Source: an uncultured Chthonomonas sp. (GTDB lineage: Bacteria; Armatimonadota; Chthonomonadetes; Chthonomonadales; Chthonomonadaceae). From it: DNA of 63,917 bases. A program made the translations under genes and the position numbers. Shown here one piece after another: positions 1 through 63,917 of the stretch. The notes below the pieces were generated by a model, which did not search any database, was not told the DNA's origin, and saw only the letters and a program-made list of their open reading frames with translations. Numbering within the stretch: position 1 is the stretch's first letter; each line of letters starts with the position of its first letter. The stretch covers positions 1 through 63,917 of the forward strand of contig CAIONQ010000135.1 in NCBI GenBank assembly GCA_903859705.1, in the 5' to 3' direction.

Positions 1-261
1 TACCCGGAGATGAAACAGATGATGGAGCCCGGCGGCATCAACCACAGCTGGCGGTGTGTTTTTAGTGGGATTGAGGATGGGTTGGCTCGTTCTCAATCCT
101 CACTGGACACCATTGCAGATACGGAGTGCATCCCGCTGCAGAATGTAAAAACGGTGCACTCGTTAGAGTTACTGCCTTCCGATAGTGTTATGAAACGCAG
201 CGCATTCCGCATTCCGCCCATCAATGAAATGGGTATTTATAAGGATGAATACCGCCGCTGA
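1..261 (+). CDS. C-terminal end of an unknown protein (cut by window edge)
   Basis: The reading frame is open from the first base and stops at 259-261, so this is probably the last 86 or so codons of a gene that begins outside the window. The first internal ATG is at position 10, but nothing like a ribosome binding site can be seen before it. The tail is polar, has no membrane segment, and ends in a charged stretch rich in Lys, Asp, Glu and Arg. I do not recognise the family. A perfect inverted repeat follows 25 bases after the stop. Confidence 0.5.
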   Translation, partial: YPEMKQMMEPGGINHSWRCVFSGIEDGLARSQSSLDTIADTECIPLQNVKTVHSLELLPSDSVMKRSAFRIPPINEMGIYKDEYRR

Positions 262-286
262 TCTGCTGCAATTGTGTGCTCAAAAA

Positions 287-316
287 TACCCTGTAACCAG
301 CCCCGGTTACAGGGTA
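287..316 (-). terminator. 12-bp perfect hairpin with T-run on the minus strand
   Basis: Bases 287-298 and 305-316 are perfect inverted complements separated by a six-base loop. The run of five A upstream becomes a T5 tract on the minus strand, so the element looks like an intrinsic terminator for leftward transcription. For the rightward gene that ends at 261 it is a stable hairpin without a T-tract. Confidence 0.5.
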
Positions 317-363
317 AACTTCAGTATCCACCGAGAGTAAGATTGCAATAAAGAAGGCCCCCA

Positions 364-780
364 ATGTCTGCCGTGTTTCCGTGCACTATGCGGGTGTATT
401 TTGATATGTTTGATAAGCTACATGTGCTGCACAATGCGCAGTATGTGGTGCTGTTTGAACGTGCCCGATGGGATTTTTGGGATCATATTGAATCCGGGCC
501 GGAGGCGGAAGATGCGGAGTGGCCCTACTTTGTGGTGCGCAACACGGTGAACTACCGTAAGGCGGTTCGCGAACCGCAGGATGTGCTGGTAGAGATACAG
601 ATTGCAGCCATCGGAAACTCCAGTTTAACCTTTATGCATCGGCTGTATGATCAATATGGCGACCTGTGTGCGGATGGAGAAACAGTGCTGGTGCGCGTAG
701 ATGCAGAAACCCAGAAGCCCATACCGTGGTCTGCCCGCCTGCGGGCACTTATTGCTCCGTTTGTAATTACTCAACAATAG
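364..780 (+). CDS. Hotdog-fold acyl-CoA thioesterase, YbgC/4HBT-like (copy 1)
   Basis: A 138-residue cytosolic protein with the single hotdog domain of the YbgC/4-hydroxybenzoyl-CoA thioesterase family, whose members hydrolyse acyl-CoA thioesters. The N-terminal signature FDKLHVLHNAQYVVLFERAR (about residues 16-35) corresponds to the family's catalytic-Asp and central-helix region. The later segment NTVNYRKAVREPQ is typical of the second strand. The length is normal for the family. A second, clearly paralogous copy lies at 4255-4668 with the same start-to-motif spacing. The TPR gene begins 41 bases downstream. The substrate is unknown. Confidence 0.85.
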   Translation: MSAVFPCTMRVYFDMFDKLHVLHNAQYVVLFERARWDFWDHIESGPEAEDAEWPYFVVRNTVNYRKAVREPQDVLVEIQIAAIGNSSLTFMHRLYDQYGDLCADGETVLVRVDAETQKPIPWSARLRALIAPFVITQQ

Positions 781-821
781 TATCGCTCTGGTTGCAGCCC
801 GTTCGCGGAGGGAGTGTTAGA

Positions 822-3395
822 ATGCTTCGCCGACAGTTGATGATAAGGGGCACCGGCTGCGCGCTTGTTGGCGCGCTTATGTTAACCACGCCTATTAAAT
901 CGGCCTTTGGCTGCTATGGCGAGATTATTGATTCGGTTCACTTTAACAGCGTTCAGCCAGATTTCGGCACGCCCATTCGGCGCACAACACGCATGGCGTG
1001 GGACTCTGATACGATGTGGGATGATGAGCGATCATCCTCCAAAACCACTGCGGTGCATCCTGCGTTAAGTTCTATCCGGGATGAGTGGCGCAGCTCTCGA
1101 TCGACGGATGGTTACCCTTCCGTTTACGAGCCCTTAACGGATTCGGAGATCAAAGAGGAACGCCTTGGCCATCATCTGCTGGCGGCACGGTTTGCGGAGC
1201 TTCGGCACAATTGGCCTCTGGCCGTAGCAGAGTACAGGGCTGCCCTGCAATCTGCGCCTGAAACCATGGGCGACATTGTAGACAGCATAGAAACTCTGCA
1301 GTTATTGCAGGCGGAACCCCGGGCTGCAGAGGTGGTTGCAGCCGCAGATGCCTACCTTTCGGCATGCGCATTGGAGCGGCTGGGAGAGTGGGACAAAGAG
1401 CAAGAGATACTAAAGCAGCTCGAAACACTGCCCGCCGCTGCCTTGTTAAAGGATCATATTGTTTACCGGGAAGGATGCGTGAGCTGGAATTACAAAAAGC
1501 CAGACGAGGCGGTTACGCTCTTTCGGCGGGTTGCATCGGAGTTTCCCACCTCTAAGAAGCGTGAAGCAGCACTGATAATGCTGGCCAGAACCAACCTGCT
1601 AACGCCAACTCCCTCCCCGGCACAGATGCAGGAAGCTACATCTGCAATCGATACACTGCTGCACTCCTACCCCAGTACCCGGTTCAGAAAGTCTGCACTG
1701 GGTTTGCAGGGCAGAGTTCTGATGCTATCTGGCCAGCCTGCGCAGGCATTTGCGCTTTACCGGCAAACAGATGACGTTAACTCGATGCGGAGTGCGGCAA
1801 ATGCCATGCTGGGTGCCGAGGCTGAGATTGCGAAAGAGATTGTGCTTGAAAAGCGGCTGCTTGCCATGGATTATGCAGCCGCACCAAAAGGAATTGGTGA
1901 TACAGATGAAATTGTTACTGTTAGAGAAGTAAAGCAGCTGTTGGGGCATATACCACCGAGTGCCCTTACGGTATTTCGGCAGCACCTGAGTGAAGATTGC
2001 GACCTGATATCGGCCTACATTTATTACCGGCTCTACTTTTCCCGCGTTACGCTAACCGATCTCTCCACACTCCAAGCGATGGCTCTGAAGGCCGCTGAGT
2101 CAAAGGCTGGCCAGCAGCTTGCCGGGCTGGCACAAACGCGGCTTGCAGAGATTGCCTTTCAACAACGAGATTTTGCCGGTTGCCTGCGAATGGCGAACCT
2201 GGCGCTTAAATCCGGAGCAGCCTGCCGCGATAGAGCCCTGTTTATGCGGGCATCCGCAGAATACCGAAAGGGGAATGCACAGGCGGCTATTAACGATTTG
2301 CAGGCAGTTGTTGACTTAACCAGAGACCCGGCAATGTTAACGGGGGCACGTGAGCTGCTGGCGATTGCCGCCGAAAAAACGAATCAGCTTGCCCTGGCCG
2401 GAGAACAGTATCTGCGCCTTAATTACCGGGATGATTTTGCGTATATTTTGGATGTGCGGATGCAAACCTCCGATATTGAGCATCTGTTACAATCACAATC
2501 GGAATTCTGGAATTCTGATGATCCCTATTCCCTGGAGCGCTGGCAGGGGGAAACCAGATCCGAGGCTCACTGCACACGCCGCCAGCTGCTTACCTATACA
2601 CTCGGGGTGGATTTGATACGCGACAAACAGTATGAACGGGCAAAAACGGTACTGGCATTGCTCCCGAAAAGTGTTCTCAAAGAGTTTGATGCCGGCCGCG
2701 TAGATTTTGGAGGCTCCGATAGCCCCGGCGCCTTGCAAACAGCAGTGGACTTGCAGCGGCTTTCAAGAGCCATAGAAACATCCCATGGGGATGAGGCCCG
2801 ATCCCTTGCGATGTACCGTTACGCATCGTACTTCCACAACAGTGGTGGATTGACGCTGTACAATGCTCCGCTGTGGCATGGTGGCCGGGTATTTAGTTTC
2901 CAACTTTATTGGAATGATAAGATTATGAGCGATGAGGACAAGCGTGCCATGCGCAGCTATCTCAACCGGCACGAGGTTTTTCTCATCAGCCGCAGGCTGT
3001 GCCTGGAGGTTGCGCGCAAATATCCGCACACCAAAATTGCAGCCAGTGCGCTATACAGGGCGGCATGTGCATCTATCCGTTCTGGCCGCATGGAAGATTG
3101 GCTGAGCAACCATGACAAAGCGGGAGGCAGCATTGTTCCCGCGGCCGAGCCACACGAACTATTTATGCAATTAGTGGCACGATACCCGGCCAGCGAGCTT
3201 GCCAAACCTGCAAAGAAGTATGGCGAGCTCTATGCCCCGGATGCTAAGACTGCTGATTGGCCGCACTTTATGCAGGATCAAAAATCCAGCCCACGCTTCC
3301 GCAACATGCAGTTTAGAGATGCCAGCGCACTTGCATTGGAGAGCATGGAGCGGTATCTGGATACCGGGGAAGCTACTGCTCATCACCCATCTTAA
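822..3395 (+). CDS. Exported TPR-repeat protein
   Basis: An 857-residue protein. The ATG at 822 is chosen because a strong purine-rich ribosome site (GGAGGGAG) lies just upstream and because it opens a plausible signal sequence (positively charged start, then GCALVGALMLTTPIKSAFGC). A longer in-frame extension would run far into the thioesterase gene. Helical repeat segments resembling tetratricopeptide repeats appear at about residues 113-146, 212-253, 286-316 and 433-500, with alanine and leucine spacing and phrases such as PLAVAEYRAALQSAPE. The TPRs suggest a periplasmic or outer-membrane scaffold. The C-terminal third, rich in Trp and Tyr, is not recognised. It is convergent with the haem protein gene that ends at 3410. 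Confidence 0.75.
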   Translation: MLRRQLMIRGTGCALVGALMLTTPIKSAFGCYGEIIDSVHFNSVQPDFGTPIRRTTRMAWDSDTMWDDERSSSKTTAVHPALSSIRDEWRSSRSTDGYPSVYEPLTDSEIKEERLGHHLLAARFAELRHNWPLAVAEYRAALQSAPETMGDIVDSIETLQLLQAEPRAAEVVAAADAYLSACALERLGEWDKEQEILKQLETLPAAALLKDHIVYREGCVSWNYKKPDEAVTLFRRVASEFPTSKKREAALIMLARTNLLTPTPSPAQMQEATSAIDTLLHSYPSTRFRKSALGLQGRVLMLSGQPAQAFALYRQTDDVNSMRSAANAMLGAEAEIAKEIVLEKRLLAMDYAAAPKGIGDTDEIVTVREVKQLLGHIPPSALTVFRQHLSEDCDLISAYIYYRLYFSRVTLTDLSTLQAMALKAAESKAGQQLAGLAQTRLAEIAFQQRDFAGCLRMANLALKSGAACRDRALFMRASAEYRKGNAQAAINDLQAVVDLTRDPAMLTGARELLAIAAEKTNQLALAGEQYLRLNYRDDFAYILDVRMQTSDIEHLLQSQSEFWNSDDPYSLERWQGETRSEAHCTRRQLLTYTLGVDLIRDKQYERAKTVLALLPKSVLKEFDAGRVDFGGSDSPGALQTAVDLQRLSRAIETSHGDEARSLAMYRYASYFHNSGGLTLYNAPLWHGGRVFSFQLYWNDKIMSDEDKRAMRSYLNRHEVFLISRRLCLEVARKYPHTKIAASALYRAACASIRSGRMEDWLSNHDKAGGSIVPAAEPHELFMQLVARYPASELAKPAKKYGELYAPDAKTADWPHFMQDQKSSPRFRNMQFRDASALALESMERYLDTGEATAHHPS

Positions 3396-3409
3396 GGGTA
3401 ATGAGAGCG

Positions 3410-4036
3410 CTATTTTGTGCCGCTGCGCGGGCTCAAGAAAGGCCGCTGGGCTGCGGCAAGCACATAGAGCACGGCACCCAGTGTATCTCCGGGTTTTGCG
3501 CCAACATGGCACGAAAGGCATACCGAGCTTGTTGCACGTATAGGTCGTAAAGCATACAGTGCTGGCCCGTTTTGCAGGTTGGTTACCGCTCCATGTTCAA
3601 CTGCGCCAATCACACCTTTTATTTTTGTGGGTGCCGAAGTTAATGCCTGATCCAACTGAAGCGTGGAGCTCATGCGAAATGGGGTGTTTAGTGGTTTGAT
3701 TACCACGGGCCCGGTAACCACAATTCCCGTTTTTAACCCGCTTGTGTGAGGCAGAGTTACTATGCCCGCTGCACACGGTATACCCAGAGCATTGGCTTTA
3801 TCCAACGCCATTTTCTGTCCGACGGTAAATCCAGAGGCCTTGAATACCGCCGCGTGATCTGGCACACCTTTATCGGTTTTATATCTCTCCTGCACAGCAG
3901 TGTCTGCCAGCGTTACAAGCAGCATCGACTGATTAACCGGCTTTGTTGGAGCCTGCTTCGTTGGTGGTGCAGCAAACCCTGCTGCACAAATGAGCATGGT
4001 GCCTAAACCTATAACAAACGATTTGCAAAGGGTCAT
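3410..4036 (-). CDS. Exported single-haem c protein, DUF3365 (Tll0287)-like
   Basis: A 208-residue protein with a cleavable signal peptide (hydrophobic core about residues 8-22 ending AAGFAAP). One c-type haem site, CLSCH, lies at residues 173-177 near the C-terminus, followed by GAKPGDTLGAVLYV. That arrangement is characteristic of the DUF3365/Tll0287-like family of periplasmic haem-binding sensor or redox domains. The middle contains two short beta-rich stretches. Because of the haem site the protein should act outside the cytoplasm. No cytochrome maturation genes are in the window. It faces the TPR gene tail to tail with 14 bases between them. Confidence 0.72.
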   Translation of the reverse strand: MTLCKSFVIGLGTMLICAAGFAAPPTKQAPTKPVNQSMLLVTLADTAVQERYKTDKGVPDHAAVFKASGFTVGQKMALDKANALGIPCAAGIVTLPHTSGLKTGIVVTGPVVIKPLNTPFRMSSTLQLDQALTSAPTKIKGVIGAVEHGAVTNLQNGPALYALRPIRATSSVCLSCHVGAKPGDTLGAVLYVLAAAQRPFLSPRSGTK

Positions 4037-4254
4037 CTATCGAACATCTCCTATGGCGAGCCAGGTGATTGCTTTGTAAATGTAATACTGGGTGACGCTG
4101 GCCTTATCGCATATTATACGAATTAAGCGGCCACGTTGCCACTTGCAGCGCAATAAACGGCCCCCACCCTGCAAAAAAACTCAGCGGGTAATATGATTGC
4201 CGGGAAGTCACCAATAATTGGTAGGCAGCCTGAATGGCTATAGCAGAGGTACAG

Positions 4255-4668
4255 ATGCCAGAGGTTTTCATTAGCACCCATATGTTGTACTGGGAACAGT
4301 TTGACAAGCTGCACGTTCTGCATAACGCACAGTATATTGTGCTTTTTGAGCATGCAAGGTGGGAGTTCTGGGCGCATATTGGCGAAGATAATAATGCGCC
4401 GGGTGCCGATTGGCCGTACTACGTTGCCAGTAACACCGTTAACTATCGAAAAGCCGTGCGAGAGCCGCAACCCATAACAATTGAAGTGCAGGTGGTGCGC
4501 ATGAAACGTGTGCGGCTAATAATGAAGCATACGTTGTTAGACAAAAACGGAGATGTGTGCGCCGAAGGCGAGATAGTTTTGGTACGGGTGGACCGGGATA
4601 CGCTAAAGCCCATATCCTGGTCCAACCGTTTAAAAGAGCTGGTACTGCCTTACACCGTAGAGCCGTGA
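4255..4668 (+). CDS. Hotdog-fold acyl-CoA thioesterase, YbgC/4HBT-like (copy 2)
   Basis: A 137-residue paralogue of the protein at 364-780, with identical long stretches (FDKLHVLHNAQY, NTVNYRKAVREPQ) and the same C-terminal architecture. The start at 4255 is preferred over the in-frame ATG at 4234. An AGAGGT site sits four bases before it, and the resulting N-terminus (MPEVFISTHMLYW) aligns residue for residue with that of copy 1 (MSAVFPCTMRVYF). Both copies keep the Asp of FDKLH. They differ mainly in residues 90-115, which may reflect different acyl groups. Two unrelated genes lie between the copies. Confidence 0.85.
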   Translation: MPEVFISTHMLYWEQFDKLHVLHNAQYIVLFEHARWEFWAHIGEDNNAPGADWPYYVASNTVNYRKAVREPQPITIEVQVVRMKRVRLIMKHTLLDKNGDVCAEGEIVLVRVDRDTLKPISWSNRLKELVLPYTVEP

Positions 4669-4686
4669 CTTGCACGTATCACTGCG

Positions 4687-5661
4687 TTATGCCCAGGGCA
4701 GGAAGCATATCTTAATGGCCAGCTGGGTTTCCAGAAGGTCAATCCCCTTCACATACTCCTCCAGTGGCAGTTCATGCGTAATTAGCGGTAGCAGATCCAG
4801 GGTTCCTGCTTCCAGCAGGCTCACAGCGTACTGCGCAGCCTCATAAGAGTGCCCGGGATATCCGCACAGCCTGAGTGGCGGATGATAGTGCCTGGGCAAG
4901 AATGAGTAGGCCTCGCGCTGCACCCCAAACAGTGCCACGGCATCGTGTGTTCTATCCATGGTCCACTCTACTGAGCGCTTTGCTCCCACGCAATCGATAG
5001 CAGTATGTATGGCGGCACGGCGCGGGCGTGCCGGGAAGATATCATCAACTGCATCTGGCGAATAGGCAGCGTTAACAATGCCTTTTTCAACGGCATAAGC
5101 GCACCTGTTATCTGCGGTATCAAATCCAATTACTTCCGTGGCTCCCTCAGCCCTGGCCATCTGGGCGGCAATCAACCCTGCTGGCCCAAGGCCCGTTATT
5201 CCCACTCGTTTGCCCGCAAGCACATTCATTTGCTTAAGCATCATTACCGATGCAGCCACGCACATTGCCAGCTCTACCGGGGCGGTTGCCTGAGGAGATA
5301 GGTGCTCCGGAACGGCGATTACGTTTTGGGCATCCAGCAGTACATATTGTGCGTAACACCCCGGTACATGGTGGCCAACATCTCGCCATGCGCTAACGCG
5401 TTGGCCGGGCGCAAAGCCCAGAACGCCATCGCCTACTTCATGAATTACGCCGCTGGCTTCGTGCCCCGGTTGGCCGGTGGTGTAAGGATATTGAAACTTG
5501 TGCCCAACAAACATCGGTTCGTCGTGCTTTAGATGTAGATCCCACTGCGGGCAGGTTGTAACGGCATCCACGCGCATTACAACTTGCCCTGGGCCGGCTG
5601 CCGGCACAGGCAGATCTTCTACTACTACTTCCGGGTATCTTCCGATTTTTAGCGATTTCAT
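4687..5661 (-). CDS. Medium-chain dehydrogenase/reductase (alcohol dehydrogenase-like)
   Basis: A 324-residue MDR-family oxidoreductase. The N-terminal GroES-like domain carries GQPGHEASGVIHEVG at about residue 63, and the Rossmann fold has the dinucleotide motif GITGLGPAGLIAAQ at about residue 151. The Cys and the His-Glu pair expected for a catalytic zinc site are present (TTCPQWDLHL and GHE), but the four-cysteine structural zinc loop is missing, as in polyol and threonine dehydrogenase-like subgroups. Its start codon overlaps the stop of the upstream MDR gene by one base, so the two are probably translationally coupled. Substrate unknown; a sugar or polyol is likely from the neighbourhood. 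Confidence 0.8.
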   Translation of the reverse strand: MKSLKIGRYPEVVVEDLPVPAAGPGQVVMRVDAVTTCPQWDLHLKHDEPMFVGHKFQYPYTTGQPGHEASGVIHEVGDGVLGFAPGQRVSAWRDVGHHVPGCYAQYVLLDAQNVIAVPEHLSPQATAPVELAMCVAASVMMLKQMNVLAGKRVGITGLGPAGLIAAQMARAEGATEVIGFDTADNRCAYAVEKGIVNAAYSPDAVDDIFPARPRRAAIHTAIDCVGAKRSVEWTMDRTHDAVALFGVQREAYSFLPRHYHPPLRLCGYPGHSYEAAQYAVSLLEAGTLDLLPLITHELPLEEYVKGIDLLETQLAIKICFLPWA

Positions 5662-6680
5662 TAACCGTTTACCTCACGCCAATCCAGCACAACTCCCAGA
5701 ACGCCGGGATCTTTGTTCAGGATACTATTGAATGCTGCTCCCGCCTGGGATGCTGGCACGATGGAAGTGATGAGATGCCGTGTGGTGAGTTCTCCCTTAT
5801 GAATGAGATCCATAGTAGCTTCCAACCGAGAGGGAGACCAGCCTGCGGGTGCGTGCAGGCTCAGCTCTTTCATCCGCATTCGCTGGATGTCGATGAGACC
5901 ATTGTTGCCGTAGAACCCTGCCGAAACCAGGTGCCCGGAGTGCCGCATGTGTGGCATAAGGCTGTACATAGTATCTATAGACCCAACGGTATCTGCAACA
6001 AACTGAACCCCGTTGGGAGCCCATTGTTTGATGGCAGCGGCTACATCCTGTGTGGTTTCATTTACGCAACAATCTCCCGTGGCACATTTAAAAAGTGCCA
6101 ACCGGCTATTATGGCGGCCCAGCAGCATTACTCGCGCGCCCCGCGTTTGCAGGGTTTGGGCCGACCAGTGCCCCACCATTCCATCTCCAATTACTATGGC
6201 CGCATCGCCCTGCGCAATTTCGCCGCAGGTACCCACGTTGTAACCCACTTGAGTAAGCACCAGGCCAGAGTAATCCAACGAATCAACGCCATCTGGCAGG
6301 CGATATACCTGAGACTGGTGCGTTACGGCCGGGGAAATGTGCCCGGCATGATCGTAAAACATGTTTAAAACGCGGGAGATGGTTGCGAACACCCTATCAC
6401 CAACTTGCACACGGGAGGCATCTACCTTGCTGCCCACCGATTCGACCACTCCAACCTTCTGATATCCGGAAATGTGAGGAAAGGGCATGGGGTCTGTAGG
6501 CAGCCTGGGAGTGTCTCCACCTATTCGCTCTCCACGGATAAAAGAACTCTCAGTTCCATTGCTTATCCAGGAGTACTCAACGCGGACCACCACATCTTCC
6601 GCGCCAGGATCTGGCACGGAAACTTCCCGAAACACAACATTGCGGCACGATTCGGCAACTGCGCCGTAGGCTCGAATCAT
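5661..6680 (-). CDS. Medium-chain dehydrogenase, BchC-like, non-zinc type
   Basis: A 339-residue MDR protein. The N-terminal signature SWISNGTESSFIRGE replaces the usual zinc-ligand cysteine region, as in the bacteriochlorophyllide dehydrogenase (BchC)-like subgroup of the family. The nucleotide-binding loop is VIGDGMVGHWSAQTL near residue 160. No pigment genes are nearby, so BchC function itself is unlikely; many such proteins sit in sugar catabolic clusters. It is the first gene of a two-gene unit, overlapping the next dehydrogenase by one base. The gap upstream (6681-6981) is shared with the divergent exported-protein gene. Confidence 0.75.
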   Translation of the reverse strand: MIRAYGAVAESCRNVVFREVSVPDPGAEDVVVRVEYSWISNGTESSFIRGERIGGDTPRLPTDPMPFPHISGYQKVGVVESVGSKVDASRVQVGDRVFATISRVLNMFYDHAGHISPAVTHQSQVYRLPDGVDSLDYSGLVLTQVGYNVGTCGEIAQGDAAIVIGDGMVGHWSAQTLQTRGARVMLLGRHNSRLALFKCATGDCCVNETTQDVAAAIKQWAPNGVQFVADTVGSIDTMYSLMPHMRHSGHLVSAGFYGNNGLIDIQRMRMKELSLHAPAGWSPSRLEATMDLIHKGELTTRHLITSIVPASQAGAAFNSILNKDPGVLGVVLDWREVNG

Positions 6681-6981
6681 CTCTTATCTCCTGGCTTCCA
6701 ACTGAACTGTCGGCAAAAATTTCACTGCAACCATATTCACCAATCGCAGGCAATAATCCGTAAGCCGGGGAGTTCAACAATTCTCATAAATTCTGTTCAT
6801 CTATTTTGCAGCAAAGCAGGAGAATGTGACGACACGGTGTAAACAACAACGACAGCTATAGTTTGCTCGCCCTGACCTTTTGGGGCAACCGATCCGGCAC
6901 ATTTGCACTCATAACCGTTTGAGGGTAACAGCGCAATCACTTGCTGCTTACCATCCATGTAATATCAGGGAGATTTGCCAG
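6681..6981. other. Divergent intergenic region, no gene seen
   Basis: This 301-base gap separates the leftward MDR pair from the rightward EXORDIUM-like gene and should hold both promoters. I see AT-rich stretches around 6770-6800, but no -35/-10 pair good enough to call and no RNA gene or convincing hairpin. Confidence 0.4.
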
Positions 6982-8280
6982 ATGGCATTTAAGAAATCCA
7001 CGACGATATCGGCCGCCGCTGTCCTACTCGCGGTCCTTGCTGGAGGTTTTTCAAAGCCAGTAAAGCAGGTAGAGCGAGGCATCAACCCAAACGTACAGAT
7101 TACATCGGCTACGCATCTCAGCTCCGCTGAGCTCCATATGCTGCACCCATGTTCTGCCTGGGGCACAGGCCCACTTAATAAAGGTGGATTCGCATGTGGC
7201 ACTCCGCACCTTATTGAATATGGTGGCCCTGTAATCAGCAATGTTAAGCTGATTATGGTTGTGTACGGCACAGGCACCTACGCCAGCTATGTAAGCACCG
7301 ATACCGCCCCTAGCATGGCATCGTACTACTCTCAGTTGCCTACCAGCAGTTATATGGATTGGCTTAATGAGTACAATACTGGCTCGCAGAAGATAGGCCG
7401 TGGCACGTACGCTGGCAAATTTACAATTACTCCCTCGGCGGCAAACAATGGAACCAGCATTACAGATGCGCAGGTTCAGGCTGAGCTGAATGCGCAGATT
7501 AATGGTGGACATCTGCCCGTGCCGGATGCCAACACCATTTTCATGGTGCACTTTCGCGCTGGCCAAACCATTGCTAACGGTGGCAACTCTTGCCAGGCTG
7601 GCGGATTCTGCGCATACCATGGCTCTGCAATAAATGGCAGCTATGAGTACTGCTATGCAGTGCTTCCAGATTTCCACTCCAGCCTTTGCGCAAGCGGCTG
7701 CGGAAGCTCCTCTGAATACAATAATGTTTGCTCCACAGCCTCGCATGAGGTTATTGAAGCAATTACCGACCCGCTTGTTGCTGATGCCACCGCATTTGCT
7801 TCACCGCTTGGCTGGTACTGGTACTCCACCGATACGTGCCAGGGTGAAATTGCCGATATCTGCAATCAGAACCAGGCGACCTTCACCGGTACTGATGGTA
7901 GATCGTATTCGGTTCAGAAATCCTGGTCTAACGCGGCAGCGGCCTGTATCGCATCCCTGCCAGTAACTACTTCTCGCTCTGTGTGGACTTACAACAGAGC
8001 CGCCAATGCTTACCAGCAGAACGTTGTAGTTACAAATACCAGCGCATCTACAATTACCGGCCCGATCTCCCTCATCATCAGCTCCCCTGTGGGTGGAACA
8101 GTAAAAACGAAAACTGGAACTACGGCAACCATACTCCCGGCAGGATCTGCATATGTTAACTTTGCAGGTAATCTGGCTGGCAATACAAGCCTTACGATTC
8201 CGGTATCGTTTACACAAACCGTTTCTGGCGCAACCATCAGCTACGACCTTCGCGTTGTTGCTGGCCCAGGCACTCGATAG
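6982..8280 (+). CDS. Secreted EXORDIUM/phi-1-like protein with HExxE motif
   Basis: A 432-residue protein. The ATG at 6982 follows CAGGGAG and starts a clear signal peptide (ISAAAVLLAVLAGGFS); an upstream in-frame ATG at 6880 lacks these features. The main domain (about residues 60-330) contains SHEVIEAITDP around H255 followed by GEIADIC. This resembles the HE..E..(T/S)(D/N)P...GEI.D.C pattern shared by plant phosphate-induced/EXORDIUM proteins and their uncharacterised bacterial relatives. The HExxE arrangement and downstream Glu/Asp could bind a metal, but proteolysis has not been shown for the family to my knowledge. Eight or more cysteines suggest disulfides. The last 100 residues look like an Ig-type beta sandwich. 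The PEP-CTERM gene follows. Confidence 0.65.
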   Translation: MAFKKSTTISAAAVLLAVLAGGFSKPVKQVERGINPNVQITSATHLSSAELHMLHPCSAWGTGPLNKGGFACGTPHLIEYGGPVISNVKLIMVVYGTGTYASYVSTDTAPSMASYYSQLPTSSYMDWLNEYNTGSQKIGRGTYAGKFTITPSAANNGTSITDAQVQAELNAQINGGHLPVPDANTIFMVHFRAGQTIANGGNSCQAGGFCAYHGSAINGSYEYCYAVLPDFHSSLCASGCGSSSEYNNVCSTASHEVIEAITDPLVADATAFASPLGWYWYSTDTCQGEIADICNQNQATFTGTDGRSYSVQKSWSNAAAACIASLPVTTSRSVWTYNRAANAYQQNVVVTNTSASTITGPISLIISSPVGGTVKTKTGTTATILPAGSAYVNFAGNLAGNTSLTIPVSFTQTVSGATISYDLRVVAGPGTR

Positions 8281-8292
8281 AGCTTCCCTCTT

Positions 8293-8318
8293 GCCCGCAC
8301 CACAACCGTGGTGCGGGC
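8293..8318 (+). terminator. 11-bp hairpin between exported-protein genes
   Basis: Bases 8293-8303 pair perfectly with 8308-8318 around the tetraloop AACC. It sits 12 bases after the stop of the EXORDIUM-like gene. The sequence after it is not T-rich, so it may be a processing or attenuation hairpin rather than a full intrinsic terminator. Confidence 0.45.
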
Positions 8319-8354
8319 GGGAATTTGATTAGAGTTACAAGGAAACATCAGACG

Positions 8355-9041
8355 ATGAAATTCCGAGATTTGATTGGCCTTGCTGTTGCCGGGCTGTTTA
8401 TATCTGGATTTGCTCACAGCGCCTCTGCACAGGTGTATTTTACTGTAACGGTAGATACCTCGGCGATATCCGGTGTCTCTGGTTACGGCGAGTTCTCCCT
8501 AAGCGACGGTACTGTAGTGGATGGCACAGGCCCAAGCACCGCAAACAATGTTGTACTGAGCAACTTTGCCTTCGGTGGCGGCTCTGTTGGCGCGGTTCTG
8601 CCTCCCAACATTGGTAATGCCAGCGGAAGCATGGGATCTTCTATTACTCTGGCTGATGGCGATGGTGGTGGCGTTGCAGACCTGGCGCAGGCGTACACTG
8701 CTGGCAGCGTCTTCAGCTTTGATGTTCAGATGTCCGAAGTTCCCCAGGCAGGAACTTCTGATGAGTTCTTATTCCGACTACTGGATAACTCGCTGAACTA
8801 TATCGGGACTGCCGATCCCTCGGGTAACAATGCGCTGATTAAGGTAGATATCTCTACGAGCAATATCGGGCTAACAGATATCAATGCCTACGCAGCGAGT
8901 GGCGCAAACATACCGAGGCCGCTGGTTACAATTAGAACATCTGCACCGGCCGGCACACCAGAGCCAGGCACGGTGGCACTGTTTTCGGCAGCAGGTGCTG
9001 CCGGGCTGGTGGCAATGCGCCGCAGACGCCGATTGAGCTAG
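8355..9041 (+). CDS. PEP-CTERM sorted secreted protein
   Basis: A 228-residue protein. The start at 8355 follows an AAGGA site and begins a signal peptide (LIGLAVAGLFISGFAHSASA). The C-terminus has the tripartite PEP-CTERM sorting signal: TPEPGTV, then a hydrophobic helix (ALFSAAGAAGLVA), then an arginine cluster (MRRRRRL). Such proteins are processed by exosortase and go to the cell surface or an exopolysaccharide matrix. The body is rich in Ser, Gly and Asp and looks like an all-beta domain. No exosortase is in this window, so one must be elsewhere in the genome. A strong terminator follows. Confidence 0.88.
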   Translation: MKFRDLIGLAVAGLFISGFAHSASAQVYFTVTVDTSAISGVSGYGEFSLSDGTVVDGTGPSTANNVVLSNFAFGGGSVGAVLPPNIGNASGSMGSSITLADGDGGGVADLAQAYTAGSVFSFDVQMSEVPQAGTSDEFLFRLLDNSLNYIGTADPSGNNALIKVDISTSNIGLTDINAYAASGANIPRPLVTIRTSAPAGTPEPGTVALFSAAGAAGLVAMRRRRRLS

Positions 9042-9062
9042 TTTGATCTCCATTCAAAATGT

Positions 9063-9104
9063 AAAAGGGCTCGAGAACAAATCTGTTCTCGAGCCCTTTT
9101 CTTG
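9063..9104. terminator. Bidirectional intrinsic terminator (17-bp stem)
   Basis: Bases 9063-9079 and 9084-9100 form a perfect 17-base-pair inverted repeat with a four-base loop, with A4 on the left and T4 on the right. It lies between two convergent genes (stops at 9041 and 9124) and should stop transcription from both sides. Confidence 0.9.
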
Positions 9105-9123
9105 TATTACGGAACTGGAAAGT

Positions 9124-10071
9124 TTAGAGCAGGCTTGCTGCCTCTGCCGCTTTTGCCTTTTCTAGCGCGGTTTTTGCAACCTTTAGTGCATCCTCTTTCC
9201 AGTAATCGTGATTGAACAGCTCAATAGAGAGAACCCCATCGTAGTTCATATCCCGCAGCACTGTAAACACCTCTTTCAGCGGAGCGATGCCGTCTCCGGG
9301 ATAAACGCGGTCTGCATCGGTAATCTTAGCAGGCTCAATTCCCGGGTAATCGTTGAGATGAAACACCTTTACTGAGTTCTTGCTCAACAGTTTGAGCCCG
9401 TTTATTGGGGACCCACCTTTGTACAGATGGTACACATCTGGGAGTACAAGGGCATTTTTGTATCCGCTCTCGATGGCAACCAGCGTTGCTTCTCCGAGGC
9501 GGGTTAAGCACTGCGAAAAGCCCCAAACTTCTACCATGGGAATTACGCCGAGAGATTCGCCAACCTGTGCCAGCTCCAGGTAGCGCTCTGCTGCCTTGCG
9601 CAGATCCAGATGCGGCTGATCGGTAGCCCCAGATGCAGGAGCCGCGATATGAGGGCACCCAACCTGAGCCAGCAAATCCATATCTCGCCTGGCCTGTTCC
9701 AGGCCATGTTTGCGGCGAGTATCATCGTCTACTATCCACTCTGCAAAGCCAATGCCATCTTCAACAGTCATGCCGTGGTCATGAATGCGTTTGCGCAAGT
9801 CTTTTAGAGACTTGCCAGACTGGACGTACTGCTCCAGTTCCCGGATCCACGGTTCGATGGCATGGAACCCCGCCTTTGCGGCAATCTCAATCTCATCTTC
9901 CAGCGAAATTTTTTGCCCCGAAATTGTGCTTGTGTTGAGGCAATAACGGAAATGACCCGGCTTGCGGGCCTCTGCAGACGCTGCGGACATCGTGCTCATA
10001 GCCTCCATTGCCACTCCAACCGAGAGGACACCCGCTGCTATCAGTTCACGTCGGCTCAGTGGTGTGTTCAT
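9124..10071 (-). CDS. Sugar phosphate isomerase/epimerase-like TIM barrel with Tat signal
   Basis: A 315-residue protein with a twin-arginine signal (SRRELIAAG followed by a hydrophobic stretch ending around ASAEA, residue 35). The mature part matches the xylose isomerase-like TIM-barrel family (AP endonuclease 2 superfamily). Recognisable are the metal-site strands with AGFHAIEPW, a Glu in PMVEVWGF, VFHLNDYPGI, and the C-terminal YDGVLSIELFNHDYW. Export to the periplasm is implied by the signal. It probably isomerises or epimerises a sugar or sugar acid together with the oxidoreductase gene upstream at 10195-11529, from which it is separated by a hairpin. Confidence 0.8.
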   Translation of the reverse strand: MNTPLSRRELIAAGVLSVGVAMEAMSTMSAASAEARKPGHFRYCLNTSTISGQKISLEDEIEIAAKAGFHAIEPWIRELEQYVQSGKSLKDLRKRIHDHGMTVEDGIGFAEWIVDDDTRRKHGLEQARRDMDLLAQVGCPHIAAPASGATDQPHLDLRKAAERYLELAQVGESLGVIPMVEVWGFSQCLTRLGEATLVAIESGYKNALVLPDVYHLYKGGSPINGLKLLSKNSVKVFHLNDYPGIEPAKITDADRVYPGDGIAPLKEVFTVLRDMNYDGVLSIELFNHDYWKEDALKVAKTALEKAKAAEAASLL

Positions 10072-10088
10072 TCTTACCCTATATGCCG

Positions 10089-10131
10089 CACACTCCCCCT
10101 GCCCCGCTTAGCGCAGAACAGGAGGAGTGTG
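10089..10131 (-). terminator. Intercistronic hairpin
   Basis: Bases 10089-10096 pair with 10124-10131, and inner bases 10098-10101 pair with 10119-10122, giving about 12 pairs around a 17-base loop. It lies between the oxidoreductase stop (10195) and the isomerase start (10071). It has no T-run, so it could differentially stabilise or attenuate the downstream message rather than end transcription. Confidence 0.4.
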
Positions 10132-10194
10132 GGTTTCCAAACCAGTTTTTGACTTGATCTCCGAAAGTTATTTCGAGAATGCAAAGCGAAAAGC

Positions 10195-11529
10195 CTATAC
10201 AGCCCAGGGTTTGCGCTGAACGCGCGAAACCATAGCCTGCGCCTCTTTATCGCCCTTAAACTCTTCTTTCTCCGGATCCCAATTCAGCTTGCGACCGCCA
10301 AGCCGCAGTGAAATGTTGCCGAGGTGGCAAACACTGGCGGAGCGGTGGCCAATTTCTGCATCGCAGATAGCAGGCTTGTTGGCGCGAATGCACTCAATGA
10401 AGTTGCGATGGTGATCGTTCGATTCGTACAGATGCGTTGCATTTGCGGGCAGCGGCTCATCAATCAGAGCCTGATCGCTTGCGCGGATGGTGCTGCGGCT
10501 TACGAATATAGAGCCCTTTTCGCCGAAGAACTCAACACCATTTTCGCCCTTGTTGGTGGTATGCAGAACACGGCCATCGGCATAGGTGTAATCGATATCG
10601 AACTCTGGGAACGTGGTGTAGCAGTTTTCGCCGATATTATTGCCCTTGCCGTATGCCTGAACGGATACCGGCCCGGAGCGATCCGTGCCGAGGCCCCACT
10701 GAGCAATATCGTTATGATGTGCGCCCCAGTCTGTCATGTTGCCACCGGAGTAATCGAGCCACCATCGGAAAACGCCATGTACTCGCTCATGCGTGTATGG
10801 CACTTTGGGAGCCGGGCCAAGCCACATATCCCAATCAAGATCCTTTGGCTCTGGCTCAACCGGGAACGGTCCGCCAATAGGCCCTGTAGGCAAATGCGCT
10901 TCTACGCGGTGAATCTTGCCAATGCGGCCGTTGCGAACGAGCTCACAGGCCAGGCGGAAGCGCTGATCGGAACGCTGCTGAGAACCAACCTGGAACACCT
11001 GTTTAGATGCTTTGTACTGCTTTACAAGCTTTTTACCCTGCTCAATGTAGAGGGTAAGCGGCTTTTCGCAGTAAACATGTTTGCCAGCCTTAAGCGCAGC
11101 CATTGCGATGGGCACGTGCCAGTGATCGGGCGTACCAATTACAACGGCATCGATATCTTTGCGCGCAATGAGCTCACGGAAATCTTTGATTTTGGAGCAT
11201 TCCGGGCCGAAATAGTCTGCTGCATCGTTGCGGTGAACTTCATCAAGATCACAGATAGCAACAATCTTCACTCCGTGCTGGCCGCCGATGCGCTGGGTAT
11301 CGCCCATGCCCTGGCGGTAGCCACCTTTGCGCCCACCAACACCGATGGCACCAACATTTATCTGATCGTTTGGCCCAAATACCTTCTTCGGCAGTTGTGC
11401 GTCCAGCTCACGCTCGCCGGCAATGGATGCCTGGCTAAACCACTCAGGAACACCCGCCACTGCGAGCCCCGCTATAGTGCGGGCAAGCATCTGGCGCCGC
11501 GATACGGTGTAATCGATTCCGTCTGCCAC
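10195..11529 (-). CDS. Gfo/Idh/MocA family oxidoreductase with Tat signal
   Basis: A 444-residue protein. The N-terminus has a twin-arginine motif (SRRQMLARTIAGLAVAG), then a Rossmann domain with NVGAIGVGGRKGGYRQG and the family's EKP motif (GKHVYCEKPLTLY) whose lysine contributes to catalysis. The C-terminal alpha/beta domain includes HRVEAHLPTGPIGGPFP and DWGAHHNDIAQWGLG. These exported, longer Gfo/Idh proteins are common in glycan-degrading Armatimonadota, Planctomycetota and Verrucomicrobiota and oxidise or reduce sugars with a tightly bound NAD(P). It lies upstream of the sugar isomerase gene on the same strand, and the two probably act in one pathway. Confidence 0.88.
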   Translation of the reverse strand: MADGIDYTVSRRQMLARTIAGLAVAGVPEWFSQASIAGERELDAQLPKKVFGPNDQINVGAIGVGGRKGGYRQGMGDTQRIGGQHGVKIVAICDLDEVHRNDAADYFGPECSKIKDFRELIARKDIDAVVIGTPDHWHVPIAMAALKAGKHVYCEKPLTLYIEQGKKLVKQYKASKQVFQVGSQQRSDQRFRLACELVRNGRIGKIHRVEAHLPTGPIGGPFPVEPEPKDLDWDMWLGPAPKVPYTHERVHGVFRWWLDYSGGNMTDWGAHHNDIAQWGLGTDRSGPVSVQAYGKGNNIGENCYTTFPEFDIDYTYADGRVLHTTNKGENGVEFFGEKGSIFVSRSTIRASDQALIDEPLPANATHLYESNDHHRNFIECIRANKPAICDAEIGHRSASVCHLGNISLRLGGRKLNWDPEKEEFKGDKEAQAMVSRVQRKPWAV

Positions 11530-11758
11530 AGATTTCCTCCAGGTCTAACCGTGACCATATCAATACCGGCACGGCTATTGCCGCAAAACAAGGCGGCTGA
11601 GATTAAATTCAAGCTCCAAAAACTTCGGCGGACTTCCTATGGAATCCTGCATAAGTTACGGGGTTGCATGTGTTAAGGCATGCTAGCAACAGATTTGTGC
11701 TGCGGGCGGTACGCCACGAAGCCTGCAAATGCCCGATGAGGCCAGCGTTTTACCTGTA

Positions 11759-12370
11759 TCAGGCACCGTGGGAAAGCGGATCTGCAACCGCTTCATCTTT
11801 TGCTGCTCCTATAGCTACAAGGCGATTGAGAGTCGCGAGCATGAGCTTGGAGATAGCCACGAGTTCATTCACATCAGTAATGTGCCCGGGAGCCTGAAAA
11901 TAGAGCTCATCCACATCCTCCTTGAATCTGGGAGTAAAGAGCCGCTCGTCATCTCGGATTGCCAGCACCCCGGAGTGCAGCTTCTCTAGTTGCTGTTTGA
12001 TCTCTGCATCTGCAAGTAATTCTCGAATGTGTTCCTCATGATTACTGTTGCCTTTGATTGTGAAGTCTGCATCAAATGCAGGATCGCCAACGGCGATATC
12101 CTGCATGCCCATCAGCTTGCCTATGCTACTCAGGATCCCGGATCGCTTTATCTGGAACTTTAAGTTATAAGTTGTGGTGTAAAACGCATGTGCTGTAGTA
12201 AGCCTGATGTAGCCCTCGCCAGAAGCCATGCAAAACCGGTGGGTCTTTACGGTCCAGTTGCCCGAACACACTGTAATCTCACCTTCCACATTTACAGTAT
12301 GCCCTCTGGCTGAATAAGTGCCACCAAGCTCCTGAGCAGCCTGTTGCCATATGTCCGAGATGTCCCGCAT
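11759..12370 (-). CDS. Conserved-looking unknown cytosolic protein
   Basis: A 203-residue protein without signal peptide or membrane segment, preceded by a near-perfect ribosome site (AAGGAGG, eight bases before the ATG). The middle is beta-rich (FTIKGNSNHEEHIRELLADAEIKQQL is preceded by alternating strands), and the C-terminal third is helical. The layout somewhat resembles DUF3137-type proteins, in which a strand-rich region ends in DFTIKGN and a helical pair follows, but the match is too weak to name it. It is divergent from the NlpC/P60 gene. Confidence 0.6.
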   Translation of the reverse strand: MRDISDIWQQAAQELGGTYSARGHTVNVEGEITVCSGNWTVKTHRFCMASGEGYIRLTTAHAFYTTTYNLKFQIKRSGILSSIGKLMGMQDIAVGDPAFDADFTIKGNSNHEEHIRELLADAEIKQQLEKLHSGVLAIRDDERLFTPRFKEDVDELYFQAPGHITDVNELVAISKLMLATLNRLVAIGAAKDEAVADPLSHGA

Positions 12371-12577
12371 ATAGATCCTCCTTTAACACGTACTTCTGCG
12401 CGTATTGGGTGGTAATGATATACTCATCGTTGTAATGATAGCGACAATCACAACTATTTACCAGCCCTCAAGCATTGGCAATGCAACGAGCGAGAGCGTT
12501 ATCAATATCGATTTGTTATATTCGGCTACAATCGAACAAAAGTAATGTATTAGCCAGCAGCAATAGGATAGATCACC

Positions 12578-13324
12578 ATGGAATCCGTACACCAGCCGAC
12601 CAACGCCTCTGCCAACCGCCGCACTGATCCACTGCTGATAGTGTGGCGCATCTGCATTGCATTTTTGATTATCGTGCACCTTTTTCCCATAAGGTTTGGG
12701 TTGCTTCGGCTTCTTATGGTTGCAGTAATGGCTGCAGCGTGGGTTTTAACACCCATTGCCGCTAAAAACAAAACTGGCCGCATTGCCTGGGCTGCAAGCA
12801 CTGCAATAATGGCACTGTTGTTTTTTGGGCCGGCCCGCCCAGTTGATAGGGCTGAGCTAAGGCAGCAGTATGTTAATGGCTTGCGAAACTACCTGGGAAC
12901 CCGCTATATTTGGGGAGGTGAGAATGCCAGAGGGGTGGACTGTTCTGGATTGGTGAGGATAGGATTGATTGACGCAGATTTTCGGCTTGGAGTAACCACA
13001 CTAAATCCGGCACTAGTTCGGGAAGGCGCATCGCTCTGGTGGCACGATTGTTCGGCTCTGGCCCTCAAACAGGAGTACAGGCAGAACACACGCGCCGTAA
13101 TGGATGTAGATTCTCTGAACGATGCTGACTATGCGCGGCTGCTGCCCGGCGATATTTGCGTTACCGAAAACGGTGAACACACACTGGCGTTTATCGGTAA
13201 TAAGGAATGGATAGAGGCGGACCCAGCAATAATGAAAGTTCATACGATTACGGCGCCATCCAAAGACATCTTCTTCAATCGCGAAATGCGCATTCTAAGG
13301 TGGAGGCAGCTGAATTCGCATTAA
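12578..13324 (+). CDS. Membrane-anchored NlpC/P60 peptidase
   Basis: A 248-residue protein. Residues 22-88 contain three hydrophobic helices (IVWRICIAFLIIVHLF, LLRLLMVAVMAAAWVL, IAWAASTAIMALLFF). The rest is an NlpC/P60 cysteine peptidase-like domain: YLGTRYIWGG then GVDCSGL with the nucleophile C122, and GEHTLAFIG with H201. Enzymes of this family cut peptide bonds in cell-wall peptidoglycan, usually the D-Glu to diaminopimelate link. The catalytic domain is unusual in following transmembrane helices rather than an SH3 or LysM targeting domain. It stands alone, with the xylose isomerase-like gene about 200 bases downstream. Confidence 0.78.
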   Translation: MESVHQPTNASANRRTDPLLIVWRICIAFLIIVHLFPIRFGLLRLLMVAVMAAAWVLTPIAAKNKTGRIAWAASTAIMALLFFGPARPVDRAELRQQYVNGLRNYLGTRYIWGGENARGVDCSGLVRIGLIDADFRLGVTTLNPALVREGASLWWHDCSALALKQEYRQNTRAVMDVDSLNDADYARLLPGDICVTENGEHTLAFIGNKEWIEADPAIMKVHTITAPSKDIFFNREMRILRWRQLNSH

Positions 13325-13532
13325 GCTACACTGCAACCATCAGAAATAGACGCAAATATTCGGTTGGAATAAAAATAGTAGGCATGTGCGCGCTCTGCAT
13401 ACCCTGCACACAAAGGTTTTCGGGCAGATGTGTCGAACCTCTATAGGCGAAGTATTCGGGCAGTTCTGTGTGTAAATTCCGCAGACCACCCTGGAGTAGC
13501 TTCACAACAACGCCGCGGTTATGGAGAGTTAG

Positions 13533-14561
13533 ATGAACACTAAGTTTGAGTTTTCGGCGGGAGTCTGGAACCTGCATCCTGGCGCAGACCCATTTGGCCC
13601 GGAAGTACGCCCAGAGCGCGAATTTGTAGAGAAAGTTCAGATCCTGCAGAAGCTTGGCTTCACGTACTTGCAGCTTCATGACGACGATGCGGTGCCGATG
13701 AGCGTTGACCCGGCCGGCATTTCTGCCTACTGCAAAGACGTTAAGAAGATTTGCGACGATCATGGCCTGACAGTAGAGTTTATTGCCCCACGCCTGTGGG
13801 AAGATCCGCGCTTTGCGGATGGTGGCATTACAGCCAACAGCCCGGAAGTTCGCAGCCTGGCACTGGATAGAGCCAAGCGCAGCGTTGACATTGCAAACGA
13901 ACTTGGCACTGATCGGCTTGTGCTGTGGCCCGCACGCGAAGGCACTTATGTTCGCGAATCCAAGGACCCAATCGCGTCTTTCGAGCGCATGCGTGAGTAC
14001 TGCAACGCCATTCTGGATTACGACCCCAATGTGCGCATACTTGCCGAAATGAAGCCGAATGAGCCGATGGACCTGATGTACCTGCCAAGCACAGGGCACC
14101 TGCTTGCCATGGCGTATACGACCAATGATCCTTCCCGTGTTGGCGCCCTGATCGAATCTGCGCATTGTATTCTGCTTGGCCTGGACCCATCGGATGAGAT
14201 GGCCTACGCACTGTGGCACAAGAAGCTCTGGGGTGTGCACCTTAACGATCAGAATGGCCTGAAGTACGATCAGGACAAATCGTTTGGAAGCGTAGATCTC
14301 CGCCGCGCGTTCAACCAGGTTGATGTACTGGTGAGGAACGATTACGGCGTAAATGGCGAGATTGTTGGCCTGGATGTTAAGGCGATGCGGACGCAACCGG
14401 CCGAAATATCCTACAAGCACCTCTCAAACAGCAAAGAGGTGTTTGAGCGCCTGGTAGCGCTCTCTGCTACTATCGACCGCGCCGAGTGGGCCGGATTTGT
14501 TGCTGCTCAGGATTACGAGGGGCTGGAACTGTTCATCCTTCGCCACTTCCTGAAGGCATAA
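13533..14561 (+). CDS. Xylose isomerase-like TIM-barrel sugar isomerase
   Basis: A 342-residue protein starting at an ATG preceded by GGAGAG. It shows degenerate but ordered xylose isomerase landmarks: LQLHDDDAVP near residue 48, EFIAPRLWEDPRFADGGITA, LWPAREGTYV, the metal-ligand strand EMKPNEP, and HLNDQNGLKYDQDKSFGS near residue 234. Classical XylA proteins are 390-440 residues long; this one is shorter and lacks the long C-terminal arm that embraces the neighbouring subunit. It could isomerise xylose, glucose or rhamnose; the substrate cannot be read from sequence. A strong terminator follows. Confidence 0.8.
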   Translation: MNTKFEFSAGVWNLHPGADPFGPEVRPEREFVEKVQILQKLGFTYLQLHDDDAVPMSVDPAGISAYCKDVKKICDDHGLTVEFIAPRLWEDPRFADGGITANSPEVRSLALDRAKRSVDIANELGTDRLVLWPAREGTYVRESKDPIASFERMREYCNAILDYDPNVRILAEMKPNEPMDLMYLPSTGHLLAMAYTTNDPSRVGALIESAHCILLGLDPSDEMAYALWHKKLWGVHLNDQNGLKYDQDKSFGSVDLRRAFNQVDVLVRNDYGVNGEIVGLDVKAMRTQPAEISYKHLSNSKEVFERLVALSATIDRAEWAGFVAAQDYEGLELFILRHFLKA

Positions 14562-14576
14562 GGCTAATCCACTTTT

Positions 14577-14615
14577 AAAGCGCCGCCCGCCGCACCCCGG
14601 CAGGCGGCGCTTTTT
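14577..14615 (+). terminator. Intrinsic terminator after the sugar isomerase
   Basis: A GC-rich stem pairs 14577-14587 with 14603-14613, with extra inner pairing of GCCG and CGGC, and is followed by T5 at 14611-14615. It closes the xylose isomerase-like transcript before the gat operon. Confidence 0.88.
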
Positions 14616-14642
14616 GTATTGCCGGTTACCAAACCGCCCACA

Positions 14643-14651
14643 TGCTATAAT
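14643..14651 (+). promoter_or_regulatory. Extended -10 promoter for the gat operon
   Basis: TGCTATAAT at 14643-14651 is a perfect extended -10 element (TGn plus TATAAT). No good -35 hexamer lies 17 bases upstream, which is usual for extended -10 promoters. It sits just beyond the terminator and about 85 bases before gatC. Confidence 0.6.
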
Positions 14652-14737
14652 GTTTTCCAGGATTTGCGTGCACACGATATCGTTTGTGCGCTGTCAAAAT
14701 AACTGAGATATTCCAGATTTGAGGGGTTTGAACGCTG

Positions 14738-15028
14738 ATGGCACTCACCCGTGAAGATGTAAAAAAAGTAGCTCTGCTATCCAGGCTGGAACTTACCGAA
14801 GATGAGATTGATACTCAAATCGGCCCGCTAAATGACTTGCTCAAACAATTTGAGGCCCTTCAGCAACTGGATGTAACTGGCGTAGAGCCAACATCCCACT
14901 CCATTCCCGTTGTGAATGTGCTGCGCGAAGATGTGGTTAAGCCCTCTCTCACTCGAGATGAGGTGCTTGCAAACGCCCCAGAATCGCGAGAAGGCTGCTT
15001 TGTAGTTCCGCGCGTTATCGCAGACTGA
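14738..15028 (+). CDS. gatC: Aspartyl/glutamyl-tRNA amidotransferase subunit C
   Basis: The 96-residue small subunit of the GatCAB amidotransferase, which converts Glu-tRNA(Gln) and/or Asp-tRNA(Asn) to the amidated forms. Typical features are the N-terminal MALTREDVKKVALLSRLELT, the central helix with LLKQFEALQQLDVTGVEPT, and the C-terminal REDVVKPSL...VPRVI segment. GatC wraps around GatA and stabilises it against GatB. The order gatC-gatA-gatB in this operon is classical. The length is normal. Confidence 0.95.
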   Translation: MALTREDVKKVALLSRLELTEDEIDTQIGPLNDLLKQFEALQQLDVTGVEPTSHSIPVVNVLREDVVKPSLTRDEVLANAPESREGCFVVPRVIAD

Positions 15029-15127
15029 AGCCGCGCTACCCGGGCACTTTATTTAGAGTAGTTTCGCCAATTGTCCCTTGCAGGCAGCTTCGCGCCGCGG
15101 GCAATCGGCAAGAAGGAGATGCAGTTT

Positions 15128-16585
15128 TTGTCTGAACTAATCCACCTATCAGCCCTGGACCTGCGCGATAAAATCGCTAATGGTGCGGTTTCTGCTCGCG
15201 AGGCCGTAACTGCCTCGCTGCAGCGTATTGAGGCAGTAGAGAGCCGTGTGCGGGCATTTATTACCGTTACCGGAGAGCAGGCACTTGCGCAGGCCGACAA
15301 AATTGATGCCATGCGCTCGGCGGGAGAAACCTTGCCTCCGCTTGCCGGGGTGCCCGTTGCGCTTAAAGACAATATGTGCACTCGAGGTGTGCTCACCACT
15401 GCCGGTTCCAAAATCTTGCATAATTTCATACCGCCTTACAATGGCACCGTAGTATCGCGGCTGGTTGAAAGTGGAGCTATCTCTGTTGGCAAGACGAACC
15501 TTGATGAGTTTGCGATGGGCTCATCAACAGAGAACTCTGGTTTTCACACCACAGCTAACCCCTATGATCTTTCCAGAGTGCCTGGTGGATCTTCTGGCGG
15601 CTCAGCAGCAGCGGTAGCCGCTCTGGAGACTCCGCTTGCACTGGGCTCTGATACGGGAGGCTCTATCCGCCAGCCTGCATCCCTCTGCGGTGTGGTTGGC
15701 CTCAAGCCTACATACGGTAGAGTTAGCCGGTATGGGCTGATTGCATACGCTTCGTCTCTGGATCAGATTGGCCCGTTTGGCCGAACAGTGAAGGATTGCG
15801 CTCTTCTGCTGAACGCAATTTCGGGCCACGATCCAATGGATTCCACATCGACCGATGTGCCCGTGCCAGATTTTGCCGCTACTTGCGGCGAATCAATCAA
15901 AGGCATGAAAATTGGCATTCCTACTGAGTATTTTGGCGCGGGTGTATCTGCCGAGGTTGCTGCCGCTGTACGCACTGCAATTGCACAATTAACAGCGCTG
16001 GGCGCCGAGGCCGAAGAGTGCTCACTGCCATCCACAGAATATGCCCTTGCTTCCTACTATATCATTGCGCCGGCAGAGTGCAGCAGTAATCTTGCTCGAT
16101 TCGATGGCGTTAAGTATGGGCTTCGCTCTTCTGAACTTGCGGGGCACATCGGATTAACAGAGAAGAGCCGTGACGAAGGGTTTGGGCGCGAAGTTAAGCA
16201 GCGCATCATGATCGGCACATACACTTTATCTGCCGGTTACTACGATGCGTACTATAAGCGCGCACAACAGGTGAGAACCCTGATCCGAAAAGACTTTGAA
16301 CGGGCCTTTGAAAAGTACGATCTGCTTGTTACACCAACGGCGCCTGGGCCAGCTTTTAAAGTTGGCGAAAAGGCAGACCCACTTGAGATGAAGCTGGCGG
16401 ATATCTGCACAATCCCGGTTAATATGGCGGGCTTGCCGGCGATCTCGGTGCCATGTGGCATGGTTGATGGCCTGCCGGTTGGCCTGCAGATAATAGGCAA
16501 AGCCTATGACGAGTGCACACTCTTCCGGCTGGCACACGCATATGAGCAATCCACCGGGTGGCACAAAAATTCACCGGTGCTCTGA
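15128..16585 (+). CDS. gatA: Aspartyl/glutamyl-tRNA amidotransferase subunit A
   Basis: The glutaminase subunit of GatCAB, 485 residues from the TTG at 15128. That start gives a nine-base gap from the AAGGAG site at 15113-15118 and a normal family N-terminus ([18 protein letters not shown]). The ATG at 15119 touches the ribosome site and is less likely. Amidase-signature residues are visible: Lys near residue 80 ([10 protein letters not shown]) and the serine cluster [15 protein letters not shown] near residue 154, which form the Ser-cisSer-Lys triad. GSSTENSGF and the [12 protein letters not shown] strand are also present. It releases ammonia from glutamine and passes it to GatB. Confidence 0.95.
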
Positions 16586-16629
16586 TCGCCCCATCTTTCA
16601 GGTTGTGTATCTAACGAGGGATATAACGG

Positions 16630-18102
16630 ATGTCTGACACTGCTGCAAACGTAAATGCTGCCGAAACTGAATATGAACCCGTGGTTGGCATGGAATGCCA
16701 CGCAGAACTGCTGACTAACAGCAAGATGTTTTGCGGGTGCCGAAATGAGTTTGGTGGAGAGCCCAATACCCGCTGTTGCCCGGTGTGCACTGGTATGCCA
16801 GGAGCCCTGCCGGTAATGAACATACAGGCAGTGGAGCATGTTATGCGCACCGCCATCGCGCTAAACTGCTCGATCAACCCACATGCAAAGTTTGATCGTA
16901 AGAACTACTACTACCCTGATCTACCCAAGGGGTACCAGATCTCCGAGTATGACATTCCGATTGGTGTGACCGGATGGCTGGATATTGAAGTAAATGGCCA
17001 GCCAAAGCGCATACACATACGGCGCGTGCATCTGGAAGAGGATACAGGCAAGCTATTCCATGTTGCCGGCGATGAGAGCTTCGTTGATTTGAACCGGAGC
17101 GGCGTGCCACTTATGGAAATTGTAACGGACTTTCCGCCAGATATCCAGTCTGCAGAAGAGGGCCGGGAGTACCTAACGCGCCTGCGGAGTATTCTTACCT
17201 ACATCGGAGTATGCGATGGCAAAATGGAAGAAGGCTCCCTGCGATGCGAACCGAATGTATCGGTACGCCCGGTTGGCTCGAACACATTTGGTACCAAGAC
17301 AGAAATCAAAAACCTCAACTCGTTTCGCTCCGTATATAAGGGCATCGAGTTTGAAACACAGCGCCAGGCGGAGCTACTGCGCAAAGGTGAGAGAGTGGTT
17401 CAGGAAACCCGCGGCTGGAACGATACCAGGCAGGTAACTTTCTCACAACGTTCCAAAGAGGGCGAGGAAGAGTACCGCTACTTCCCAGAGCCAGACCTTG
17501 TGCCGCTGCACATTAACGAAGACTGGATTGAGAGAGTGCGTGCCTCCATGCCGGAACTGCCAGATGCAAGGCGTGCGCGCTTTATCTCAGAATTTGCTCT
17601 GCCTCCCTACGATGCGGGAATTCTAACGGATACCCGTGCTGTTGCAGACTACTTTGAGGAAACAGCCCGACTGTGCGGCGATGCGAAAACTACGTCGAAC
17701 TGGGTTATGGGAGATCTCGCCAAGCTGCTGAATGCATCGGGTACAGAGATTGGCGCAAGCCCCATAACGCCCGCAGCGCTTGCCGAAATGATTGGCCTGA
17801 TTACCGATGGCACGATTAGTGGCAAAATTGCGAAGCAGCTAATCGAAGAGATGTATGCCACTGGCGGCTCTCCTAAAACTATCGTTGAGGAGAAGGGCTG
17901 GAAAACTATCAAGGATAGCGGCGCAGTGCTAGCTGCCGTAGAGAAGGTGTTTGCAGCCAACCCCAACATCATTACCGATATCAAGGTAAAGGGGCTGGTA
18001 GGTAAGCGTGGCTTCCTGGTTGGCCAGGTCATGCGCGAAACTCAGGGCAAGGCCGATCCCGGAGAGGTTAACCGGCTGATAGATGAAAAACTCGCGGATT
18101 AG
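16630..18102 (+). CDS. gatB: Aspartyl/glutamyl-tRNA amidotransferase subunit B
   Basis: The 490-residue tRNA-binding and kinase subunit of GatCAB. The N-terminal catalytic cradle begins VVGMECHAELLTNSKMFCGC and carries paired cysteines (FCGC, CCPVC) that form the known zinc site. It is followed by the FDRKNYYYPDLPKGYQISEYD signature region. The C-terminal YqeY-like tail is seen at about residues 430-490 (GLVGKRGFLVGQVMRETQGK). The length is usual. Its last 20 bases overlap the start of the HEAT-repeat gene, implying coupled translation. Confidence 0.95.
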   Translation: MSDTAANVNAAETEYEPVVGMECHAELLTNSKMFCGCRNEFGGEPNTRCCPVCTGMPGALPVMNIQAVEHVMRTAIALNCSINPHAKFDRKNYYYPDLPKGYQISEYDIPIGVTGWLDIEVNGQPKRIHIRRVHLEEDTGKLFHVAGDESFVDLNRSGVPLMEIVTDFPPDIQSAEEGREYLTRLRSILTYIGVCDGKMEEGSLRCEPNVSVRPVGSNTFGTKTEIKNLNSFRSVYKGIEFETQRQAELLRKGERVVQETRGWNDTRQVTFSQRSKEGEEEYRYFPEPDLVPLHINEDWIERVRASMPELPDARRARFISEFALPPYDAGILTDTRAVADYFEETARLCGDAKTTSNWVMGDLAKLLNASGTEIGASPITPAALAEMIGLITDGTISGKIAKQLIEEMYATGGSPKTIVEEKGWKTIKDSGAVLAAVEKVFAANPNIITDIKVKGLVGKRGFLVGQVMRETQGKADPGEVNRLIDEKLAD

Positions 18103-19315
18103 TGTGGTAGCTATAGCGCTTGGGGTTGCCGTTTTGGCCACTCCGCTCGCTTCCATTTCTATGCCGACTCAGGCAGATAGAGTGAATGATCTGATCAAAT
18201 CACTCTCATCTGCCAGCGTTTCAGCACGTGCCGATGCAGCAGAAGCTCTAGCAAAGGTTCGTGCTGTTAGCTCCATTCCTGCGCTGATAAAAGCGATGGG
18301 TGATCCTGTAGAAAGCGTGCGCAAGCAAGCACTGAGGGCTGCAGCTGCTGCCATTGGCGAGCACCGTTCCGCAATCAACCTTATACAGCCCGCCCTCAGT
18401 AGTGGCAACGCCCACATACGGGCCGGTGCAGCAAGCTTGCTGGGCATCTTTGGCGAGCGCAGCGCCGTACCGGGCCTAATTAAGGCAGCGAAAGACTCTT
18501 CGCAGGAAGTGCGAACCGCCGCCATAGAATCCCTTGGTCAGATTGGCGACTCGCATGCCGGAGCCGCACTGCGCCCCATGCTCAGAGATGCGAGTGCGGC
18601 GGTACGAAACAAGGCTGTGGTGGCCATTGGCTCACTACGCGACAAAGATAGTGCACAGCCAATAATAGCCTTGCTGCACGATCCAGATCGTGCAGTGCAG
18701 GCAAACGCAGCCATGGCCCTCGTTCGTATAGGTGAGAAGAGCGTTGTGCCTGAGCTTATCAGCATCGCACTTGGCCCAGAGTCGCAAAACCCGTTTGACA
18801 TTCGCTTCTATGCCGCATATGCACTTGGTGAACTGGGCGATGAACGCGCCACACCGGTGCTGATAACGGGCCTGAAAGATCATGACCGCTATCTGCGATC
18901 TGCAGCGGCGGGTGCACTTGGGCAGATGCGTGCGCACAACGCAGTACCCGGCCTTATGCAGACACTTGGCAAAGACAAAGCCGATCTGGTACGCTGGACA
19001 TCTGCGCAGGCTCTCGGGAATATCGGAGATAAGAGGGCCGTGCAGGCACTAATAGCCGGCCTTAAAGATGCTAATGAGGATGTGCGCGAACAGAGCGCCA
19101 AAGCGCTGGGCAAGCTGCGAGACTCCAGAGCTGTGCCCGCACTCATTGCCTGCTTTAAGGATGCTGATGAAGCAATTCCGAAGGCTGCCGTGTTAGCCCT
19201 TGGACGCATTGGTGACCGAAAAGCACTTCCTGCCGTGAAAACGTTGCTGTCTCACAGAGACGCTACGGTACGGCAGGCAGCCGAAGACGTGGTGAAGATG
19301 TTAAGTGGCAAATAG
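18083..19315 (+). CDS. Exported HEAT-repeat (PBS lyase-type) protein
   Basis: A 410-residue protein with a signal peptide (ISVVAIALGVAVLATPLASISM). From about residue 38 to the end it is a regular array of roughly 31-residue HEAT repeats of the phycobilisome-lyase type, each with a phrase like AVPGLIKAAKDSSQEVRTAA or RAVQALIAGLKDANEDVR and a glycine before the next helix. There are about a dozen repeats. Such solenoids bind proteins, and no enzyme residue is evident. The start lies within the last codons of gatB, an overlap that suggests co-translation although the protein is probably unrelated in function to tRNA amidation. Confidence 0.82.
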   Translation: MKNSRISVVAIALGVAVLATPLASISMPTQADRVNDLIKSLSSASVSARADAAEALAKVRAVSSIPALIKAMGDPVESVRKQALRAAAAAIGEHRSAINLIQPALSSGNAHIRAGAASLLGIFGERSAVPGLIKAAKDSSQEVRTAAIESLGQIGDSHAGAALRPMLRDASAAVRNKAVVAIGSLRDKDSAQPIIALLHDPDRAVQANAAMALVRIGEKSVVPELISIALGPESQNPFDIRFYAAYALGELGDERATPVLITGLKDHDRYLRSAAAGALGQMRAHNAVPGLMQTLGKDKADLVRWTSAQALGNIGDKRAVQALIAGLKDANEDVREQSAKALGKLRDSRAVPALIACFKDADEAIPKAAVLALGRIGDRKALPAVKTLLSHRDATVRQAAEDVVKMLSGK

Positions 19316-19352
19316 TAGCCCTATAAATCGAACAGTAGGCAGGAAGGCAGGA

Positions 19353-20051
19353 ATGAACATGGCACGAACACGGCAAACAGCAAGATTACTGGTACCGGTA
19401 GTTCTCGGGTTTCTGCTTGCTACGGGCGCTACCTCCGTCATGGCCCAAACGCACCCTGGCCCCCAAAAGGCTCCGCCACCTTCATTCTCCAACACCAAAA
19501 AGACTACATCAAAACCAGTAGCATCGGCACAACCTGTTAAGATCTCCAGCGAAGACCTGGCAGATGCAATCCTGGCAGATGCAGTTGGCGAAATGTACGA
19601 TCAGGGCGATCATTTCTACCATGACGGAGAGTGGAACCACTGCATAAACCTGTATCGCGTGGTAGAAAATGGGGACCCTCACAACGTTGAAACGTACTGC
19701 AATGTAGCTTTTTTGCTGTGGAGTTCAGAGCGGAATAGCCAGGCCATAGACCAGCTAAAACTTGGCCTCGCCAATAATCCAGACAACTACTACATGTACG
19801 ATGAGCTTGGCTCACACTACTGGCTGAGGCTGAAGAACCCTGCCACGGCATTGCCTTATTATCAGAAGGCAGTATCTTTCAAAGCCCCATGGTCCACTTA
19901 CCACAACCTTGCTTTTGTGTATCAGAAACTCAATCGCTGGCAAGAGGCCGTGGATACATGGAAACAATCTACAAAGTTTGGTGACGACCGGGTTGCACCA
20001 TTGAAACTGAAGCAGGCCGAGGCGCGACTTAAGGCCTCTGGCGGCCATTAA
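19353..20051 (+). CDS. Exported TPR protein
   Basis: A 232-residue protein. The ATG at 19353 is chosen because AGGAAGG lies five bases before it and it opens a signal peptide (ARLLVPVVLGFLLATGATSVMAQ). The longer in-frame start at 19305 overlaps the previous gene. A Pro/Lys/Thr-rich linker follows the signal. Residues 100-230 then form three to four TPR units, with YCNVAFLLWSSERNSQAIDQ, YDELGSHYWLRLKNPATALPYYQ and YHNLAFVYQKLNRWQEAVDTW. It is likely a periplasmic interaction module. It probably shares a message with the gat-HEAT genes, 38 bases away. Confidence 0.78.
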   Translation: MNMARTRQTARLLVPVVLGFLLATGATSVMAQTHPGPQKAPPPSFSNTKKTTSKPVASAQPVKISSEDLADAILADAVGEMYDQGDHFYHDGEWNHCINLYRVVENGDPHNVETYCNVAFLLWSSERNSQAIDQLKLGLANNPDNYYMYDELGSHYWLRLKNPATALPYYQKAVSFKAPWSTYHNLAFVYQKLNRWQEAVDTWKQSTKFGDDRVAPLKLKQAEARLKASGGH

Positions 20052-20088
20052 CCGCGGTTACCAATTACCGGAAGTTCGGGAGTACACC

Positions 20089-20373
20089 TTGTTTGTCTTT
20101 CTGCCGCCAATTAGTGTGAAGTTCATAATCTTTGATGCCTTAACAATTCTACTCATAGTGATACTTGCCGATATCATCATGAGTAATCTGGTTGCATTCA
20201 AAGTTAAGATGGGCAAAATGTACCGTACATTGCGGGCGTTACGTTCGATTACAGACCCGATGTGTAACCCTATTCGCCGCATGTTGCCAAGCCCATCCAG
20301 AATGGGTAACCTTGATTTTGCGCCAATGATTTTGATGATGATTATTCAAGCCGTGCGCAACGCGCTACTATAA
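20089..20373 (+). CDS. YggT-family small membrane protein
   Basis: A 94-residue protein read from a TTG start with GGGAG six bases upstream. It has the YggT layout: an N-terminal hydrophobic helix (FIIFDALTILLIVILADIIM), a polar middle with ITDPMCNPIRRMLPSP (family signature DP..NPIRR..P), then LDFAPMILMMIIQ as the second helix. Family members are inner-membrane proteins linked to osmotic balance or cell-division gene neighbourhoods. The YggU-family gene lies two genes downstream, a common association. It lacks the second pair of helices found in longer YggT proteins. Confidence 0.75.
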   Translation: MFVFLPPISVKFIIFDALTILLIVILADIIMSNLVAFKVKMGKMYRTLRALRSITDPMCNPIRRMLPSPSRMGNLDFAPMILMMIIQAVRNALL

Positions 20374-20441
20374 AGCACAACTGATTTTAGCCTGGAGGCA
20401 CGGAACTGAACTCTGGCCAAACCCCGCAATTCGACTTTGAG

Positions 20442-22034
20442 ATGCCACATGTCAGCGAACCAGAGTCACCCGTGGAACCACGTGATCCCTCTGGAAAGCC
20501 ATGGTTCCCACTCTTAATTATTGGGCTCTTACTGGCGTATGTACTGGTTGGTTCGTTGCGCAAAGCAGCCAGCCCAGCAGGCTCGTCTGCCGATGACATT
20601 GCTGGTGATTACACCACCGCATTGGAACGAACAAAGGATGCCTACCTACAGTACTGTAGTACCAATGCGGTAGGTGCTCCTCAACCTCTGGCCAACAAGA
20701 AGAAAACTGTTGCTCCTCGCCGCACCCGGGAAATAGAGGAAGCTATTGCTGCCTGGCGCGCCATGGCAACGCCCCAGCATCCCACTTTTCACAGAGAGCT
20801 TGGGCTTTCACTGGCGATGTTTGGCATGCCAGATGCGCTGAAAACACTTGTCAAATCTACCGTTCCGCCACCAGTTTCAAAAACAAAAAAGAAAGATGGT
20901 CCAACAAAAGCGCGGACTAAGGGTCGCTCAGAGAGGTTAGACCGGACAGAAGAAGCACATCTGTGGCTGAGTCTCTTTTCGACCGCACCATTCACGGAAA
21001 AAAGTGAGGTGGCCAGGTTCGAAAAGGACATACGTGCACTCGAACTTGGTTGGTTTGAACATACCGCCCTGCACCAACTATACATGCGCGCCGGGATGAA
21101 GGCACAGGCAGAAAAGCAAAATCAGGATTCTACCGAATCTGTTACTGCGCTCAACTCTTTCCGAAACCTTGAAGTCACAGGGTTCCTGATTGGTCTGTTG
21201 TTCTGGATAGCGGCGGCTATTCGTGGTTTGTTATGGCTGCTTGACGCTGCCTTCAAGTCAAGAGCGCAGGCAGCAAAGGCCAGCCTGGATGCAGGACCTG
21301 AGACATTCTCCTATTCAGCCCGAACTTCAGCATTTGCTGTCTATCTCGGGAGTTTCCTATTTATCGTTTATCTACTTCGGGTTGCAGTGCCGTTACTAGA
21401 CAAACTTCCCTATGAAGCAGAGATTTCCGCAGTAACGATATTGGAGATTCTTATTTACTTGCCGGTTCTGGCTCTCACGCTGTTTGCGCTTACAAAGATT
21501 CACCGCAAGCAGTTTCCTGAATCGAATGTTTCGATGAGAGACGCGCTGCGGATCCTCGGGCTTAGATCACAAAACGTAGCAACAGATATCTGGATTGGTA
21601 TTAGAAACTACCTGATGCTGCTGTTGCCGTTTATTCTAATTTCGCTCCTTTCGGCATTCATTTTCAAGGGGTTTCACACTCCTAACAATCCGGTTCAAAT
21701 GGAAGCTGGCGCATCGCAATTGCCTATAAACAAGGCACTCATGCTGATCCAGGCCGCTGTGGCTGCTCCTTTTATGGAAGAGTTGATGTTCCGTGGATTG
21801 CTAATGCCCGCACTCATGAAGCGGTGGCGGCCAGTCCTGGGTATCTGTATCACATCGGCTGTGTTTGCCCTACTGCACCCAAATTTACCTGGTGGATTTC
21901 TGCCATTGTGGGCGTTGGGTACAGGCTTCGCAGTTTCCTTCCGGGAGCGCAATTCACTGGTTCCCTCTATGGTGATGCATGCCATGCACAATGCATTCGT
22001 CACCATCGTAATGTTCATGGTGTTCGGATCCTGA
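20442..22034 (+). CDS. CPBP-family intramembrane metalloprotease
   Basis: A 530-residue membrane protein. A first membrane segment lies at residues 22-40 (WFPLLIIGLLLAYVLVG), followed by a long soluble, Lys-rich loop region (40-245) and then several helices. The CPBP (CAAX protease/bacteriocin-processing) motifs are intact: EELMFRGLLMPAL (EExxxR), FALLHPN (FxxxH) and HAMHNAF (HxxxN). These enzymes cut within membranes with a metal ion. The ATG at 20442 has no ribosome site, whereas an in-frame CTG at 20406 sits seven bases after GGAGG, so translation may begin there. The end of the gene overlaps a promoter-like element for the purSQ genes. Confidence 0.85.
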   Translation: MPHVSEPESPVEPRDPSGKPWFPLLIIGLLLAYVLVGSLRKAASPAGSSADDIAGDYTTALERTKDAYLQYCSTNAVGAPQPLANKKKTVAPRRTREIEEAIAAWRAMATPQHPTFHRELGLSLAMFGMPDALKTLVKSTVPPPVSKTKKKDGPTKARTKGRSERLDRTEEAHLWLSLFSTAPFTEKSEVARFEKDIRALELGWFEHTALHQLYMRAGMKAQAEKQNQDSTESVTALNSFRNLEVTGFLIGLLFWIAAAIRGLLWLLDAAFKSRAQAAKASLDAGPETFSYSARTSAFAVYLGSFLFIVYLLRVAVPLLDKLPYEAEISAVTILEILIYLPVLALTLFALTKIHRKQFPESNVSMRDALRILGLRSQNVATDIWIGIRNYLMLLLPFILISLLSAFIFKGFHTPNNPVQMEAGASQLPINKALMLIQAAVAAPFMEELMFRGLLMPALMKRWRPVLGICITSAVFALLHPNLPGGFLPLWALGTGFAVSFRERNSLVPSMVMHAMHNAFVTIVMFMVFGS

Positions 22035-22040
22035 TATAAT
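22032..22040 (+). promoter_or_regulatory. Extended -10 promoter upstream of the YggU-purS-purQ unit
   Basis: TGATATAAT at 22032-22040 is a perfect extended -10 element at the very end of the CPBP gene, about 50 bases before the YggU-family start. The -35 region is poor. It could give the purine genes their own transcript. Confidence 0.4.
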
Positions 22041-22090
22041 CAATTAATTGGCAAATACCCGTGCCAGATGTATGAAAGCAGAGAACTCGG

Positions 22091-22417
22091 TTGGAAAAGC
22101 ATGCCCATTTAAGGGTACGATTAACACCGCGTGGTGGGAAGAATGCCGTTATCGGTATCGATGAGCGCGGAGTACTTCTTGCGCGTGTTTCGGCTGCACC
22201 AGTAGATGGCGCTGCCAATCGGGCACTCATCGAACTGCTGTCGGCAGTTCTCGAAATTCCAAAATCCAGGATTTCATTTCGATCGGGAGAAACTGCCCGG
22301 GAGAAAACGTTGATCGTAGATGGTGTGGACGATGTCGACCTTTCCCTGCGGCTGAAAGCCGCGCTGGATAGTGCGCCTGCAGGCGGCGGCAAGCGTTCAA
22401 AAAGTTCTAAACTGTAA
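22091..22417 (+). CDS. YggU/DUF167-family protein
   Basis: A 108-residue cytosolic protein of the DUF167/YggU family: LRVRLTPRGGKNAVIG, then LLARVSAAPVDGAANRALIELL and the KSRISFRSGETAREKTLIV strand-helix, which together are the family hallmark. The biochemical role is unknown; it is widely found next to yggT-like genes, as here. The C-terminus is a basic Lys/Ser tail. No strong ribosome site is visible before the ATG. purS begins 15 bases downstream. Confidence 0.85.
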   Translation: MEKHAHLRVRLTPRGGKNAVIGIDERGVLLARVSAAPVDGAANRALIELLSAVLEIPKSRISFRSGETAREKTLIVDGVDDVDLSLRLKAALDSAPAGGGKRSKSSKL

Positions 22418-22432
22418 GGAGATCCCTTCAAA

Positions 22433-22699
22433 ATGCCTACCGATACGGTAAAGGTCAAAGTCATCGTAACACTCAAACCGACGCTCCTGGATGCACAGGG
22501 ACGCGTGGTAAAGAGCGCTCTTCATTCGCTTGGGTACAGCGCTGTTAATCAAGTGCGCATTGGAAAGTACATGGAGCTTGAGATTTCGCGCGCCACTGCA
22601 GGCGATGCGGCCGCTCTCGATGCAACTGTAAAAGAGATGTGCGACAGGCTGCTTGTAAACCCGGTGATCGAAAACTACAGCTTCGAGGTGACCGAATGA
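22433..22699 (+). CDS. purS: Phosphoribosylformylglycinamidine synthase subunit PurS
   Basis: The 88-residue PurS subunit, which bridges PurL and PurQ in the three-part FGAM synthase of purine synthesis. Typical features are [27 protein letters not shown] near the N-terminus and the ELEI strand. A helix with [17 protein letters not shown] follows. A good ribosome site (AAGGAG) precedes it. Its stop overlaps the purQ start in an ATGA arrangement, so the two are translationally coupled, matching their one-to-one assembly. Confidence 0.93.
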
Positions 22700-23436
22700 G
22701 CTCCGTAGCGCCTGCCATTAACACCGGAGCGCGCCCGCGTTTCGCAGTACTCAGGTTCCCGGGATCCAACTGCGACCAAGATGCCTACTTCACTGTGAAA
22801 GATGTTCTGGGTTGCCCGGTGGATTACGTTTGGCACCAGGAGACGTCTCTTGCAGGCTTTGATGTGGTTCTGGTACCCGGCGGATTTTCTTATGGCGACT
22901 ATCTGCGAACCGGTGCCGTTGCACGCTTCGCCCCGATCATGGATGCGGCTATTGCGCATGCAGAAAATGGCGGTCTGGTGATTGGGATCTGCAACGGCTT
23001 TCAGATTCTGTGCGAAGCTGGATTGTTGCCAGGTGCTCTCGTTCGCAACCGTGATTGTAAGTTTCTGTGCAAATACGTTGGACTGCGCGTAGAAAACAAC
23101 ACGACGCCGTTTACCACAGAATACTCTGCTGGCCAGATAATCCAGATTCCCATTGCACATGGGGAAGGATGTTATGTGTGCGATGAGGCCACTGAGGCAG
23201 AGTTACAAGCCTCCGGACGAATTCTCTTCCGCTATGTGGATGGAGATGGCAACCCAACGCTGGAAGGGAACCCCAACGGAAGCCAATCCAACATTGCTGG
23301 CATTGCGAATGCAAAGTTCAATGTGATGGGTATGATGCCGCATCCTGAGCGTGCGAGCGAAAAAATTCTTGGTACTGCCGATGGCCGTGCCATATTCGAA
23401 TCCATCGTGAAACACGCTATGAAAACTCTGGCCTGA
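22696..23436 (+). CDS. purQ: Phosphoribosylformylglycinamidine synthase subunit PurQ
   Basis: The 246-residue class I glutamine amidotransferase subunit that supplies ammonia to PurL. Residues visible are [11 protein letters not shown] at the N-terminus, [10 protein letters not shown], the nucleophile C99 in GICNGFQ, and MPHPER with the catalytic His near the C-terminus. Starting at 22696 gives the ATGA overlap with purS; longer in-frame starts would lie within purS. The insert with [16 protein letters not shown] is normal for the family. The partner PurL is encoded separately at 27829, about 4.4 kb away. Confidence 0.94.
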
Positions 23437-23476
23437 CAGGACAACGTCCAGGCAGCGCACACCGGAAAGGATCTCC

Positions 23477-24379
23477 ATGGCTTCTGCAGCAGCTCTGCTG
23501 TTATTTGGCATTGTCGCCATAGCAGGCACCCTTGCCTCACCCAACGCTGAGGCACAAAACCCCTCTGCCCCAATGCGACTCTGGGAAGGCGATGCACCGG
23601 GCTCTCATGGCAATGGCCCCGCAGATATCCCTACCATCACACTCTACCGCCCGGCAGCTGAGAAAGCCAATGGAGCGGCAGTAGTGGTATGCCCGGGCGG
23701 CGGCTACGGTGGGTTGGCAGATCATGAGGGCAAACCAATTGCGGAGTGGCTCAATTCGGTTGGAGTTACAGCGTTTGTGCTAAAGTACCGTCTGGGTTCC
23801 GCAGGGTATCGCCATCCGGTAGAAATTGGCGATGCACAGCGGGCAATCAGAACTGTACGCGCTCGAGCTAACGAATGGTCTATAGATCCGCATCGCATTG
23901 GCATTATTGGATTTTCTGCTGGTGGGCACCTTGCTTCCAGCACAGCCACACACTTCGATGATGGAAATGCTTCTGCAACAGATGCTGTAGACAAGGTTAG
24001 CTGCCGGCCGGACCTGGCCATCCTGTGTTACCCTGTTATCACAATGACCGATCCGTTCACACATGCGGGCTCCAGGGCAAATCTGCTGGGCACAACGCCC
24101 TCGCGCGAGCTGGTTGAGTTTATGTCCTCAGAAAAGCAGGTAACTCCAAAAACTCCACCCTGCTTCCTATTGCAAACTTCAGATGATGCGGTTGTTCCCA
24201 TGGAGAACGCACTCATGTTTGCACTGGCATGCCATAAGGCGGGCGTTCCCTGTGAACTACACATGTACGAACATGGCCCTCACGGCATAGGCCTTGGCGG
24301 CAACGACCCAATATGGTCCACCTGGCCCAAACTGTGCGCTGCCTGGATGGATAAGCGGGGTTTCTTCAAGAAGCCCTGA
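23477..24379 (+). CDS. Secreted alpha/beta-hydrolase esterase (acetylxylan esterase-like)
   Basis: A 300-residue protein with a signal peptide (ALLLFGIVAIAGTLASPNAEAQ) and an AAGGA ribosome site. The fold shows the oxyanion region VVCPGGGYGGLADHEGKP, the nucleophile elbow GIIGFSAGGHLAS, an acid in LLQTSDDAVVP and the catalytic His in YEHGPHGIGL. This pattern is that of the acetyl esterase/xylan esterase group that removes acyl groups from polysaccharides outside the cytoplasm. It follows purQ but is separated by 40 bases and is probably unrelated to purine synthesis. A terminator lies downstream. Confidence 0.82.
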   Translation: MASAAALLLFGIVAIAGTLASPNAEAQNPSAPMRLWEGDAPGSHGNGPADIPTITLYRPAAEKANGAAVVVCPGGGYGGLADHEGKPIAEWLNSVGVTAFVLKYRLGSAGYRHPVEIGDAQRAIRTVRARANEWSIDPHRIGIIGFSAGGHLASSTATHFDDGNASATDAVDKVSCRPDLAILCYPVITMTDPFTHAGSRANLLGTTPSRELVEFMSSEKQVTPKTPPCFLLQTSDDAVVPMENALMFALACHKAGVPCELHMYEHGPHGIGLGGNDPIWSTWPKLCAAWMDKRGFFKKP

Positions 24380-24414
24380 CCAACTGTTAATTCCGATTAA
24401 TATGCATGAATATG

Positions 24415-24454
24415 AAGAGCCGACTCACAGCAAAACCTGTGAGCCAGCTCTTTG
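24415..24454. terminator. Bidirectional hairpin between convergent genes
   Basis: AAGAGC at 24415-24420 pairs with GCTCTT at 24447-24452, and CTCACAG at 24424-24430 pairs with CTGTGAG at 24437-24443, giving a 13-pair stem with a symmetric 3x3 internal loop and a six-base apical loop. It separates the esterase (stop 24379) from the leftward HtrA-like gene (stop 24476). Confidence 0.7.
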
Positions 24455-24475
24455 TTAACCCAGATTCAAAACTGT

Positions 24476-26155
24476 TTAACGCTTATCCTGAGCTTGAATC
24501 GGCTTAGGGAACCTCGCTGGCCGCACCTCTGCATGCGTGCTGAGCGTAACCTTGTTTAACTGCGCCCCGCGCAGTACTTCAATCATAATTGGATCACCCG
24601 GTCTGGCCATCATAGATGCGATGCGCACATCAACTTCTTCGCGCGTTGGCCGGCCATTAATACTCACGATCTGATCCCCAAGCTGAATACCCGCTTTTAT
24701 AGCAGGAGAATCCGGGTACAGCCCGTTCACCTTAACTGTGCGTACGAGATCCAGCCTATCAGGCAGGGTCGAATGGGAAAACTGCGTGTTTACGCTAATG
24801 CCTATCCAACAATGCTGAGCGGGTTTGCCAGCCTTGAAATCGCCAATAATGGGCCGTGCAGCGTCTATTGGCATTGCATACCCGGCAACAACGGCTGCCG
24901 AACGAAAAAACGGGATTCCTGGAACGGCAGGTCCACGTTGCTGTGTTCCCGCCCCTGTTTCGGCCACCAAACGAGTATTGGCTCTATCTGTGGCTCCCCC
25001 GGCAGCCGGAGTAGTTTGTGGCGCACCGCCACGGAAGGTAAAAGCAGACATCGCCGAAGGCGTCCAATCCGTAACTGGTACCGCAACCACCATGCCCACT
25101 ACCTGCCCATTGGAGTTGAGGATGGGGGCACCACTGTTTCCAGGCACTACAGGCCCGGAAACCTGGAGAAGTGATGGGTAGAACCTGCGTCCAGAAAAAA
25201 TTCCATCAGAACGAACCCCTGAAATTGTTGAAAGAGCCACAGAGTTTACGCTGCCAGCCTGATTCCCAATACAAATAGCAAAATGCCCGGGCGCTACCAG
25301 CGCGCTCTCCCCGAGTAAAAGTGCAGGGATGTCGAGTTGACCATTTATCCTGAGTAAACCAATATTTGTTTCATTGTCTATGCCCAGCACGTGGGTTCGC
25401 ATTCGCTCGCCCGAATCTGTGATAACGACTGGCTCAGACATGCCGTCGAGCACATCGGCCGTCGTCAGAATATAGCCTTCGCCTATGCTAAATCCAGTGC
25501 CCACTCGAGGCGGATCAAAGTGTGCCGATTGTGTCTGTAGCTTCTGTCTGTCTGCTGTAAGAACGGCCTGTGCCTCCTGGCACTGGGTGGCGAGAACCGT
25601 TCGGGCTGTTAGGATGGGAGTTAGAGCCGAGCTGCCAGCACGGTGTACGGTAACAAATTGAGCATATTCCGCATCCACTTTGGCCTTGCGCGCGTTAAGA
25701 GCATCCAGGTAGCCCTGATCTACATCCACATTTAGCCGCGCAGCATCCGGGGTTTTGCCCAGATCCGCACGCAACGTTTCGATTTCTGTAATAACACCGC
25801 TGCGGGCTTTTGCAGCGGCGGCCATTGCCGGGCTGCCAGACTTACCAGTTTTGCCAAGCACAGCAATCTGCAAATCTGCATCGGCTCGGCGGCTGAGCGC
25901 ATCAATCAACTGGTGGCGAATTCCGCGTTTTCTTATTGAAAATGCAGCCTTCCAGATATCCTCCATCTCAATACTCCGGAGGTCCTCTATGGTAACCACA
26001 CCACGAGAGTTCTTTGCGGCAATTCCAGAAACCTGATTTTCAATCTGGCCAAGAATACCGCTGGCGCCATTATCATCCGCCTGCGCGCTCCATGCCGAGA
26101 AGGAGAGGCAAAGTGCGGCCACAGCCGCAACGGCAGAACGGGATAATATCACCAT
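24476..26155 (-). CDS. HtrA/DegP-like protein with PDZ domain, triad His and Asp lost
   Basis: A 559-residue exported protein (signal VAAVAALCLSFSAWSAQA). Residues 30-195 are helical and lysine/alanine-rich, perhaps a coiled coil. Residues 205-370 are a trypsin-like HtrA domain and residues 440-545 a PDZ domain (GLYPDSPAIKAGIQLGDQIV). Aligned with HtrA, the serine is kept (S341 in PGNSGAPIL). The His of the TNxHVV motif is Asp (D234 in LTTADVLDG), and the Asp of the TDLAVL motif is Asn (N264 in NETNIGLL). The enzyme is therefore probably inactive or highly atypical. Its start overlaps the anti-sigma stop by seven bases, placing it in an ECF sigma operon. A role as a sensor or chaperone of exported proteins is my inference. 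Confidence 0.8.
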   Translation of the reverse strand: MVILSRSAVAAVAALCLSFSAWSAQADDNGASGILGQIENQVSGIAAKNSRGVVTIEDLRSIEMEDIWKAAFSIRKRGIRHQLIDALSRRADADLQIAVLGKTGKSGSPAMAAAAKARSGVITEIETLRADLGKTPDAARLNVDVDQGYLDALNARKAKVDAEYAQFVTVHRAGSSALTPILTARTVLATQCQEAQAVLTADRQKLQTQSAHFDPPRVGTGFSIGEGYILTTADVLDGMSEPVVITDSGERMRTHVLGIDNETNIGLLRINGQLDIPALLLGESALVAPGHFAICIGNQAGSVNSVALSTISGVRSDGIFSGRRFYPSLLQVSGPVVPGNSGAPILNSNGQVVGMVVAVPVTDWTPSAMSAFTFRGGAPQTTPAAGGATDRANTRLVAETGAGTQQRGPAVPGIPFFRSAAVVAGYAMPIDAARPIIGDFKAGKPAQHCWIGISVNTQFSHSTLPDRLDLVRTVKVNGLYPDSPAIKAGIQLGDQIVSINGRPTREEVDVRIASMMARPGDPIMIEVLRGAQLNKVTLSTHAEVRPARFPKPIQAQDKR

Positions 26156-26949
26156 GGATGCAGATCCTCCGTACCTTCTGTAGCACCAGTAGTTCGGCTT
26201 GAGACAACATCGATCACATAACGGCGATTCTGCTCTTCATCGTTACCCGATGAAGCAGACTGAAGCACATAATCTGAGTGAAGTGCTTGCCTTGGGGCAC
26301 CGCCATCCGGATACTCCGAATCCTCCGTGGGTACAGGAGTACCAGTCGCCTGAGAGCGGTTACTGGCCATGCGTATATTTGCACGACGCGTTCCAGATAA
26401 CGACGGCCGTGGAGGTGCAGATCGAAGGCCAGGACCAGTGAAATTCGCGCCCGTTTGCAGATCTGCAATTCCGGATTGCGAGAGGCTTCGCTCATCTTCC
26501 GGCACGGCCAGGGCAACATCGCCTCCTGCCACCTTAAAGGGGTCGCCAGCACCTGGCAACTTCAGTTTGCCAAGATGCGCTCCGGGAGCAGCGGAACCGA
26601 GAGTCAAATCGGTGCGGGTGTTTATAAACATAAATACCGCAGAAGCACAGGCAGCCAGGGCAAGTGTTCCGCCACCTATGGCTCGGAACGAAACACGTTG
26701 ACGCCGCATACTAACATTTTCAACTCTGTTTGCCAGATCGCGCCATCCCAGCATTGAGGCAGGAAGCGCTTGCGTGCGCATCCCGTGCAGGCCAGAGCGC
26801 ATTGTATGCACGGCGGCTGCATGTTCTCGGCATGCCTCACACGAAGCAATGTGAGAGCGAATCTCGTTGACACGAGCTTCTGAGAGGCTTCCGCCTTCCA
26901 ACTCCCAAATCTGATTTTGTACTGTACGGCACTCGAACATTGAATTCAT
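26149..26949 (-). CDS. Transmembrane anti-sigma factor with zinc-finger domain
   Basis: A 266-residue protein. The N-terminal cytosolic anti-sigma domain has the zinc motif HxxxCxxC in RSHIASCEACREH (about residues 32-44). A single membrane helix follows at about residues 90-108 (GGGTLALAACASAVFMFI), then a 155-residue extracytoplasmic low-complexity region rich in Gly, Ser, Pro and Arg. The sigma factor gene ends only four bases upstream and the HtrA-like gene overlaps it downstream. Such proteins hold an ECF sigma factor at the membrane until a signal releases it. The outer region has no recognisable sensor domain. Confidence 0.85.
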   Translation of the reverse strand: MNSMFECRTVQNQIWELEGGSLSEARVNEIRSHIASCEACREHAAAVHTMRSGLHGMRTQALPASMLGWRDLANRVENVSMRRQRVSFRAIGGGTLALAACASAVFMFINTRTDLTLGSAAPGAHLGKLKLPGAGDPFKVAGGDVALAVPEDERSLSQSGIADLQTGANFTGPGLRSAPPRPSLSGTRRANIRMASNRSQATGTPVPTEDSEYPDGGAPRQALHSDYVLQSASSGNDEEQNRRYVIDVVSSRTTGATEGTEDLHPW

Positions 26950-26953
26950 TCGG

Positions 26954-27544
26954 TTACCCTCGAGCTCCCATCAGGGATGCTACTCGCTCTTTCAAGCTCT
27001 TTCTGGCGCGAAAGAGGCGCAGTTTGATGCTGGTACGTGTACACCTAAGCACCGCTGCAATTTCTTCGTAACTCAGGCCTTCGATCTCGTGGAGAACAAT
27101 AATTTCTCTCTGAGGGGCTGGCATACCGCGCAACGCTTTTGCAATTACGGCCTCCAGCTCTTTGCGCTCTACAATAGCCTGGGGGCTATCATCCGGGCTG
27201 GTAACGCCCATTTCATCTTCGCGCATGGTGGAATCATATGTAACCTTGCGCCTGTCCCAGGATTTAATCTTGTCCCGACACAGATTGCCACAAATTTTTA
27301 GAAGCCATGTTTGCAGGCTGGATTCGCTGCGGAAGGAACGGATGGCCTGATAGGCCTTTACAAATGTCTCTTGCTTTATATCGTCCGCATCGTCCCGGTT
27401 TCCGAGGATATGGTAGGCGTAACGAAACACCTGGCGCTCGTACCGGTCATAGACCTGTGCAAAGGCGTCCAGGTCTCCCGCTCTGCAGCGAGTAACCAGT
27501 TGATCTTCGGCAACCTGCATTGTCACCCCGTGACTGACAACCAT
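26954..27544 (-). CDS. ECF-type RNA polymerase sigma factor
   Basis: A 196-residue sigma-70 family protein with region 2 (AFAQVYDRYERQVFRYAYHILGNRDDADDIKQETFVKAY) and region 4 (LRGMPAPQREIIVLHEIEGLSYEEIAAVLRCTRTSIKLRLFRARKSL). Regions 1 and 3 are absent, as is normal for the extracytoplasmic-function class. The start at 27544 has AGGAGG about 12 bases upstream; an in-frame ATG at 27520 is an alternative. It heads the operon sigma, anti-sigma, HtrA-like, and probably controls it. It is divergent from purL. Confidence 0.92.
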   Translation of the reverse strand: MVVSHGVTMQVAEDQLVTRCRAGDLDAFAQVYDRYERQVFRYAYHILGNRDDADDIKQETFVKAYQAIRSFRSESSLQTWLLKICGNLCRDKIKSWDRRKVTYDSTMREDEMGVTSPDDSPQAIVERKELEAVIAKALRGMPAPQREIIVLHEIEGLSYEEIAAVLRCTRTSIKLRLFRARKSLKERVASLMGARG

Positions 27545-27828
27545 TGGGCTTCGCTATCCTCCTGCAAGGAATGACGAGCGAACCCTGTATCGCGTATCAC
27601 ACATTTAGAATCGACATTAATAACAGGTTTACCTGCCCAGATTCGCAGTGCGCACGCTCTTACCGTTTAATAGTGCATGACTCTTGTCTTCGTTTTGACC
27701 TGCAAGTCCCTTCACTTCAGCCTGCCTGATAGGCTATACTAAAGAGCAATTCGGCAGGATTGCAGACTGAGTTTCATGTCTTTTGAATGATGCCGGGCCG
27801 TTGTGGCGCGGCCTGGGAGTTGGTAATC

Positions 27829-30087
27829 TTGATTGACCCGAAGATGGTTCAAGAGATGGGCCTCAATGAGCGCGAGTATCAGCAGATACTGGATACGCTT
27901 AAAAGAGAGCCCACCGTCACCGAGCTCGGTATGTTTTCCGTTATGTGGTCTGAGCACTGCGGGTATAAGTATTCACGCCCCGTGCTTTCGTTGTTTAAGA
28001 ACTACAAGGCCGCACAGGAATCTGGAGCCCTCGAAAACGCGGGAGTTATCCCGCTCGACGATCAATTTGGAATCGTCTTCAAAGTTGAAAGCCACAACCA
28101 CCCTTCTGCAGTTGAGCCCTTTCAGGGTGCTGCCACCGGCGTGGGTGGTATTTTGCGCGATATCTTTACGATGGGCGCACGGCCGATAGCCAACCTCAAC
28201 TCACTCCGCTTTGGCCCGCTGGATGAGCCCCGCAACCGTTACCTCTTTGAGCACGTTGTTGCTGGTATCAGCCACTACGGCAACTGCGTGGGTGTGCCCA
28301 CCGTTGCTGGCGAAATTTACTTTAACCCCTGCTACTCGGGTAATCCACTTGTTAATGCGATGTCGGTAGGCGTTGTCGATCTGGATAAGATCGCTTCGGC
28401 GGCCGCATCTGGTGTAGGAAACCCGGTTATCTATGTCGGTAGCTCCACTGGTAAAGACGGCATTCACGGTGCCACATTTGCCAGCGTAGAGCTTGGGCCT
28501 GATAGCGAATCGAAACGACCCAATGTACAGATGGGTGATCCATTCCTTGAGAAGCTCCTGATAGAGGCCACTCTGGAAGCGCTTGCCAGCGGGCATGTAG
28601 TTGGAATTCAGGATATGGGCGCAGCCGGCCTCACCTGTTCCACATCTGAAACCGCTGCCAAGGCCAGCACGGGCATGGAGATTGATGTACGCAAGGTTCC
28701 CCTGCGTGAAGCAGACATGACCGCGTACGAAATCATGCTATCTGAAAGCCAGGAGCGCATGCTTTGCATCGCCAAAGCAGGTACCGAGCAGGCAGTAATC
28801 GATATCTTCAAGAAGTGGGAGCTTAACGCCGCTGTTGTTGGCTTTGTAACGGATGATGGACTGGTACGTATAAAGGATAATGGAGTTGTAGTTGCCGAAA
28901 TCCCGGCGAAGGCGCTTACCAATGAGTGCCCAACCTACTATCTGGAAACTGAAGAGCCTGCCTACATTGCGCAGGTTCAGGCATTCGACCTTGCATCCTT
29001 GCCAGAGCCAGAAGATTACGGGGATGTGCTTCTGAGCCTGCTTGATTGCCCTTCGATCGCATCTAAGGGCTGGGTAACAGACCAGTACGATAGCATGGTG
29101 CAAACGCAAACCGTACACTCTCCTGGTGCAGATGCAGCAATTCTAAGAATTCGCGGCAGCAAGAAGGGGATTGCTGTTAAGCTGGATGGCAACGGACGAT
29201 ATGGCTACCTCGATCCATTTGTCGGCGGCCAGATTGCAGTTGTAGAAGCAGCAAGAAACGTTGCATGCGTCGGCGCTCGCCCGGTTGCTGTAACAGATAA
29301 CCTGAACTTCGCTAACCCGGAGAAGCCTACAGGGTTCTGGCAGTTCCGCCGATCCGTTGAAGGCCTCGCCAGCGCTACCGAAGCATTTAACACGCCCGTT
29401 GTAAGTGGAAATGTTTCGTTCTACAACGAAACACCGGATGGCCCGATCTTCCCAACACCCACAATTGGCATGCTCGGAGTGCTGGATGATGTAAACCGAC
29501 GCTGTGGGGCCGCCTTCAGGCCAGATGGCGAAGGGGATCAGTTGGTACTGCTCACCGCATATGACGATCCAACCGGTGGACTTGGCGGAAGTGAATACCT
29601 CAACCTGCAGCACGGCGAACAAGCGGGCAAGCCCCCAATTGTAAACCTTGAGCAGGAAGTAAAGCTTACAGAGCTGCTCGTTTCTTGTATAGGTGAGGGC
29701 CTGTTTGCTTCCTGTCACGATGTGTCAGATGGTGGCCTGGCCGTGTGCCTGGCTGAAATGGCGATACTCAGCAGTGAAGGTGCGCTGGTGCTGCTGAACC
29801 CCGCAGACTTTGTAGACACTCCTTCTCACTCTGCACTGCTGTTTGGAGAGGCACAGGGCCGAGTTGTCGTTGCCTTGAGAACCGAAAAGCAATTCACTAA
29901 GCTGAAAGAGAAGGCTGCCGTGGCTGGAATTAAAGCCGCATGGATTGGCACTGTGGGTGGCGATGAACTGAGGATAGCAGTGGGGCCAGAAGTACTTACT
30001 GTGCATCCTGTTGCGGAACTGGCCAGAGTTTCTGACCAGGCCATTCCACGCAGAATGGAAACCAGAGAGCTCACTGAAAGGGCATAG
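27829..30087 (+). CDS. purL: Phosphoribosylformylglycinamidine synthase subunit PurL
   Basis: The 752-residue small-type PurL, the ATP-dependent ligase part of FGAM synthase, working with PurS and PurQ. The TTG at 27829 has GGGAG nine bases upstream and gives a normal N-terminus (IDPKMVQEMGLNEREYQQIL); an ATG at 27787 without ribosome site is the alternative. Signature stretches are MFSVMWSEHCGYKYSR with the active-site His, KVESHNHPSAVEPFQGAATG, GQIAVVEAARNVACVGA and the repeat half ending near DVSDGGLAVCLAEMA. A TATACT element at 27735-27740 may be its -10 box. A structured 170-base spacer separates it from purF. Confidence 0.94.
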   Translation: MIDPKMVQEMGLNEREYQQILDTLKREPTVTELGMFSVMWSEHCGYKYSRPVLSLFKNYKAAQESGALENAGVIPLDDQFGIVFKVESHNHPSAVEPFQGAATGVGGILRDIFTMGARPIANLNSLRFGPLDEPRNRYLFEHVVAGISHYGNCVGVPTVAGEIYFNPCYSGNPLVNAMSVGVVDLDKIASAAASGVGNPVIYVGSSTGKDGIHGATFASVELGPDSESKRPNVQMGDPFLEKLLIEATLEALASGHVVGIQDMGAAGLTCSTSETAAKASTGMEIDVRKVPLREADMTAYEIMLSESQERMLCIAKAGTEQAVIDIFKKWELNAAVVGFVTDDGLVRIKDNGVVVAEIPAKALTNECPTYYLETEEPAYIAQVQAFDLASLPEPEDYGDVLLSLLDCPSIASKGWVTDQYDSMVQTQTVHSPGADAAILRIRGSKKGIAVKLDGNGRYGYLDPFVGGQIAVVEAARNVACVGARPVAVTDNLNFANPEKPTGFWQFRRSVEGLASATEAFNTPVVSGNVSFYNETPDGPIFPTPTIGMLGVLDDVNRRCGAAFRPDGEGDQLVLLTAYDDPTGGLGGSEYLNLQHGEQAGKPPIVNLEQEVKLTELLVSCIGEGLFASCHDVSDGGLAVCLAEMAILSSEGALVLLNPADFVDTPSHSALLFGEAQGRVVVALRTEKQFTKLKEKAAVAGIKAAWIGTVGGDELRIAVGPEVLTVHPVAELARVSDQAIPRRMETRELTERA

Positions 30088-30095
30088 GCGGTCCC

Positions 30096-30245
30096 ATCCG
30101 CCGAGGCGCTGCCCGAGATCCGGGAACAGACGCTTCAGTAGACTGTGAGAGGCGGATACTGCGGACACACAATGTCCGGGTAACTACCGCCCGACTGTAG
30201 CCGTGCTTCGCAACAGCGAAGCACTCCGGGTGATCGCCCTAACTG
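30096..30245 (+). ncRNA. Candidate structured RNA with tandem hairpin units between purL and purF
   Basis: The 170-base spacer folds into ordered pairs. ATCCGCC at 30096-30102 pairs with GGCGGAT at 30151-30157, enclosing GAGGCG 30103-30108 with CGCTTC 30131-30136 and CCCG 30112-30115 with CGGG 30121-30124. Two hairpins follow (30162-30167 with 30173-30178; 30203-30211 with 30216-30224). Each is followed by TCCGGGT, a short spacer, GCCC and ACTG, and preceded by another ACTG, so the unit is repeated in tandem. It ends just at the purF ribosome site (30245-30250). I know no riboswitch class with this pattern; the ZTP class shares only fragments. It may be a regulatory leader for purF. Confidence 0.45.
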
Positions 30246-30257
30246 AGGAGCTAGTTG

Positions 30258-31826
30258 ATGTCTTACAATACGGACCCGCGTTCGGCTGCCGCTGCCCCAC
30301 ATCACCATTGCGGTTCAGGATCAGCCGTAATCTCCCCCAACGACGAATGGGAGCGGGATAATCCGAAAGAAGAGTGCGGGGTATTTGGAATCTATGCCCC
30401 GAAAGAAGAAGTAGCACGTGTTGCGTTTTTTGGACTGTTTGCACTTCAACATCGCGGACAGGAGAGCGCGGGGCTCGCAGTTAGCGATGGGGAGAAAATC
30501 AAGGTTCACAAAGCCATGGGGTTGGTAACCCAGGTTTTTGATGAAAAGGCAATTTTGGATCTCCCGGGTTCGTTAGCCATAGGGCATACTCGCTACTCAA
30601 CCACCGGTTCCAGTGTCCTATGCAATGCTCAGCCGCTAATTGGTACCTCTGCTGCAGGAGAAATCGCGGTAGCTCACAACGGAAACCTGGTGAACACAAA
30701 GGAACTCCGCGATGGCTTGCTGGCGCAAGGCGTTGAGTTTGAAACAACCAACGATAGTGAAGTAATTGCCCAACTGCTTGCACGCCACTACACCGGCTCG
30801 ATAGAAGAAGCCGTTGTTTCCGTAATGAAACAGCTGAAGGGCGCTTATTCCCTGGTTATTCTAACCAAAGATAAGATCATTGGCCTCCGAGATCCATACG
30901 GTATTCGACCATTGTGCATTGGAAAACTGGAAGGCGAGCAGTATGTGCTGGCCTCCGAATCGTGTGCACTGGTACCGGTTGGTGCACAGTTTGTACGAGA
31001 TGTTGAACCGGGTGAAGTGATCGTAATTGATAAGAATGGCCTGAGGGAGTTCCAGGCGATTCCTACCATCCGCAATGCAACATGCCTTTTCGAATTCATC
31101 TATTTTGCACGCCCGGATACAAACCTGTACGGCCGCTCGCTCCATGAATCCCGAAGAAAGATGGGATATGAGCTGGCAGCAGAGCACCCGTGCCCGGGAG
31201 CCGATGTGGTAATCCCCGTGCCGGATACCAGCATACCCGCAGCCATCGGGTATGCAGAGGCTTCCAAAATACGGTATGCCGAAGGCGTAATTAAGAACCG
31301 ATACATCCAGCGTACATTTATACAGCCAAGCCAGCACATGCGTGATCTTGGTGCACGCATGAAATACTCCCCACTTAAAGAAACCCTGGCAAACCGCCGG
31401 GTGGTAATGGTGGACGACTCCATAGTGCGTGGCACAACCACTGGAAAATTGGTAAAGATGCTGTTTGATGCGGGTGCCAGGGAAGTGCACGTACGTATTA
31501 CAGCGCCGCCTGTTAAGAACCCGTGCTACTACGGTATTGACATGGCGAACCAGAAGGAGCTTGTGGCTGCACACAAAACCGTTGAAGAGATCCGGAAAAT
31601 GATTGGGGCTACGTCCCTGGGTTATCTGTCTCTTGATGGAGTTGTAAGGGCCATAGGCATTAACAAAGATAAGTTCTGCCGGGCATGCTTCGATGGAAAG
31701 TATCCCATTACGGTTCCACCGGATGTTCGCAACTCTAAACTCATGCTTGAGGCAGAACGAGCGGCTGAAAATCCTAACCTGCGCGAAGGCGGCCCGGATG
31801 ATGGCAGCCCGGAATCAGCAGAATAG
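30258..31826 (+). CDS. purF: Amidophosphoribosyltransferase PurF with long N-terminal propeptide
   Basis: The 522-residue first enzyme of purine synthesis: glutamine plus PRPP gives phosphoribosylamine. The ATG at 30258 has GAGGAG seven bases upstream. The glutaminase nucleophile is C40 in EECGVFGI, so about 39 residues, including a histidine run (PHHHC), would have to be removed to free it; the Bacillus enzyme has a far shorter propeptide. The PRPP loop is VVMVDDSIVRGTTTGKL, and C-terminal FCRACFDGKYPI is part of the iron-sulfur ligand set of the oxygen-sensitive PurF type. It is followed by purM. Confidence 0.95.
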   Translation: MSYNTDPRSAAAAPHHHCGSGSAVISPNDEWERDNPKEECGVFGIYAPKEEVARVAFFGLFALQHRGQESAGLAVSDGEKIKVHKAMGLVTQVFDEKAILDLPGSLAIGHTRYSTTGSSVLCNAQPLIGTSAAGEIAVAHNGNLVNTKELRDGLLAQGVEFETTNDSEVIAQLLARHYTGSIEEAVVSVMKQLKGAYSLVILTKDKIIGLRDPYGIRPLCIGKLEGEQYVLASESCALVPVGAQFVRDVEPGEVIVIDKNGLREFQAIPTIRNATCLFEFIYFARPDTNLYGRSLHESRRKMGYELAAEHPCPGADVVIPVPDTSIPAAIGYAEASKIRYAEGVIKNRYIQRTFIQPSQHMRDLGARMKYSPLKETLANRRVVMVDDSIVRGTTTGKLVKMLFDAGAREVHVRITAPPVKNPCYYGIDMANQKELVAAHKTVEEIRKMIGATSLGYLSLDGVVRAIGINKDKFCRACFDGKYPITVPPDVRNSKLMLEAERAAENPNLREGGPDDGSPESAE

Positions 31827-31873
31827 ATTACATTTCCTCCGGCTGGCACCCAGCCGTACTGGAGACACAGATA

Positions 31874-32920
31874 GTGACTGAAGACCGAATAACTTACCGC
31901 GATGCGGGAGTAGATATCGATGCCGCAAACGAAGCTGTAATGCGGATGCGTGAGCATATTCGCTCCACCTTTACACCGGGTGTGCTTACGGATGTAGGCA
32001 GTTTTGGAGGCATGTTTTCGCTGGCAGGGCTCTCGAACTATCAGAACCCGGTGCTCGTATCCAGCATAGATGGTGTGGGCACCAAGCTCAAGGTGGCCGT
32101 AATGGCCGGCAAGCATGATACCATCGGCAAAGACCTCGTCAACCATTGCGTCAACGACATACTGGTGCAAGGCGCCCGGCCACTGTTCTTCCTGGATTAC
32201 TTTGCAACGGGCAAACTGGCACCGCAAGTTGTGGTGGATGTAGTAAAGGGCCTCTCTGAAGGCTGTCGCGAGTCGGGCTGTGCACTTATCGGTGGCGAAA
32301 CGGCAGAAATGCCTGGCCTTTACGCGTACGGCGACTATGACCTGGCTGGCGCAATAGTGGGCATTGTAGACCGCGACAGGATTGTGAATGGCAGTTCCGT
32401 AGAGCCCGGCGATACCGTTATTGGCATTGCCTCCAGCGGCCTGCACACCAATGGGTATTCACTGGCGCGCCGCATTCTTCTGGAAGCTGGCGATCGATCC
32501 TACAATATCTTCGATCATATTCCGTCCATTGGCAGAACACTTGCCGAAGAGCTCCTTGCGCCGCATCGCTGCTATGCCCCTACGGTGCTGCCCCTGCTTG
32601 AAGAGTTCGATATCAAAGCAATGGCGCATATTACTGGCGGCGGTTTCTACGATAACATCCCGCGTGTTTTGCCCGCCAATTGCAGCGTTACTATCGAGCG
32701 ACGCACCTGGCCCATTCCGCCTATCTTCCACCTTATTCAGGAGCGTGGAGGTGTACCGGAGCCCGAGATGTACCGCACGTTTAATATGGGAGTAGGCTTC
32801 ATACTCATCGTCTCAGCCGATCAGGCGCCTCTAATTGCACATCGTTTGAACGAAGCCGGAGAATCTGCGTATATTCTTGGTAACGTACATCGCGGTGTTC
32901 AGGAAGTGGATATCGTATAA
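31874..32920 (+). CDS. purM: Phosphoribosylformylglycinamidine cyclo-ligase PurM
   Basis: The 348-residue AIR synthetase that closes the imidazole ring with ATP after FGAM synthase. It starts at GTG with GGAG nine bases upstream. Family signatures are YRDAGVDIDAANEAVMRMR, SIDGVGTKLKVAV, GKDLVNHCVNDILVQGA, LIGGETAEMPG and the C-terminal HITGGGFYDNIPRVLP. The length is normal. It follows purF with 47 bases between, and a HAD phosphatase gene begins 16 bases after its stop, so all three are probably one transcript. Confidence 0.95.
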   Translation: MTEDRITYRDAGVDIDAANEAVMRMREHIRSTFTPGVLTDVGSFGGMFSLAGLSNYQNPVLVSSIDGVGTKLKVAVMAGKHDTIGKDLVNHCVNDILVQGARPLFFLDYFATGKLAPQVVVDVVKGLSEGCRESGCALIGGETAEMPGLYAYGDYDLAGAIVGIVDRDRIVNGSSVEPGDTVIGIASSGLHTNGYSLARRILLEAGDRSYNIFDHIPSIGRTLAEELLAPHRCYAPTVLPLLEEFDIKAMAHITGGGFYDNIPRVLPANCSVTIERRTWPIPPIFHLIQERGGVPEPEMYRTFNMGVGFILIVSADQAPLIAHRLNEAGESAYILGNVHRGVQEVDIV

Positions 32921-32936
32921 GCGGGGCAGTGTATCC

Positions 32937-33614
32937 ATGTATCCTTCTGCGTTGATATGGGATGTAGACGGTACCCTCACAGATAGCACTGCGCTTATCG
33001 CGGAGGCATTGGATCATATCTACCTCCGTTTTTACCAGCGGGAAACCACGTATGATGAGCGGCGAGCCCTTATAGGTACGCCGCTCAAAAAGCAGATACG
33101 CATATTTGGTGAACCAGAGCAGTATGGCACCACCGAAGAGGCAGTGTTTGAGGCCTTCATTGGTTGCTATGAAGCCGGTAAGCACCGCGAGCGAATCCTT
33201 AATGATGTAATTGCTGTACTTGCATTAGGAAGTAATCTTGGCATTCCCACAGGTTTAGTCACCTCCAAAAACCGCGAAGAGTTGGCAAATACCCTTCCCC
33301 GCCTTGGCATTGCTTCGGCTATCTCTATTGCCGTTACCGCAGATGATATTGCACACCCAAAACCGGCGCCAGATGGAATACTGCTCGCATTAAACCAACT
33401 GGGAGTTTCGCTAGAGGACGCCCATGCAGCCTGCTATATTGGCGATACGACCCATGACATGCAGGCGGCACGGGGTGCTGGTGTACGCTTAATTGGTGTT
33501 GCCTGGGGAGCCGCTGGTAAAGAACGGTTGACTGCAGAGAACCCGGAGTTCATTGCAGATACCCCGGCACTGTTAAGGGAATACCTGCTGGGAGCCACAA
33601 TTGCCAATGGGTGA
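32937..33614 (+). CDS. HAD-superfamily phosphatase, phosphoglycolate phosphatase-like
   Basis: A 225-residue HAD hydrolase. Motif I is IWDVDGTLTDS with the nucleophile Asp and acid/base Asp, motif II is LVTSKNREE, motif III is the Lys in HPKPAPDG, and motif IV is IGDTTHDMQAARGAG. The cap between motifs I and II is helical (C1 type). This fits the phosphoglycolate phosphatase/beta-phosphoglucomutase branch acting on small phosphorylated metabolites. A start at 32937 is chosen because the earlier in-frame codons lie inside purM and GGGG lies nine bases upstream. The next gene overlaps its stop by 14 bases. Confidence 0.82.
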   Translation: MYPSALIWDVDGTLTDSTALIAEALDHIYLRFYQRETTYDERRALIGTPLKKQIRIFGEPEQYGTTEEAVFEAFIGCYEAGKHRERILNDVIAVLALGSNLGIPTGLVTSKNREELANTLPRLGIASAISIAVTADDIAHPKPAPDGILLALNQLGVSLEDAHAACYIGDTTHDMQAARGAGVRLIGVAWGAAGKERLTAENPEFIADTPALLREYLLGATIANG

Positions 33615-34590
33615 TATCGCCTGGATAAGAGCCTCACAACCAGAAAAGCGACCGATATGGGGTCACCCAAACGGCATACAAGTGAGCCTCTGGCCATGCG
33701 ATGCGGAGGGCCGACCGGGCAATGATGGCGGCCCGCGCGGCCTATTGCGAATTGGTTACCCGGTGTTGCCAATCACCCATGCCGCTGGCCTGATAAACTT
33801 TATTGCTATTGAACCCGTTGTAAAGGGAGTAAGGTGCTACAGCGAATTAGAACCCTCCACCCTCCGAGAGGGCCGAGGCAAATTCATCTGGTCTGGCACA
33901 CGTGGAGTATCAGAAGAGAAGTTTGATCAGGGAACACTAAGCCTGTTACCCGGCACCTTTGTCGAAGTTTTGAGGGTGAACCTGTTTGTGGAGCCATTTG
34001 TTAACAAGGCACGTGTGCAGTTGCGCCTGGAGTTTCGCAGCGATAAGCCCGATGAGGTTGCCATTACTTCTGTGGCACAGCCCGGCAGCGCATCTATGGA
34101 TAACTGTATTCTTACAGCCACTATGGGCAACTACATGCGCCTCCGCCGAGTGTGGCTAAAGGATCACCAGGCGTCCCCACTTGATCTGTGGCCGCAACAG
34201 AGCACGCATCCCAATGGGTTCACGGATGACCTGTATTTGCCAGCCGCAGCGCTCCTAAGGGATGCTTCTGGGGGAGTACTGGCATGTGCGGAATCAAACG
34301 AAATCGATCCGGCTGCCGCCCCACCCGATCCGCAAGCACCATGGTGGCACTTCCGTGGCGCTTACCCACTCACCCAGTACTGGCGCTATCCGGATGCAAA
34401 AACGGCAGGCACAGTTAAACTGCGGCTGAATGGGCGAAAAGTCTACTGGGCTGGCACCACCCCAATACCCGGGGGGCTTGCGTTTGAGAACTTTGATCTT
34501 ACAGCCCCGTTTGTCGATTCTCAGACGTTTATATTTGGATTGGCCAAAGACCCTGCCCCAATACTCATCCGCCGTTTTCAATCTGTTTAA
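33601..34590 (+). CDS. Unknown cytosolic protein, beta-rich
   Basis: A 329-residue protein I do not recognise. Translation could start at TTG 33601 (six bases after GGGAG) or at ATG 33607; both overlap the end of the HAD gene. It has no signal peptide or membrane segment. The composition (many Trp, Pro, Gly; alternating hydrophobic strands such as VQLRLEFRSDKPDEVAITSV and VKLRLNGRKVYWAGTTPIPGG) suggests a beta-sandwich, perhaps a sugar-related or polysaccharide-lyase-like fold, but no catalytic motif is apparent. The overlap with the HAD gene suggests coexpression. Confidence 0.6.
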   Translation: MPMGDIAWIRASQPEKRPIWGHPNGIQVSLWPCDAEGRPGNDGGPRGLLRIGYPVLPITHAAGLINFIAIEPVVKGVRCYSELEPSTLREGRGKFIWSGTRGVSEEKFDQGTLSLLPGTFVEVLRVNLFVEPFVNKARVQLRLEFRSDKPDEVAITSVAQPGSASMDNCILTATMGNYMRLRRVWLKDHQASPLDLWPQQSTHPNGFTDDLYLPAAALLRDASGGVLACAESNEIDPAAAPPDPQAPWWHFRGAYPLTQYWRYPDAKTAGTVKLRLNGRKVYWAGTTPIPGGLAFENFDLTAPFVDSQTFIFGLAKDPAPILIRRFQSV

Positions 34591-34692
34591 CCACGTTTTG
34601 TTCCAATATGCAGGATTTGCGCAACGCAAGCCGAATCCTACCTCCACCCCGCACCGTGTGCGGATAACCATGTTTTTGAAGGAACCGAACCT

Positions 34693-35730
34693 ATGATCCA
34701 TACCGGTAAGGGCATTGCAGCCTGTTTTACCGCTGCGGCAACAGTTCTGGGAATTGGTGCGCAGGCTCAGCAATCCGAGCCATTCCGATTTCCAGTGGTA
34801 GACCCGGCAACCATGAAGACCTATGAACAAGGTCTGTCAGATGGAGACTATGTACTGGCACCGCCTTACACCAATGCACCAGAACTTGCCACTCGCCAGG
34901 ACGTGGCCCATGGCAAAATCTACCATTTTGTAATGAACTCTACCGATAGCAAAATCTACCCTGGGATCGCAAAATCCAATCCTGGTGCAGTGGTGCCCTA
35001 TACACGCCGGGTAACGGTTTATGTGCCAGATCAATACAAGGCCGGCAAGCCGGCCCCATTTCTGATCACACAGGATAGTATGGCGGGCGGCATACTGCCT
35101 ACAATTCTGGATAACATGATTGCCGACAAACGGTTGCCAGCATTGGTTGCAATCTTTATGGATAGCGGTGGTGGGGATGCCCAGGGCAGCCAGCGCGGCC
35201 TGGAATACGACGCAATGTCTGGCAAGTTTGCAGAATACGTAGAAACCGAAGTATTGCCCCGTGCCTCAAAGGAGAGTGGAGTAACCTTCTCTCACAACCC
35301 CGATGCGCGCATGACCATGGGCGGAAGCTCTGGCGGCGCGTGCGCACTCTCTATGGCCTGGTACCATCCGGAATGGTGGCACCGTGTTCTTTCCTACTCT
35401 GGCACATTTGTAGATCAGGAGTCGCCATTCAACCCCCTGGCACCTCATGGCGCATGGGAGTATCATGAGCACTTTATCGCGAACCAGAAGCAGAAACCGC
35501 TAAGAATATGGATTGAAGTGGGAGATAACGATAACCGTTCCCATGATCCTGAAGAAACACTGCACAACTGGGTAATGGCAAATCAGCGCACAGCGGCAGT
35601 TCTTAAAGCACGGAAGTACCACTATCAATTTGTGTTTGCACGCAACGCAGGGCATGTGGATGGCCGTGTTGTTGGGCAAACCCTACCGGCGGCCCTTGAG
35701 TGGGTGTGGCGCGGTTACAGAGATAAGTAG
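34693..35730 (+). CDS. Secreted esterase, enterochelin esterase/esterase D-like
   Basis: A 345-residue exported alpha/beta hydrolase. The start at 34693 follows AAGGA by eight bases and opens a signal peptide (GIAACFTAAATVLGIGAQAQQ). The catalytic module begins RRVTVYVPDQYKAGKPAPFLITQDSM. The nucleophile elbow is TMGGSSGGACALSMAWYHP, and the C-terminal His lies in RNAGHVDGRVVGQTLP. This is the Fes/esterase D-type layout often seen in exported hemicellulose feruloyl esterases. A role in releasing acyl or aromatic groups from plant polysaccharides is my inference. A weak hairpin follows. Confidence 0.78.
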   Translation: MIHTGKGIAACFTAAATVLGIGAQAQQSEPFRFPVVDPATMKTYEQGLSDGDYVLAPPYTNAPELATRQDVAHGKIYHFVMNSTDSKIYPGIAKSNPGAVVPYTRRVTVYVPDQYKAGKPAPFLITQDSMAGGILPTILDNMIADKRLPALVAIFMDSGGGDAQGSQRGLEYDAMSGKFAEYVETEVLPRASKESGVTFSHNPDARMTMGGSSGGACALSMAWYHPEWWHRVLSYSGTFVDQESPFNPLAPHGAWEYHEHFIANQKQKPLRIWIEVGDNDNRSHDPEETLHNWVMANQRTAAVLKARKYHYQFVFARNAGHVDGRVVGQTLPAALEWVWRGYRDK

Positions 35731-35764
35731 TAGGGTACGAGGGAACCACTGAAATTTGAACGAA

Positions 35765-35813
35765 GGGGAACAGGCCGCGTTAACAGTAGATGTTGGCGCA
35801 CCTGCTCCCCTGT
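35765..35813 (+). terminator. Imperfect hairpin after the esterase gene
   Basis: GGGGA and CAGG at 35765-35774 pair with CCTG and TCCCC at 35801-35810, and inner bases around 35780-35795 pair further. The following tract is TGTTTC rather than a pure T-run, so terminator strength is uncertain. Confidence 0.45.
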
Positions 35814-35863
35814 TTCATCTCCTAAAGAGCACTAACACTTAGTGCCTGAATAACGCATCAGGT

Positions 35864-36564
35864 TCATTTGTCTCCCCTCCATCTCCAGCGCAGTCCAAAT
35901 TCCCTTAATGGATCGGTGGATGCAGGGAATTTGCCCGATGGAGTTCGGTTGTGCACAACATAGTCTCCGATGCCTGGATATATGCCATGTGTTAGTCCGG
36001 ATGAAATAAGCCCGCTTGAGCTTGCAGTAACTTGTAACGTATTGAGCCAATATCGCTGAACTTCGGCATGGCCCCTATTGCTGGCCATCTCGTAATCCCA
36101 TACATACAGTTTGCCGCCCCTATAATAACAGCTGCCGCGATCTGTAAACTCCGAGCCCTTAATATCTGATTTAACCTGGTGCCAACTTCCATGGCGATAG
36201 ATGTAGAATATTGGTGCACGTCGTATACGCCTGAGGGGCGACTTGCCATCACCATTAACCCTGGGGTCCCCGAAATTGTTATCTGCACAGCATCCGGGCA
36301 ATAGGTATCGCCGGCTTCACTTATCTGGCTAACTCATGCGGTAGGAAGTGCAATTGTTTGATGTCGTGATACACCGTGGATCGACCATAAAATATGTATT
36401 TGGGAAGAATGGTCGCTATTGCCGCGTGTTACGCTGAACTTATCAAACACGGCAGTTTGATTGCCACCGAGGCTGAGCTGTTGTTGGCTCTGGGCCCCAC
36501 ACTGAGCATAAGAAACACACAATATCGCGAGAGCGACTTTGACATTTGCTGACAAGATATTCAT
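35864..36564 (-). pseudogene. Decayed exported-protein locus (interrupted reading frames)
   Basis: A start at 36564 opens a convincing signal peptide (MNILSANVKVALAILCVSYA) but stops at 36334 after 76 codons. Beyond it, a different frame from about 36301 to 35864 encodes a protein-like stretch with GSWHQVKSDIKGSEFTDRG and YYRGGKLYVWDYE, and it has no good ATG. A third frame between them reads FYGRSTVYHDIKQLHFLPHE before a stop. The simplest reading is one small exported protein broken by frameshifts; two separate short genes are possible. I recognise no family. The rest of 35731-36668 holds nothing else I can call. Confidence 0.35.
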
Positions 36565-36610
36565 CTTTTCAGCCTCTCGCTATACTCGCCGAAAAATGAG
36601 ATAAGTGAAT

Positions 36611-36638
36611 GCCCGCCTGAACAATTGCTCAGGCGGGC
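36611..36638 (-). terminator. 10-bp hairpin after leuA
   Basis: Bases 36611-36620 and 36629-36638 are perfect GC-rich complements around an eight-base loop. It lies about 30 bases past the leuA stop (36669) on the minus strand and is followed by a mixed T/C-rich stretch, so it probably ends the ilv-leu transcript. Confidence 0.65.
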
Positions 36639-36668
36639 CAGATATTTGCACTTTAAGCACAAAATGCC

Positions 36669-38216
36669 TTACACGTGCTCCATCACTGGATGCTCCAGTG
36701 CCGGAGTAATCTTATCGATGAGTTTATTGAGCGCATGCATATAGGCTCGCCCGCTAGCCACAACGATATCTGTGTGAGCTGCCCGGCCTGTGTATACATC
36801 CGTGCCACGGCGAATTCGGATCGTTACCTCAGCAAGAGCATCGATGCCTTCGGTTACAGCCTGGATATTGAACTCGATCAGCTCATTCTCCATGCCGACT
36901 ATGCGATTGATTGCCCGGTAAACGGCATCTACTGGGCCTGTTCCATGGCAGGAATCGGTGAATTCGCGGCCCGTAACATCCTTAACGCAAACGGTAGCCG
37001 TTGGGATGAGCTTTTCACCACAGGATACCTGTACATGGGTAAGCTCCCAGGTATGCTTTACAGAGCTGGTTTCATCCGCAGCAATCTTTTCGAGGTCCTC
37101 ATCGTAAACCTCTTTCTTACGGTCGGCAACCTCAAGGAAACGCGCATAAACTTTGTCCACCTGGTCTTCTGAAAAGGTATATCCCAACTCCGCAAGCCGA
37201 TGCTGAAGGGCATGGCGGCCACTGCGAGCAGACAGGATAATCTTGCTTTCCAGAATACCTACATCTCGCGGATCAATGATTTCGTAGGTGGTGCGCTCTT
37301 TCAGTACGCCATCCTGATGAATACCGCTGGAATGCGCAAACGCGTTGGCACCTACTATTGCTTTGTTTGGCTGCACCAATATACCGGTTGCATTACTAAC
37401 CATGCGGCTGGTTTTGTACAGCTCCTGTGTATTGATGCGTGTTTCGCAATCAAACACATCTTTACGAACCCTCATCGCCATCACCACCTCTTCAAGGCTG
37501 GTGTTGCCGGCGCGTTCGCCAATACCATTGATGGTGCACTCTATCTGCCGTGCCCCATTAAGCACGCCCGCCAGCGAATTGGCCACCGCCAGGCCAAGGT
37601 CATCGTGGCAGTGTACGCTTATAATGGCCTTATCTATGTTGGGAACTCGGTTCACAACATAGCCAATTAAGGCTCCATATTCACTGGGGGTGGTGTAGCC
37701 GGTGGTATCTGGAATATTGATTACCGTTGCCCCTGCATTGATAACCGCTTCAATAACCTGGCACAGGTAATCTTTATCTGCGCGGCCAGAATCTTCCAGA
37801 AAGTACTCAACCTCACCAACAAGATTTCTGGCATGTTTAACGGCGTTTACGCCGCGCTCCATGGCCGCTTCCCTGGTCAGCTTGAGTTTGTGCTGCAGAT
37901 GGCTATCGGATACGCCCAGCCCCGTATGAATACGAGGGGAAACAGCATCCTTTAGCGCATCTGCAGCGGCATCAATGTCTTTCTGCACTGCACGGGTAAG
38001 CCCGCAAACAGTGCAGTTTTTGATAAGGCGACTGATCGATTGAACCGCAAGGAAATCACCCGGGGATGAGATCGGAAAGCCGGCTTCGATAACATCTACG
38101 CCAAGCCGTTCAAGCTGCCGTGCAATTTCAAGCTTTTCATCAACATTCAATGATGCCCCGGGAGACTGCTCTCCGTCACGCAGGGTCGTATCGAATATCT
38201 GTATTCTGGTCGCCAT
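36669..38216 (-). CDS. leuA: 2-isopropylmalate synthase
   Basis: A 515-residue enzyme that condenses acetyl-CoA with 2-oxoisovalerate, the first step specific to leucine. The TIM-barrel domain starts [19 protein letters not shown], the metal-binding HxH is in [18 protein letters not shown], and [18 protein letters not shown] follows. The C-terminal 140 residues form the regulatory LeuA domain (leucine feedback). No frameshift or missing residue is seen. It is the last gene of the ilv-leu operon behind the leucine T-box; its start lies 50 bases after the ilvC stop. Confidence 0.96.
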
Positions 38217-38265
38217 ATGTCTTTCTCTCTATTCAAGGACTGCTCTGTCGGTTAGAGAGCAGTTC

Positions 38266-39982
<1,717 letters not shown>

Positions 39983-40061
39983 TTTCTTATCTCCTCATGC
40001 GTTACCATGCATCTGGTTGGATGCCCGTTGTACTTCCGGAAGTAAGCGCGCACAGGCCTTA

Positions 40062-40427
40062 CTATCTTGCCTTGTGCACATCCTCTGTTGTGGGCTCGGC
40101 TATTTCAGGCGTTACAGAACGGGCACGCCCGGCAATAAAGCCAATTGCCGCCCCAACACAAACAAAGATAACGAGATTTATTCCGAGGTTTGCCAGGGAA
40201 TCCAGCCCGTTTCTTGAAGTTAGTGCGGAGTACACTTTCCACAGAGCGAGGTTTAGGGGGCCAATACAGCCCCACAGCGCCCCCTGCATTGCGGCACTTC
40301 GGGCATTGCCCTTCTTGCGTCCTCGCATTAAGCCAATGCAGAGGCCAGCAACTGGTAGAATTACCGCCAGAATAAGGAACAGTTTATCGATCTGCTTTAG
40401 ATCTACTATTTCCCGAAGTTCACCCAT
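40062..40427 (-). CDS. Small multi-span membrane protein, unknown
   Basis: A 121-residue protein with three likely membrane helices (about residues 16-34 LFLILAVILPVAGLCIGLM, 49-66, and 80-99 LGINLVIFVCVGAAIGFIAG) and a basic cytosolic loop RGRKKGNARSAA between the first two. The C-terminal 20 residues are charged. I see no known motif. It lies in the ilv-leu operon between ilvN and the single-span membrane protein gene. Confidence 0.6.
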   Translation of the reverse strand: MGELREIVDLKQIDKLFLILAVILPVAGLCIGLMRGRKKGNARSAAMQGALWGCIGPLNLALWKVYSALTSRNGLDSLANLGINLVIFVCVGAAIGFIAGRARSVTPEIAEPTTEDVHKAR

Positions 40428-40472
40428 ATGCTTGCTTCCAGAAGACGTACGAGAAAGAAACAGTCCGCGTTT

Positions 40473-41015
40473 CTATTCAGCAGCATCCCGGCCGGCGCGG
40501 CTGGCGGTTTTGGAGCCTCGCGCCATCGCGATAATGCCGGTACGCACCAGTTCGCGAATGCCGTATCCGGAAAGGAGGCCAGTAATCTTATCCAGCTTGT
40601 CCGTACTTCCGGTAACTTCAATAATGAAGGTCTTGTCGCTCATATCAATTATGCGTGCGCGGAATATCTCCACGATCTGCATAATCTCTGCGCGGTCTTT
40701 CGCTTCCGAGTTCACCTTAATAAGCGCTAGTTCGCGCTCAACTGCGGCGGTTTCTGAGTAGTCTACAACCTTCAGAACTTCAACCAGCTTGTTCAGCTGC
40801 TTGGTAATCTGTTCTAACACCCGCAGGTCGCCGCCAACAACAATCGTCATTCGGGATACTTCGGGACGATCGGTTACGGAAACCGCGAGCGATTCAATAT
40901 TATATCCACGGCGAGCAAACAGGCCGGCCACACGGGCGAGAACGCCAGGGTGGTTTTCGACCAGTACAGTGATGGTGTGTTCCTGCTGGAGCTGCGCCAT
41001 AATCGAATTGGTCAT
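40473..41015 (-). CDS. ilvN: Acetolactate synthase small (regulatory) subunit
   Basis: A 180-residue regulatory subunit. The N-terminal ACT domain is typical (ITVLVENHPGVLARVAGLFARRGYNIESLAVS), followed by the C-terminal ACT-like domain with FIIEVTGSTDKLDKITGLLSGYGIRELVRTGIIAMARG. It binds valine (or other branched-chain amino acids) and adjusts IlvB activity. The start at 41015 is used, with an internal Met six residues later as an alternative. Unlike most operons, an unrelated gene (41132-41836) separates it from ilvB. Confidence 0.95.
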   Translation of the reverse strand: MTNSIMAQLQQEHTITVLVENHPGVLARVAGLFARRGYNIESLAVSVTDRPEVSRMTIVVGGDLRVLEQITKQLNKLVEVLKVVDYSETAAVERELALIKVNSEAKDRAEIMQIVEIFRARIIDMSDKTFIIEVTGSTDKLDKITGLLSGYGIRELVRTGIIAMARGSKTASRAGRDAAE

Positions 41016-41131
41016 TACAGGGTGGTTCCTTCCAGTTTCATGCCCATTCCATACGGTTGCCTGATAGCGGCACAGGGCATCTGTGGGCTGGTGTTAATAT
41101 AAGGATTTGCAGGTGACTGGCTGCAGCACCA

Positions 41132-41836
41132 TTAATCGTTGAAATCAGTATTCGCTTCGGGATCAGATGCATTTTCCGGTCCATCCGGATCAACATCATC
41201 TGCGTCTGCCTCTTCAAGCTCCGCCAGGGCCAAATCCAGGTCCAACTCGGCTTCCTCATCAGAAGATACGCTGGCAGGATCATCTGCGGAATCAGAGCTT
41301 ATTCCGAACAGGCGGCTCAAGAGCGCCGTTCTGCGCGGCAAATCGTTAAACGGCTTGGCCCCGCCTATATCGTGCTGCATAACGCCGCCGAATTCAGTTA
41401 ACATCTGCCACACGTCTGCCTCGTCTGAGGGAGACAGCTGCGGCGTTGGGTTCCTCTGAATCGGATCGGAAGCTACAAACGCGCCAGCAAGTGCAGCTGG
41501 CCCCGGCCACTGCATAACAAAGTTGCCGCCAGGCATACCTGTTTCAGTGGCTATGATATCCAGATATCCAAGGCAGATAGCATAATCGAGGTGAATCAAA
41601 TCTCTCGGCGATAGTAGGCTGGCTTCCAGCCTGTCTCTAAAGCCGGGAGGTGGATCCTTTTCTGCACTATTAGATCGCGCATACTCCTGCAATAGCGGAA
41701 GTGCGCGTTGAAAAAATGCATGGCTTAAGACCGGCCGTAAGAGCTGGCGAAAAAATGCCCCGCTATTTACCAGGCTACTGTATCCACGTTGATAACACCG
41801 CCAGAGAGTATCTGGCCCCATCTCTATTGATGTCAT
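41132..41836 (-). CDS. Unknown protein with acidic tail, inserted between ilvB and ilvN
   Basis: A 234-residue cytosolic protein of unknown family. The first 165 residues look helical (FFRQLLRPVLSHAFFQRALPLLQEYARSN, LIHLDYAICLGYLDIIATE), and the last 55 are extremely acidic (many Glu and Asp in ELDLDLALAELEEADADD and following). No enzyme motif is visible. It is co-directional with ilvB (stop at 41932) and ilvN and presumably shares their leucine-regulated message. Confidence 0.6.
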   Translation of the reverse strand: MTSIEMGPDTLWRCYQRGYSSLVNSGAFFRQLLRPVLSHAFFQRALPLLQEYARSNSAEKDPPPGFRDRLEASLLSPRDLIHLDYAICLGYLDIIATETGMPGGNFVMQWPGPAALAGAFVASDPIQRNPTPQLSPSDEADVWQMLTEFGGVMQHDIGGAKPFNDLPRRTALLSRLFGISSDSADDPASVSSDEEAELDLDLALAELEEADADDVDPDGPENASDPEANTDFND

Positions 41837-41931
41837 TGCTAAGTACCGGTATTACGCTCTGCCAGTGGCCAGCCTGCTCACATCGCTGTGGGCAAAGCCA
41901 GCCGCGGCATATTCTTCCCGAAATCGGGCTA

Positions 41932-43749
<1,818 letters not shown>

Positions 43750-43777
43750 ATTCGAAGAACTCCTTCTTAACAGCGCC

Positions 43778-44070
43778 AAAAAAACCCCTCATCCGCAAGG
43801 GACGAGAGGCTGCTGCTCACGTGGTACCACCCTTGTAGCTAACACGCATTGACGAAATGCGAACGACGGACACCAAACGGTGAACTGCCAGCCACTTGAG
43901 GCGCGATATCGGGCGCGAACCGGGAAACCTACTTGAGCCTTGAGGCTCGTTCAACCACCTGCTCCGAGGGGAGATTCAACGCTGGGTCATGCCGCCTCGC
44001 ACCACCGACGGCTCTCTGGGAAGACCTTCCCGCCTACTATCCTCATCACTGCGTTTCATAACAGATTGTC
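43778..44070 (-). promoter_or_regulatory. T-box riboswitch (leucine specifier) upstream of ilvB
   Basis: A tRNA-sensing leader. The hallmark T-box (rc of 43820-43834, AAGGGTGGTACCACG) is present. Stem I carries the AGTA bulge and AGAGAG motif near 44010-44040. The specifier region reads GAAT-CTC-CCCTC, placing CTC (Leu) at 43973-43971. A terminator stem pairs 43800-43809 with 43785-43794 and ends in T7 at 43784-43778. Uncharged tRNA-Leu with a matching anticodon should disrupt this terminator and allow ilvB to be read. The codon assignment comes from the known GAA(C/T)-codon layout and is my inference. Confidence 0.88.
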
Positions 44071-44075
44071 CGTAA

Positions 44076-44105
44076 ATTATAGCATGAGCACTTAAAGCCT
44101 GTCAA
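44076..44105 (-). promoter_or_regulatory. Consensus sigma-70 promoter of the ilv-leu operon
   Basis: On the minus strand TTGACA (rc of 44100-44105) and TATAAT (rc of 44076-44081) are both perfect hexamers, spaced by 18 bases. The start site would be about 7 bases beyond, at the beginning of the T-box leader. Confidence 0.85.
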
Positions 44106-44207
44106 CCGCCGATTCTCAACCCAATTCCACCTATTTACACAATGAAGTTGTGCGCTGTGTGCGTCAAGATTACTAGCTGCAAAGCTGCTTCTCCAACATC
44201 CGTACAC

Positions 44208-44251
44208 ACAAATAAGGCCAGCGAGTTGTGCTTAAGCAATACTCGCTGGCC
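44208..44251 (-). terminator. Terminator of the Gfo/Idh gene
   Basis: Bases 44216-44226 pair with 44241-44251 (11 pairs) with additional inner pairing of TGCTTAAGCA. On the minus strand it is followed by TTATTTG. It lies 29 bases after the oxidoreductase stop at 44280. Confidence 0.78.
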
Positions 44252-44279
44252 CTGTGCAGTTTAGATGCAGGCGTGAGCC

Positions 44280-45269
44280 CTATCCCACCTTAACAGTGGA
44301 AACTTCGCCCGTTGCCGCAGAATCCCATGCCGCTTCGGTAAGCTCAATTACTCGCAAGCCCCACTGCGCGGTAGAAGCAACTTCCTCTTTGCCATTAATT
44401 GCATTGATGAAGTTGTTATCCGGGTTATTGCCCTGTGGCATATCTTCCACAGCCGGGAAGAAGCGCTTGCCAGCACCATCGGATACTTCCAGCTTGCCAT
44501 TGCGCATGTAGAATGCACCGTCGGAGCACCAGATGGTGATGTCCTCGTAGAAGCTGGGGCCGTTACCCACAACCGAAATGCTGCCCTGCGCGCCACCTAC
44601 AAACTTCAGGCTGAGTGTGGAGTTGATGTCTACCGGCACCGTCATGTTGTCGATAAAACCAAACACCTTCTCAACCGTGAGGCCAGTGATGTAAAGCAGA
44701 ATAGCAAGCATATGGGATCCGGAGTCGTTGAGCTGGCCGCCGCCGCTCAGCGCCGGGTCGTGCCGCCAGGTGTTTGCAACGCCTTTTAGCCATTCCTGCC
44801 CCTGTAGCCCCTGTACAAACTCCACCTTGCCATAGATGCCGCTGGCAATAGCCTGTTTAATGTACAGAAATTCCGATTGATAACTGCGCTGATAGTTGAG
44901 CACAAACACCTTGCCGCTGGCATTGATGGTGTTAATAACATCATGTGCATGGGCTACTGTGCAAACCATCGGCTTCTCGGAAAGCACATGCAACCCGCTG
45001 TTGAGCGAGTGCAGTATCTGCTCATAGTGCGTGGTGTGCGGAGTACAAATCTCAACCGCATCCAGGCCACCGGCAGCTATCATATCCTTAAAATCGCTGT
45101 ACTGCGGAACATCTTTGAGGGCGGGCCATCGCTCTACCGTAGATGCGAGCGCCTCCGGCCGAATATCACAGATCGCCACAATATGTGCATCGGGATGCTC
45201 CAGCAGTCTGCGAATATGCCCCTGGGCAATACCGCCGGTTCCGATAATACCAACACGAACAGTAGAAGA
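44280..45269 (-). CDS. Gfo/Idh/MocA family oxidoreductase
   Basis: A 329-residue cytosolic NAD(P)-dependent oxidoreductase. The TTG at 45269 is chosen as start because AGGAGG lies six bases upstream; an earlier in-frame TTG at 45299 has no such site. The Rossmann motif is RVGIIGTGGIAQGH, the catalytic EKP is in HVLSEKPMVCT, and the C-terminal domain has GGQLNDSGSHMLAILLY. The substrate, a sugar or inositol-like compound, is not indicated. Unlike the Tat-exported homologue at 10195, it has no signal sequence. It lies alone between the T-box operon and kdsB. Confidence 0.85.
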   Translation of the reverse strand, partial: SSTVRVGIIGTGGIAQGHIRRLLEHPDAHIVAICDIRPEALASTVERWPALKDVPQYSDFKDMIAAGGLDAVEICTPHTTHYEQILHSLNSGLHVLSEKPMVCTVAHAHDVINTINASGKVFVLNYQRSYQSEFLYIKQAIASGIYGKVEFVQGLQGQEWLKGVANTWRHDPALSGGGQLNDSGSHMLAILLYITGLTVEKVFGFIDNMTVPVDINSTLSLKFVGGAQGSISVVGNGPSFYEDITIWCSDGAFYMRNGKLEVSDGAGKRFFPAVEDMPQGNNPDNNFINAINGKEEVASTAQWGLRVIELTEAAWDSAATGEVSTVKVG

Positions 45270-45407
45270 CAAGGCTTTCCTCCTGAGTTGATACTTCAAA
45301 TGTCCGCCAACCTGCGCTGCTATTCCTGCTGAATTTTTCTGTCACAAGAGCAGATAGTTTCAGGAGTTGCGCACGGGCGTCCATCTTACTTCTGCAGCTG
45401 CAACCAC

Positions 45408-46151
45408 TTACTTGCCAAGCCTGGCAACCACTGCCCGCACTCGTTCCAAATCCTCCAGAGTATCCACACCAATTGCAGCCTTCGCTATATGCGCCATCCT
45501 AATCTTATAGCCGTTCTCCAGCACACGCAATTGCTCCAGGCTTTCAGTCATCTCTAGCGGAGCGGGAGCGAGGCGAGAATATAAGCGCAAAAACCCCGCC
45601 CTGTAGCCATAAAGCCCCACATGCTGTTTCACTGGTACTCCGGGCTCTTTGCGAGGGAAGGGAACGTGGCTGCGTGTGAAGTACAGCGCATCTCCATTTA
45701 GAGAACACACCACCTTAACACAGTCCGGGCTATCCACATCCTGATCCGGGCATGGGCAGCACAGGCTGGACATCTGTAGTGTTGGATCCGCCTTAAGCAG
45801 GGAAACTACGCCCTCTATGCCTTCCGGATCTAACAGGGGTTCATCGCCCTGAACATTTACTACGATATCGTTATCACCCAGATTCAGGATCTCAGCGGCC
45901 TCCGCCAGCCTATCCGTTCCGGATCTGTGCTTATCTGATGTCATCACAAACTTCGCACCGAATGCGTGGGCCGCCTTCGCAATGCGATCGTCTGGTGTGC
46001 AGATTGCAACCGATGTGATACTTGGAGCCAGACTTGCGCGCTCCCATACCCTCTGTATCATCGGTTTGCCGCAGATATCGATCAGTGGTTTATCCGGCAG
46101 CCGCGTTGCTGCCAGCCTTGCAGGAATCAATGCCACTACCTGACCGCTCAT
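45408..46151 (-). CDS. kdsB: 3-deoxy-manno-octulosonate cytidylyltransferase (CMP-Kdo synthetase)
   Basis: A 247-residue enzyme that activates Kdo with CTP for lipopolysaccharide inner-core synthesis. Signature segments: VVALIPARLAATRLPDKPLIDICGKPMIQRVWERA, the CTP region MTSDKHRSGTDRLAEAA, and NVQGDEPLLDPEGIEGVV. The C-terminal QHVGLYGYRAGFL is also typical. The ATG at 46151 has GGAGGG eight bases upstream. Its presence implies a Gram-negative outer membrane with Kdo. No other Kdo gene is nearby. It follows the glycosidase-like gene by 55 bases. Confidence 0.92.
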   Translation of the reverse strand: MSGQVVALIPARLAATRLPDKPLIDICGKPMIQRVWERASLAPSITSVAICTPDDRIAKAAHAFGAKFVMTSDKHRSGTDRLAEAAEILNLGDNDIVVNVQGDEPLLDPEGIEGVVSLLKADPTLQMSSLCCPCPDQDVDSPDCVKVVCSLNGDALYFTRSHVPFPRKEPGVPVKQHVGLYGYRAGFLRLYSRLAPAPLEMTESLEQLRVLENGYKIRMAHIAKAAIGVDTLEDLERVRAVVARLGK

Positions 46152-46206
46152 CCTATGCACCCTCCAGTCTGTAAGGTCTTGATATCATACCGAAAGTCTG
46201 GCAATC

Positions 46207-47466
46207 TCAGTGCCGCACCGGGGCAGATCGTGCTAGCTCTATCCCTTCCAGCGCAGCAGAATTGCCTCGGATCCCTTCCCAGTTGTATACACTTATAAAG
46301 CGGCAATGCTTAAACTCCAGGGTTTCCAAGATGGATTTCGACCATTCCGCCGCAGTACTTGCCGCCGGCAGCCACTCGGCTGCGCACCAATCCTCAACCC
46401 CATGCTTTCTCAGTGTTTCTGCCAGATCTCCCGCCTTGTCTGGCATCACTCCATACAGGCTCCAACCGGGCGTTGCATATTCGTTCATCGCAACACCATG
46501 AGATACATGCTGATCGTAGGGCGCAAACTGCCCTCCTGCATGCGTAAATACATATCGCCTGTTAAACCCCGCCCGGTGGGCAAGGCTACAGAGAAAATTC
46601 AGATAGCCACCAGCAATGTCTTCCAGATCTTTCCGGGTAACGGTATAGCTTACTCCAGGCTTTCGCCCCATTGCAGTAAGAGCACTATACCCCTGCGGCT
46701 GCAGGCCACCAAAAAGCCCTCGCGAAAGCTCCAGCCCGCTATCAGGCTCTTTAAGGGCACCGGCCGCATCAGGTTCGAAAAACTTGCTGCCATCCGGATA
46801 GCTGTACGCGTTTATGCCTACGGAGGCCTCCCAACCAAGCTTTACGCCAGGGAAGAGGTATTTTTCACCGGCGGGGAGGTCGGCAAACCACTCTTTCAAA
46901 ATAGCAAGCATGGGCACGATGGCCTCTTTGCTCGCAGCCCTAAACGCCGGGCTGTAAAGGTTGGGAGGCGGCACCACTCGCACTTGCCTGCCCCAGTTGC
47001 GCCATGCTCCCTTAAGGGCATATTGTGGCCCAGGTCCAGTCCATTCTACGTTCTGCACATTCAAAGGGTTATACCCCTTCTGCTGCACATCCCACCAGTT
47101 CCACAGGTCAGTTCTGTAATCCCACCAGTTCTGGCAATCCAACACTATCAGCACAGGCACCTTCAGCCGCTGAGATGTGGCCAATATTCGGCGCAAACTA
47201 TCCTGTATAACCGCAGGAGGACCATTTAAGCACGAAAACACAAAGGATTGCCCAATCACAAACTTGCCATCAGTAACTCGAGAAACAGAAACAAACGGAT
47301 CCAGAAACAGCTTATCTGTAATTGTTTCAGGGTTGTTCTGATACCAGTCTGGACCGGGGGCACGATTGAGAAACAGATACTGGGGAGGGGTACTATCGGC
47401 AGCCATCACGCATGCAGAAGAGAACGCAAGCGCAATCAGCAGAATTACAGTCGATATGAAACGCAT
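46207..47466 (-). CDS. Exported glycoside-hydrolase-like protein, unknown family
   Basis: A 419-residue protein with a clear signal peptide (MRFISTVILLIALAFSSACVMAA). The mature part looks like a TIM barrel: VLIVLDCQNWWDYRTDLWNWW, a Glu after a strand in LFPGVKLGWEAS, YVFTHAGGQF, and AAEWLPAAST with another Glu. The many Trp and Tyr and the strand-helix rhythm match secreted glycosidase-like proteins (GH39/GH42-type clan A architecture), but no family motif allows an assignment. Start at 47466 is preferred because it opens the signal peptide. It is upstream of kdsB on the same strand. Confidence 0.6.
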   Translation of the reverse strand: MRFISTVILLIALAFSSACVMAADSTPPQYLFLNRAPGPDWYQNNPETITDKLFLDPFVSVSRVTDGKFVIGQSFVFSCLNGPPAVIQDSLRRILATSQRLKVPVLIVLDCQNWWDYRTDLWNWWDVQQKGYNPLNVQNVEWTGPGPQYALKGAWRNWGRQVRVVPPPNLYSPAFRAASKEAIVPMLAILKEWFADLPAGEKYLFPGVKLGWEASVGINAYSYPDGSKFFEPDAAGALKEPDSGLELSRGLFGGLQPQGYSALTAMGRKPGVSYTVTRKDLEDIAGGYLNFLCSLAHRAGFNRRYVFTHAGGQFAPYDQHVSHGVAMNEYATPGWSLYGVMPDKAGDLAETLRKHGVEDWCAAEWLPAASTAAEWSKSILETLEFKHCRFISVYNWEGIRGNSAALEGIELARSAPVRH

Positions 47467-47543
47467 AGAGGGCATGTTCCGGCGCACCTTGGGCGGTCTA
47501 CACGTTCATTATAACTGGTTTTTCAACAACTGTTGCATCAGGG

Positions 47544-47801
47544 CTACGCGGCAGAATGCTCTGCTTTCTCACCCATTATTTGCGCAAGGCGTTCAATGCC
47601 GCACTCCGGGCAGTAGTGAGACGTTTGATTACCTTCCGTAACAAACAACCAACCCGCGAGGCCACGATCATCGTTGTAAATGTAACGATCGTCTGCAGTT
47701 TGTGTATGCACCTGTTTGCGCAGCCCTATCGGTGGGCGCGCACGTCGTTTGCAGCCGGGTCCATCGCATATTATTTCGCGACCATGTCCTACGAGGCTCA
47801 T
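47544..47801 (-). CDS. Small zinc-ribbon-like protein, unknown
   Basis: An 85-residue protein starting at ATG 47801, ten bases after AAGGAG. It has Cys pairs CDGPGC near residue 12 and CPEC near residue 64, with a basic stretch KRRARPP. Spacing like this usually makes one zinc ribbon. No further homology is recognised. It may be regulatory or a small metal-binding protein; its neighbours do not help. Confidence 0.55.
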   Translation of the reverse strand: MSLVGHGREIICDGPGCKRRARPPIGLRKQVHTQTADDRYIYNDDRGLAGWLFVTEGNQTSHYCPECGIERLAQIMGEKAEHSAA

Positions 47802-48278
47802 GCCTGTCTCACTCCTTTCCTGAATTAGTTTCCTGGCCGCTTTCACGGCAATCTGCCCGATGCTCCAATCACTTGTAGAGCACCACGGCTCTATTGATAC
47901 CTATAGTATCCGAGCGGCATACAGGCATAAATCCGCACTTCGGCCGATTTCTCAAATCGGCATAATGGTGCAATGCCATTGTGAATATATAGCGCATGCT
48001 ATCTGCCGCCTACGCCTGGCTACAAGCCAAAGTCTAATATGGTATCCCCCTTGCCTGCCATTACCCCGCATTTGTCTGCAGTACACTCCCCGGGCAAAAC
48101 AACTGTTAAAGCTGCAAGAACCTAGGCTAACTACATGCAGATACCACACCGCCAATGCCCCCCTGTGCACGCACAAACTTGCGATCATCCAAGAGGATGA
48201 TCTCCACGTTGCGAATAATATGCACATTGATACCCGAGTGGTAACTTTTCTGTCCGCATCTACAGAAGGAGTATTCCA
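47802..48278. other. Intergenic region with two perfect short hairpins
   Basis: No gene is supported here. Two perfect 8-bp inverted repeats stand out: 47943-47950 with 47954-47961 (three-base loop) and 48183-48190 with 48195-48202 (four-base loop). Neither has a T-run. The AAGGAG at 48266-48271 serves the next gene. Longer reading frames crossing the region show no protein-like character. Confidence 0.4.
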
Positions 48279-48650
48279 GTGGATCTTGGTGCATTCTCAA
48301 TCAGCCTGGCAGTGAAAGACCTTGCCGCATCCCGAGATTTCTACGCCAAATTTGGCTTTGTTGCCTTTGGAGGTAATGCGGATCATGGTTGGCTCATACT
48401 GAAAAATGGCGATCATATCATTGGCCTTTTTCAGGGGATGTTTGAAAAGAACATACTAACGTTCAATCCTGGCTGGGATAGCAATGCAAAAAATCTGGAT
48501 ACCTTCACTGATATCCGGGAGCTGCAAAAGCACCTAAAAGCGCAGGGAGTGGTTTTAATGCAGGAAGCAGATGAAGCCACTACAGGCCCCGCCAGCTTTA
48601 TTGCTGTAGATCCGGATGGCAACCCGATTCTTGTAGATCAACACCGGTAA
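48279..48650 (+). CDS. Glyoxalase/bleomycin-resistance (VOC) family protein
   Basis: A 123-residue vicinal-oxygen-chelate protein starting at GTG 48279 with AAGGAG seven bases upstream. It shows [26 protein letters not shown] (first beta-alpha-beta unit), a central [10 protein letters not shown] and the C-terminal [19 protein letters not shown] typical of the fold. It could be a metal-dependent lyase or isomerase or a binding protein; the substrate is unknown. No operon partner is evident. Confidence 0.78.
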
Positions 48651-48740
48651 TTGCCGCATCCTACCCCTGGATGGCCACAGGTGGTAAGTTTAACATGCGC
48701 TCAACCGGGGTTTGGGGTCTGTTCTTCACGCACTCTTAAT

Positions 48741-48770
48741 TTGACGTGTGCCTGCACACGGTGCTATACT
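48741..48770 (+). promoter_or_regulatory. Sigma-70 promoter of ndk
   Basis: TTGACG at 48741-48746 and TATACT at 48765-48770, with an extended TGC before the -10 and an 18-base spacer, lie about 75 bases ahead of the ndk start. Confidence 0.65.
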
Positions 48771-48849
48771 CCGTTCGAAACCGGAGAAGTGGCTGCCCCA
48801 CCCGAATGGAAGCCAATTTCTACGGATTACTTGCGAGGATAAAAGATCA

Positions 48850-49272
48850 ATGGCGGTAGAGCGAACCTATATTATGGTTAAGCCGGATGGCGTAGAGCGC
48901 CGACTGGCAGGCGAGATTATTCGCAGATTTGAAACCCGTGGGCTGAGGCTTGTTGGCCTTAAGCTGTTGCAGCCGAGCAAAGAACTGGCCCAGGCGCACT
49001 ATGCGGTTCACAAAGAGCGGCCCTTCTTCGGCGAGCTGGTAGAGTTCGTCACTTCTGGCCCTGTTGTTGCAATGGTGTGGGAAGGTACCGACGCCATCAA
49101 GCTGTGCCGCAACATGATTGGCGCCCTGAAGCCGCTGGAGGCAATCCCGGGCACCATTCGTGGCGACTTCACAACGGAAGTGCAGACCAACCTGGTGCAT
49201 GGCTCGGATGCCCCCGAAACCGCAGCCAACGAAATCGCGCTGTGGTTCAAGCCAGAAGAGCTGCTGGCGTAA
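48850..49272 (+). CDS. ndk: Nucleoside diphosphate kinase
   Basis: A 140-residue enzyme that passes a phosphate between nucleoside di- and triphosphates through phosphohistidine. Typical start [27 protein letters not shown], phosphate-contacting region ([23 protein letters not shown]), and the active His H117 in [12 protein letters not shown]. The length is normal. Its own promoter is upstream and a long terminator downstream, so it is a one-gene unit. Confidence 0.96.
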
Positions 49273-49289
49273 CTGCTCGCTTGAAAACT

Positions 49290-49340
49290 AAAAGGAGGTC
49301 GCACTCATCGGTTCGTTCCGATGAATGCGGCCTCCTTTTT
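49290..49340. terminator. Bidirectional intrinsic terminator after ndk
   Basis: AAAAGGAGG at 49290-49298 pairs with CCTCCTTTT at 49331-49339, and the middle of the stem (TCATCGG/CCGATGA) adds more pairs, with T5 to the right and A4 to the left. It separates ndk from the convergent oxidoreductase gene (stop at 49365). Confidence 0.9.
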
Positions 49341-49364
49341 ATTAATAGTCAGGCAGTGTGCGTG

Positions 49365-50321
49365 TTACGCCTGGCCCGTGGCCTGTGCGTAAACTATGTC
49401 ACAAACATCGGCCGCGGCGGCGCCATCTGCCGCAGTAGCGGTTGGCTTCTGCAGCCCTCTCACCGAGTCTGCGAAGCTGGCAATCAACCGCTCAAATCGG
49501 TTCGGTCCGCCTTCATCGTGGTGTCTCCACACGGGATGATCTGCCGTAAGGTAACGCAGAGCCCCAGTATCATAATCCACAATTACGGCACCTGCGCTGC
49601 CATAAACCTCCAGAACGCTCCGCCCACCCGGCGAACTCCAGCTGGTTTCCACAACTCCAATGGCCCCGTTTTCGGCGCGCAGCAATAACGCAGCGGTATC
49701 CTCTACCTTAAGATCCGGGTTAGCGGTGGCTAACTGGCCAGATATAGAGGTGATGTTGCCGCAAAAGTACCGAAACAGATCTATGCCATGAATAGCCGTT
49801 GAGCGCAAAGCACCCTGAGTGCTGGCGCGCTCATCGGAGCTGGCCTCATCCCAGTAGCCGCTGAAGCGGCACCGAAACATGGTTGGGCGGCCAATTTCAT
49901 CCTGATCCAATAGGTCTTTGGCAAACAAAACTGGCGGATGGCTGCGGTGGCAAAACACCGGGGCAAGTAGCCGCTCTTTGAGCTCAGCCAGCCTCACCAG
50001 CGCGTCGGCCGCATCGGCACTCGCGGTAAATGGCGACTCGCAAAGCACATGGGCGCCTGCATTGAGTGCGGCCCGGCAAACCTCAAGCTGAACAGCGGCC
50101 GGCACGCATACATCCACTATATCAAAACGCTCAGAGCGCAACATCGTGGATACGTCTTTAAATGCGGCTGTTCCGGTAACTTCACCGGCCATCTTGGCCG
50201 CTTCCAGCGCATCCGTATCACATACCGCTGCAATTCGAATTCCGCTCATATTGCGCCAGCACTGCAGGTGCACATGCCCCGCTGCCCCGGCACCTATAAT
50301 GGCGATACTGAGTTCGGACAT
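49365..50321 (-). CDS. Gfo/Idh/MocA-like protein lacking the EKP lysine
   Basis: A 318-residue protein with the family Rossmann start ELSIAIIGAGAAGHVHLQCW and a C-terminal dimer domain. At the position of the usual EKP it reads VLCESPFTA, so the catalytic lysine is serine (S96). The Gly-rich binding loop is kept. The protein may bind NAD(P) and a sugar without ordinary dehydrogenase chemistry, or use another residue. Its start shares an ATGA overlap with the stop of the Doc-like gene, so the two are translated together. Confidence 0.75.
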   Translation of the reverse strand: MSELSIAIIGAGAAGHVHLQCWRNMSGIRIAAVCDTDALEAAKMAGEVTGTAAFKDVSTMLRSERFDIVDVCVPAAVQLEVCRAALNAGAHVLCESPFTASADAADALVRLAELKERLLAPVFCHRSHPPVLFAKDLLDQDEIGRPTMFRCRFSGYWDEASSDERASTQGALRSTAIHGIDLFRYFCGNITSISGQLATANPDLKVEDTAALLLRAENGAIGVVETSWSSPGGRSVLEVYGSAGAVIVDYDTGALRYLTADHPVWRHHDEGGPNRFERLIASFADSVRGLQKPTATAADGAAAADVCDIVYAQATGQA

Positions 50322-50779
50322 CAGTCCCCCGCCGCCAGCAGAGAAAGCGCCTCAGAGTGCGCATTGCACTCATGTGAGATCAGCTTACGCAGCGAAATGG
50401 CACCGGATAGCCCACCGTGCAGCGCGGCCGAATCCGGGGCGCACAGCGCAGCAATCGCCTGCTGTGGCGTTGTTTCGCCAGATGCCAGCTTGGATACTAT
50501 TGATGCCGCTTCGACATCGGTAACGCTGGTGGTGTAACCATTGGCGTTTAAGAAGGTGAGGGCCGCAATAAGCGCAGTTCTGCGGTTACCGGTGGTAAAA
50601 GGCGGGGCGGTTATAATACGCTTTAGCAGGTTGGCCGCCTGCCCGGGTACATCCTGGCTCTGACCATAGCTGTACTGGCCGGCCATGGCCGCTTCCAGGG
50701 TTACATAGTTGTAATCCGCTGTTGTTCCTGTAACGCTGTTGTTGATCCAGACGATATCGTGTGTGGTGAGGTACTGCAT
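50321..50779 (-). CDS. Fic/Doc-family protein with degenerate active site
   Basis: A 152-residue protein with the helical Fic/Doc fold signature LKRIITAPPFTTGNRRTALIAALTF (residues 53-77, given in part). In the core motif HPFx(D/E)GN(K/G)R, the catalytic His is Pro (P59) and the acidic residue is Thr (T63), while Phe61, Gly64, Asn65 and Arg67 remain. AMP- or phosphate-transfer is therefore unlikely. A Doc-type N-terminus (YLTTHDIVWINNSVTG) is present. The downstream oxidoreductase overlaps by one base, and no Phd-like antitoxin gene is next to it. Start at 50779 is chosen to match that Doc N-terminus. Confidence 0.65.
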   Translation of the reverse strand: MQYLTTHDIVWINNSVTGTTADYNYVTLEAAMAGQYSYGQSQDVPGQAANLLKRIITAPPFTTGNRRTALIAALTFLNANGYTTSVTDVEAASIVSKLASGETTPQQAIAALCAPDSAALHGGLSGAISLRKLISHECNAHSEALSLLAAGD

Positions 50780-50947
50780 TCCAGACAAATTCCCCTCAAA
50801 ATAGAGTGCCCACAGAGCGGGTGTCGGCTGCAAAAGGCAAACAGGGAGTTACCCCGGCTCAATTTGCACGCCAGTCTCTGTGGTGACGCCATGTAGCGTA
50901 CCCGCCACTCAGGTTAACTGTCAAATGGCCAGGCAGCTCCTGTAGCA

Positions 50948-53900
50948 TTAATGAGCCTTTATCGCTTCAATTGCCTCGAGCAATTTCAGCCTGAATGCGG
51001 CCCAATCGCTGGTCGGAAACAGCTTCGTATGGTCCCTATCTCCCGGTTTTATCGCCAGCACATGAGAATCGATGAGTGCACGAGCACTTTTTGCAGCCTC
51101 CGTACCAGGGTTCTGCCCGATAAGTCTTTCGAGAGTTAGCAGGCTCCGATAGTCATCAATCCCGGCCCGTATCTCTCTATCGAAATGTATGGTGGGAATT
51201 AAATCTCCGGCAGCATTGGTGGCACACCAGCTGTAATCGTCTTCTCGGCAGTCCAGCGCATAATATGGGTCGCCTGCGGCGGCATTCCAGTGCCAGGAAA
51301 GCCTGAACCGCATCCCATAATCGCGCACCATTCTGTACATGTAGGTGCCGAAGGTCCACCTGTCGCCCCCATTATAAAACGCCCAGTTTCCGCCATGTTT
51401 GTGAATGGCATCTATGGCTGCCGCATCATGCCCGTTCAGGCTGGGTACACGTAGCGCCTCTGCCAGCGCCAGATGTGGGTCATCCTCTTTCGTACCCTCC
51501 ACGCTGGTGGCGCCGGTGGTTATCATTCCTACGGGGGCAGCCTCTGCCCAGGCTCGTGCATTGGCCGCAGAACTCTTCGCCGCATCACCAATTGGCTCGT
51601 CACACAGGTTAAACGCAACTGGCAGCCATTTGTGTGCCATTGCATGGGCGTCCACATCCGTTAACACGGCCCTCAAAAAGCTCACATAATCTGTGAAGCC
51701 CGCAGCCCGCATGGCAGATTCATCTGTTTCGTAGTTGTTGAAACCGCCGATTCCGCCATTGTAATTAACCACCACATTGCCAAAGCCAGCGGCCTTTGCA
51801 TCCGCCATCTCTTCATCGGCCTGCCGGTAATCAATTATCGGCTTGCCCTGTTTCCACTCGGATATTCTTAGCGTGGGTATGCCGGAGAAGGACGTGCAGC
51901 CATACTCGCGGATCTTTTTGAGGCACTTGCGGAACATCTCTCTGCCGTAGCCACCCAGCTCTTCGGCAAACCAGGGCATTCCAACCGAACTTCCCCATGG
52001 CCCGGCACCAACATTAAGGGCATCCAGAGGCGTGGAGAAGATGCGCGCCGTTATCGCAATGTTCTGGGTTTCGCCGCCTGGCAGCTTCAGGGAAATGGTG
52101 CCTTTGTAAGTGCCGGCCTTCACAACATCCGGTGTGTGCAGGGTAAACCAGAAGGTTTCGGTTACGCCTTCTTTTCTATCGATGGTCGCCCCCGGTAGTA
52201 TGTAACGCGGGGAGATGGTATACACACTCCCCTCGCTTGTTACGCGTGTTATTCGGTGAGACACCACGCCATCACTGATGGCGCTGGCGGGTATCATCGA
52301 GTCTCCAGCCTTCAAATCTGAAATCTGTGCCGTTACCTTGCCGCCAGTAGTGAACGACCTTAATGAGAAAACGATGGGTTCCATTTGCCCCGCTGCGGCA
52401 GCAATCGAGATACTCTTCCCGATCTCTTCCCTTCGTGGAATCGCGGTAATGGGAATCTCTGCCATCCAATCACGCACAAACACCACGTGGCCGCGTCGCT
52501 TCTCTTCGGCATCCGGGGTGAATGCGGGGATCAGTCCCAACGCATCGTGCGTGCCATCCGGCGCTATCCGCTTAAAGCCGTTATCGAAGTAGAAGCGCCG
52601 CCTCTCTTTCAGGGCCGCAAGGTACTTCTGGCCGATGGCGACCTGCGATGCAGGATAGATAACCACCGCTGATACCGCGCAGGCAAACGGATGATCGCCA
52701 TCAAACCGCAGCGTTAGCTTTCCGCCCCGCACCTCCACATCAAACTGCTTCTCCTGAAAGTAAGCCGATTGGTATTTATCAAAGGTGCTGTCGGTAAGCC
52801 TGTCTTCCACCGTTGCGAAGCGGAAGTATTTGCGCTTGAAGGCTGGCAGATCCAGGCTATCCTGCACTACGGGCACACCGTTTGCTGTGATAGAGCGCTT
52901 GTGATAGATCTGGTACTCGCCCCAGAAGCCAGAGGGATAATCGATGTTGGCCATCACATGGTATGTGCCATCCGGCACGTCCACGGCGAAGGTGCTTCCG
53001 TTCAGAAATATTCCTTTCTGATACAATGGGTCTGGCTGCAGCACATCGTATCCACGCCGGCCCTCAGCATCGGTAAACCCGTAACCTCGCCCCGGGCTGT
53101 AGATAGTGGAGGGCGATACTCCCGTAAACCCGGAGAGCGGTGCCGAAGTACCGGGTCCGAAAGAAAATGCCACCAGGCCAGGAACCAGGATGCTATCTGA
53201 TCTATCCTTCTCAAGCCTCAGTGCGTCAAATATCAAATAACCCTTTGCATTATCGATGCTCAGCACAAACTTACGAATATGCGCCTTATCCAGCGCCCGT
53301 CCAGGGCGGCTTTTTTCACCCACATATAGATCGGTAGGAACAGTGAGCGTGGATGCCCCGGGTGGCACAACCGTGTTGTAGTTTACGCGGGTCCAGTAAT
53401 CCCGTGTACCTTCATCGTGCACCTCCACATAGAGCTGAGTGGGTACCGGTGAGCTGTTGAATACCTCTGCCTTAATAAAATCGTAGCCAGCCCAGTCTTG
53501 ATTCCCAACCCACACCGCATAGCCTTTGTTTAGCTGCAGTCCAACACGCCCCGCTGCTGTGTGGGAATGGGTGGCCGCAATGGACCCGGCATCAGAACCC
53601 TCGAACGGGGCAACAGAACCCTCTTTGAACGTGACCATCGGCACCGCCGCCGGGCCAGTATCCGCACCACGGCCCTGTGCAGCAAGAAGTTGTGCCCCGC
53701 AGGCATAGCAGGTTTTCCACTCCGGCATGCAGCGGTAACCACAATCGGGGCAATGCACGGCCCCGGCCGCCGCAAGGGCTCCGGGTGCTACAATCGGCTT
53801 CTCTTCTTGCCCAAGCACCGGGCCATTTGTAAGGGGCGTGTTATCTGCAACGCGGGTTAAGCTGGCATCATCTACCCACAACCGGCCGGGTGCAAACAGG

Positions 53901-54373
53901 CCAATTCTAAACACAAGTTCGCCTGCGGGCACCTTGCTTACTATCTCAAGTGGGGTCCAGCCGAAGGTCCCCTGCTTCTTCAAGGGGTAATAGGTATCGC
54001 CGCCGAAGTTTACATCTTCGCTCAATCCGTAGGCATGTACCCCAATATCCAGCCCACGGACATAACATCTGAATCTATAAGTGCCTGCCGGAACGGTTAC
54101 GCCGGGGCTATACAGGCGCAGCTTACAGCCCGGCGCACCAACAATTTCGGCGCTGGTTTTGCCTGCATGTGCCACTTTGCCATTCTTAAATGCGCCAGCA
54201 CCTTCAAAGTTCCAGCCCGACCACTTGCCAAAGGGTATTCCAAACTGGTTGGGTGAACGCGTCTCTTCTACACTGGGGTCCGGTAGCAGGTTCTCCTGTG
54301 CCCGGCCCGGCAACGCTGCGCACGCCAGCAACAGAGCCACTGCGATATAGAAACGAGATAGCTTGCCTGCCAT
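50948..54373 (-). CDS. Large exported DUF4091-type glycoside hydrolase-like protein with zinc ribbon
   Basis: An 1141-residue exported protein (signal IAVALLLACAALPGRAQ). Order: carbohydrate-binding-like beta domain (about 28-180), a zinc ribbon (CPDC and CYAC around residues 209-226), beta-sandwich regions with an FDALRLEKDR strand (about 250-390), a malectin-like segment (about 440-590), then a TIM-barrel-like portion with MPWFAEELGGYGREMF and LPVAFNLCDEP. The C-terminal DUF4091 stretch is DDYSWCATNAAGDLIPTIHFDREIRAGIDDYRSLL, cited in part. DUF4091 proteins are related to GH123 N-acetyl-galactosaminidases. It likely degrades or binds a complex glycan with the neighbouring sialidase. A zinc ribbon in an exported glycosidase is unusual. 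Confidence 0.75.
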   Translation of the reverse strand: MAGKLSRFYIAVALLLACAALPGRAQENLLPDPSVEETRSPNQFGIPFGKWSGWNFEGAGAFKNGKVAHAGKTSAEIVGAPGCKLRLYSPGVTVPAGTYRFRCYVRGLDIGVHAYGLSEDVNFGGDTYYPLKKQGTFGWTPLEIVSKVPAGELVFRIGLFAPGRLWVDDASLTRVADNTPLTNGPVLGQEEKPIVAPGALAAAGAVHCPDCGYRCMPEWKTCYACGAQLLAAQGRGADTGPAAVPMVTFKEGSVAPFEGSDAGSIAATHSHTAAGRVGLQLNKGYAVWVGNQDWAGYDFIKAEVFNSSPVPTQLYVEVHDEGTRDYWTRVNYNTVVPPGASTLTVPTDLYVGEKSRPGRALDKAHIRKFVLSIDNAKGYLIFDALRLEKDRSDSILVPGLVAFSFGPGTSAPLSGFTGVSPSTIYSPGRGYGFTDAEGRRGYDVLQPDPLYQKGIFLNGSTFAVDVPDGTYHVMANIDYPSGFWGEYQIYHKRSITANGVPVVQDSLDLPAFKRKYFRFATVEDRLTDSTFDKYQSAYFQEKQFDVEVRGGKLTLRFDGDHPFACAVSAVVIYPASQVAIGQKYLAALKERRRFYFDNGFKRIAPDGTHDALGLIPAFTPDAEEKRRGHVVFVRDWMAEIPITAIPRREEIGKSISIAAAAGQMEPIVFSLRSFTTGGKVTAQISDLKAGDSMIPASAISDGVVSHRITRVTSEGSVYTISPRYILPGATIDRKEGVTETFWFTLHTPDVVKAGTYKGTISLKLPGGETQNIAITARIFSTPLDALNVGAGPWGSSVGMPWFAEELGGYGREMFRKCLKKIREYGCTSFSGIPTLRISEWKQGKPIIDYRQADEEMADAKAAGFGNVVVNYNGGIGGFNNYETDESAMRAAGFTDYVSFLRAVLTDVDAHAMAHKWLPVAFNLCDEPIGDAAKSSAANARAWAEAAPVGMITTGATSVEGTKEDDPHLALAEALRVPSLNGHDAAAIDAIHKHGGNWAFYNGGDRWTFGTYMYRMVRDYGMRFRLSWHWNAAAGDPYYALDCREDDYSWCATNAAGDLIPTIHFDREIRAGIDDYRSLLTLERLIGQNPGTEAAKSARALIDSHVLAIKPGDRDHTKLFPTSDWAAFRLKLLEAIEAIKAH

Positions 54374-54394
54374 GGAATGCCCTCCTCCGGGCCA

Positions 54395-55438
54395 TTAACT
54401 TTTTTTCTTGTTGCCGCTTACCGTTACCGTTATTTCCGCTGCGCTAATGGCAGAGCCACCGCCCTCTTCGTAAAACACCACCAGAACGCTGCCATTCTTT
54501 AACTCAACCATGCTGGGGTATGCCCCTATATGCCGATCAATCGGCACCGGCCCAATCCACGTGCGCCCTTCGTCCAGGCTGTAGTGCAGAGAGGTGCCGG
54601 GAAGCCGATGCGCCATAATCAGCACCCCACTGCGGGTTTGCAGTAGGTACGGGCAATGCCCGGGGAACCCCAGGTTATACACCACACCCCAAGTTTTGCC
54701 TCCATCTCTGGATTCGGCACCGCACATAATCTCCCGCATAACGGCCAGCACTGTGCCATCTTTGCGCTCAAAAAGGTCGGTTTCATCCAACACTTTGCCA
54801 GCATGCTCCCCAATGGGATGTGGTGCGCTCCAGCTCTTGCCCTGATTATCCGATATGCTGATGCCCGGGAAGCTGCGTTTGCCTCCGCCATCTACGGTGT
54901 AAACCGGCAGCAGCAGCCTGCCGGATCGCAGCCTGCGGATGGGTGAAGAGGTGGCGAAGGAAGGCACTATCACTTCTGGCTCGCTCCACGTTACGCCATT
55001 GTCCACCGATTGTGATATGCAGGTATCGCATTCGCCATACAGCCCGTACTGAAAGAAGTTGATCAGCAGCCTGCCATCTGGCAGGCAGCAGATAGATGGG
55101 TCTCGATCGTCCATCTCGGTATCCACAACCGTAAAGGGCGCGCTCCAGGTTAGCCCTTCATCCGTAGACTTGATGGCCGCAACGCGCCCACCCTTCGGTA
55201 GCCCTGCTTTAGGGTGGGAGATATGTGTGTATCCCGCATAAAAAACACACATCAGCTCCCCGGTTTTTAAACGGCAGATATCTGGAAATGCCTGATAACC
55301 GCCTGCGCCAGCATCGATAACGATCCGGCGGGCAGGGCCAACCGTAACGGTAGCGGTTTTTTCGGCATGGGAGCGCAGTTCAGCAGCACCCAGCGCACCC
55401 GCAACGGCCGCAGTTACAAACTCACGTCTTGTTTTCAT
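54395..55438 (-). CDS. Asp-box exo-sialidase-like glycosidase with Tat signal
   Basis: A 347-residue protein starting at ATG 55438 (AGGTG upstream), with a twin-arginine signal (TRREFVTAAVAGALGAAEL). The body has five Asp boxes (S/T-x-D-x-G-x-T/S-W): KSTDEGLTWSAP, QSVDNGVTWSEP, ISDNQGKSWSAP, ESRDGGKTWGVV and YSLDEGRTWIGP, which define the six-bladed propeller of sialidases. GHCPYLLQTRSGVLIMAHR also fits. It may release sialic or related acids from glycans, but other propeller glycosidases share Asp boxes. It lies between the DUF4091 protein (22 bases downstream) and the PIG-L deacetylase. Confidence 0.8.
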   Translation of the reverse strand: MKTRREFVTAAVAGALGAAELRSHAEKTATVTVGPARRIVIDAGAGGYQAFPDICRLKTGELMCVFYAGYTHISHPKAGLPKGGRVAAIKSTDEGLTWSAPFTVVDTEMDDRDPSICCLPDGRLLINFFQYGLYGECDTCISQSVDNGVTWSEPEVIVPSFATSSPIRRLRSGRLLLPVYTVDGGGKRSFPGISISDNQGKSWSAPHPIGEHAGKVLDETDLFERKDGTVLAVMREIMCGAESRDGGKTWGVVYNLGFPGHCPYLLQTRSGVLIMAHRLPGTSLHYSLDEGRTWIGPVPIDRHIGAYPSMVELKNGSVLVVFYEEGGGSAISAAEITVTVSGNKKKS

Positions 55439-55462
55439 TGAGAGCACCTGATGGATGTGGAT

Positions 55463-56296
55463 TTAAATGGCCGTTGAAGGGAAGAGATTCTGAAGGTCGG
55501 CAAGCGAGGGCCGGGTTCCGTACTCACATAACTGAAACGCCTCTACGCATGCAGAAGCAATCTCTGCCGAGGGGCGAGCGGCGGCTACATCGGCACGCCG
55601 GGCACCATCGCGTGCTTGCAGCGCCGCCTTTAGCCAGGCGATGCGCTCCTCTTTGCCAGCAGGTACGGATACTTCCCCACCGGCGGCGTGGTTGTAAGGC
55701 AGCCACTCGAATACTTGAGATTCGTGCTCGGCAACCATCCGGGTTTTGGTATCCATCACGGCGTCTATCGGTACTATTACATCGGGCCGAAACGGCACCA
55801 TGTCCTTAAAACTATCGTGCCAGTAGGCAAACACAGGCATGCGCAGCAGATGCGGAATCTCCGGGCACAGCGTGGGAACGGTGAGCATGTAAGAGGCATC
55901 GGTTACCAGCTGGGAGGTGTACCGGTGGTCCCGGTGATAATCCTGTGGGCGATTAAAGATCACCAGATCCGGGCCTTTGCCGGGCTCGCCACAGGTGCGG
56001 ATGCAGCGGACCATCGCCTCTGTAGCGGCCTTATCTACATACACTTCGCCATCCCGAATGCCCAGGGTTTGATAGGTTGCGCCTATAACGCCTGCGGCAG
56101 CGATTGCCTCGCCCAGCCGGCGTTCGGCAAGAAGCTGCGGGTTGGCAATGTATTCCGACGCAAAATGGCCCCTGTCGCCATTGGTTACCGATACAAAGTG
56201 CACCCTGTTGCCGGCCACCGCCCACTGGGCCGCCGTTCCGCCAACGCACAGTTCGTTATCATCCGGATGTGCCCCGATGCACAGTATCGTTTTCAC
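55463..56296 (-). CDS. PIG-L/LmbE family N-deacetylase
   Basis: A 277-residue zinc-dependent deacetylase-like protein. The family start is ILCIGAHPDDNELCVGG (AHPDD zinc motif) and NRPQDYHRDHRYTSQLVTDA carries the second zinc-binding His near residue 135. Such enzymes remove acetyl groups from N-acetyl amino sugars or related compounds. Its start is preceded by the DUF1501 gene on the same strand (stop at 56318). With a sialidase next to it, an amino-sugar substrate is plausible. There is no signal peptide, so it acts in the cytosol. Confidence 0.85.
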   Translation of the reverse strand: MKTILCIGAHPDDNELCVGGTAAQWAVAGNRVHFVSVTNGDRGHFASEYIANPQLLAERRLGEAIAAAGVIGATYQTLGIRDGEVYVDKAATEAMVRCIRTCGEPGKGPDLVIFNRPQDYHRDHRYTSQLVTDASYMLTVPTLCPEIPHLLRMPVFAYWHDSFKDMVPFRPDVIVPIDAVMDTKTRMVAEHESQVFEWLPYNHAAGGEVSVPAGKEERIAWLKAALQARDGARRADVAAARPSAEIASACVEAFQLCEYGTRPSLADLQNLFPSTAI

Positions 56297-56317
56297 GCCA
56301 CGCCCCTCAATCTCAGA

Positions 56318-57778
56318 TTATGAAAGCAGCTCTTTAACCACATTGCCTTCCAGATCGGTTAGCCGATAATCCCGGCCAGAATACCGATAGGTTAGTTTTT
56401 CGTGGTTGAAACCCAGTGTATGCAGAATAGTGGCCTGCAGATCGTGAACATGCACGGGCTTATCCACAGCCTTAAACCCGAAGTCATCGGTTGCGCCATG
56501 CACATAGCCGCCCTTCACTGCCCCGCCTGCCATCCAGGTGGTAAAGCCCCAGTGGTTATGATCGCGGCCATTTGCCTTCGCCTGCAGCTCCACAACCGGG
56601 GTTCGCCCGAACTCGCCGCCCCAGATAACCAGCGTATCCTTCCACATGCCGCGCTCTTTAAGGTCGGTAAGCAGGGCGCCAATCGCCTGGTCGCACTGTT
56701 TCGCCAGCATTCTATGGTTGGTTTCAATGTCCTCGTGGTTATCCCACGGCTGGCCTGCCCCATGCCATAGCTGAATATAACGCACTCCACGCTCGGCAAG
56801 GCGGCGGGCAATAAGTATCTGCCGGGCCTGTGTGCCAGATCCGTATCGCTCGCGAACGGATGCCGGCTCTTTGCTGATATCGAAGGCATCGGTTGCCTCC
56901 ATCTGCATTCGGAACGCCAGCTCCATGCTCTGGATGCGCGCCTCCAGTTGCATATCCTGCACATGATCGGCCTGATGCTTTTTGTTAAACTCCTGAACCA
57001 GATCCAGCTGTTTGCGCTGCTGCTTTGTATCTAGATCGGAGTTTTTGATGTTCTCTATCAGTTGCTCTATGCGGGAGTTTGCCGTGTTGATGTAGGTGCC
57101 CTGATAGATGCCGGGCAAAAAGGCAGATCGCCAGTTGTTGCCCTCTTTAATGGGGTAACCACCGGGGCACATTACAATAAAGCCGGGCAGGTTCTGGTTT
57201 ACGGTGCCCATGCCATATAGCACCCAGCTGCCCATGCTGGGGCGCTCTTTTTGAGAATCGCCGCAGTTCAGCAGCATAAGTGATGGCTCATGGTTGGGCA
57301 CATCGGCATGCATGGATCGGATAATGCACAGGTCATCCACATGCTGGGCAACATTCGGAAAGATATCGGATACTTCGATGCCGCTCTGGCCATATTTCTT
57401 AAATTGAAACGGCGACCGGTATGCGGCACCGGTTTTACGCTCGGTAGCCAGCGATGCGGGCAGCGGTTTGCCATGATACTGCGTTAGCATTGGCTTGGGA
57501 TCGAAGGTATCTACCTGTGAGGGGCCGCCGTTCATAAACAGGTGGATAACCCGCTTTACTTTGCCCGGGAAGTGGGTGGCATGCGGCGCAAGCGGATGCA
57601 GCGATGCCTGCGTTGCGGTTTGCGCCCCGGCAGGTGTGCCGAGCAGGCCCTGTTCGCCCAGCATTGCAGAAAGGCTAAGCATACCCAGGCCGGTGCCAGT
57701 GCGCTTCAGCAGCTCTCTGCGGTTCAGAAACAGATGCTCAAGTTCAGGGCTATGATATTCGCGTTTGTTATTGCTCAT
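56318..57778 (-). CDS. DUF1501 family exported protein with Tat signal
   Basis: A 486-residue protein with the twin-arginine sequence NRRELLKRTGTGLGMLSLSAML. It shows DUF1501 (sulfatase-like alkaline-phosphatase fold) landmarks: HLFMNGGPSQVDTFDPKPML near residue 80, SMHADVPNHEPSLMLLNCGD, RYIQLWHGAGQPWDNHEDI, LVIWGGEFGRTPVVE and NGRDHNHWGFTTWMAGG. DUF1501 genes are nearly always paired with DUF1549/DUF1553 cytochrome-like genes in Planctomycetota-like genomes, as here (next gene 11 bases upstream). The exact reaction is unknown. Confidence 0.92.
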   Translation of the reverse strand: MSNNKREYHSPELEHLFLNRRELLKRTGTGLGMLSLSAMLGEQGLLGTPAGAQTATQASLHPLAPHATHFPGKVKRVIHLFMNGGPSQVDTFDPKPMLTQYHGKPLPASLATERKTGAAYRSPFQFKKYGQSGIEVSDIFPNVAQHVDDLCIIRSMHADVPNHEPSLMLLNCGDSQKERPSMGSWVLYGMGTVNQNLPGFIVMCPGGYPIKEGNNWRSAFLPGIYQGTYINTANSRIEQLIENIKNSDLDTKQQRKQLDLVQEFNKKHQADHVQDMQLEARIQSMELAFRMQMEATDAFDISKEPASVRERYGSGTQARQILIARRLAERGVRYIQLWHGAGQPWDNHEDIETNHRMLAKQCDQAIGALLTDLKERGMWKDTLVIWGGEFGRTPVVELQAKANGRDHNHWGFTTWMAGGAVKGGYVHGATDDFGFKAVDKPVHVHDLQATILHTLGFNHEKLTYRYSGRDYRLTDLEGNVVKELLS

Positions 57779-57789
57779 TTGTATTCCGC

Positions 57790-60645
57790 TCAGTCGATAA
57801 ACAGGAACTCATTGGTAAGCAGCAGCGCCTGGGTATACACTTCCCAGGCAGTAAGGGGCTTGTGGGCAGTTGCATCTGGTGCAGGGCCGCTGAAATCAGC
57901 GGCGGCGTCCCACCGAAGCACACCGCCCGGCGCAGCCCTGGAAGTTGGCAGAACCTCCAGAACCGGTGCCCAGCCAAAACTATCGGTATTATTATTTTTG
58001 CGGCAAGTTACCACGAAATCCAGGATTTCACCCTTCTCTACCGCTATCTGCTTGAGGCCTGTATCCACAACAGAGCCCTGAGCAACCCAGTCTCCCAGGC
58101 AACCCTGAATGCTGGATACCAGAAACGCCTCTACGCCATCACCCACTTTGCCCGGGTGATTGAGCGTGCCCTGAATACTGATTGTCATTGCGGCCGGCGA
58201 CACCCAACGACGAATGGCGCTAAACCCGGGATCTCCGGGATGCCCGCCATCTGCCCGCAGTGTTACCCAACCCAGCTTCGCATCTGGCAGCTTATCCCCA
58301 CCCTGCCAGGCGTTGCCCGTAAAGAAGGGCAGCGGCGCAAATTTGGTTACTCTGTGCTGCTCGGGAGTGTAGGTTCCGTAGCCGTTTATCCAGGCCCTGC
58401 CGGCGGCAGCCTCCTCGGGAAGCTGGCTGTGCCAGCCGGTTACAAACCGAATGCTGGATGCCAGTTCTACCGTGCTTGGCGCGCGGCCGTACACTTCGCG
58501 GAACAGAGCCTTTAACTTCAGTTTGGGATCTGCAGTGCCTGCCACAACCGGGCGGGCAAGCAACGCCTTCACCTGCTGCAGTACAAACGGGTTATTCATT
58601 AAGAATAGAGCCTGCTGTGGCACGGTTGTTACACTGCGTTGTGGCGAATGGGCACCCGGATCAGCAAAATCGAAGGTGCGCAGCACGCCGGGAATATCTT
58701 GCCTGTCTACAAAGGTGTACAGTGTGCGGCGGGTGTTGCTGGTGAACAGCGCCGGAACCGGCCGCCCCCCAACCGACGCATCCAGACTGCCAGACAGGCT
58801 GAGAAGCGTATCTCGCAGAGGCTCAAACTCCAGGCGGCGGCGGTTCATGCGGCCGAAGAGCTTGTTCTCCGGGTCCTTCTTAATGGTGAGTTCTGGCGCA
58901 TCGCTGGATTGGCGATAGACGCTGCTGAGCATGATCTGCCGATGCAGCTTCTTAATCGACCAGCCGTTCTCCATCAACGATGCTGCCAGATAATCCAGCA
59001 GTTGGGGCTGAGCCGGGGGCTCGCCGCGCACTCCAAAATCGCTGGGGGTTGCCACCAGCGGTTTGCCGAAGTGGTACATCCACACCCGGTTTACAAACAC
59101 ACGGGCCGTTAGCGGGTTTGTAGGCGAAGCAATAGCCTCGGCAAGCTCCAGCCGGCCGCTGCCCTTGCTGAATGGCTTGCTGCTATCGCCGAGCACTGCC
59201 TGCAAAAAGTGGCGAGAAACACTGGCACCCGGGGTAGCAGGGTTGCCGCGCAGCAGAATGTGGGGCTCATCGGGACGTTCGTTATCCTGCACAACCATGG
59301 CGCGCGGCGGCGCGCCGGGGTCGTTAAGCTCCAGCATCTTAATCTGATCGCGCACCTTGTTGGCGTCGTCGTTCTTCTTATCCTTAATAAGCTGCAGGCG
59401 CTTCTGCTCCAGCGGCGTGTACTTTGCCATAAAGGCATTAAACGCCTTCTTATCCTCGGGTTCGCCAATAAGCGGCAGATCGCCTGGCTCATTAATACTG
59501 TTGAACACACCGTAAAGGCCGTAATAATCTGCAGCGGGAATAGGATCGAACTTATGATCGTGGCAGCGTGCGCAGCCAACAGTCATGGCCTGCAGCCCGC
59601 GGCACACCACATCGATACGGTCGTCGATAATCTCCTGACCGTTGCCAAGGTAGTGGTTGCCAACGGTGATAAAGCCCAGGGCGGCCAGATCACGCTTATC
59701 CTTCAGCTCCATCTGGTCGGCGGCAAGCTGCTCCTTCACAAACAGATCATAGGGCTTATCCTCATTAAGGGAGCGCACCACATAATCCCGATAGGTATAG
59801 GCATACGGGTAGATGCGGCCCGGATCGCCCACATTGCCAACCAGGTAGCCCAGCGTATCCGAATAGCGCGCAACATCCAGCCAGTGGCGGCCCCAGCGCT
59901 CGCCATAGTGCGGAGATGCCAGCAGCCGATCCACCACCTTATCATAGGCATCCGGTGCGCGATCGGCCATAAAGGCATCGACCTCGGCGGGAGTGGGCGG
60001 AAGTCCGGTTAAATCGTAGGTGGCACGGCGCAGCAGAGCCAGCTTATCCGCGGGCTTTGCCGGCGTGAGTCCCTTTGCTTCCAGTTTGGAGAGAATGAGC
60101 TTATCGATGGGGGTGCGCGCCCAGCCTGCCAGCTTAACGGCGGGCATGGCCGGCTTGCGCACGGGCTTAAGCGACCACAGATGCAGCCGCGCATCTGCAA
60201 GCCGCTCCTCCATGGTTTTGCCGCGCGCCACCGAACCAGCGGGCCAGGGTGCGCCCTGCTTCAGCCAGGCGGCGAAATCGGCGATCGTTTTATCCGGCAG
60301 CTTGCCGGAGGGCGGCATCTTCAGAGCGCCCGAGTACTGAATGGCAGCCAGCAGGCGGCTTTTATCAGGTGAGGCAGCATCGATAATCGCGCCACCATCG
60401 CCGCCCTTTGTAAGGCCTGCCTTGCTATCCAGGCGGAGATTGGCGGATTGCACCTTATCGCCATGGCAGGGAGCGCACTTTTCGGCCAGAACCGGCCGAA
60501 TACTCTTCTCGAAAAACGTGGCCGCCTCGGCAGAAGGTGCGGCCCCACCCTGCTGCGCCCCGGCAGGCAAACCCACCAGAAGCACGGCTACGGGAAATAG
60601 AACGATGCGCAGGCATCGGGAAAATTGCGAAAACTGATTGGTCAC
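57790..60645 (-). CDS. PSCyt1-DUF1549-DUF1553 two-haem exported protein
   Basis: A 951-residue protein. The GTG at 60645, ten bases after GAGGT, opens a signal peptide (IVLFPVAVLLVGLPAGAQ); an upstream extension to 60714 lacks these features. Domains in order: planctomycete-type cytochrome C with CAPCH near residue 57, DUF1549 with a second haem site CARCHDH near residue 380, and DUF1553 (region about 550-800 with SSVYRQSSD and RMNRRRLEFEPLRDTLLSLSG). The tail is a ligand-binding-like beta region. Its partner DUF1501 gene follows by 11 bases. Such pairs are linked with degradation of complex glycans; the redox partner is unknown. Confidence 0.92.
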   Translation of the reverse strand: MTNQFSQFSRCLRIVLFPVAVLLVGLPAGAQQGGAAPSAEAATFFEKSIRPVLAEKCAPCHGDKVQSANLRLDSKAGLTKGGDGGAIIDAASPDKSRLLAAIQYSGALKMPPSGKLPDKTIADFAAWLKQGAPWPAGSVARGKTMEERLADARLHLWSLKPVRKPAMPAVKLAGWARTPIDKLILSKLEAKGLTPAKPADKLALLRRATYDLTGLPPTPAEVDAFMADRAPDAYDKVVDRLLASPHYGERWGRHWLDVARYSDTLGYLVGNVGDPGRIYPYAYTYRDYVVRSLNEDKPYDLFVKEQLAADQMELKDKRDLAALGFITVGNHYLGNGQEIIDDRIDVVCRGLQAMTVGCARCHDHKFDPIPAADYYGLYGVFNSINEPGDLPLIGEPEDKKAFNAFMAKYTPLEQKRLQLIKDKKNDDANKVRDQIKMLELNDPGAPPRAMVVQDNERPDEPHILLRGNPATPGASVSRHFLQAVLGDSSKPFSKGSGRLELAEAIASPTNPLTARVFVNRVWMYHFGKPLVATPSDFGVRGEPPAQPQLLDYLAASLMENGWSIKKLHRQIMLSSVYRQSSDAPELTIKKDPENKLFGRMNRRRLEFEPLRDTLLSLSGSLDASVGGRPVPALFTSNTRRTLYTFVDRQDIPGVLRTFDFADPGAHSPQRSVTTVPQQALFLMNNPFVLQQVKALLARPVVAGTADPKLKLKALFREVYGRAPSTVELASSIRFVTGWHSQLPEEAAAGRAWINGYGTYTPEQHRVTKFAPLPFFTGNAWQGGDKLPDAKLGWVTLRADGGHPGDPGFSAIRRWVSPAAMTISIQGTLNHPGKVGDGVEAFLVSSIQGCLGDWVAQGSVVDTGLKQIAVEKGEILDFVVTCRKNNNTDSFGWAPVLEVLPTSRAAPGGVLRWDAAADFSGPAPDATAHKPLTAWEVYTQALLLTNEFLFID

Positions 60646-61081
60646 CGTATTGCAGACCTCTCCATAAACAGGCTGAAAAACACAGAACCGAATAGCACCG
60701 GCACGCAAACGCATACGAGTGCATTGCTATAGACGAAACAACACCGGAGCGGTTCGCTTTTAAGGGAGCATTGTCCTGCTTGAAGCTACAGGAATGCTGG
60801 GCCGTCGGCGGCTTATCGCCGCCCAAGCTAACAGCAAACAGGAGGCGGCCACCCGGCAGGCGTGCATCCATCTCCTCTCCAGGTTCCATTCTCATTGCGA
60901 TAGCAACTACGGCCAAGTGCGAGCTTGTGAGCAATTGTGTGAGAGGCAAGGTGAGGGGGCGGCCCGTAGTGCCGGAGCAGTAAATATATCCGAGAACAAC
61001 CCATCCGAAGGCGGCATTTCGCCAACTGTGAAACCACCTCCCCATCCCCGCACGGCCGCCGCCTACCGCCTGGCTACCTCC

Positions 61082-61236
61082 TAAGATGCTAAGATCGCAT
61101 CTCTGTGCATGACCCCCTATCAAAATACAACTTATTGATATTTAATGATAATTAATTCTATTACAATCCATAAAAACCCAGCTAAGTTTGCATTTTCGCT
61201 CCTAAGATCGCATCTTCTCAGCCTAAGTTTGCATCC
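61082..61236. repeat. Dispersed CTAAG..GCAT repeats
   Basis: Two identical 14-mers CTAAGATCGCATCT occur at 61089-61102 and 61202-61215, and diverged copies with CTAAGTTTGCAT lie at 61182-61193 and 61220-61231. All are in the same orientation and non-coding. Confidence 0.6.
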
Positions 61237-61460
61237 TCGTTTGCCGGGCAAAATTCCCTACCAGATGGGATCGAGTATCGGGCTGGGACCCCTCGAATCG
61301 CACGCAAAGCCGCTGGAGCGCAAAGTAATGCAGCAGGCGGCCAATACCATTCGTATCGGCACACCTCATTACGATGGGCAAACCTCACAATGTGCCTTTG
61401 CGGCCTGGCGCCCTTGCGTGAGATTGAAGAATCCAGCAACACGGTACCAGCGGCCAACAA

Positions 61461-61514
61461 AGCGAAGCGCCCTAACTAAGCGTAGCGTCCTCGCTAAGCG
61501 AAGCGCCCACCGCA
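61461..61514. repeat. Three tandem 18-bp repeats with AGCG(A/T)AGCG core
   Basis: Copies at 61461-61478, 61479-61496 and 61497-61514 each begin AGCG(A/T)AGCG(C/T)CC. The same AGCGTAGCG core is the heart of the module repeated in the right-end array (63258-63917). Confidence 0.75.
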
Positions 61515-61785
61515 GGAATCCCTCCCCCACATATCTAATTCACAGTAAGCTCATAGAGCAGGGCAACGCAAAAGTTATCCTGCCTCATGGTATTCAAGAG
61601 TAGATATTGAAGTAACAACGCCCGGCCAGGCGTGTCTCCTGCAGAACACTGTAGACTGCAGGCGGCGAATGTGGCCGTGCATGTAACTGTTTCCAAATCA
61701 CTGGAAGTGTGTGGGCGTTCGTGTTGGTGCGCTCCTACCGAATTCAAACCAGCCGTAAAATCCTGAATAGCAGAAAGCAAGATCC

Positions 61786-62292
61786 ATGTTTAACGTACGA
61801 ACCAGCCGCAGGGCTATTGTTGCGCGCGGCGCAGCCTCCGGATACAAAGTTGCAATGATCGCATGCGCCAGTTGTGGTGCCCTCATCCTGCTTGTAGGGG
61901 TGATAATTGCGGTGATTGCTACCAGAGGCCCAAAGCACTTTAAAGCGGCCGACCTTTCTGCCCGCGATGCCCTGGCTGTGTTCTCCGGGCAAACCAAAGG
62001 CGACCCATACAGCTGCTTTGCAGAGGCTGCAAAGCCATCCTTCTCCAAAGACATGCTCACGGCAGTGCTCAAGCAAACCCACAAGGAGACCGGCAAGATA
62101 GTTGGCACCCCGGAACTTGTAAATGAAAGCTTCTACAGCACACCAGCCGGCATGCAGATAACACTTAGGCAACGCGAAAAAGGCCAAAAAGCAGATCAGA
62201 TAGTTACCATGGTGCTGATTTCGGAAAACAACAAGTACAAGGTCTACAACGTAAACTTCCTGGCACAACCGCATGCTGGTGCGAGCAAGTAA
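61786..62292 (+). CDS. Small single-span membrane protein, unknown
   Basis: A 168-residue protein with a membrane helix at about residues 23-46 (VAMIACASCGALILLVGVIIAVIA) after a basic N-terminus, and an external domain with FSGQTKGDPYSCF, AKPSFSKDMLTAVLKQTHKETG and a terminal beta stretch (MVLISENNKYKVYNVNFLA). The general plan (short basic start, Gly/Cys-rich helix, small outer domain) resembles the protein at 39422-39982 but the sequences do not clearly align. The ribosome site (AGAAAG) is weak. Confidence 0.55.
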   Translation: MFNVRTSRRAIVARGAASGYKVAMIACASCGALILLVGVIIAVIATRGPKHFKAADLSARDALAVFSGQTKGDPYSCFAEAAKPSFSKDMLTAVLKQTHKETGKIVGTPELVNESFYSTPAGMQITLRQREKGQKADQIVTMVLISENNKYKVYNVNFLAQPHAGASK

Positions 62293-62473
62293 TCAGGAAC
62301 GGCTGTTAGGATCAGGGTGCTTGGGTCGGGGTACGGGGTGCTGCAAATTCCGCGAATGCAGGTTCTTTTAGAGCGTGCCAGTTCCACTTCCGGAATTCAT
62401 GTTGGATGTGAGCATCTATCCACAGTGCAGGGCACTTTATCTGTCCTGGATCTTGCCAAGGAAAACCAATAAA

Positions 62474-62875
62474 ATGCGCAAGTTTATGACCGTCATTTTC
62501 TGCAGCATGATTTGCTTTTGGGCGATTAATGCAAATGCAGCAATTGGTATGCAAGTAACGTTCGAAGTAAATAGGAAGCCTGTTTCGTCCAAAACCACCA
62601 CACACATCAAGCGAACGGACGTGGTTACCGTGAATATAAGTCTTGTCATGGATAACCTGGAAACTGAGAACCCACGCCTGGCATGGTGGTATGCAGGTCA
62701 CAAAGAGACCGATGGTAAGACTATCCAATTTAAGGCTAACAGGCTGCCTGCAAGAATCAGGATCCGAGTATACAACGGGAGCAAAGTACGGCGCGACGAA
62801 TGGGTAACCCTTAATGGGAAACAGGGGCAGCCATTCGAGTGGATCAATCTCGTACCATCTCGAAAAGGGCACTAA
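62474..62875 (+). CDS. Small secreted protein, unknown
   Basis: A 133-residue protein. The ATG at 62474, 11 bases after AAGGA, opens a signal peptide (MRKFMTVIFCSMICFWAINANA); the longer in-frame start at 62375 does not. The mature part is about 110 residues, beta-rich (VTFEVNRKPVSS, VVTVNISLVMDNLE, RIRIRVYNGSKVRRDEWVTL), and could be an Ig-like domain. No homology recognised. Confidence 0.55.
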   Translation: MRKFMTVIFCSMICFWAINANAAIGMQVTFEVNRKPVSSKTTTHIKRTDVVTVNISLVMDNLETENPRLAWWYAGHKETDGKTIQFKANRLPARIRIRVYNGSKVRRDEWVTLNGKQGQPFEWINLVPSRKGH

Positions 62876-63257
62876 GGTGAGGGATATTACCGGTTCATAA
62901 CGGGTAACCGGGAACACGGTGAGTGCACAAAACAGAACATGGCAACGATGTAGCATGGTCCGGAAACACCGGATTAGTAATCAGAACGCAGTAAAAGGTT
63001 ACAGCGGTTGTAGGGGCCGTCCTCCGTGCTTGGCTCCGCAAGCGGCGCCTCTTACTCCGTGACTCCCTCGTGCCCCACGCTCTCCATCCCTCCTCTATTC
63101 CCGCGCTCAGCAACCCTCCTTGCCCCAGGGCGAGTGTGGGCCACAGGGCGAGTGCGGCCCCCAGGGCGGAGTAGAGGACACGGAAACCTGGCTATTGTCC
63201 CGGCCAGAGCTCTGGATACCGCGCACTATTTCACCGAAGACACCATCCTCTCCACCA
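62876..63257. other. Non-coding stretch before the repeat array
   Basis: No gene is supported. A C-rich segment around 63060-63180 contains repeats of CCAGGGCG(A/G)AGT at 63125, 63142 (as ACAGGGCGAGT) and 63161. Reading frames here have unbiased, arginine-rich composition and no ribosome sites. Confidence 0.4.
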
Positions 63258-63917
63258 GCAAGCGTAGCGCGGTAGGAATTGCTCTTCGTAGTCTTCCTCT
63301 TTTGCATAGCGCGATGGAGATGCACCGAAGTGGGAACTTGTACTGGTCAAGCTGCCTGTCGCTCAAGCACAGCCACGGTCTGAAATGCATGTGTCGCGCT
63401 AAGGAAATGCAAAGAACGCGAAGAGATGCATCCAAGAGGGAACTGGTTCCTTTCAAGCTACCTTCCGCCTAAGCATAGCTTTCATCCGACGGTACCAGAT
63501 GAGAGCTTCGCGGTCTTCGCGCGCTAAGTGAAAAGCGCCCGGTTAACACAGCCTTTCATCCGCTAAGAGCCGGGTGCAGAAATGCATGTGTCGCGCAGGC
63601 AAGCGTAGCGCGGCAGTAATTGCTTTTCATAAACATCAGCAAGCGTAGCGCGGTAGAATTGCTTTTAATGAAGATCCGCTTCTGCCTTGCGCGAAGAGAT
63701 GCATCGAAGTGGGAACTGGTACTGGTCAAGCTGCCTGTCGCTTAAGCAGAGCTACGGTATGAAATGCATGTGTCGCGCAAGCAAGCGTAGCGCGGTAGTA
63801 ATTGCTTTTCATAACATCCGCTTCAGCGTAGCTGGCATCCGGCAGGCGCCGCATTGTCCCTGACTCCCGCCCCCCGACTCCTGGCCCCGCCGGTTCTCTT
63901 AAGCGTAGCGCGGTAGA
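63258..63917. repeat. Degenerate two-module repeat array reaching the window edge
   Basis: Module A (core AAGCGTAGCGCGG, about 29 bases ending in AATTGCTTTT) occurs at 63258-63286, 63599-63627, 63639-63666, 63781-63809 and, cut by the window edge, 63901-63917. Module B (81 bases, starting GATGCA and ending GCATGTGTCGCGC) occurs nearly identically at 63319-63399 and 63698-63778, with a diverged copy from 63425 and a tail-only copy at 63579-63596. In two places B is directly followed by A. Neither module is a coding repeat, and the spacing is irregular, so this is not a CRISPR. Confidence 0.75.

Follow-up and report, generated by a model that had tools for sequence, protein, structure and literature searches.

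A conserved, probable HtrA-like pseudoprotease encoded in ECF sigma factor operons of Armatimonadota and Poribacteria, and its possible role at the anti-sigma factor

According to the sigmaE paradigm, misfolded proteins are sensed by an HtrA protease, which is also the first to cut the anti-sigma factor (DegS/RseA/RseB, PMC8103513). What, then, might an HtrA-like protein do in a sigma factor operon when two of its three catalytic residues have been replaced? The question is raised by three genes in a 63,917-nucleotide stretch of DNA from an uncultured Chthonomonas sp. (the window), which the original prediction described as an operon at 24476–27544 for an ECF sigma factor, a zinc anti-sigma factor and an HtrA-like protein, with a seven-base overlap between the latter two genes. 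Frames and coordinates of the operon proved exact, and the overlap was found at 26149–26155.

The operon and its HtrA-like protein

26954–27544, minus strand: ECF sigma factor, 196 residues (Pfam Sigma70_r2 and r4_2, TIGR02937)
26149–26949, minus strand: membrane anti-sigma factor, 266 residues (Pfam zf-HC2)
24476–26155, minus strand: HtrA-like pseudoprotease, 559 residues (Pfam Trypsin_2 and PDZ)
26149–26155, unstranded: overlap of 7 nt, ATGGTGA, read as ...W-stop in the anti-sigma gene and as M-V... in the HtrA-like gene
25454–25456, minus strand: Asp234 codon GAT, catalytic His position (alignments to HtrA sequences)
25364–25366, minus strand: Asn264 codon AAT, catalytic Asp position (alignments)
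25133–25135, minus strand: Ser341 codon AGT in G-N-S-G-A-P, catalytic Ser position (alignments)

The sigma factor carries both Sigma70 region 2 and region 4_2 (Pfam/NCBIfam), as members of the ECF class do. The anti-sigma factor scores 26.5 bits with zf-HC2 (Pfam cut-off 22.2) and has the features of a ZAS protein: the motif H33-x3-C37-x2-C40 (HIASCEAC, residues 33–40), a single transmembrane helix at ~91–112, supported by hydropathy, and a gene beside that of an ECF sigma factor. Its AlphaFold2 model consists of a helical zinc domain and the membrane helix; the extracytoplasmic tail, residues 113–266, has a pLDDT of about 50 and is predicted to be disordered. The overlap with the HtrA-like gene is consistent with translational coupling of the two genes. 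It was computed in the window and in the operons L028, L029, L031, L032 and L035, is found in L030 too if the second Met is the start, and is the same in L033 by coordinates. Convergent with the operon is an alpha/beta-hydrolase-like ORF (23477–24379, plus strand), one copy of which, 70% identical, adjoins the operon of L028, in the same genus, and another, 53% identical, lies upstream of an operon of the second subfamily described below (L046). Operon and hydrolase lie between ORFs that we take, by eye, to be purS/purQ and purL/purF/purM, so that the region 22433–32920 is presumably a purine gene cluster.

The HtrA-like protein has a signal-peptide-like N-terminus and matches Trypsin_2 (82.6 bits) and PDZ in Pfam. 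The order of domains, a trypsin-like fold and then a PDZ, is that of the HtrA/DegP (S1C) family; the His-Asp-Ser catalytic triad of that family is absent, its place being taken by D234, N264 and S341. The scores with the NCBIfam models of the Do-family endopeptidases (degP_htrA_DO, 124 bits, cut-off 416.2) and of DegS (73.2 bits, cut-off 422.95) are far below their cut-offs. The triad positions were set by alignment to the PDB sequences of MucD, DegP-like and HhoA proteins and to E. coli DegQ and DegS, and these alignments give the same residues as the original prediction, namely Asp for His, Asn for Asp and a retained Ser. In an alignment of 19 sequences (A1), the invariant columns include N264, S341 and G339, the Gly at the oxyanion position; A1 has no His, invariant or nearly so, that could belong to a di-histidine metal site of the MamO type.

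The AlphaFold2 model (mean pLDDT 75.6) has a helical insert at 59–208, the trypsin fold at 218–357, a disordered loop at 360–420 and the PDZ at 422–538. The large insert is present in only part of the subfamily to which the window protein belongs. The closest solved structures are all active HtrAs, including Rv0983 (VIA-align Z 31.5, rmsd 2.8, 276 residues aligned), HtrA1 Rv1223, DegP, DegQ, AlgW, MucD and DegS, with Z between 26 and 31 for DegP, DegQ, DegS, AlgW and MucD. The sequence W-I-G-I at 450–453 is, as read by eye, presumably the usual carboxylate loop of the PDZ. The loop following the Ser strand is 37–163 residues long in most of the full-length homologues with the same replacements, as against 15–29 in most active HtrAs.

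Conservation of the altered triad in two phyla

The window genome falls with the Chthonomonadaceae of the Armatimonadota, to judge from the named genomes nearest to it. Homologues were sought in relatives and in 291 genomes of this phylum. All 28 homologues in the clade, from 24 genomes of two families, have D or E at the His site, N at the Asp site and S at the Ser site (D/E-N-S). The anti-sigma gene adjoins the HtrA-like gene on its upstream side in every one of these loci, and the sigma gene is also present in 27, the contig of the 28th (L033) stopping before that point. Among the listed genomes of f2 and f3, two further families of this order, no match was obtained at E 1e-40, and a contig-level scan with the HtrA-like protein as query found no relative. 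The Chthonomonadaceae have two paralogous subfamilies, A (the window type) and B, which occur together in G004, G007, G013 and G015. Other relatives in ECF sigma operons have the triads N-D-S, D-G-P and E-N-P, and the Ser has been lost in sister lineages, being P in L090 and L094 and N in L086 (triad S-N-N, locus at the end of a contig). The window genome (G000) also encodes four HtrAs with an intact H-D-S triad. One belongs to a parallel ECF operon of sigma, anti-sigma and HtrA genes (L047, 5885–8762, contig C17), the anti-sigma factor of which is without the tail motif considered below.

Homologues in the same gene order that kept His and Asp would, by the original prediction, have pointed to a mutation in one genome or to a sequencing error. 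The comparison was made and the substitutions are common to all 28 members, which supports a maintained pseudoprotease rather than a single mutation, an error or decay. The ratio dN/dS of 0.08–0.15 between close pairs of the HtrA-like genes leads to the same conclusion of maintenance by purifying selection, and with the intact frames bears out the early view that this is not simple decay. Nearly all the genomes are metagenome-assembled, which is what makes an error or a chimeric assembly worth considering; however, the same substitutions recur in many independent assemblies, including the single-contig 3.4-Mb genome G003, and we regard error, chimera and decay alike as refuted.

In a tree of the Armatimonadota HtrAs calculated without the three triad columns and with E. 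coli DegQ and DegS included, the proteins with defective triads from the sigma operons separate from the H-D-S HtrAs at 100/99; two unusual members, H-E-S and S-D-S, also fall on the active side. The sigma factors of the pseudo-HtrA operons separate from those of the active-HtrA operons at 100/100. Since the two trees split alike, the operon has been inherited as a whole and not gene by gene. Some end branches are long, and long-branch attraction may have affected the deep placements.

The same order of sigma, anti-sigma and HtrA-like genes is found in Poribacteria. These operons came solely from a direct search of Poribacteria genomes; a scan based on the sigma factor reached this phylum too, and around the sigma genes that it found there is no HtrA-like gene. 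The His is missing from all 35 of the sigma-linked HtrA-like ORFs and replaced by F, G, A or L, whereas 14 of the 17 unlinked ones are H-D-S; these are counts of matched loci and not of a random sample of HtrAs, the query profile having been built from pseudo forms. In the F-type sequences (TTTF[DE]) the His column may shift by one residue, with no His either way. The sigma-linked copies mostly keep Asp and Ser, the Ser being T (two) or N (four) in six of them. Two Poribacteria loci have HtrA-like ORFs with more degenerate triads, E-G-G (L242, 1432–2949) and L-G-G (L260, 1312–2667), and the sigma gene was not found in the stretch examined of L260. In a joint tree, a branch with 94/96 support divides the 23 active HtrAs of both phyla and E. 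coli from the pseudo forms; since the Armatimonadota and Poribacteria pseudo forms are grouped together, a common origin is possible. In Chloroflexota and Bacillota (about 800 genomes), the best-ranked 51 HtrA-like ORFs are all H-D-S, in a search with a mixed profile (A4) that also favours active HtrAs and below the top ranks of which pseudo forms could remain.

In both phyla the general-base His is missing from all operon members and is replaced in different ways, and normal serine-protease activity has very probably been lost from these proteins.

The anti-sigma tail and a predicted promoter of the operon

26212–26220, minus strand: conserved tail motif Y244-V-I of the anti-sigma factor (column conservation)
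26263–26271, minus strand: upstream second copy of the motif, YVL, anti-sigma residues 227–229
27573–27599, minus strand: predicted promoter of the sigma factor, TGATACGC-N15-CGTC, upstream of the sigma gene (activity presumed from the motif)

Across 22 aligned anti-sigma factors Tyr244 is the sole nearly invariant extracytoplasmic column. The pattern [YF][VI][ILMV] occurs within the last 40 residues in 27 of the 28 Armatimonadota pseudo-HtrA operons (0.83 expected from shuffling), in none of the seven anti-sigma factors of active-HtrA operons and in none of 15 further zf-HC2 proteins encoded by G000 and G001, some of which are perhaps not anti-sigma factors. The Fisher p of 1.2e-6 overstates the independence of these sequences, as they are related by descent. 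In Poribacteria, all 33 anti-sigma factors have a similar motif, Y[VITM]L, which was widened after the sequences had been seen.

The extreme C-termini, which a PDZ might bind, are hydrophobic in operons where the residue is not dictated by a gene overlap. The last residue is Tyr in all nine subfamily B operons, most Poribacteria tails end in ...GGL, and the anti-sigma factors of the active-HtrA operons end in R, R, R, P, P, H and R. Those of family f6 end in Glu, unlike the usual PDZ ligand. The C-terminal Trp of subfamily A was set aside as evidence for PDZ binding, since the gene overlap imposes it in part, ATGGTGA encoding both W-stop and M-V. The anti-sigma factors at L090 (5178–5996) and L094 (5162–5755) end in HVYSF and HVFSF, similar to the YxF ligand that the DegS PDZ binds; in the HtrA-like proteins paired with them, the Ser is replaced by Pro.

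Within the family, a bipartite motif stands before most sigma genes; its form is TGATACGC-N14/15-CGTC in subfamily A, and in subfamily B it is GATAAC-N-CGTC. The form GATACG(C/T)-N14/15-CGTC lies 51–78 nt before the sigma start in six of the eight subfamily A operons in which the upstream region was read, and the other two (L029 and L030) have variants read by eye. In six genomes searched with the strict A pattern, the sigma operon is the only place where it stands just upstream of a gene, which suggests that the sigma factor controls its own operon and has a narrow set of targets. A wide regulon was considered and rejected: strict matches elsewhere are no commoner than those of a reversed control and fall within or across ORFs or at contig edges, and we therefore propose control of its own operon only.

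A proposed capping role and its place among known systems

The lasting link of the pseudoprotease to one type of anti-sigma factor with a shared tail motif would be best explained by binding. We propose, with a probability of about one half, that the dead HtrA grips the tail of its cognate anti-sigma factor with protease fold and PDZ, leaves it uncut and so gates its degradation by other proteases. Exported to the extracytoplasmic side, it would take the C-terminal residues of the anti-sigma factor in its PDZ and the Y-V-I strand in its dead protease groove, a two-point hold like that of active HtrAs on their substrates. Being unable to cut, it would cap the tail and shield it from active site-1 and site-2 proteases. 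Under envelope stress, misfolded proteins would compete for PDZ and groove and displace the cap, the uncapped anti-sigma factor would be degraded, and the freed sigma factor would switch on its own operon, remaking the cap in a negative feedback. The cutting could be done by other proteases of the same genome, which has, besides its four H-D-S HtrAs, an RseP-type site-2 protease scoring above the curated cut-off.

Some observations sit uneasily with the capping role. Tail binding is deduced from conservation, and the tail motif might just as well mark the point at which an active protease cuts. A protein that only binds would have no need of the Ser, yet all 28 D/E-N-S members retain it, and among the C-termini the Trp of subfamily A is no independent evidence and the Glu of f6 is atypical of a PDZ ligand. 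D/E-N-S could instead be a rearranged catalytic centre in which a carboxylate serves as general base, by analogy with the Ser-Glu-Asp sedolisins, and that the protein itself cuts the tail. The constancy of the three residues over a large divergence and the invariant G339 are in keeping with this; however, sister lineages with the same type of operon have lost the Ser (to Pro, Asn or Thr) or have G, A, L or F at the His position, and the Ser strand is followed by an enlarged loop, so that we hold a rearranged centre to be very improbable.

The dead HtrA could also bind the tail in order to deliver it to an active HtrA, or form hetero-oligomers with such an HtrA and activate it, promoting release of the sigma factor. 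The four H-D-S HtrAs of the genome could supply the partner, the tail motif may be read as a cleavage site, and there is a precedent in MamO: proteolysis that depends on MamE requires MamO to be present but does not require its catalytic triad (PMC4794232). An adaptor of this kind is nevertheless unlikely, since the operon has no dedicated active partner and the active paralogue of the C17 operon has its own anti-sigma factor. The protein might instead be an output of the response, a periplasmic holdase induced by stress together with the sigma factor and without a signalling part. The chaperone activity of inactive HtrAs is already known, such variants still protecting cells and suppressing aggregation (PMC11642142), and operon position and promoter would make the dead HtrA a target of the sigma factor; yet a holdase leaves unexplained both the tail motif, which is absent from active-HtrA operons, and the tight tie to the sigma operon, and it seems improbable. 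Cap, adaptor and direct sensor all fit the evidence that the present sequences provide. The original prediction that the pseudoprotease regulates sigma release is in accord with the conserved operon, the motif at its own promoter and the tail motif, and the regulatory role itself is to be read as a proposal.

Together, tail motif and dead protease in Armatimonadota and Poribacteria suggest an alarm system for the cell envelope with a dead protease at its centre. More tentatively than the capping role, we suggest an old class of ECF systems, spread over at least two phyla, in which a dead HtrA is a dedicated receptor of the anti-sigma factor, reads the Tyr-hydrophobic motif and the C-terminus, and gates destruction in the place of DegS or RseB. 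Both ECF operons with HtrA genes and HtrA pseudoproteases, the latter from magnetosomes (PMC4794232), are already known; a pseudoprotease in an ECF operon was not found described in the open-licence literature searched. The HtrA of these operons has kept fold and PDZ, has consistently lost its catalytic residues and is tightly linked to a motif in the anti-sigma tail, a short peptide that can be tested directly. If the contact is real, sensing and cutting are split between two proteins, and it can be asked what PDZ and protease scaffold contribute to sigma control without catalysis.

Like MamO and the other magnetosome pseudoproteases, the protein is derived from HtrA and has lost catalysis while a function has been kept; MamO has a metal-binding di-His site and works in the formation of magnetite (PMC4794232), whereas here there is no such invariant His and the context is sigma control. 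With the E. coli DegS-RseA-sigmaE system it shares the HtrA fold with one PDZ as candidate sensor, the presumed periplasmic location, the ECF sigma factor and the membrane anti-sigma factor; it differs in the replaced His and Asp, in the HtrA gene lying inside the sigma operon, in the helical and loop inserts of the HtrA-like protein and in the tail motif of the anti-sigma factor. The proposed binding and protection of the periplasmic part of the anti-sigma factor would resemble the role of RseB in the sigmaE pathway, here played on a scaffold of the DegS type, although RseB belongs to another protein family and Pfam finds no RseB domain in the HtrA-like protein. Gene orders that bring ECF sigma factor, anti-sigma factor and HtrA together are those of sigE-rseA-htrA (Rv1221–1223) in M. 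tuberculosis and algU-muc-mucD in Pseudomonas. The structures of Rv1223, PepD and MucD are among the closest folds to the model; the HtrAs of those sigma operons are active proteases, whereas here H-D-S is retained in the parallel C17 operon alone.
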